The notes below the pieces were generated by a model. That model did no database searches. It saw nothing but the letters and a program-made list of their open reading frames with translations, and had not been told where the DNA came from. Source: a virus. Taken from it: a stretch of DNA of 28,224 nucleotides. The position numbers were made by a program, and so were the translations under genes. Positions 1 through 28,224 of this stretch are shown in pieces; positions within the stretch are counted from its first letter, which is position 1; each line of letters starts with the position of its first letter. The stretch is from IMG/VR virus record IMGVR_UViG_3300034190_001593, positions 1 through 28,224 of that record; one strand, 5' to 3'.

Positions 1-3000
1 TTAGAAAATAAAACGCTAGCTATGTTATCTGTATTAGATCCATTTTCTAAACCTAATTTAAAGCTTTTACTAAACATTGTTGAGCTTTTACCAGCCGCAA
101 TATCTTGCTTTTGCTCAAGAGTTAAATCACTTTCAACAGTTCTAGCTAATTCATTGGCTATGTTTCTATCAACAAGGTTTAATATACCCTTGATAACTTG
201 GCCTTCAGGTGATCTAGGATCTATTTGTATCTTTTTATCATCTTCTCTTTTGGGTCTTCCAATAGCGTCTAATATGTCTTGATTTGTTACACCTTGTTTT
301 AAAGACCAAGGAGATAACCCTGCTCCTTTCTTAATTCTAGGGTTTTTATCATATAATTTTTTTAAGATACTATTAGCTACTCCAGTTGCAGTACCCATTA
401 ATTTTTCAGTAGCAGCCTCTTGAACCGCTCCTTTTGGCAATGTTTTTCTAATATAGTCAATGTTCTTTTCTATGAACATAGCTCCTCTAGAGGTTTCTTC
501 TTTAGAAAGGTTCTTAGTAGAATCTAGTATTTTACCAGCAGGAACATTTGTAATCTCAGATAAAACATCAGTTGCTAGGCCACCGATTTTTTTGTAGCTT
601 AGTTTCTTAGGGTCAATGTCTTTAAGCTTCTCTTCGACCATCTTAGCAGCTTTGTCGTACTGCTCTTTAGACATTATCTTGGTTGCTTTAGTCAATCTAG
701 TTTCAGACCTTGCTTCTGTGTCGGCTAAATCAATTTGCTCTTCAATACTCATTGATTCATCAGCAACTTCCTGTACAGAACCTACTTCACCAGCAGCAAC
801 ATCTAAGCTTTTACCTTCTACACCAGCTTCTTTCTTATATCTGTTAACTACATCACCAATTCTATACTTTATAAGTTCATTTACAACAAAACCACCTAAG
901 TCATCGTTCGTCTCAGGATTAAATCTCATTAAACTCTTTTCATATAGTTGAGCTTTAACATCTTCTAAGAATATATCTTTAGGTTTACCATAGACATTGT
1001 CACCAACTACTCCATACTTATTAAGTTGGCCGTTAATTAAACCGTCTAATGTTTTACCAAATACTAGTTTTTCGTATACTTTACCAATAACTTGGTTATC
1101 ATACCTGCTTTTACTAGTTCCCTCTGGTACTAAAGCTTTTATTTCATCACCAAGTTCTTTATTTGCTTTACTAAAAGACACGCTTGATTCTTTTGAAACA
1201 GTTTTATCAGAGTCTTTTGTAACGCTTTTTATTAAATCCCCACTTTTAGCTTTTTTAATGTCAACCGTGGTAAGAGTACCATCTTTTATTTTTTTACCTA
1301 CGCCAACAACAAAGTTATATATATCTTGCTCTCCTTTAAAGTCAAAGTTGTAGTCTCCGCTAAATTCTTTTTGAATCATAACACCAAATAAACCAGATAT
1401 ACCTTTTGCTTTCTGAACATTAGTAACCTTACCTTCACTAACGTATTCTAGAAACCTAGATATAACTTCAGCTGGTATTATATTTCCAGAGTCGTCATCT
1501 ACACCGTCTTTTAAAAGACTATCGTGTACTTTCTTATCAGTCTTTTTAAGCGTTGATAATATCTGATTACTAACCTGCTTAAAAGCAGCATTGTTTGAAT
1601 CATTACCTAATAAATTCCAAAAAGCTTTATGACCAATCTCATGTACTTTTGTGTATCTTCTTTGGTTTGCTACTTGGTTTTCAACAACAGCAACTTGAGT
1701 ATCTGTTGATGGATTAGCGTACCCATCATTACCATTTTTTAAACCTATTGTTATTTCAGCTTTATCTTCTGGCGATAAATCTTTTACATTATCTAGATCA
1801 GCTATAGCTTCATCAACAGTTTCAAAAGACTTAAATCTCTTAAACACGTTGGAGTTTTTTCTACCTAACTTAGCGTTTTCTTCTCTAATAATATCACCAA
1901 AATACAAGTCATAAGCTCTGTTATCTACGTCTATATCGTTTGGTTTTTTACCATTTCTTTCACCAGTTAGCTCTTGCGTAGCTTGATCTATGTATTGATC
2001 ATGCTTCAAAGGCTGTAAAGCTTTAAATGCTTTGAACTCTGTTTCATTTTTCAATAAAGACGAGTGTTCTAAGGCCTTATCTCTGAGTGATTTAAGCGAA
2101 TTAAAGTCCGCGAGTAAAGGTTTTATTTGAGCGTTTTTTTCTTCAGTAGATAAATCCTTAGACTCAGATATAGCTTTAGCTTTATTCTGTAGAGCCGCTA
2201 GCTTGCTTGTTATTTCAACAATTTTGTTCGCTCCTCCAGACGTTAGGTTATTGTTTATTAAAGATTCTTGCTTTACAATAGCATCGTTTAATTTAGTGTA
2301 TTTATCAGCAATAGCTTCAGCATATATTTTAGCACCGCTCTCTGTTTGAGCTGTTGCCCATCTTTTAGACAAAGCATCAATATCAGATTGTATGCCTCTA
2401 ATATCGCTAAGAGCCGCATAATTAGACATACTAGAGTAATATAAACCTCTAAAATAAGGAGTTCCACCCATTAGCGTTGACATACCAAAACCACTGAAAG
2501 CAGCGTGTGCCATATTTTCAGTGAAAGGTTTGCCATCTATTAAGTTTTGGCCACCAGTAGTAAGAGCTTCTGCTCCAGACTCTACAATAACATCGGCTAA
2601 ATATCCTTTACCTTGTTCTTTACCCCACGTTTTAGCACTGTTTTCTAAAAGAGTTTCAGCGGCTTCTTTACCACCACTAATAAATCTCGTCTTCGCGTTA
2701 CGTAAAACTCTAGTACCTGACACAGCAGATAAAGAACCTTCTAATAGACCATATCCAAGAGATTTTAACCAAACATCACTGTTACTATACTTTTCTCCAT
2801 CGGCTAAATTTATGTTTTCGAAGCCTAACTCATTCATTTTGCTACCCATAGTAGAAGCACCTATCACCCAGGGAGCAGCAGTTCCACCAGAAGCTACCAT
2901 AGCGGCTATAATTGGTATCTGTGTAGCTGTTTCTTGTAGAGCAAATTGCATAAAATTACCACCGCTACTAAAAGCGTCATCAAAGCTAACGCTTCTTGCA

Positions 3001-4847
3001 TAAGTCTCTCTATCTTTACTAGAAAATGCAACCCAGTCAGCACCAAGCTTTGCAAATTTAGGAGAAAAAGCACCCTCAACATCACCACGTACAGCTTGTT
3101 CGACTCTTTCAACTAATGTAAAAGGATTAATCTCAGCGGTTAACCTACCTGCGCCCACTAATAAATCACCAGCACCTAAAAGAACTGAATTAGCTGCTTG
3201 ATCCCACATGTTGTAGTTTTTACCCGCTGCTATTAAAGACAAATCATCGTCTCCTATAGAAGAAGCTAAATCGCTTTGTTTTTTTAATCTATCATTTATC
3301 AATAAACTACCTGCTGTAGAGGCATCTCTACTGGCTTGCATTATTTTATAGTAATTGCTGGATATAACATTTCCGTTTTCTAGCTTTACTTGAGATTTAT
3401 CTAACATGTCAAGGTTTAAACCTAGCTTTTCTGCTATTCTTAAAACTTCATTTTGATTTTCAGGAGTTACAACTACACCGTCTCCGTTTTCGCTATAAGC
3501 TTTTTTGACATTGTTGAAAAGAAACTCAGTATCGTTATTGGTTAAGCGAGTTTGATCTATTATTGTGTTAGTTACGTCTAGATCTTTGTTAAACTTTTCA
3601 GTTTTCTTATTCTTAGAAGCAACTCCTCCTGCATACATTATGCTAGCGCTTATTTCTCCACTTTTTATAGCTAAATCTCTTTCTTTGAGTTTTAAATCAG
3701 CTAGTTTTTGTTGGTAATCCTGTTGACGCACTATGTCTCTAGCCGCTTTGTCTAATTCATCACTAGATATTTCAGGGTTCTTTTTAAGTAATATAGTTTT
3801 AGCTTCTTTTAATTTATTTTCTAAATCTTCTTTAGCTGCTAATTTATTTCTATGTGTATACCCGTGAGAAGCATAGGAAGCTCGAGCATCAGCGTATTTT
3901 TCAGCCGATGTCTTAGGTTTATTAGCTTCATCTAAAACTTCAAAATAGTTTGGGTTTTTTAAAGTTTCTTGCTTAATAACTTCTTCACCTTGCTTTATAT
4001 TTACGTTGGAATCTTCCCAAGTATCATAGGCTTTTTCAGCTTGCCTACTGTTTCTACTCCAATCATAAGTGTTTACAATATCTTTGTTTTCTTTTATAAA
4101 GCTTTTTAGTTTGGTTAAATTTTCTGAAGCAACACCTCCTTCTATTTCTAAAGGTATGTCTATAGATTTATAACTAGAACTACCCTTTTCACCTATAGAT
4201 ACAGTCATAGCGTCTAAATCAACACTAGGCATACCTGTAAAAGGATTTAAACCTCCTATCGATGTTTCTTCGAAGTTAATTCCACTACCTTTGAACATTT
4301 CGCTAAAAATGGGTACAGCTTGCTCTTCTTCTTTTTGAAACACATCCATACCGACTGAGTCGTCAGTTTCGAATTTACCGCTTTCTTTTTTATATTTTAC
4401 ACCGTCAAGTGTTTTTAATAAGTCATCGATAGTGGCGATAGAGTCTTTTTTATCGTACTGTTTGTCTACTTTTTCTTGCTCAGAACCTTTATATGGAACG
4501 TTTTCTTCAAAAAACTCACTACTTTTTATTTGAGAAGTATAGTCTGTTTTAGGCTTTGGTAATTCCGAAGAAGTATCTTCCGATTCTAAATCCGTATCTA
4601 CTGCTTGATTTTCTGCTGTTACAGGTGCAGTCTCCGTTGCAACAGCTTCCGTCTTTACTGGTTCGATCGACCAAGCGTTTTTAAACGTATCTGAGTCTGT
4701 TTCAGCAAACAAGTCGTTTTCTCTACCTAAATCGTATAATTGACCTTTAGCGGTATCATCTGCGTTAGAAAACATTTCTATAGTAGTAGCTGAAGTTATT
4801 AAACCCTCTTCTAAGTATAATTTGTATAGTTGTTCTATTTTATCCAT
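1..4847 (-). CDS. Giant internal virion / ejection-type protein with HExxH motif (C-terminus cut by window edge)
   Basis: This frame is open from an ATG at 4847 to the window edge, giving at least 1615 residues with no stop. It starts MDKIEQLYKLYLEEGL. Roughly residues 45-100 are acidic and low in complexity. A long, mostly helical Lys/Glu-rich region follows, then a Gly/Ala-rich hydrophobic stretch at about 625-675 that might cross or bury in a membrane. The motif KVHEIGHKAFW places HEIGH at residues 1069-1073, and AEVISRFLEYV follows at about 1126-1136, offering E1127 or E1134 as a possible third zinc ligand. That is the HExxH...E layout of zincin metallopeptidases. Size, position last in the structural run and the two preceding genes suggest a role like T7 gp16 or the crAss cargo proteins: carried in the virion and ejected with the DNA. 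I see no lysozyme motif in the part present. The coding call is certain; the function is inferred. Confidence 0.85.
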   Translation of the reverse strand, partial: MDKIEQLYKLYLEEGLITSATTIEMFSNADDTAKGQLYDLGRENDLFAETDSDTFKNAWSIEPVKTEAVATETAPVTAENQAVDTDLESEDTSSELPKPKTDYTSQIKSSEFFEENVPYKGSEQEKVDKQYDKKDSIATIDDLLKTLDGVKYKKESGKFETDDSVGMDVFQKEEEQAVPIFSEMFKGSGINFEETSIGGLNPFTGMPSVDLDAMTVSIGEKGSSSYKSIDIPLEIEGGVASENLTKLKSFIKENKDIVNTYDWSRNSRQAEKAYDTWEDSNVNIKQGEEVIKQETLKNPNYFEVLDEANKPKTSAEKYADARASYASHGYTHRNKLAAKEDLENKLKEAKTILLKKNPEISSDELDKAARDIVRQQDYQQKLADLKLKERDLAIKSGEISASIMYAGGVASKNKKTEKFNKDLDVTNTIIDQTRLTNNDTEFLFNNVKKAYSENGDGVVVTPENQNEVLRIAEKLGLNLDMLDKSQVKLENGNVISSNYYKIMQASRDASTAGSLLINDRLKKQSDLASSIGDDDLSLIAAGKNYNMWDQAANSVLLGAGDLLVGAGRLTAEINPFTLVERVEQAVRGDVEGAFSPKFAKLGADWVAFSSKDRETYARSVSFDDAFSSGGNFMQFALQETATQIPIIAAMVASGGTAAPWVIGASTMGSKMNELGFENINLADGEKYSNSDVWLKSLGYGLLEGSLSAVSGTRVLRNAKTRFISGGKEAAETLLENSAKTWGKEQGKGYLADVIVESGAEALTTGGQNLIDGKPFTENMAHAAFSGFGMSTLMGGTPYFRGLYYSSMSNYAALSDIRGIQSDIDALSKRWATAQTESGAKIYAEAIADKYTKLNDAIVKQESLINNNLTSGGANKIVEITSKLAALQNKAKAISESKDLSTEEKNAQIKPLLADFNSLKSLRDKALEHSSLLKNETEFKAFKALQPLKHDQYIDQATQELTGERNGKKPNDIDVDNRAYDLYFGDIIREENAKLGRKNSNVFKRFKSFETVDEAIADLDNVKDLSPEDKAEITIGLKNGNDGYANPSTDTQVAVVENQVANQRRYTKVHEIGHKAFWNLLGNDSNNAAFKQVSNQILSTLKKTDKKVHDSLLKDGVDDDSGNIIPAEVISRFLEYVSEGKVTNVQKAKGISGLFGVMIQKEFSGDYNFDFKGEQDIYNFVVGVGKKIKDGTLTTVDIKKAKSGDLIKSVTKDSDKTVSKESSVSFSKANKELGDEIKALVPEGTSKSRYDNQVIGKVYEKLVFGKTLDGLINGQLNKYGVVGDNVYGKPKDIFLEDVKAQLYEKSLMRFNPETNDDLGGFVVNELIKYRIGDVVNRYKKEAGVEGKSLDVAAGEVGSVQEVADESMSIEEQIDLADTEARSETRLTKATKIMSKEQYDKAAKMVEEKLKDIDPKKLSYKKIGGLATDVLSEITNVPAGKILDSTKNLSKEETSRGAMFIEKNIDYIRKTLPKGAVQEAATEKLMGTATGVANSILKKLYDKNPRIKKGAGLSPWSLKQGVTNQDILDAIGRPKREDDKKIQIDPRSPEGQVIKGILNLVDRNIANELARTVESDLTLEQKQDIAAGKSSTMFSKSFKLGLENGSNTDNIASVLFS

Positions 4848-4861
4848 TGTTTACACTTTTC

Positions 4862-6424
4862 TTATTTAAAAATTTGATCTCCTTTGTTAACTTGTTTTGA
4901 CTTGAACTCTTCGTATGTGCCAACATCTTCTAGCTTACCACTAGAACCTGCTTTCTTCTTAGCTACTTGATAATCCCTATAAAGCATTAATTCTTTTTCA
5001 AATTTTCTTTTTTCAGGTTTTTGATTTTTATTTGGATACTTTAGTCCAGCGAATTGTCTTATACCAACATCGCTACCTAGATCTAAGACCTGTACCTTCG
5101 TATCTTGCACCATATCTCCAGTATCGTCATCCTTCTTTAGTTTTCCGGTAGGTATTCTAAGCTTTATCTTATTATCACTTGCAGCTTCCGCGGTAGCTAT
5201 TTTGCCAATACCTTTAATTGTTAAACCTTCAAAGAAACCAGAAGGATTGTTGAATATATCAACAACATCAGTTTGTATTTCGCCAGTTACCTTTTCAGAC
5301 TCTACTTGCTTAGCTTTAAGATCATCGTAATATCTTCGTTCAGTAATAGACATTTGACTTTTCTTTATTGGTCTTGATTTTTCTTCCTGTGGATTAGCAA
5401 AGCTATCTAACCAATGCTCTTTGTATTCTTCTTCTATTAAAGGATACATTTCAGGTAAGTTCTTTAAATTCACAGAGCCTTGAAAACCTAAGATGTTATT
5501 AGCCAATGATATTAAATCGTTGTTACTCATAGAGCTAACATTTGCAGCTATTTCAACACTGGCTGCTTCACCAACTTCTTTACGCTTTAAGGGTCTAGAA
5601 TATGTTACTAATCCAGTCTCTTCGTCTTCGTTTATTTCCATCGGACCGTAAGCATTGTCATTTGGAATTAGCTTTTTAGTAGTAGGATCTTGCTGTGTTA
5701 AAAAAGTATCTCTCATAGCTTCCCATTGAACTTTTTGATTAGGAACTCTTTGAACTACACCACCGTTTTCTTCTGCCATCAACTGTAACTGTGCGCTACT
5801 ATATCTTCTAGATTCACCACCTTTAGGTGTTATAACCACGAAAACTTCAGGTCTACCTGTTTTAGTATTTTCTTCAACTATAACATCTCTGGTCCCAGCT
5901 ATTTTATCCGTCCAAACTTGAGTGTTTTCTAAGTTGTATCCAGGCGCGTAAAGATCAACGCCATCTGCTTTACCAGGTCTTGTTAACGCTTCCTTAAGAC
6001 CAACTGTAGCCATTGTAAAGTTCTGTAAAGCTGCCTGCACCATACCAGGAAGAGCTTTAATATCTCTTTGTTTAGTTTTTACAGCGGATACTTCATCGGG
6101 ACTCAATCCACCATTGTCAATTTTATCTGTTAATTCAGAATATTGTCCAACATAAGGATTTAAAGCACCCTCAATATTAATGCTTTTGTTATTTCTAACA
6201 ACTTCGTCTCCTTTGCTTAATACCTCATCCTCTTCTAACTGCGCCAACCTTAATCTTTCACTTCTTTCTTTAGCTAGCTTTTGAGCTTTTAGTGTTTCAG
6301 CGTCTTTAACTGCTTTGTAGCTTTTAGCAACTCTCTGAAAAGTGCCTGATATAGTGTTTTGAAGATTAGCAAAATGCTGTGCACTTTGAGTATCTACTAC
6401 TTGTTGTGGGTTTATATAACTCAT
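4862..6424 (-). CDS. Internal virion protein (T7 gp15-like role), 520 aa
   Basis: This is a 520-residue soluble-looking protein. Residues about 20-80 form a charged helix rich in Ala, Lys, Glu and Arg (AKSYKAVKDAETLKAQKLAKERSER is split by few breaks), likely a coiled coil. The rest is mixed alpha/beta with many Lys/Glu pairs and a basic tail. Its start ATG overlaps the stop of the upstream 262-residue gene in an ATGA junction at 6421-6424, implying translational coupling. The giant protein starts 14 bases past its stop. A mid-sized soluble helical protein between a small Gly/Ala-rich membrane-active protein and a giant protein matches the order of the podovirus ejection set (T7 gp14-gp15-gp16). 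No motif proves this; the role comes from context. Confidence 0.8.
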   Translation of the reverse strand: MSYINPQQVVDTQSAQHFANLQNTISGTFQRVAKSYKAVKDAETLKAQKLAKERSERLRLAQLEEDEVLSKGDEVVRNNKSINIEGALNPYVGQYSELTDKIDNGGLSPDEVSAVKTKQRDIKALPGMVQAALQNFTMATVGLKEALTRPGKADGVDLYAPGYNLENTQVWTDKIAGTRDVIVEENTKTGRPEVFVVITPKGGESRRYSSAQLQLMAEENGGVVQRVPNQKVQWEAMRDTFLTQQDPTTKKLIPNDNAYGPMEINEDEETGLVTYSRPLKRKEVGEAASVEIAANVSSMSNNDLISLANNILGFQGSVNLKNLPEMYPLIEEEYKEHWLDSFANPQEEKSRPIKKSQMSITERRYYDDLKAKQVESEKVTGEIQTDVVDIFNNPSGFFEGLTIKGIGKIATAEAASDNKIKLRIPTGKLKKDDDTGDMVQDTKVQVLDLGSDVGIRQFAGLKYPNKNQKPEKRKFEKELMLYRDYQVAKKKAGSSGKLEDVGTYEEFKSKQVNKGDQIFK

Positions 6425-7209
6425 ATTGAATAAAAGTTTTGGGTTGTTGGTAGATTAGGAGTGTTAATCCCTGTTCCAAAAGAAGACAAGTCATAATTAC
6501 CCATTGAAATAGTTGAAGGCGTGGTTGAAGACGAGTCAAAGGCTCCAGCTGAATACATACCACCAACAGTGCTTACAGCACCTCCGACGGCTCCGGTTAT
6601 AGCTCCAGTTACATCTGAACTTGCTTGAGCTTCTCTAGCTTGAGCACCTGCTATCTGAGCAGATATTCTATCCATTTGAGCTCTTTCTCTATTTTCCTGT
6701 TCTCGGTACATAAATTCTTTACCAGAAGCTTCTAAGGTTTGCATTCTTTGTTTCTCAGCCATTTGTAATTGTTGTGATCGCTGTTCGCCTTGAGCTTTAA
6801 GTTTTTCGTTGTTAACTTCTTGTTGTTCTATACTAGCTGAAACACCTTTTTTAGATTGTAAAGCTGCTTGAGCTAAAGCCGTAGCTCCACCCGCACCAGC
6901 ACCTGTTGATCTTACCGCGTCTAAAGTATTAGCTAGCGATATATCAGCTTGTTCAGCTTGCATTTCTGCTGCCTGAGTAGCAACAGCTAAATTATCAAAT
7001 GGGTTTTGAATCATTGAAGAAAGATCTGTGGATCCTTCGTAAGGATTTATAATTTCTTGTCTATTATCTTCTAGTTTTTGTAGTTTTCTACTAGCAACTC
7101 TTCTTTCGTGAGCCGCTTGCTGCCTTCTTTTGTTAGCTGCTGATGCCCCAAAGATACCAGAAACTATACTTAATCCGCCAGACATTAAACCGGCTGTTAC
7201 CATTGACAT
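6421..7209 (-). CDS. Small internal virion protein (T7 gp14-like role), 262 aa
   Basis: The 262-residue product starts MSMVTAGLMSGGLSIVSGIFG, a Gly/Ser-rich hydrophobic segment at about residues 4-24. A second one, GAITGAVGGAVSTVGGMYSAG, lies near 203-223. Between them is a long Gln/Ala/Glu-rich coiled coil (about 25-195) with alternating Glu, Gln and Arg. The architecture of two glycine-rich membrane-compatible segments around a long helix recurs in podovirus internal virion proteins such as T7 gp14, which is ejected into the outer membrane. It follows the cupin-like gene after 3 bases and overlaps the 520-residue gene by 4 bases. The coding call is firm. The ejection role is inferred from composition and gene order. 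Confidence 0.82.
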   Translation of the reverse strand: MSMVTAGLMSGGLSIVSGIFGASAANKRRQQAAHERRVASRKLQKLEDNRQEIINPYEGSTDLSSMIQNPFDNLAVATQAAEMQAEQADISLANTLDAVRSTGAGAGGATALAQAALQSKKGVSASIEQQEVNNEKLKAQGEQRSQQLQMAEKQRMQTLEASGKEFMYREQENRERAQMDRISAQIAGAQAREAQASSDVTGAITGAVGGAVSTVGGMYSAGAFDSSSTTPSTISMGNYDLSSFGTGINTPNLPTTQNFYSI

Positions 7210-7212
7210 AAG

Positions 7213-7656
7213 CTATTCTTTTAATTGTTTGTACTGTGTGTATGTTTCACAAGTTAGTATTTTTTCTAACTCATCTATGTTTGTTATATTGTCTGGATTT
7301 GGGTGCACGTTAACAAAAACCGAATCCTCTAAAGCAATTATAACTCTTTTTGCTCCAGAACCAGCATTGACATACGTAGGAGCTGAGTAAGTTACAACTC
7401 CATCTTCGTTTGCTATTTTTAATTTTCCTTTCATTAGAAACCACGTATGACTTCTGTTATGTATTTTACCTATAACTATACCGTCTTTAAGCATTGACAT
7501 TTCTCTAATATAAACTCCATCAGAAAACGAATGAGTTAATGGAAACGCGTTTGAATTACCTTTTACTATTAGAGGGTTATCGCTATCTAGCATTTGTTTC
7601 TCTAAAGACATAACTGTTTTTCTAAAACTATGTACACTTAATGAAGTTTCTTTCAT
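7213..7656 (-). CDS. Cupin-fold phage protein, 147 aa
   Basis: The 147-residue product has a beta-rich core typical of small cupins: a strand pair 'DGVYIREMSM', then GKIHNRSHTWFLMKGKLKI (residues 63-81) with H66 and H70, then SAPTYVNAGSG at 91-101 and VNVHPN at 115-120 with H118. The spacing resembles cupin motifs 1 and 2, though the canonical motif-1 glutamate is not obvious, so metal binding is uncertain. Similar small cupin-like proteins occur within the tail and internal-protein regions of many marine phages, where their role is unknown. Its ATG at 7656 abuts the stop of the 477-residue gene at 7657. It may be structural, a sugar-binding domain, or an enzyme acting on the cell envelope. 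I favour a virion-associated part. Confidence 0.8.
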   Translation of the reverse strand: MKETSLSVHSFRKTVMSLEKQMLDSDNPLIVKGNSNAFPLTHSFSDGVYIREMSMLKDGIVIGKIHNRSHTWFLMKGKLKIANEDGVVTYSAPTYVNAGSGAKRVIIALEDSVFVNVHPNPDNITNIDELEKILTCETYTQYKQLKE

Positions 7657-9090
7657 TTAATAAGATGATTCTGAGTAGTTTGAAGATACAGCAAACAATT
7701 CTTTTGCTCCACCAACATCCGTAGTGTTATCTGTAGATACTTTAACTGTGCAATAAAAACCTTTAATTCCTGACATACTATTTCCCCATAAAACTTCTTC
7801 TTGCCTAGCCACACTGTGGTTTACTATATTGGCATGATATTTATTTTCTTTTCTATTGAAACCAGCTCTTTGTGGAACCCCGTTTTCTAAATAATAACCT
7901 TCGTTGTAGCTGTAAACAGCAGGTCTGTTAACCACTGAGCTATTAGCTGTGTCAGAACTAGAGCTCCATAGTCCTGTAAAAACATCAGTACCAGTTTCGT
8001 CAGAAGTGAAGTCTGTAACTTCCCATCCGTTACTTCCTTCGTAGCTAATAGTTTTAAAAACTTTAGATAAACTAACTTTTGGATTAAACACGAATGTTAT
8101 TGATGACTTAAACGACTCTCCATAGAATACATTTCTATTAGAATTTGAGTCGTAGTGCCTAAACAACTCTCCGTTCTTTAAGCTGTAAAATTTACTTTTT
8201 AAACTAACAATTTGATCTGGTTTATATGTAAAGAAGCTTGTCCAGCCTTTAACATCTTCATCAAAAGATAACGTCTCGTAGTTGTCTATAGCTGAATTAA
8301 ACTTAGTTTGAGACGATAAAACATACTGTTTGTTGTATATGTCCCAACCACCTATCAAAACACCTTGCAAAGAGCCTGAGTCTATTTTTTTGAACTCGTC
8401 TCTAAAGTAATCAGACATACCATATTTTGATATATCAGTTAAACCGTCCATAGATAATCTAAGAACAGCATTTCTGTCTTTATCCGTGAAATACTTTCTG
8501 TAACCATAAGTAGCAAAACTTTCAGGATTACTACTTATTCCGAAATTACCGGCGTAAGGTATTATTGTACCTATAGTAGTATTTACATTTGTTATGCTGC
8601 CACTTCCCTCTGCTGAGTATATAGCATCTTTATCTATAAGGGCTCTAGATACTTTTGATTGTTGAAAAATAATTAAGTTTGTATCTTCTGCATACAACTT
8701 CTGTATACTACCGTTAGCTGGGTCAGCTGATTTAGTTATCTCTTCTCCAATTGAAAATACATTAGTATCATTTACACTAGTTCTAGAGTTAAACACTCCT
8801 GAGTATATAAGAGAATTCCCTCTAATACTAGAGTTTGGGTCGTCTTCTACTAAATAAGCTTTAACGCCATAGTCTACGCTAGTGTTATTGTAGCCACCTC
8901 TTATTCTAGCTTCTTCAATAGACCAATTACCATCTATAGGGTAGTTTGTATATCTAGGGTAACCTCCTAGCTCTTGTGGCACACCAAAAGATCCGTTCCA
9001 AACAGGAGTTATGTCTCCACCACTCTGCTGCTGCAACGTTTTTTTGAGTAAAAAAGAGTTGAAATATTTTACTTCTATAACTGCGCTCAT
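7657..9090 (-). CDS. Tail stabilisation / muzzle-like beta protein, 477 aa
   Basis: The 477-residue product is beta-rich, with repeated aromatic and Gly/Asn turns. Recognisable stretches include FSIGEEITKSADPANGSIQK near residue 127, LYAEDTNLIIFQQSKVSRAL near 148 and ATYGYRKYFTDKDRNAVLRL near 203. These read like blades of a beta-propeller of the P22 gp10 (tail stabilisation) or crAss muzzle class. It lies directly downstream of the 1332-residue gene, which carries the N-terminal signature of the same class, so the two may be partners or a split of a longer ancestral protein. No signal peptide or transmembrane segment is visible. The function is inferred from pattern and position. Confidence 0.8.
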   Translation of the reverse strand: MSAVIEVKYFNSFLLKKTLQQQSGGDITPVWNGSFGVPQELGGYPRYTNYPIDGNWSIEEARIRGGYNNTSVDYGVKAYLVEDDPNSSIRGNSLIYSGVFNSRTSVNDTNVFSIGEEITKSADPANGSIQKLYAEDTNLIIFQQSKVSRALIDKDAIYSAEGSGSITNVNTTIGTIIPYAGNFGISSNPESFATYGYRKYFTDKDRNAVLRLSMDGLTDISKYGMSDYFRDEFKKIDSGSLQGVLIGGWDIYNKQYVLSSQTKFNSAIDNYETLSFDEDVKGWTSFFTYKPDQIVSLKSKFYSLKNGELFRHYDSNSNRNVFYGESFKSSITFVFNPKVSLSKVFKTISYEGSNGWEVTDFTSDETGTDVFTGLWSSSSDTANSSVVNRPAVYSYNEGYYLENGVPQRAGFNRKENKYHANIVNHSVARQEEVLWGNSMSGIKGFYCTVKVSTDNTTDVGGAKELFAVSSNYSESSY

Positions 9091-9120
9091 ATAATTATCA
9101 CTTATTTTTTAATATTATTA

Positions 9121-12100
9121 CTAGCTTATAACTTCGAACAGCTTACCGCTAGTGCTTAATGTTGATTCGTTTACTGGGTTCCCTATACCGCTTAATCCGT
9201 TGCATGACGCCCAAGCGTTAAACGCACTGCTTCTATTGGAATTAAAAGACCAGTTATTAATACATGTGCCCGGGTTTTGCATTTGTACAGTAACAACGTT
9301 GTCATAGTCCAATCCACCCGCAGCGGATCCGTTGTATATATACGTACCATTCCAGCTAGAAGGATCTACAATGTTTTCTACTAGAAATTCTACGTAAGTA
9401 TATTCAACACCTGAAAAAGCTACAATTTTTTCTTTAGGATAACCACTACTTATTACTACTCCTAACCTAGCTGTTATAGTTAAAGTTTCAGAAACCTGTC
9501 CAGCATCAGCTACACTCACAGTTATAGTATAGGTATCCGCAGGTATTCCCATATTAGATCCAGGAAGAGCAATATTAGCGACTACTAAATTTCTTTGGTA
9601 TTCGTATACAGGTTGTTCACCTGGCCCTATTTCTACTATTTCAAAAAACCCAGTAGTATCTAAACCAGTGCTAGAAATAGCGCTGTCTATGCTCCATGTT
9701 ATTTCACTGTATTTATTTGGATTGTCGCTAATGTTTGCTCCGTTTGTAGCTGTCATTTTAGCTATTATAGGTGTAACCGTGTTACTTTGTATTTCAAAGT
9801 CCTGTGAAGGTGTTATAATGGGTGATTCGTTGCTCATTAACACAGACTGCTGTATGTTTGTTGTAACGCCATTTACAACTGCTCTAAAATTAAATGTAAA
9901 ATACCTGCTATCAGCATCACTTCCGTAGTAAACATTGTTTAAACAGTCTTGAGTTACTCTAATGTTCCATTCAGGAATATTTGGAGACCCGACAAGAACA
10001 AAGTATGGGTTAGGTCCTTCGTTAACGTTTACTCCTATCGATGGTGGAACTCCGTTAACTACAGACACTAATTCAAAAGACTCAACACCTACGGTTATGT
10101 CAATACCAAAAGAATCAACTAGCCTAAAAGGAGCTTGAAGTATATACGCGTCAGCTTCTATGTTTTCAGTAAAAGGGTTTGTATTAAAAGGAGCTATACC
10201 GCTACTAGCACCTGCGTTGTCTTCTATTATAGAGTTTAAGTTTGATATAAGCCCTGAAGTTGAGGTCTCCCAAAAAATATCTAATCTAGATTGAACTGGG
10301 TCTGTTTCTAAAACAGCTAAAGTTTCTATTGTTGAGTAAGAAGTTTTATTAAAACTCAGTATAGTGTCATTTGGTATTGTTACGTTTTGATTAACATACA
10401 CCGTGTTCGTTCCTGCTTCGAGTTCTACTGATTCAACTATAACTCTCAAACCAATAGGCATCTGCGGCCATGTCATTGAGCTTCCTCTCTCTATTACACC
10501 CGTATATGTGTTATCAATACTTATGTCAGTCTGACCGTTTGTGGTTGAGTTAGTGGTAGCTTCACCTATTGAAGAAATAACACTATTATTTATACCAAAA
10601 GTACCGCTATTTAATTGAGATGTTATTATTTCGGCTATAAAAGGATTAGAGTCTGATTTGTAAAAACCATAATAAGCATTTGCAGAGTCAGTTACAGGTA
10701 TGATAGAAGTGCCACCACCGGTGAATTCTTTTATGTCAAACATGTCTTGAAGATCTTCTATAGATGAAGTCGTAAACGAGTTTTTTCCAGGAAAGTATTG
10801 TGAATTATTAGACGACACGCCAAGCGTGTTTTCTACTCTACCATGTAGCACAACGGAACTTCTAAAAGTTTTATCCTGAGGTCCTACTTCTGATAAGTCT
10901 CTAGGTACTTTGTTTATATTGTCGTTTATTAAGGTAATAAAAGATTTATTAGTGTCAATTAAAGGAGTTATAGAATTACTAGCATTGTTAAAAGGTAAAG
11001 CTTTCATAGCTCCAGCGGTGTAAACATTATAGTAATCTTGCTCTGTCTGTTTAACAACTATCTTGTAAGAATACCATCCTAAAGGATTATATGATAAGCT
11101 GTCAACATCGTCGTTATAAGCGTTAATACCTAAGTTAATAGGATCATTTACTAGTATTTTTATAGAATCTCCAGGCCACTCTATAGGATCGTAGTCGTTA
11201 TCTTTATAACTAGAATACAGTGTAGAACCTAAAAAGTAGCTATCACCTATCCTAATAGAGTCTTTGTTACTTGAAAGTATAACTGTTGACTGTCTACCAA
11301 ACTTGTCCGATAGTACAAAACCAGCTTGATAGCTTCTATTAGTTTTCAAGCTACTGCTAGGGTACTCTACAATACTAGTCGTATTTGTTTCATCTCCTAT
11401 TAATTCAAAGAAAAGCTCAACCCCATCAGCGAGGGTCACATTCTGGCTAAGTGTTAACGCTGGGCTTGTGCCGCCTGTCTTGCTAATTATTACTGTTCTT
11501 GGAGAAACAGGTATACCAGCACCTGTAACTAAGCTACCAACATCTACATTATCCTCTGGAGACGCGTTAATTAAGTTAACAACATTATCATCACTAACAG
11601 CTCCGTTGACTATTCCTGTAGCTTTCTTTAAGTTGAAGCTAGATTTATCCGTAGCGTTTACATTATAATTAATGAAAGCAGGTGGAGTCGTTTTGTTTTG
11701 GTAATTACCGTAAACAACTCTATTGCTTATAACTTCTTGAGCTAACGCCTTCACAGGTACTTTATCATAAACTCTTATAGTCTCGCTATTAGGTAGAGTT
11801 TTATATGGTTTTTGAGCTTGATAATCATAACTGTATATTTTTTCATCATGATTAGCTAAATCTATTATAGGTATTGTTTCTACAACCTTTACAGCTAAGC
11901 TATCGGATTCTTTGTATAATATATCTATCTCTGAAACATGCAAATCACTAGACAAGGAGCTGCCTTTCGAAGGAAGTGGCAACATTAAGGTTATTTTATT
12001 AACCTTGTTTTCCATAAAACCAACCACTGTTGAGTTGTAAGCCATCTTTTCGTCCCCATCATCAACACTGTTGTTCACAAAGTAGCCATCTTGCTTTGGT

Positions 12101-13119
12101 ATAAAACACGGTTGAGTGAATGGAGCGATTATAGAATATTCTCCGTCTACGTACTTAAATCTGTAACTGAATCTAGCGAACTTATCTTCCAAGAAATCTT
12201 CATCACCATTATAATCTTCTTCGTAGTAAGGGTTCGGGTCTACAACAAGTAATGTCTTCAGCGGTAGAGCTTCAGGTATAGCTGGAGAAACACCTAATAA
12301 AGCCGCTACTGGCGGGTTGTCCTCTGCAGGTGTAAAGGTACTAACGTATACAGGTGGGTTAAAAGACTTTAAAGCACCTGTAACTGGATCCAGGTGTTTG
12401 ATCTCCGCTCCAACCCTAGGCTGGTTTGGATATATTTCAAAACTAACACTCCTTACAGCGAACGAAGTCAAACCAACTGTTAGAGCATTTGTGGTTTCGC
12501 AAGTTCCTCCATAGGGTAGAGCTTTACTAACTACGTCTTTCATAGTTGTTTCATAGTTGCCCAAATATAGCTGATTCTCTTGAAATAACTGTATGGATTG
12601 ATAAGGATTATATTTAGCTACGGATATATTATCTTCGACAGTATAATAAGTAGCGTTGTTAGTTAGTTTTACATTTATCTTTCTAGGCTGATTTCTATTA
12701 TCTGTCCAAAACAATAAATTTTCTAAAAGATTAACACCGTGTATGGGATTCAGCTTAGAAAAGTTTAAGAAAGCTCCTTCGACTAGCTTTTCGCTTAAGC
12801 CGCTAACGGAGTTGTATTTATATATAAAGTTCTTAGATAAAGGATCGTAGGCTGAATTAGGGTTGTTTGTTAGAAAAACATATATATCACTATTCAGCTC
12901 GTCAGCCAAGCAACCTATAGAAGAAAGCTCTTCAACTGTAGGTTCAAAATCTGCAACTCTAATATTACCTAGTACGTTTTCCAAAGACCCAACATCTGAA
13001 CCTTCGGATTTACTAACTTGAGCATTTATTGCGTTTCTATATTCTCCAGATGGTACAAGTCTATCATCTAGGTCTTTGTTCATTTTAGACTTTATAAAAG
13101 CATTCTTAACTTCAGCCAT
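9121..13119 (-). CDS. Very large tail closure/stabilisation (muzzle-like, P22 gp10-class) protein, 1332 aa
   Basis: This is the largest complete gene in the window. The N-terminus, with SKMNKDLDDRLVPSGEYR at residues 11-28 followed by SEGSDVGSLENVLGN, is a recurring signature of large structural proteins in crAss-like and marine podoviruses, usually annotated as stabilisation or tail proteins. Blade-like repeats follow (GVNLLENLLFWTDNRNQPRK near 128). The C-terminal third (about residues 950-1250) turns into immunoglobulin/cadherin-like beta segments such as ADTYTITVSVADAGQ, suggesting exposed decoration or adhesion domains. It probably caps the short tail and holds DNA in the packaged head. 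Its start lies 6 bases after the upstream adaptor gene. The protein class is a moderate-confidence inference from remembered sequence patterns. Confidence 0.82.
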   Translation of the reverse strand: MAEVKNAFIKSKMNKDLDDRLVPSGEYRNAINAQVSKSEGSDVGSLENVLGNIRVADFEPTVEELSSIGCLADELNSDIYVFLTNNPNSAYDPLSKNFIYKYNSVSGLSEKLVEGAFLNFSKLNPIHGVNLLENLLFWTDNRNQPRKINVKLTNNATYYTVEDNISVAKYNPYQSIQLFQENQLYLGNYETTMKDVVSKALPYGGTCETTNALTVGLTSFAVRSVSFEIYPNQPRVGAEIKHLDPVTGALKSFNPPVYVSTFTPAEDNPPVAALLGVSPAIPEALPLKTLLVVDPNPYYEEDYNGDEDFLEDKFARFSYRFKYVDGEYSIIAPFTQPCFIPKQDGYFVNNSVDDGDEKMAYNSTVVGFMENKVNKITLMLPLPSKGSSLSSDLHVSEIDILYKESDSLAVKVVETIPIIDLANHDEKIYSYDYQAQKPYKTLPNSETIRVYDKVPVKALAQEVISNRVVYGNYQNKTTPPAFINYNVNATDKSSFNLKKATGIVNGAVSDDNVVNLINASPEDNVDVGSLVTGAGIPVSPRTVIISKTGGTSPALTLSQNVTLADGVELFFELIGDETNTTSIVEYPSSSLKTNRSYQAGFVLSDKFGRQSTVILSSNKDSIRIGDSYFLGSTLYSSYKDNDYDPIEWPGDSIKILVNDPINLGINAYNDDVDSLSYNPLGWYSYKIVVKQTEQDYYNVYTAGAMKALPFNNASNSITPLIDTNKSFITLINDNINKVPRDLSEVGPQDKTFRSSVVLHGRVENTLGVSSNNSQYFPGKNSFTTSSIEDLQDMFDIKEFTGGGTSIIPVTDSANAYYGFYKSDSNPFIAEIITSQLNSGTFGINNSVISSIGEATTNSTTNGQTDISIDNTYTGVIERGSSMTWPQMPIGLRVIVESVELEAGTNTVYVNQNVTIPNDTILSFNKTSYSTIETLAVLETDPVQSRLDIFWETSTSGLISNLNSIIEDNAGASSGIAPFNTNPFTENIEADAYILQAPFRLVDSFGIDITVGVESFELVSVVNGVPPSIGVNVNEGPNPYFVLVGSPNIPEWNIRVTQDCLNNVYYGSDADSRYFTFNFRAVVNGVTTNIQQSVLMSNESPIITPSQDFEIQSNTVTPIIAKMTATNGANISDNPNKYSEITWSIDSAISSTGLDTTGFFEIVEIGPGEQPVYEYQRNLVVANIALPGSNMGIPADTYTITVSVADAGQVSETLTITARLGVVISSGYPKEKIVAFSGVEYTYVEFLVENIVDPSSWNGTYIYNGSAAGGLDYDNVVTVQMQNPGTCINNWSFNSNRSSAFNAWASCNGLSGIGNPVNESTLSTSGKLFEVIS

Positions 13120-13125
13120 ATTATT

Positions 13126-14319
13126 TTATGATTTTATCCATTTAGACTTACCTCTCATTACTTGAGATATTTCTTCAAGCTTAATATTAGATAGTCTTAT
13201 TTTAGCATTTCTAAGTTTTGCTGTTTTCTCTCTGCTTAGTCTATTGATGACATATTCAGGTTGATTAGATCTTGTAGACATTATAGCGTGACTCATATAA
13301 GCATACATAGCTTCTTCTGCCATCTTAGGTACTTTAGTGTCTAAATCATATGCTAAACCATCAGAAACGTACTCTAAAATGATTAGACGACCAACTAAGT
13401 TATTCGAAAAAGAAAAAGTATTTTGTCTTTCATTTATAGTGAACCAACCGTTGATTTGAGCTAATTTAGGATCTAACCCGTAAGCTCCGCTTCTAGTTTG
13501 CACGTTACCAAGTCCATCGACTATAGGTGACAAGTCATCTTTGATAGCATTGTTTATTCTATCTATTCCGTATGAGTCCCATCGCTCTTCAGTAATAGAA
13601 GTACCTAACGTATTGTTTCCAATGTCGTCTTGTGTCGGTAAACCAAACGAATCTTGTACAGGATTTCTATAAGGGTTGCTAGTTAAAGTTGTAGGATATA
13701 TAACATGCTTAATACCTGAATTGTCAACCCAACTCATTTTTACGTAGTTAACGTAGTCCTGAGGCATAGGTAAGCTTAAACTTGGTGGTATGTTTAATTC
13801 TTGAGATTTAATGCTTTTTAAAGTATCATAACTAAACTCTTGCATTGCTCTTTTAGCAAAGAATATCAAGTCAGTTCTTTTAACGCTTGGTATTAATTTA
13901 CCAGCACCAACATAAGCTACTAAGAAGTTGTTTATAATATCATCAAGTTTAGTGTAAGCGTATGATCCCCAGTTTTCTTGGACAGTATTACCGTAAGCAT
14001 CTCTGTTCCCATAGTTGCCTCCTGTTTCTGTTTTTAATTGTACTACTAAACTAGTATTCAAATCTAAACCTCCATCGATCGTAATCGTATTGCCTACTAC
14101 AGTGTATTGATCTACATATTCCGTATAATCTAACACACCTACAGCTGCCGTATACAATTTGAAGTTGTTTAAAGCGTAGTTACTCTCTGATGGGTTGTAG
14201 CTTCCAAAAACTAAATCAGTGTCAAATGTTGTAGTAAAAGCACTAGTGTTTCCTGCTGTAGCTATAAAGCTTTGAGAACCAGCGTAATACTGCTTATTGT
14301 TTTCTTTTATTAATGACAT
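13126..14319 (-). CDS. Head-tail adaptor / ring protein, 397 aa
   Basis: The 397-residue product has two parts. Residues about 1-120 are beta-rich with Asn/Thr/Tyr turns (QYTVVGNTITIDGG). From about 125 on it is helical, with KRTDLIFFAKRAMQEFSYDT and a Pro-rich link NIPPSLSLPMPQDYVNYVKM. The C-terminal half carries VPKMAEEAMYAYMSHAIMS followed by a basic helical tail. Helical bundles with this 'KRAMQEF' type segment occur in podovirus connector proteins of the P22 gp4 / T7 gp11 class that dock beneath the portal, and crAss ring proteins are comparable. It sits between the 254-residue protein and the muzzle-like gene, where a connector would be expected. The exact ring assignment is not resolved from sequence alone. 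Confidence 0.82.
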   Translation of the reverse strand: MSLIKENNKQYYAGSQSFIATAGNTSAFTTTFDTDLVFGSYNPSESNYALNNFKLYTAAVGVLDYTEYVDQYTVVGNTITIDGGLDLNTSLVVQLKTETGGNYGNRDAYGNTVQENWGSYAYTKLDDIINNFLVAYVGAGKLIPSVKRTDLIFFAKRAMQEFSYDTLKSIKSQELNIPPSLSLPMPQDYVNYVKMSWVDNSGIKHVIYPTTLTSNPYRNPVQDSFGLPTQDDIGNNTLGTSITEERWDSYGIDRINNAIKDDLSPIVDGLGNVQTRSGAYGLDPKLAQINGWFTINERQNTFSFSNNLVGRLIILEYVSDGLAYDLDTKVPKMAEEAMYAYMSHAIMSTRSNQPEYVINRLSREKTAKLRNAKIRLSNIKLEEISQVMRGKSKWIKS

Positions 14320-14322
14320 CTA

Positions 14323-15087
14323 TTAGCTTTTTTGATTTATTTCGTTTTGTTGTATTTCTGAAGCAGCCACTTGTATAACTTGAGGGTCTCTAATTATAAC
14401 GCCAGAGTAAAACAATACTCTAGTTATAAAGTCAACTTGCTCCGAAGAGTTTAGTTCTATTTGTTGTGAGCCTGTAGCTGTATACACGTATTGACCTAAA
14501 TTACCAAGACTGTAGTTCCATACTACGTTCCTAGGTTTTCTTATAAAGCTAACATCAACACTATCAGTTATGCTAACTGGTCTAATTATTAATTTGTTAG
14601 ATTCGTACAAGTAAGTTGGGAAAGCTTTAACTGAAGCTGTTAAAGGTGATTTTTCAATATTATAAAAATCGTTACGTTGTAGTCTTTGTATTTCTGTTGG
14701 GAAACCACTTGCTGGAGAGTATATTGGTGTACCTAGTTTGTAAAATGATACCTCGTTAATGTTAGCAGGTTCTGCACCTGAATTTAAAACTGTATTACCT
14801 TCAGCGTCTAGTATAGGTAAACTAAATTTACCGTTGCTATACACACAGACACCACTTGTTTTAAAAGGAGATATTTTTTCGTCGATGCTCATCTGTCTAT
14901 CCGAGTAATCGTAATCTGATTGTGGCACTCGTAGTTGCTGGTTCAAGTCTTCAAAATACTGCTCGAATATATCAAGTTGTACCTGAGTAGCTGTCTTATT
15001 AAACTCATCAGGAGTTACATAGCCTCTCTGCTCTTTGTTCAATATAAGCAAAACTGTCTTATATACTGTGTCTACGTTTATTGCCAT
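14323..15087 (-). CDS. Connector / ring-type structural protein, 254 aa
   Basis: The 254-residue product starts MAINVDTVYKTVLLILNKEQRGYVTPDE, a helical N-terminus containing EFNKTATQVQLDIFEQYFED (about 28-47). A beta-rich middle with a Pro/Ser-rich loop follows, then SFIRKPRNVVWNYSLGNLG near 181 and a helical end. Proteins opening with this 'NKEQRGY(V/I)TP' pattern recur next to the connector genes in marine and crAss-like podoviruses and are presumed ring components. The gene begins just after an intergenic hairpin and ends 3 bases before the 397-residue adaptor gene. The start ATG at 15087 is preceded by an A-rich leader (AAATAAAAAAAATGG). The structural role is inferred from neighbours. 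Confidence 0.8.
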   Translation of the reverse strand: MAINVDTVYKTVLLILNKEQRGYVTPDEFNKTATQVQLDIFEQYFEDLNQQLRVPQSDYDYSDRQMSIDEKISPFKTSGVCVYSNGKFSLPILDAEGNTVLNSGAEPANINEVSFYKLGTPIYSPASGFPTEIQRLQRNDFYNIEKSPLTASVKAFPTYLYESNKLIIRPVSITDSVDVSFIRKPRNVVWNYSLGNLGQYVYTATGSQQIELNSSEQVDFITRVLFYSGVIIRDPQVIQVAASEIQQNEINQKS

Positions 15088-15102
15088 TTTTTTTATTTAT
15101 TA

Positions 15103-15137
15103 TAATATAAAGGCCCGAGTAAACGAGCCTTATATTA
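15103..15137 (-). terminator. Intergenic hairpin between the 273-aa and 254-aa genes
   Basis: An imperfect inverted repeat has arms at 15103-15117 and 15124-15137 with a 6-base loop. In the minus-strand transcript the core is AAGGCTCG pairing with CGGGCCTT, eight pairs including one U-G wobble. An A/U outer stem extends it with one bulged base. It begins about 10 bases past the stop of the 273-residue gene. There is only a weak U-rich stretch after the stem, so it may be a leaky terminator, an RNA-processing site or an mRNA 3'-end stabiliser. Confidence 0.5.
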
Positions 15138-15147
15138 GTATTACATG

Positions 15148-15969
15148 TTATGAGAACTTTTTCTCAATCGATCTGTATATTTCTAAACCTTCATCGGTTT
15201 TAAAGAATGCTGCCATAGCAGAGTAAGGGTGTTCGTCAAAAGGAACCGTCATTAGTTTTCTTCCGTTAGAAGCCCAGGTGAATGTTCGTTGATCTTGAGC
15301 TAATCTAATTATCCCAAATTCAACCGCTTTAATAGCAAAGTTTCTTAAAGGTACATTGTCGTCAGAAGCTAGATCTAAGAATAGTTCTGGTTGACTTCTA
15401 GAAAACAATAACAAGTCTCTTTTAAGCTCCTTAGAACTCATCTTATCTACTTTAGATCCGATCTCAACTCTCATTATTGCTTCTGCCATATCAATATCCA
15501 TTTCTCTTGCAGCTGTCATAGCATCTACTTGTAAGGATAAAATATCAAATTCTTCTGCAGCAACTTGTTTAGGTTTAAATTCATTATAAATCCTACCTTT
15601 TAGTGGATGGTATAGTGATAATAACTTTTGTAAGTTTTGTTTTTGTTTAGGTACGGTTAAAACACCATCCTTAAACACAATGTGACCTAGAGTTGATTCA
15701 CCCTTTTGATCCTCAATAAACACAGACGTTTGGTTTGTTGCGTATCTTATTTCTTTTTGCTCTCCTGTTTCCTCGTCAAAGTGCAGTAAAGAGTGTTTTA
15801 ATGTATGTTTTGAAGGTATTGTCATAGTTAAAGGACTCATTCCTCTAGCTAATATATACGTTCTATCTTTTATTTCCCACGTTGGTTTTGGTGGCGTAGC
15901 AACTTTAATAGGTTCTACGATTGCCTGAGGTGCTACCTCGGTTTTCTTAGCTGTAGCTTGTTTTGCCAT
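15148..15969 (-). CDS. Conserved capsid-associated protein of unknown function, 273 aa
   Basis: This is the gene right after the major capsid gene. Residues 1-28 are Ala/Lys/Pro-rich and probably disordered. From about 30 to 125 is a beta-rich domain (TWEIKDRTYILARGMSPLTM, then EIRYATNQTSVFIEDQ and LTVPKQKQNLQKLLSLYHP). The remainder is helical and acidic to mixed, with QVDAMTAAREMDIDMAEAIM at about 147-166. No enzymatic motif is visible. Proteins of this layout sit beside the capsid gene in related phages and could be auxiliary head or head-completion proteins. The gene is isolated from both neighbours by intergenic hairpins, unlike most genes here. I do not recognise a named function. Confidence 0.8.
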   Translation of the reverse strand: MAKQATAKKTEVAPQAIVEPIKVATPPKPTWEIKDRTYILARGMSPLTMTIPSKHTLKHSLLHFDEETGEQKEIRYATNQTSVFIEDQKGESTLGHIVFKDGVLTVPKQKQNLQKLLSLYHPLKGRIYNEFKPKQVAAEEFDILSLQVDAMTAAREMDIDMAEAIMRVEIGSKVDKMSSKELKRDLLLFSRSQPELFLDLASDDNVPLRNFAIKAVEFGIIRLAQDQRTFTWASNGRKLMTVPFDEHPYSAMAAFFKTDEGLEIYRSIEKKFS

Positions 15970-15997
15970 AATATAATAAAATTAAATAGTTTGTTAA

Positions 15998-16033
15998 GGG
16001 TAATAGTTACCCCCGTTGATGTAACGAGGGTAA
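15998..16033 (-). promoter_or_regulatory. Post-capsid hairpin pair with two mutually exclusive foldings
   Basis: About 15 bases past the capsid stop, the minus transcript can form an 11-pair stem (TTACCCTCGTT with AACGGGGGTAA, one U-G wobble, 5-base loop; 16007-16033). The downstream half of that stem, GGGTAA, can instead pair with TTACCC after a 3-base loop (15998-16012). The two share bases, so only one can form at a time. There is no strong U-tract. It could be a leaky terminator or attenuator lowering expression after the capsid gene, or an RNase-resistant 3' end. The structures are direct from sequence; the function is inferred. Confidence 0.55.
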
Positions 16034-16047
16034 AGATTACATAATAA

Positions 16048-17502
16048 TTATACTCCTTGAAATAATACGAAGTTGTTAGCTGCTTGTACACATAAACATC
16101 TTTCAGATAAGAAGTTTACTTCCATTGCATCTAAGTCAGAAGACATTGCTCCACCAGCAGAACCAGTTAACCAAGACTTCATTCTTCTATCATCAGCTTG
16201 AGAAGCTCTATATCTAACGTGCAAGAATGGACGTCTGATATTAGTTCCTAAGATTTGATCGTAAACTGTAGAAGTTCCAGCAGGTACTAAAACACCTTCA
16301 ATACTAGCTACAGATCCTTGAATTGCTCCACGGGTTGATGCGTCATTTAAGTATTTCCAGTCAGTCTTATAGAAGTCGTAAGATCCACGTCTGAAACCAG
16401 AGAAACCTAAGTTCAATGCCATATCTTCAGAGTTTTCAAATACACCGTAAGAGCTACCACCTGAATAAGGAGTTCCTCCAACACCAGCTAACATATCATC
16501 AAAGTCTAAAGATGTTTGTCTGTTTAAGAATAACATGTTTTCTTCAATAGCACCTTGTGTATCTAAGTTCTTTAAGATCTCATCAAAAGTAGCTAAACCA
16601 CCTGCAGCGGTAAATCCTATGTTTGTGTTACCTCTCTTTTTAATAGAAGCAAATAAACCTTCTGTTCCTTTAACACTAGTAGCAGCTGCTCCAGTAGCTA
16701 ATTCTCCTTCTACTACACCCATTTCTAAGTAATCTTCAAAACGTAATCTAGTTTCAGATTCAGCTTTTAAGTACCACAAGTATCCTCCAGTTCCATCTTC
16801 AGTAGCAACTTCAACCCATCCAATCTGCGCCATGTCAGAACCAGATACAACAAATTTGTTTCTAATAATAATAGGTGAGTTTGAAAACTGTGTGAAAGAA
16901 GGGTTTATTGTCTTGTAACCTGTAGTGTCTCCAGCTCCAGTAGAGTTAGTAACAGATACTCCTTTGTCATATTCAGAACCGTATACAAAGATCTTTAATC
17001 CACTAGTAGCAAGACCAGTTAAATCAGCAGCTGTGTAAGGAGCTACAACTACTGTTGCTATTCCGTTTCCTGCGGTAGAAGAAGCTGTAACTAAAGCTTT
17101 TAATTCTACTCCAGCAGGGTCTAAGATTACAATAGTTTGATTAGCGGAAATAACATTTTCTATTTCAGTTGCTCCACCGGTGCTAAACTCTAGAGTGTTG
17201 TTTGCGACAAGTCCACCTGCAATACCTACATCATTGTAAGCTACGTGTAATCTATTTTGTTCAGACCAAATTACTTGATCAGAAGACATTGGCATTTCAG
17301 CTCCAACCATACGTAAAAATCCAGATAAAGTTCTGTTTCCATAACGCTCTACTTCTTGTTCGTAGATTTCAGGTAAGTACTGTTGTGCAAATGAGTTTGA
17401 ATCTCCAGCTCCTGTTCCTCCGTTGAAAGATAGGTAGTTGTCATTCAATAATTGTTGTTTTTGACTCGGTTTAATTGAACCGAATTCTGGTGATAATGCC
17501 AT
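16048..17502 (-). CDS. Major capsid protein, 484 aa
   Basis: The 484-residue product has a Gln/Asn-rich N-terminus (SIKPSQKQQLLNDNYLSFNG) followed by QQYLPEIYEQEVERYGNRTL and SGFLRMVGAEMPMSSDQVIW (about 65-84), a pattern I associate with capsid proteins of crAss-like and related marine podoviruses. The middle is Gly/Ala/Thr-rich beta sequence typical of HK97-fold shells. The C-terminal end has RRPFLHVRYRASQADDRRMK followed by a Ser/Gly loop. It lies between the putative scaffold and the capsid-linked 273-residue protein, the expected place. The start is preceded by AAAAACAAAAACT, an A-rich leader of the kind favouring strong translation in Bacteroidota, and the gene is followed by hairpins. 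The assignment is good, though not confirmed by alignment. Confidence 0.88.
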   Translation of the reverse strand: MALSPEFGSIKPSQKQQLLNDNYLSFNGGTGAGDSNSFAQQYLPEIYEQEVERYGNRTLSGFLRMVGAEMPMSSDQVIWSEQNRLHVAYNDVGIAGGLVANNTLEFSTGGATEIENVISANQTIVILDPAGVELKALVTASSTAGNGIATVVVAPYTAADLTGLATSGLKIFVYGSEYDKGVSVTNSTGAGDTTGYKTINPSFTQFSNSPIIIRNKFVVSGSDMAQIGWVEVATEDGTGGYLWYLKAESETRLRFEDYLEMGVVEGELATGAAATSVKGTEGLFASIKKRGNTNIGFTAAGGLATFDEILKNLDTQGAIEENMLFLNRQTSLDFDDMLAGVGGTPYSGGSSYGVFENSEDMALNLGFSGFRRGSYDFYKTDWKYLNDASTRGAIQGSVASIEGVLVPAGTSTVYDQILGTNIRRPFLHVRYRASQADDRRMKSWLTGSAGGAMSSDLDAMEVNFLSERCLCVQAANNFVLFQGV

Positions 17503-17513
17503 AGTTTTTGTTT

Positions 17514-18656
17514 TTAAATTTTAATTCTTTTTATACTCAATTTTGAAGAATCTTTTCCGGCATGGCTTAGTACCTTTGCTTTTATACCATTAACAAATCC
17601 ATTTTTCTGAGCTGGTTGTCTAACATCCAAGCTAGGGTTTTTAGAGCTACTAATTATTTGTTTTGTAGCATCTGATTTCCCTTGTTCGTAGAAATGATTA
17701 ATGATTGTGTCAGCATTGGAAGCCATATATAGCGCTTTGTGATAACCTTTCTCGTCTACTACATTACCTTTCTTGTCTAGGAACTTCCCTACAAAATTGT
17801 TAATATTAGATTGGTCTTCTGCTACTTTACCTGGATCTTGTACTCCATACCTAAATTTTTTTCCACTGACGTCGAAATCAAAACCTTTGAAATTGTCGGA
17901 AAAATATTTATTAGTTTTGGATTTAAAGTCCGAGTGTTGTTGCTCAGCTACTTTCTGGTCCTGATTATATCGATCGAAGAAGTCAGTTGCTTTTTGTTGC
18001 TTTTGAGTTACGCCGGGTCTCAACTTGATTTCGTCGTAGTATTTACTCTTTGTTTGCTCTAAAAAGTTTCTAGCTTCTGCAATCTCTTCTTTAATTGCTA
18101 GTTTTTTAAATCTAATGTCTCTTTCGTCATCGAGATCTTCGTCGTAGGAGAATTTATCCTCCATTAAAAAAGAAATCTCATCAGCGTCAAGATGTGGTTT
18201 AGATTTTTTATAGTATTCCTTTAACAATGTGTTATCATCAACGGAGGAATAGTCCGCGTTTAATCTTACGTAATCTTCAATGTTTCCACCAGTGTCTTTC
18301 ATAAAAGAAACTAATTTCTCTATGTTTTCAGGTAACACTGCTGTTTCAGCTGTAATTTCCTCTGGTTCAAATTCAGTGGTCTGAACTTCTCCAACCATTG
18401 TAGGTTCTTCTTCAAGCTCTTCTGCTTTCTCTACAACTACTTCTTCTACAATTTCTTCTAGAATCGGTTTAACTTCTTCTTTTACTTCTTTTACAACTAC
18501 TTTAGTTGGTTCGTCGCTAGGAATAACTACTTTAGTAGCTTCTTCAACTGTTTTTGATAGATCTACCTTAATGGTTTCTCCAGCTTTTTTGTTGAATTTT
18601 TTCATTTTAGGTTTTGACTTTATTTTAAAGTCTCCTTCCTGTTTTGTTTCTGACAT
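17514..18656 (-). CDS. Putative scaffolding protein, 380 aa
   Basis: The 380-residue product has a Lys-rich start (KIKSKPKMKKFNKKAGE), then about residues 45-115 of Glu/Val-rich low complexity (EEVKPILEEIVEEVVVEKAE) that should be disordered or coiled. A helical middle with many acidic residues follows (DADEISFLMEDKFSYDEDLD near 155-175). The tail is basic and ends LSIKRIKI. An acidic helical body with a basic C-terminal tail, encoded between portal and capsid genes, is the usual scaffold arrangement, in which the tail touches the capsid subunit. There is no visible protease or delta domain. It could instead be a portal-associated head protein. Confidence 0.75.
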   Translation of the reverse strand: MSETKQEGDFKIKSKPKMKKFNKKAGETIKVDLSKTVEEATKVVIPSDEPTKVVVKEVKEEVKPILEEIVEEVVVEKAEELEEEPTMVGEVQTTEFEPEEITAETAVLPENIEKLVSFMKDTGGNIEDYVRLNADYSSVDDNTLLKEYYKKSKPHLDADEISFLMEDKFSYDEDLDDERDIRFKKLAIKEEIAEARNFLEQTKSKYYDEIKLRPGVTQKQQKATDFFDRYNQDQKVAEQQHSDFKSKTNKYFSDNFKGFDFDVSGKKFRYGVQDPGKVAEDQSNINNFVGKFLDKKGNVVDEKGYHKALYMASNADTIINHFYEQGKSDATKQIISSSKNPSLDVRQPAQKNGFVNGIKAKVLSHAGKDSSKLSIKRIKI

Positions 18657-18686
18657 AATATGATATGATTAAATAATTAATAAATA

Positions 18687-21092
18687 CTAGCTAGGTCCAA
18701 ACTGCTCTAATCCAAACCCATCTAAATTATCGTTTCCAGCAGACTCAAAGTTTTTTGGTAATAGATCATTCTGTCTTTGGTCTATAAGCTCTGATTGCTG
18801 GGTTCCTTGTATTTTTACTCTTTTGTCCTTTCGGTCTTCTATTTCTTTCTCTTTAGAAGCTTCTGATTGTATTCTTGCTTGAGCCAATTGCATTTGATAA
18901 CCAAATTCCTCAGCCATTAGATCTCTTTTTATTTGAGCTTCTGTTTGCATTCTTTGTATCTCAAACTGAGACTTAGCTTGCTCTATGCTAACTTTTTCTT
19001 GAGTTAAAGCCTGCTGCTTCTGAACTTCAAACATAGCTGCTTTTTCTGCGGATTGAGCATTAGCCTGTGCTTGAGCTTGAATATTCTGTTGTTGAGCCGC
19101 TTGATCTCTTGCTATTCTCTGTGTTTGTCTTAGCTTTAAAAACTGATTAGCCATTTTGACATTTTTAATCTCTCTTATGTCAATAGCGTCTGATAAAGCA
19201 ATCGCACCTGTCTGTAAAGCCATTTGAACATTTTGTTCTAGTAAGGCTTTAACCTCATCCTCGGGTTCTAACTCTAAAAATATTCCAAAGTCGTGCAACT
19301 GAAGATTTATTAACTCTTCAAGAGTTCTAGTGTTAAAAGTGCTTATAGAGCCACTAAGCGAATTCTCCGTTAATGGATTTTGTATTAAATCAGCAGCTTT
19401 TAAACTTATGTTCTCACACATCCTTAGCGTAACATATAGTAAAGACTCCATTAAGTGCTTAGTAGCTGTGTTAGAAGCATTTACTGCCATCTTTTGTAAA
19501 CCAACTAAAGCGTCTTTGTCTGGAGCGCTTCCGTCTCTAGCTTCATTCAGTCCTGTTACATCACGAATCATCTGTAGGTAGTACTGATAAGTACCAATTA
19601 AACTTTGTATTTTAGCTTGGCCCGATGATGTTGATAGCTCTTGAATAGGCACTTTACCCGCGTTCATTCCGCCTTCTTGAGTAAGCGACCTACCAACTAC
19701 GGATCCAGTTTGAAAATACATATTCAATGCTTCTGCTGGATTATAGTTAGTTCCGTTACCTAAATCAACTTCAGCTAAACCATCCATATCTAAGAATACT
19801 CCATCAGGAACTATTCTAGACATAACTTGCTGTAGCTTTAAGTGAGTAAGCTGTATCATATCTGCAAATCCAGTTATCTTACTAACTAAAGACTCTATAC
19901 GTCCTTTATACATTTTAGGAGCTGTAATACAGTAATTCATTTCTACTTTTGTGGTGTCTGCTACTGGCCTAGTCATATTTTCAGCCATTTTCCACTCTAA
20001 CATAGTATTGTTACCTAGTACCTTCGCGCCAGTGTATAAAACCTCTATAGTTCTATGTACTCTATCAAAATTATCATTAGGTGGTGGATTGAATTCGTCT
20101 GTTTTTTCTAATGTTTTTTCTAGACCTTGATCAGTTTTCTTTATCTTAAAAACCTGGTTCATATAAGTCTTATACTCAAAGTACATAACTTGAACAGTAT
20201 TTTCATCATAATTACCCCAACCAGTTACAAACTGAGAGTTACCTGGCATTTTCTGTATCTTTTCTAGTTCTTCTTCAGGAAGATCTGGAAACTGCTTTTT
20301 AAGCTCTGGTATTGTTATGGCTTTTACTTCTCCAACATAGTATATGTCTTCAAAGTCAGGATCCTCTGTGTATGAGTAAACCATATAGGCTGGATCAACA
20401 TAGTCAATTTTTATACCTTCGGTTCTATCAAACCTTGTTTTACATGCTGCTATTCCTAATACAGTTAAATCAGTTGCTAATCTTTTTTTAGTCTGATTGT
20501 ATCTGTTTTTCGCTAAGACGGTATTAATTACTTCTTCTTCCGCGACCTCAACGTTTTGTTTATAGGTCATTTGCATATGAAGATCTAATTCATCTCTACT
20601 TTCGGGTAGGTTATCGATGTCATTAGTCATAGACAAATCAGCGCCTAACTCGTTCTTTATGTCTATCAACAAATCTTTAGTGTTCATATCTCTCTGAACA
20701 GCTGCAGCATAATCTGTTCTACTCTTTACAGAAAAAGGATCTTGAGCAACTGCCTTGATGTCATAAGATTTATTACTCATTCCATTCACGACGATATCTA
20801 CAAATTTAGATATAACTGGAACAGGTGTCCAATCTAAATTAAGATAAGATAAATCACCGTTTATAGACAACTCATTCTTATACTTTTGAACGCTTTGCTC
20901 TCCACGAGCGTATAGTCTTAACTGATGAAAATTACTGTAACTTTGAACGTATCTGTTACCAGACCTACCTTCTTGAAACCATTCTCCTTCAATCGCTCTA
21001 GCGACTTGCTCACCATACTCTAGGCTAGCTTTTACTTCGTCGCTAACTACTTGGTTAGGAAATGAACTATTAGTGTTAGTCTGTATCTTCAT
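18687..21092 (-). CDS. Portal protein, 801 aa
   Basis: The 801-residue product follows the large terminase after 3 bases. It has the features of large podovirus portals: an N-terminal mixed domain including YLNLDWTPVPVISKFVDIVV near residues 83-102, a central region with ETRDGSAPDK-like helix breaks (GLNEARDGSAPDKDALVGLQ) and a long C-terminal Gln/Ala/Glu-rich coiled coil from about 650 to 760 with repeated IQAQAQANAQ and QIKRDLMAEE elements. That helical 'barrel' projects into the head in P22-type portals. The size fits crAss-like portals. Twelve such subunits would form the DNA gate and the docking site for terminase and adaptor. Confidence comes from position and architecture. Confidence 0.88.
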   Translation of the reverse strand: MKIQTNTNSSFPNQVVSDEVKASLEYGEQVARAIEGEWFQEGRSGNRYVQSYSNFHQLRLYARGEQSVQKYKNELSINGDLSYLNLDWTPVPVISKFVDIVVNGMSNKSYDIKAVAQDPFSVKSRTDYAAAVQRDMNTKDLLIDIKNELGADLSMTNDIDNLPESRDELDLHMQMTYKQNVEVAEEEVINTVLAKNRYNQTKKRLATDLTVLGIAACKTRFDRTEGIKIDYVDPAYMVYSYTEDPDFEDIYYVGEVKAITIPELKKQFPDLPEEELEKIQKMPGNSQFVTGWGNYDENTVQVMYFEYKTYMNQVFKIKKTDQGLEKTLEKTDEFNPPPNDNFDRVHRTIEVLYTGAKVLGNNTMLEWKMAENMTRPVADTTKVEMNYCITAPKMYKGRIESLVSKITGFADMIQLTHLKLQQVMSRIVPDGVFLDMDGLAEVDLGNGTNYNPAEALNMYFQTGSVVGRSLTQEGGMNAGKVPIQELSTSSGQAKIQSLIGTYQYYLQMIRDVTGLNEARDGSAPDKDALVGLQKMAVNASNTATKHLMESLLYVTLRMCENISLKAADLIQNPLTENSLSGSISTFNTRTLEELINLQLHDFGIFLELEPEDEVKALLEQNVQMALQTGAIALSDAIDIREIKNVKMANQFLKLRQTQRIARDQAAQQQNIQAQAQANAQSAEKAAMFEVQKQQALTQEKVSIEQAKSQFEIQRMQTEAQIKRDLMAEEFGYQMQLAQARIQSEASKEKEIEDRKDKRVKIQGTQQSELIDQRQNDLLPKNFESAGNDNLDGFGLEQFGPS

Positions 21093-21095
21093 TTA

Positions 21096-23303
21096 TTAAA
21101 TAATTTTTGATGATGAACCAGTGTTATCATATTTTTTTATACCTAAATTTATTGCTTTGTATTCTTTCTTAGCCACTGGTATGTATCTGTTCTTGTTGCA
21201 AGCCATTAAAGCTAATCCAGAACTTATAGACGCATCGTGTTTTGTTCTGTTGTTAATATCAAACCTAGCCCAATCTTCTAACGTTCTTTGAAAGTACATA
21301 TTACCAAAACCGTTCTCTGTTGAGCCGACACTTGTGTTTATGTATGTTTCAATAGCTGAGGCGTGCGCTTGCTTAACATCTTCGCTAGAGTTAGGTATTC
21401 CACCAATATCTTTTTCTGTAACCGATAACTTGTTCCAAACCTTATCAGGTCTATTCATTGAAAAACCTCTATAACCTCTTCTTTTAAAATGATATAATAA
21501 TCTAGGCTTATTGTTTTCACATAATAAAGGCATTCCGTAGAATACGCAGGCCATTAAAACATCTTCAAAAAATATCTCAGCTGTCTGAGGTCTAGCTATA
21601 TACTCTAAAAAGAATTGATTAGGTGGCACGTCTTCCATGCTAAACTTAGTTAAACCGGATAAAGATCCATTAGAACCTCTACCATCAACCGTACCTGATA
21701 TATCATAGCTATCACATCCAAATGCTCCACAGTGATCGTTACCTGGGTACTTAGTCCCATTCTTTACTATCACACGATTTTGAAGATTATAAGGCGGAAC
21801 CCAAGATATTCTGAAGTTACCATCTCTATTAGGTATAAATATAACTTTAGAATCTTTAATTCCATTCTCCCATTGAAAACTACCAATAGTAACAGAAGCT
21901 ATATTATTAAGATCAGCATTGTGATCTATTTGTTCGTATATTTTAGTTAAATTAAATAAAGACTCTTTAGCCTCGTCTCTAAAAGCGTGTTCAGTAGTTC
22001 TAGGAAACTGTCTATAGAATTCGTTCAAACCATCCTGGTCATCTTTTAATCCTTCTACTTCATTTTTCCAGTACTCTAATACGCCTATTTTTATTTCATC
22101 ACCAAAAGAATCTACTGTTTTTTCTTTTGGGTTTTCGAATACAGGAAATCCATAAGAATCAATGTATCCTTCGTAATTCCATTCCATAGGAATGAACAAA
22201 CTATAGAGTCCTGAACTAGTCTGTCCGTTGCTGTTTCTTTTAGTAACATCTGAACTATTGTATAATTTTTTGAAATTAGCACCACCTTTATCTAAAGCGT
22301 TTGAGGTTGAACCCATCATACACTTTCCAATAATTCTAGAACCTAATCTTAAACACGTTTTTGTAACTCGCCAGTTGTTTAATATGTTGTTTGGTCTTTC
22401 CCATTTTCCACTTTCATCGTGTACTAATAGCCTTAGTTTTTCTCCATCGTACGCGTTATCACCGGTGTTTTTCCAATCGACGGTGGTATCAAGACCGTTA
22501 AGACTTTCGGGCCTAACGGTTTCAGTGATGGATCTTCTTGTAAGCTTTGACGCGGGGACACGATAAGCGATCTCGGTCTTTGGTCTGTCCATACCGTCTT
22601 GTATCGGTTTGAAGAAGAACGGGTAATTAACGCTGATAGGTACCACTTTATCTGTGAACATTTTCTTCGCATCGGCGCCAGATTTGGACAAAATCCCAAA
22701 CCGTGCATCGGACGATATTGTTGCCATGTTAACGGTCTCAGCTGAAGCCATGAACGAAAAACCTGACCTTCTGTTCTTGAGATATGACATTCCATAACAA
22801 CGGCTGTCTGCTTTGCAAGCTTCCCAGAATATAAAGAATAATCTGTTTGATTCCCTAAAGTCTGGCTTCCCAACATCAATTTTGGAGTACTGCAAGTAGA
22901 TAAAATGAGTACCAGTAATATAAGTAGGCTTGTCCTTGTTAACAAACCAAAAACCTTGCTCTCTTCTTTTAAACTCTTGATCAATAAATTCATACCATTC
23001 TTCTTTAAAATCTTCTTTATAATTCTTCCAATCAAAAATGGTCTTTATACCTTTAAGCTCTTTAGGATATTCCTGAGCCATCCATTTATTTCCCTCAAAA
23101 GTAACAACGTCATTTTCTAAAGGTAAAGCTATTTTAAGATTCTGTATCTCATATACTTCACCAACCTCACCAGTTTTACTGATGACAACCATGTCGTGCT
23201 CTTCGTTATACCCATACTCCCATTTCTTATACTTGTTCTTTTTCTTTAAGACGCTAGCTTTTATATGGTTAGGTATTATTCTGTATAAACTCTGCTTATA
23301 CAT
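21096..23303 (-). CDS. terL: Terminase large subunit (ATPase and nuclease), 735 aa
   Basis: The packaging motor. Residues about 170-185 carry a degenerate Walker A region (YLKNRRSGFS). LRLLVHDES at 290-298 is a Walker B strand ending in D296 and E297. IGKCMMGSTSN (325-335) looks like the coupling motif. The nuclease domain begins near 515, with FGCDSYDISGT giving D531 and D534, acidic residues E576, E580 and D581, and KHDASISSGLALMA giving D690, the RNase H-like metal-binding set of terminases. The gene abuts the upstream 91-residue gene and precedes the portal by 3 bases. About residues 185-290 are encoded by DNA clearly richer in GC than the rest, as if exchanged from another phage. The missing canonical Walker A glycine pattern is common in this phage group. 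Confidence 0.93.
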   Translation of the reverse strand: MYKQSLYRIIPNHIKASVLKKKNKYKKWEYGYNEEHDMVVISKTGEVGEVYEIQNLKIALPLENDVVTFEGNKWMAQEYPKELKGIKTIFDWKNYKEDFKEEWYEFIDQEFKRREQGFWFVNKDKPTYITGTHFIYLQYSKIDVGKPDFRESNRLFFIFWEACKADSRCYGMSYLKNRRSGFSFMASAETVNMATISSDARFGILSKSGADAKKMFTDKVVPISVNYPFFFKPIQDGMDRPKTEIAYRVPASKLTRRSITETVRPESLNGLDTTVDWKNTGDNAYDGEKLRLLVHDESGKWERPNNILNNWRVTKTCLRLGSRIIGKCMMGSTSNALDKGGANFKKLYNSSDVTKRNSNGQTSSGLYSLFIPMEWNYEGYIDSYGFPVFENPKEKTVDSFGDEIKIGVLEYWKNEVEGLKDDQDGLNEFYRQFPRTTEHAFRDEAKESLFNLTKIYEQIDHNADLNNIASVTIGSFQWENGIKDSKVIFIPNRDGNFRISWVPPYNLQNRVIVKNGTKYPGNDHCGAFGCDSYDISGTVDGRGSNGSLSGLTKFSMEDVPPNQFFLEYIARPQTAEIFFEDVLMACVFYGMPLLCENNKPRLLYHFKRRGYRGFSMNRPDKVWNKLSVTEKDIGGIPNSSEDVKQAHASAIETYINTSVGSTENGFGNMYFQRTLEDWARFDINNRTKHDASISSGLALMACNKNRYIPVAKKEYKAINLGIKKYDNTGSSSKII

Positions 23304-23578
23304 TATTTAGATCTTCCTTCTGCAAAACCACCGAAAGCTTTTTTCTCTTTCTTTTCTTTTGGCTTTTCGTTTAATAAATCTTCTTCTTCTTCAATACGTT
23401 TTAGTATTTCAAATGCATCAAAAATAGCAAGCTTTTTTGTAGCAGCTGCGTTTTTTAGTCTATCAGCAGAAATGTCCTCTCCCCCGTCAACTATTGCCTC
23501 TTTAGCTACTTTAATCAGTTCTTGAACTGCCGCTTGCCCAGCTTGGATTATACTTAGTTTCGTTTCCTTCGTATTCAT
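23303..23578 (-). CDS. Small helical protein, candidate small terminase subunit, 91 aa
   Basis: The 91-residue product is strongly helical: KLSIIQAGQAAVQELIKVAK (about 7-26), ADRLKNAAATKKLAIFDAFE (about 38-57), then acidic and finally Lys/Glu/Gly tail residues ending FGGFAEGRSK. It lies immediately before terL and its stop overlaps the terL start region. A short helical DNA-binding-like protein next to terL is where a small terminase subunit is usually found, but there is no clear helix-turn-helix. Its ATG at 23578 lies 68 bases inside the upstream 205-residue gene in another frame. No other in-frame Met exists nearby, so the overlap is probably genuine. The function is tentative. Confidence 0.72.
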   Translation of the reverse strand: MNTKETKLSIIQAGQAAVQELIKVAKEAIVDGGEDISADRLKNAAATKKLAIFDAFEILKRIEEEEDLLNEKPKEKKEKKAFGGFAEGRSK

Positions 23579-24128
23579 ATTTAATTACAATATCATTTGA
23601 TTTCATACAATACAATCTTTCGTTATCTACTACAAACTCAAACTCACCGTTAGGTGTGTAACCAACTAGATCACCAGGATTGATTTCTACAGCTTCTAAG
23701 GAGCTATTACCGTATTTCAGTATTCCTATAAGCTTTCTTTCTTTATCTGCCGTTAAATCATCACTATCTAAGATCGGATTTATAAAGCATCTATCTCCAA
23801 AAGCGTTCCACTCACCATCTTGTTTATATAAATAAACTTGGTCTATATCGCAGAAAAACTTATCATCAATAAATTTTGATCTACTATCTTTTTGATTACC
23901 TCTTATATCATAGAATCTTCTAAAAACATTATGGTGTATCACTATGATATCACCTTTACGTACTTTAGTAGTAAAAGCTTTAGGCACTTCAAGTACCACC
24001 GCTTGATTACTAACTGACTTCCACGACTCTATACGGCTATTAGTTATAAGGGTTTTACTTCCCACTTTAACTTCGTTGTCGTATCGTTTATCTACAGGCT
24101 TTACAATAAAACTAAATAAACTTTGCAT
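23511..24128 (-). CDS. Double GroES-like (tandem Cpn10-fold) protein, putative phage co-chaperonin, 205 aa
   Basis: The protein appears to contain two GroES-like units. Unit 1 (residues about 5-101): FSFIVKPVDKRY, a loop with KVGSKTLITNSR, KVRKGDIIVIHH, and FIDDKFFCDIDQVYLYK. Unit 2 (about 108-186): NAFGDRCFINPI, RKLIGILKYG, EINPGDLVGYTPNGEFEF, VVDNERLYCMKSNDIVIKYE. The pattern 'GDR-hydrophobic-P', '(K/N)xGD', then 'DxxxxxC...DI/DQ-hydrophobic' mirrors GroES (start strand, VKVGD, and 'xDGEEYLIMSESDILA'). Internal similarity of the two C-terminal blocks supports duplication. The unit 1 loop keeps a hydrophobic triplet comparable with the GroEL-binding loop; unit 2 lacks it. Position beside terL suggests capsid folding, like T4 gp31. 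The tail after about 187 overlaps the next gene. Fold recognition by eye only. Confidence 0.68.
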   Translation of the reverse strand: MQSLFSFIVKPVDKRYDNEVKVGSKTLITNSRIESWKSVSNQAVVLEVPKAFTTKVRKGDIIVIHHNVFRRFYDIRGNQKDSRSKFIDDKFFCDIDQVYLYKQDGEWNAFGDRCFINPILDSDDLTADKERKLIGILKYGNSSLEAVEINPGDLVGYTPNGEFEFVVDNERLYCMKSNDIVIKYEYEGNETKYNPSWASGSSRTD

Positions 24129-24355
24129 TAATATGTTAGATCGTATTCGACAGATACTGCCATATTGGAATTAAATTTCTTCCACGGCATCACCTCGTCT
24201 TTTTTCTTAATATGAACGCTATAAGAGTTGTCAGATTCGTTATGCAATATGTGAGATATTTCGTGACCTCCATAAACAGACTGACCAACAGAGTAATGCA
24301 TTGCGTCAGTTTTGTAATCAGAACCTATACTAATCTTTCTTATAACAGACGGCAT
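24128..24355 (-). CDS. Small conserved-type phage protein of unknown function, 75 aa
   Basis: The 75-residue product is mostly short beta strands: MPSVIRKISIGSDYKTDAMH, YSVGQSVYGGHEISHILHNE, then a Lys-rich hairpin and MAVSVEYDLTY. Its stop overlaps the ATG of the 205-residue gene (TAATG junction at 24126-24130), suggesting coupled translation. No membrane segment or catalytic motif that I trust is present. HEISH resembles HExxH but lies in a beta context without further ligands, so I do not read it as a protease. I cannot assign a function. Confidence 0.7.
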   Translation of the reverse strand: MPSVIRKISIGSDYKTDAMHYSVGQSVYGGHEISHILHNESDNSYSVHIKKKDEVMPWKKFNSNMAVSVEYDLTY

Positions 24356-24356
24356 C

Positions 24357-24596
24357 TTATTGTTCTTCTTTTTTAATTTCTTTGAAACTTCCGTCTTCTA
24401 GGTTTATACTGATTGCTCCGTATTTTTCCTCTAAAACTTTTTTGTTTTCTTCTATTACTATACTCAATTCTTGAATATAACCCAGTAATTCGTGTTTTCT
24501 AAAATCTGCATAACCTACCTGTGATAGTGCTTGATTCATTTTTAATTGATTGTCTTGAACTAATTTTAGTTCTTCTGCTGTAACATTACCTTCCAT
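24357..24596 (-). CDS. Small coiled-coil phage protein, 79 aa
   Basis: The 79-residue product is a helical hairpin-like protein: TAEELKLVQDNQLKMNQALS, then a short break, HELLGYIQELSIVIEENKKV and a short beta-like end KYGAISINLEDGSFKEIKKE. Small coiled-coil proteins of this composition are common in phages of Bacteroidota and marine phages, with no known role. The 71-base upstream gap is the widest between genes here and contains the AAATCAAATCAAATGG leader, a repeat of CAAAT before the start. It may be a virion or assembly accessory protein. Coding status is well supported by the compact layout. Confidence 0.68.
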   Translation of the reverse strand: MEGNVTAEELKLVQDNQLKMNQALSQVGYADFRKHELLGYIQELSIVIEENKKVLEEKYGAISINLEDGSFKEIKKEEQ

Positions 24597-24667
24597 TTGA
24601 TTTGATTTGATTTTGTATTACTTTATTGTATAATTACTCGTTATTTAAAAAAATTACTCAATTTAGT
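24597..24667 (-). other. Widest intergenic gap, A/T-rich
   Basis: The 71 bases upstream of the 79-residue gene contain two copies of GAGTAATT on the minus strand and a tract of seven T. I cannot match a Bacteroidota -33/-7 promoter (TTG and TAnnTTTG) with confidence. It could be a promoter, but the case is weak. Confidence 0.25.
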
Positions 24668-25009
24668 TTATTCTGGTAAAGGAACTTCAGCTCCTCTAGG
24701 AAATCCATAAAACTGATGAGCAGATAAGTCTCCAGGGTAAACTTCATTACTACCGAAGTCTATATCATCTGTACTCATTATATCATAAGCTACACCATCA
24801 TAATAAATTGGTGGAGTTATCTCATTTCCATCTTTATCGTAAGTCGCTGGAGTTTTTATAATTTTCCCAATATATACAACACCTTTTGTTCCGTTAATAT
24901 TCTGCATTGATGTAACACCTTCTTCAGTTACCTCTTGCCATACACCTTTATCAATTAAGACTTGTTCACCCTGTGCTTTTGTATCAAATACCGTTTTATA
25001 TATATTCAT
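24668..25009 (-). CDS. Small phage protein following the fibre gene, 113 aa
   Basis: The 113-residue product is beta-rich and acidic: MNIYKTVFDTKAQGEQVLID, GVVYIGKIIKTPATYDKDGN, ending FYGFPRGAEVPLPE. The ATG at 25009 overlaps the stop codon of the fibre gene at 25009-25011, so the two are probably translated together. A small partner encoded right behind a fibre gene is often a fibre chaperone or attachment factor, but nothing in the sequence demonstrates that here. No signal peptide or transmembrane segment is seen. Function unknown. Confidence 0.72.
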   Translation of the reverse strand: MNIYKTVFDTKAQGEQVLIDKGVWQEVTEEGVTSMQNINGTKGVVYIGKIIKTPATYDKDGNEITPPIYYDGVAYDIMSTDDIDFGSNEVYPGDLSAHQFYGFPRGAEVPLPE

Positions 25010-27330
25010 TATATTGTTGTTAAAGCCGTTAGTTGTTCGTCCGTTAAAGCTGTTTTAAATACTGCAATAGCTTTCAATTCACTATTAAAAGATGATAGCC
25101 CATTTGCTTCGTGTAAGTCAATAGTGTTTAACGTATTTAATGGAAAAACACTTCCCAAAGTGTCGAAAGATATTTTATTTCCATTTTCCCATAAAGAAAA
25201 ATCATTTTCTTTCCACTTCAAAGCTAATTTTGTGTTAGAAAACATATCCGACAAACCTACAATTATCGATACGGATGCAGATCCACCTACTTGAACTCGC
25301 CACCACACAGTATTTGTTGAAGGCGTAAATCTAATATTTAGATTATTGTTTACAGAACCAGTTCCGTCACTAATACTTACATAACTAACAGGTGCGTTTT
25401 CCATCATTTTACCTTCAAAATATAATACTCCCTCTGTTGAATTTATCAAACCTGTGTTTCCGCTATTTCCCGATAAATCTCTCAACCTTGTGGATGCTGC
25501 TCCGTTTGTTGGTATGTATGATGTTGGAAAAGATTGTTGTTCAGATTGCGCTCCCCAAATATATATACCATCAACATCATTACCATTAGTTACAAAAGCA
25601 CCATCATTAACTAGCAACAATTCTTGACCGCAAGAATTTGTAGCATCTGACGTGCTTGTAATAGATAATTTCCACCAACCATTACCGTAATCTTTAGACG
25701 AAAAACTATCAATTACACCACTAACTGTACCTAAACCAGTATCTAAATTAAAAATAACATTACCACTTGGAAATGCTACTGTATTATGTCTTAAACATAT
25801 ACCATTAAACTCTCCTTTTTTAGCAAAAACACTTAAAGTGTATTTATTTCCACTAACTACACTAATTGAATCAATTAACTTTTTATCTCCACTTACAGAA
25901 GAACCGATAAATTTATCTGCATTTAAATCTCCGCTTGGAGATGTAGTTGCGTTAGAGGATATTATTGACCTACCTTTAACCCAAGATATGTTGCTAAAAT
26001 CTTCTGAATTAGTAATTAAATTAGTTGACTGCGGTTCTAATAACCAACTTCCGCAACCATCTGTATAATCTATTCTTGGTAAATTAGTATCGTCTGTTAT
26101 TTCTTTAACAGATACGCTATCTATTGAGTATACATTTGTACTGCCTCGTAGTGAAAAAACTAAACTTGTTGAGTTTGCCGTCCAATACCCCTCATAAGTT
26201 CCAGCACTTGTAAAATCTGTAAAAAAACTAACTACTTTATCAGATGCAGTTAAGTCTCCACTTACAACTAATTTATATTTATATGTTTTTCCAATCGTAA
26301 ACACCCCAGATTGAGAGGCAGATGTATTCCCTACGCTTGGGTCATATTTTGTTAGTTTATTATCTGCTACAATTACACCAGTTCCTAAAATCCAATCTTG
26401 ACCAACTTCTTTAACAGATACGTTGTCTATTGAGGCATTTAAACTACCACTATTAAAGAATAAAATACTATTATAAGAGCCACTTGCTACTGTAAATATT
26501 TCATAGTTACCATTGGCATTGATTTGCGTAGAGCTAAACGCTACGTTTCCGTTTCTTATTAATGCTGAACCACTTACATAATCGGATACTGTAAACGTTA
26601 ATTTATATGTATTGCCGCCAACATAATTAACATTAGTTTGTGTTAAATTGCCACTTGAACCGTCAGCGTTAGCTTTACCTCCACTTATAGTCCAACCTCC
26701 AGATTTATTCCAATTACTGTCTGTAGCAAAATCTCCGTTTGTAATCAGCTCAGAACCCTCTTGAGAGAAATCTCCGTTAGAAACTAAGTTACTTGAAAGT
26801 ATTTGTACATTCTCAACTAAACCTTGTGCGTTAACCCTTGTAGCTGCTGAATTACGTGAAAATGTAAAATCTCCTGATAAATCTACCTTTACAGATACGT
26901 TATCAATAGAGCCAACTAGATTACCTTGACCAGAATTATTTATGTAGAAATTTAAAGTGTTTGTTGTTACTGTTTCAAATGTATGTGTACCAACACCAGT
27001 AAATGTTTCAGAAGAACTTCCATAGCATTGAATAACAACACCACCAGAAGTGTAATCTACAATATCAAAACTAACAACAACCTTGCTACCAATATTGGTT
27101 TCTAAAAAAGGTATTGATTGAAACATTCTACCAGCACCAGTACTAGTTGCTTTTCCGTTAGCTATTGACCAATTAGCGTCTTTAGCCCAAACACTATCCG
27201 TTGAAAAATCTCCGTTCGCAACAAGTTCAGGACCTAATAAGTCTTCACTTGGTTTAACCGCTAACATACTACCATTGTTGTATGCAGTAGGCGTTAGTAA
27301 TATTGATGCTTCTTCTAATAAATTTGCCAT
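25009..27330 (-). CDS. Modular fibre / receptor-binding-type protein with carbohydrate-binding-like repeats, 773 aa
   Basis: The 773-residue product is built from repeats. Three carbohydrate-binding-like jelly-roll modules (CBM4/9 style, about 30-150, 190-310, 315-410) each end in a form of SIDNVSVKE. The first two open with a form of ELxxNGDFxTDSxW. After module 1 comes DFTFSRNSAATRVNAQGLVE (about 154-173). The continuation usually linked with such a motif, LPRIDYTDGCGSWLLEPQST, appears only after module 3 (about 417-436). Residues about 490-600 form a further beta-sandwich module and about 630-773 a LamG-like end (VLYFEGKMMEN ... AIAVFKTALTDEQL). It is probably a virion fibre or decoration binding sugars. 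It lies upstream of terL, apart from the tail genes, so a head fibre is also possible. Confidence 0.85.
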   Translation of the reverse strand: MANLLEEASILLTPTAYNNGSMLAVKPSEDLLGPELVANGDFSTDSVWAKDANWSIANGKATSTGAGRMFQSIPFLETNIGSKVVVSFDIVDYTSGGVVIQCYGSSSETFTGVGTHTFETVTTNTLNFYINNSGQGNLVGSIDNVSVKVDLSGDFTFSRNSAATRVNAQGLVENVQILSSNLVSNGDFSQEGSELITNGDFATDSNWNKSGGWTISGGKANADGSSGNLTQTNVNYVGGNTYKLTFTVSDYVSGSALIRNGNVAFSSTQINANGNYEIFTVASGSYNSILFFNSGSLNASIDNVSVKEVGQDWILGTGVIVADNKLTKYDPSVGNTSASQSGVFTIGKTYKYKLVVSGDLTASDKVVSFFTDFTSAGTYEGYWTANSTSLVFSLRGSTNVYSIDSVSVKEITDDTNLPRIDYTDGCGSWLLEPQSTNLITNSEDFSNISWVKGRSIISSNATTSPSGDLNADKFIGSSVSGDKKLIDSISVVSGNKYTLSVFAKKGEFNGICLRHNTVAFPSGNVIFNLDTGLGTVSGVIDSFSSKDYGNGWWKLSITSTSDATNSCGQELLLVNDGAFVTNGNDVDGIYIWGAQSEQQSFPTSYIPTNGAASTRLRDLSGNSGNTGLINSTEGVLYFEGKMMENAPVSYVSISDGTGSVNNNLNIRFTPSTNTVWWRVQVGGSASVSIIVGLSDMFSNTKLALKWKENDFSLWENGNKISFDTLGSVFPLNTLNTIDLHEANGLSSFNSELKAIAVFKTALTDEQLTALTTI

Positions 27331-27331
27331 A

Positions 27332-27502
27332 TTATTTTATTGCTTCTAGATTTTTTAAGATAGCATTAGTACAAATAACGTTTTCGAAATATGTAGATCT
27401 TGCCTCTAAACTTGACATTAATCTTGGTATAATAGATGATATTCTGTTAGAGTTTAATGCTCCACTCGGTATACCAATACCGATATCTATACCCATACCC
27501 AT
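27332..27502 (-). CDS. Small ORF of 56 aa between the 101-aa and fibre genes
   Basis: Reading on the minus strand from an ATG at 27502 to a TAA at 27332-27334 gives 56 residues: a Gly/Ile-rich start (MGMGIDIGIGIPSGALNSNR) and a helical end with LMSSLEARSTYFENVICTNA and LKNLEAIK. It fills exactly the gap between two genes: the upstream stop lies one base before its ATG (TAATATG) and the fibre ATG lies one base after its stop. That spacing matches the compact style of the operon and is the main support. Function unknown; it may be a small virion or fibre-linked protein. Confidence 0.62.
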   Translation of the reverse strand: MGMGIDIGIGIPSGALNSNRISSIIPRLMSSLEARSTYFENVICTNAILKNLEAIK

Positions 27503-27503
27503 A

Positions 27504-27809
27504 TTACTTAGCTGCTATTAAAGCTCCACAAGATAAAGGAGTTGTTAACACATAATCAACAGTAACTGGTAAGAATCCACCAGTACCTAATCCTTTGAAT
27601 GTTACAGCTTGAGCTGCAGTTGGTAATCCACTACCCGTTGGACCTAGTGTTCCAGCTGGTATAACCTTTAACTCGTTACCAAGAGTTTCGTTGTCGCCAA
27701 TGTATATAACAGACGCTCCTAAAAAGGTTGTTTTGTCTATTGTATCACTAGGTACTATTTGTTTTATGCTAGTTGTTGCAAAGTCTGGTTGACCTCCGTA
27801 TTGTCCCAT
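27504..27809 (-). CDS. Small virion-like protein, 101 aa
   Basis: The 101-residue product is beta-rich, neutral and small, with Gly/Thr/Pro turns: QIVPSDTIDKTTFLGASVIY, then VIPAGTLGPTGSGLPTAAQA and GFLPVTVDYVLTTP near the end. Such compact beta proteins between lysis and fibre genes are often decoration or fibre-associated proteins in marine phages, but I do not recognise this one. The stop is one base before the 56-residue ORF. A tract of eight or more A precedes the ATG on the minus strand (from 27810 on), the kind of A-rich leader seen before other genes here. Confidence 0.75.
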   Translation of the reverse strand: MGQYGGQPDFATTSIKQIVPSDTIDKTTFLGASVIYIGDNETLGNELKVIPAGTLGPTGSGLPTAAQAVTFKGLGTGGFLPVTVDYVLTTPLSCGALIAAK

Positions 27810-27828
27810 TTTTTTTTATTTTTATCTA

Positions 27829-28224
27829 TTATTTATTATCACTTGATCGTTTGTACTTTTCCCACGTTCTTCCAACGAAGTAAGCTCCATACACTGTGAT
27901 TAACAGAGATTGGAATATAGGTATATATTGCTCTGCAACAGCAAAGCCTCCAATGTTACCATCAAAGAAAGATAAAACAGTAAACACAAAAGTCAAGTAT
28001 ATCAAGACGATCGGGCGTATGTTTTTAGACAAAAAGCTATCGCTAGCCATATCTGACTTCCAGCGCTCAGTTACTTGAGCTTGAGCATCGCTATCAGCTT
28101 TCTCTAGTATCTCTTGAATTTGCTTTTTTATTAAAAGCTTTTCTTCCTCAGTAGTAGTAAGCTTATCAATGACGTTACCAATATTCTTGATAACGCCACC
28201 TGTAAGCCATTGAAATATTTTATT
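27829..28224 (-). CDS. Holin-like membrane protein (GTA holin 3TM type), N-terminus cut by window edge
   Basis: The frame stays open from the stop at 27829 to the window edge, so the protein is longer than the internal ATG at 28050 would suggest. At least 58 further residues precede it: a Gly/Ile-rich start (KIFQWLTGGVIKNIGNVIDK), a charged helix with TTTEEEKLLIKKQIQEILEK, and AQVTERWKSDMASDS. Then come membrane segments around PIVLIYLTFVFTVLSFF and YIPIFQSLLITVYGAYFVG, and a basic end. This layout, with a 'QVTERWKSDMASDSFLSKNIRP' type junction, is that of phage/GTA 3TM holins, which release endolysin by making holes in the inner membrane. The true start probably lies just beyond the edge, as the first visible codon is AAT. 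Confidence 0.82.
   Translation of the reverse strand, partial: NKIFQWLTGGVIKNIGNVIDKLTTTEEEKLLIKKQIQEILEKADSDAQAQVTERWKSDMASDSFLSKNIRPIVLIYLTFVFTVLSFFDGNIGGFAVAEQYIPIFQSLLITVYGAYFVGRTWEKYKRSSDNK

Follow-up and report, generated by a model that had tools for sequence, protein, structure and literature searches.

Zincin-like metallopeptidase (MPTase) domains are known in the polyvalent proteins of phages (Iyer et al. 2017, PMC5512222). In the accessible portion of that article, these zincins are proposed to process the polyvalent proteins that hold them; P1 DdrB is cited there as processed, the N4 RNA polymerase as unprocessed, and the MPTase domains are linked to lethal factor by profile search. 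The words Cellulophaga, Flavobacteri, P22 and linker do not appear in the article, and the same portion of it describes neither FSK joints, nor a recognition sequence, nor near-universality within one phage group. A structure preprint on N4 (PMC12633501, accessible part) notes an HExxH domain in the virion RNA polymerase and leaves its function unassigned. In phicrAss001, the cargo proteins gp45-gp50, encoded after the muzzle gene, are large proteins that are stored in the capsid and tail and leave the particle ahead of the DNA (PMC10172136); the words protease and peptidase do not occur in the main text of that paper.

The window, that is the whole stretch of DNA analyzed here, is a virus record of 28,224 bases with its genes on the minus strand. 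Terminase and portal are encoded at the right end, followed by a structural protein, the muzzle and small genes. The leftmost frame, of 1615 codons, runs off the contig. The genes concerned are:

21096..23303 (-), terminase large subunit (phrog_6681, 2e-162)
18687..21092 (-), portal protein (phrog_6547, 1.1e-145)
9121..13119 (-), muzzle protein, N-terminal part, in a separate frame (phrog_14478)
7657..9090 (-), muzzle protein, C-terminal part (PF25729, PF25731, phrog_14478)
6421..7209 (-), 262-residue protein, found upstream of the giant in 65 of 89 loci
4862..6424 (-), 520-residue protein adjoining the giant, with 73% identity in relative L010
3..4847 (-), giant, probable virion cargo protein by synteny, 1615 residues in one open frame that is cut off where the contig ends

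The terminase and the portal protein each match 87 records, from phages of Flavobacterium, Cellulophaga, Tenacibaculum and Maribacter and one podovirus; among the matches listed, these are Elemovirus, Pervagoviridae, Pachyviridae and unclassified records. The muzzle frame 7657..9090 scores above the curated Pfam cut-off of 27 with both PF25729 (45.6 bits) and PF25731 (28.5 bits), and a muzzle gene near the probable cargo gene, as here, is a mark of a crassvirus-type ejection module. The muzzle is apparently split over two consecutive frames (477 and 1332 residues), each matching its own part of one PHROG: positions 185-334 of the phrog_14478 profile align with frame 9121..13119 and positions 910-1223 with frame 7657..9090. 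A single long gene occupies this place in elemoA (43721..48133) and MW202828 (16998..21653).

The position of its gene, behind a crassvirus-type muzzle where crassviruses encode ejected cargo, gives good support, by analogy, to the giant being a virion cargo protein that is probably ejected ahead of the DNA. The window giant is like the phicrAss001 cargo in that its gene lies behind the muzzle. Homologues of the genes upstream of it are present at 82 of the 89 loci that carry a relative of the giant, several of these loci being the same contig counted twice. The giant gene is the last of the structural block in elemoA, MW202828, Panino, phi38:1 and phi18:3; the arrangement differs in Gundel_1. 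The phi18:3 giant (gp123), whose annotation comes from experimental MS/MS, is weakly homologous to residues 631-1001 of the window giant (E 1.3e-07). Muzzle position, synteny and this weak homology back a giant virion cargo protein, in keeping with the initial annotation of a giant internal protein, for which ejection ahead of the DNA had been put as a condition. No Pfam or PHROGs family was found above threshold in the incomplete window giant, and it had no match at E ≤ 1 in 50,697 phage records. The crassvirus cargo proteins differ from it in this respect, no sequence match with the window giant having been seen in that search.

The peptidase site lies in the second half of the available frame:

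1263..1823 (-), zincin-like peptidase domain, about residues 1009-1195, delimited from alignments and the AlphaFold model
1629..1643 (-), HEIGH, residues 1069-1073, two predicted His ligands and the predicted catalytic Glu1070
1467..1469 (-), Glu1127, predicted third zinc ligand, Glu in 81 of 81 sequences
1440..1472 (-), AEVISRFLEYV, residues 1126-1136, a helix in the model (model residues 126-138)

A zinc metallopeptidase-like HExxH...E site had been proposed from the letters alone, on the basis of KVHEIGHKAFW and AEVISRFLEYV. Both segments were found where they had been placed, in frame 3..4847 (-), the former being residues 1067-1077 of the giant, and Glu1127 follows the first histidine (His1069) by 58 residues. 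The proposal has gained from the comparisons with relatives and of folds, with predicted ligands that proved invariant, a third ligand attributed to Glu1127, and zincins as fold neighbours.

Relatives were gathered starting from L002, which covers the whole giant, followed by L010-L017; a further search confirmed 129 stretches, and 80 of these were retained. HExxH is present in all 80, including each of the 26 that were retrieved solely by the downstream pattern [GAS]KDVYNF. The Glu1127 column contains Glu in 81 of 81 sequences, at a position absent from all search patterns. Throughout the 81-sequence alignment, only Gly1042, His1069, Glu1070, His1073 and Glu1127 are invariant; after removal of 8 duplicates, the 73 distinct rows retain as invariant columns H1069, E1070, H1073 and E1127 only. 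The non-conservation of His and Glu among homologues that was to count against the site was absent. The window's form of the motif, HExGH, is common to L105, L113, L145 and L161 (72, 51, 29 and 38% identity), and the four site residues are all kept in this subfamily of five, with 29-72% identity to the window. The domain codons of the relatives are under strong purifying selection, with dN/dS values of 0.015-0.195 over 51 non-independent pairs. A first scan of viral contigs with the zincin segment of the window yielded no confirmed relative, and the same segment gave two weak Halorubrum virus rows only (E 2). A match of the L002 query to a Klebsiella phage internal core protein (E 0.3) was not used after inspection of the annotation. 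The scan of genome contigs gave no confirmed relative either, and therefore no bacterial or prophage copies are claimed.

As these searches had partly used the motif, a second sample was anchored on the muzzle gene. From at least 598 loci, 80 were taken, of which 43 had at least 1100 giant residues; the other 37, with a short or absent giant, had been dropped beforehand. HExxH was found in 42 of the 43 giants, some of which are near-duplicates. The forms are divergent, including HEFLH, HEVGH, HEYFH, HELGH and HETGH. The exception, L121, has EELFH at the place of HExxH (giant residues 1017-1021), a natural loss of the first ligand that is useful for comparison.

The AlphaFold model of the window domain, built with 73 sequences, is of moderate quality (pLDDT 69.7, pTM 0.64); it supersedes an earlier nine-sequence model (pLDDT 55). 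Foldseek searches with the model against the PDB and viral models gave no match at E ≤ 0.001, and the top viral row, named large polyvalent protein-associated, was not significant (E 0.6). The best VIA-align row was the protease domain of anthrax lethal factor, with a Z of 7.5, below the trust line of Z 8, and an rmsd of 3.6 over 138 aligned residues. Further lethal factor rows were followed by 3dl1 (Z 4.0) and 4l7a (Z 2.8), which are metal-dependent hydrolase or peptidase entries. We take lethal factor and 3dl1 to belong to the zincin class, and the ranking of the modelled domain, weak by itself, is consistent with a zincin fold. In Pfam, at a loose ceiling of E 1, the 73 members matched Peptidase_M78 (32 members, best E 1.8e-07), DUF3267 (22) and SprT-like (16), and the window domain itself matched no peptidase family at E ≤ 1. 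The 73-row profile retrieved from the sequences of solved structures two zinc endoprotease chains at E 1.5, too weak for use. The family is a zincin by its pattern and by several weak signs combined, without a single decisive match.

With a model of moderate quality and no significant Foldseek match, HExxH might be a chance motif outside any zincin domain. This explanation, exceedingly improbable in our estimation, is already contradicted by the invariance of the motif together with a distant Glu, by the neighbor-anchored sample and by the low chance expectation, which is 0.003 HExxH from the composition of the window giant. The 71 zincin-bearing giants contain 74 HExxH against 0.37 expected, a figure that is partly selected as these giants came from a zincin query. 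The window giant very probably holds a real zinc peptidase domain.

The domain shares several features with the polyvalent MPTases as given in the accessible text of PMC5512222. In both, HExxH lies in one helix and the Glu in a later helix, and both reside within very large proteins from late gene regions. The link to lethal factor is common to both, by profile search for the polyvalent MPTase and by fold comparison for the window domain. Like the polyvalent proteins, the window giant belongs to a late virion gene region and has a zincin domain; it differs in that no polyvalent-type partner domain was found by Pfam and PHROGs in the giant, which is incomplete. The C1 subdomain of the N4 virion RNA polymerase (PMC12633501, accessible part) is also of the HExxH zincin type, in a giant podovirus-virion protein that is ejected into the cell.

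The last structural gene of elemoA (gp21, L004) encodes an HExxH and aligns to the window family with an hhalign probability of 96.2% (E 2.5e-09). The elemoA giant also carries DUF3293 at residues 1323-1392, upstream of HExxH (Pfam, 1e-12). MW202828 (L003, MW202828.1) has two HExxH, HEFGHW at residue 1615 and HEFGHV at residue 2500, that are distant from the window family (hhalign 7.0 and 55.4%). The giants of Panino, phi38:1 (gp101) and phi18:3 are devoid of HExxH, and the domain is therefore not essential across the wider kin. DxDGD is the polymerase motif of N4-like virion RNA polymerases; a motif of this type is absent from the 1615 residues of the window giant, whose C-terminal part is missing. 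No peptidase is reported in these giants in the accessible parts of PMC8776804 and PMC10136315, and nothing on crassvirus zincins was found in the open-licence papers searched.

Comparison of the window with L010 revealed the following pattern within the giant:

1163..4577 (-), exchanged cassette, residues about 91-1229, unlike L010 between flanks that are both alike; holds the protease domain
66..1163 (-), module bounded by the two FSK sites (residues about 1229-1594), conserved in the sequence comparison

The first 90 residues are alike, with 42 identities among the 50 positions of the first block; from residue 1251 the two proteins are near-identical (48, 50, 44 and 49 identities per 50). 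Residues 101-1200 display just 4 to 15 identities per block of 50. At the DNA level, similarity ends at window position 4577 and restarts at 1163 with 88.9% identity. The zincin occupies the same place in each cassette. The domain, near-universal in this group but strongly diverging, is swapped within a cassette of about 1,100 residues between conserved flanks. L011 and L002 differ by a short second variable block after the zincin, at residues about 1001-1150, within a mostly 65-95% identical protein, suggesting exchange at more than one level.

Such an exchange between near-identical flanks, together with the many divergent forms around HExxH in the muzzle-anchored sample, would suit an effector that, once ejected, cuts a host protein involved in the envelope, defence or transcription, the divergence and exchange then reflecting host variation. 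Host targeting is listed as a possibility in the accessible text of PMC5512222. Yet 42 of 43 giants keep the domain, which makes it more core-like than accessory, and it has as neighbors joint motifs that are restricted to the region downstream of it in the giant. A host effector is rated as rather unlikely.

These joint motifs are FSK tripeptides, of which the window giant has exactly two:

1167..1175 (-), FSK at residue 1225 (SVSFSKA), 156 residues past the first His and 4 before DNA identity with L010 resumes
66..74 (-), FSK at residue 1592 (TMFSKS), where the similarity to L002 comes to an end

In the 71 giants, FSK occurs 128 times after the domain (60 distinct contexts) against 31.2 expected, and 24 times before it (15 distinct) against 17.8 expected, the 140-residue offset used in these motif statistics being our choice. 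Rearrangements of the three letters do not behave in this way, with the exception of KFS, the enrichment of which is taken to be mostly part of KFSK. A longer form, [ILV][KMS]FSK, is found at 50 sites in 32 of the 71 giants, with all 50 downstream of the protease and none upstream. MFSK as a strict and universal cleavage site was dropped, as it is present in few giants.

The motif was defined on this first sample. In 35 further giants, from the same phage group and reached via the neighboring gene after removal of 7 giants, including two first-sample contigs, FSK was found 48 times downstream (28 distinct) against 11.9 expected, and 11 times upstream (10 distinct) against 9.7; the longer form occurred 18 times downstream and once upstream (L126). 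This second sample repeated only the enrichment and the asymmetry. In the first sample, to which the boundary test was confined and in which BLAST boundaries and giants are non-independent, all 19 distinct downstream [ILV][KMS]FSK sites are no more than 12 residues away from a homology boundary, as compared to 9.0 ± 2.1 for random positions. LSK is also nearer to boundaries than random (p 0.006).

Serine is encoded at these sites by TCN in 27 and by AGY in 33 of 60 cases. As both codon families are used, selection at the FSK joints acts on the protein and not on the DNA. A DNA-level recombination signal was rejected on this codon use, serine AGT being somewhat above background (25 against 15.8).

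The most likely function of the domain, held with about even confidence, is to cleave the very giant that carries it, in the vicinity of FSK-type joints or directly at them. Self-cutting is favored over a host target because FSK marks module joints downstream of the protease. The initial annotation had offered two targets, a host envelope protein and the phage's own proteins; FSK at the downstream joints makes the evidence lean towards the latter, a host envelope target being less likely. Its further suggestion that the site takes the place of the peptidoglycan-degrading domain of other podoviruses found no support as worded, with nothing pointing to a replacement.

The cutting of other structural proteins of the phage, during head or tail maturation, has also been considered. 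A total of 13 other window proteins were compared with PHROGs or Pfam (8 with PHROGs and 10 with Pfam, overlapping) and none was named a maturation protease, which would suit such a role; several window proteins have no family match and could hide one. FSK is not enriched in the other long frames of the same loci (26 against 27.8 expected), and we regard this explanation as highly improbable.

Somewhat less improbable, yet still to be doubted, is that the zincin fold persists in a structural or zinc-binding role, for instance docking in the virion, and is no longer enzymatic, with FSK as a linker or docking motif. The N4 virion RNA polymerase is packaged unprocessed and its zincin-bearing region is needed for encapsidation (PMC5512222, accessible text), and L121 has lost the first His and kept the rest. 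Against this, the catalytic Glu1070 shows the same invariance (81 of 81) as the ligands without being one of them, and docking alone would not need it. Other observations weigh against cutting at FSK. L121 keeps five FSK sites, three of the strong form. Downstream FSK is lacking in 7 of the 55 complete giants of the first sample and in 11 of the 35 giants of the second, incomplete giants included; where homologues were aligned, over 886 positions, F persists in 210 cases, S in 309 and K in 357. Because FSK is absent from some giants, often lost in homologues and kept by L121, it may have nothing to do with cutting and serve as a joint or docking motif, or it may be recognized by another protease. 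The giants of Panino, phi38:1, phi18:3, elemoA and MW202828 contain 7 FSK in total, none of the longer [ILV][KMS]FSK form by the printed contexts.

If the giant processes itself, zinc would be held by His1069, His1073 and Glu1127, and Glu1070 would activate a water molecule. The giant cargo would sit in the head or tail and be ejected ahead of the DNA. The domain would cut its own chain in cis, or a neighboring copy, on the C-terminal side of the domain and at or close to joints of the FSK type, here presumably at about residues 1225 and 1592. Modules would be released as from a polyprotein, possibly during packing or after ejection. The residues and their invariance, the purifying selection among relatives, the place of the gene and the enrichment of the motif at joints are observed; zinc binding, catalysis, ejection, cleavage site and timing we infer. 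Self-processing is the most economical reading, with perhaps an equal chance of being right or wrong. A more tentative extension is that the giants are DNA-phage counterparts of an RNA-virus polyprotein, with an embedded zinc protease cutting [ILV][KMS]FSK-type joints C-terminal to it; cut sites of one kind at the ends of the modules would allow cassettes to be exchanged while the ends of the protein stay conserved.

Giant phage proteins with zincins have been described before, with a processing role proposed in 2017 in the accessible text of PMC5512222, and the domain is not new in kind. As far as our searches of open-licence papers show, three features are undescribed: the near-universality of the domain in the group, the exchange between its divergent versions, and the joint motif. 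With its many homologous giants, which have a conserved protease and a candidate recognition motif, this phage group makes self-processing directly testable, including in cultured Elemovirus phages. If true, self-processing would explain how a narrow tail could deliver proteins that are too large for it, as separable modules. Three giants (L047, L054 and L059) have a second HExxH near the C-terminus, at residues 2151, 2173 and 2347, respectively.
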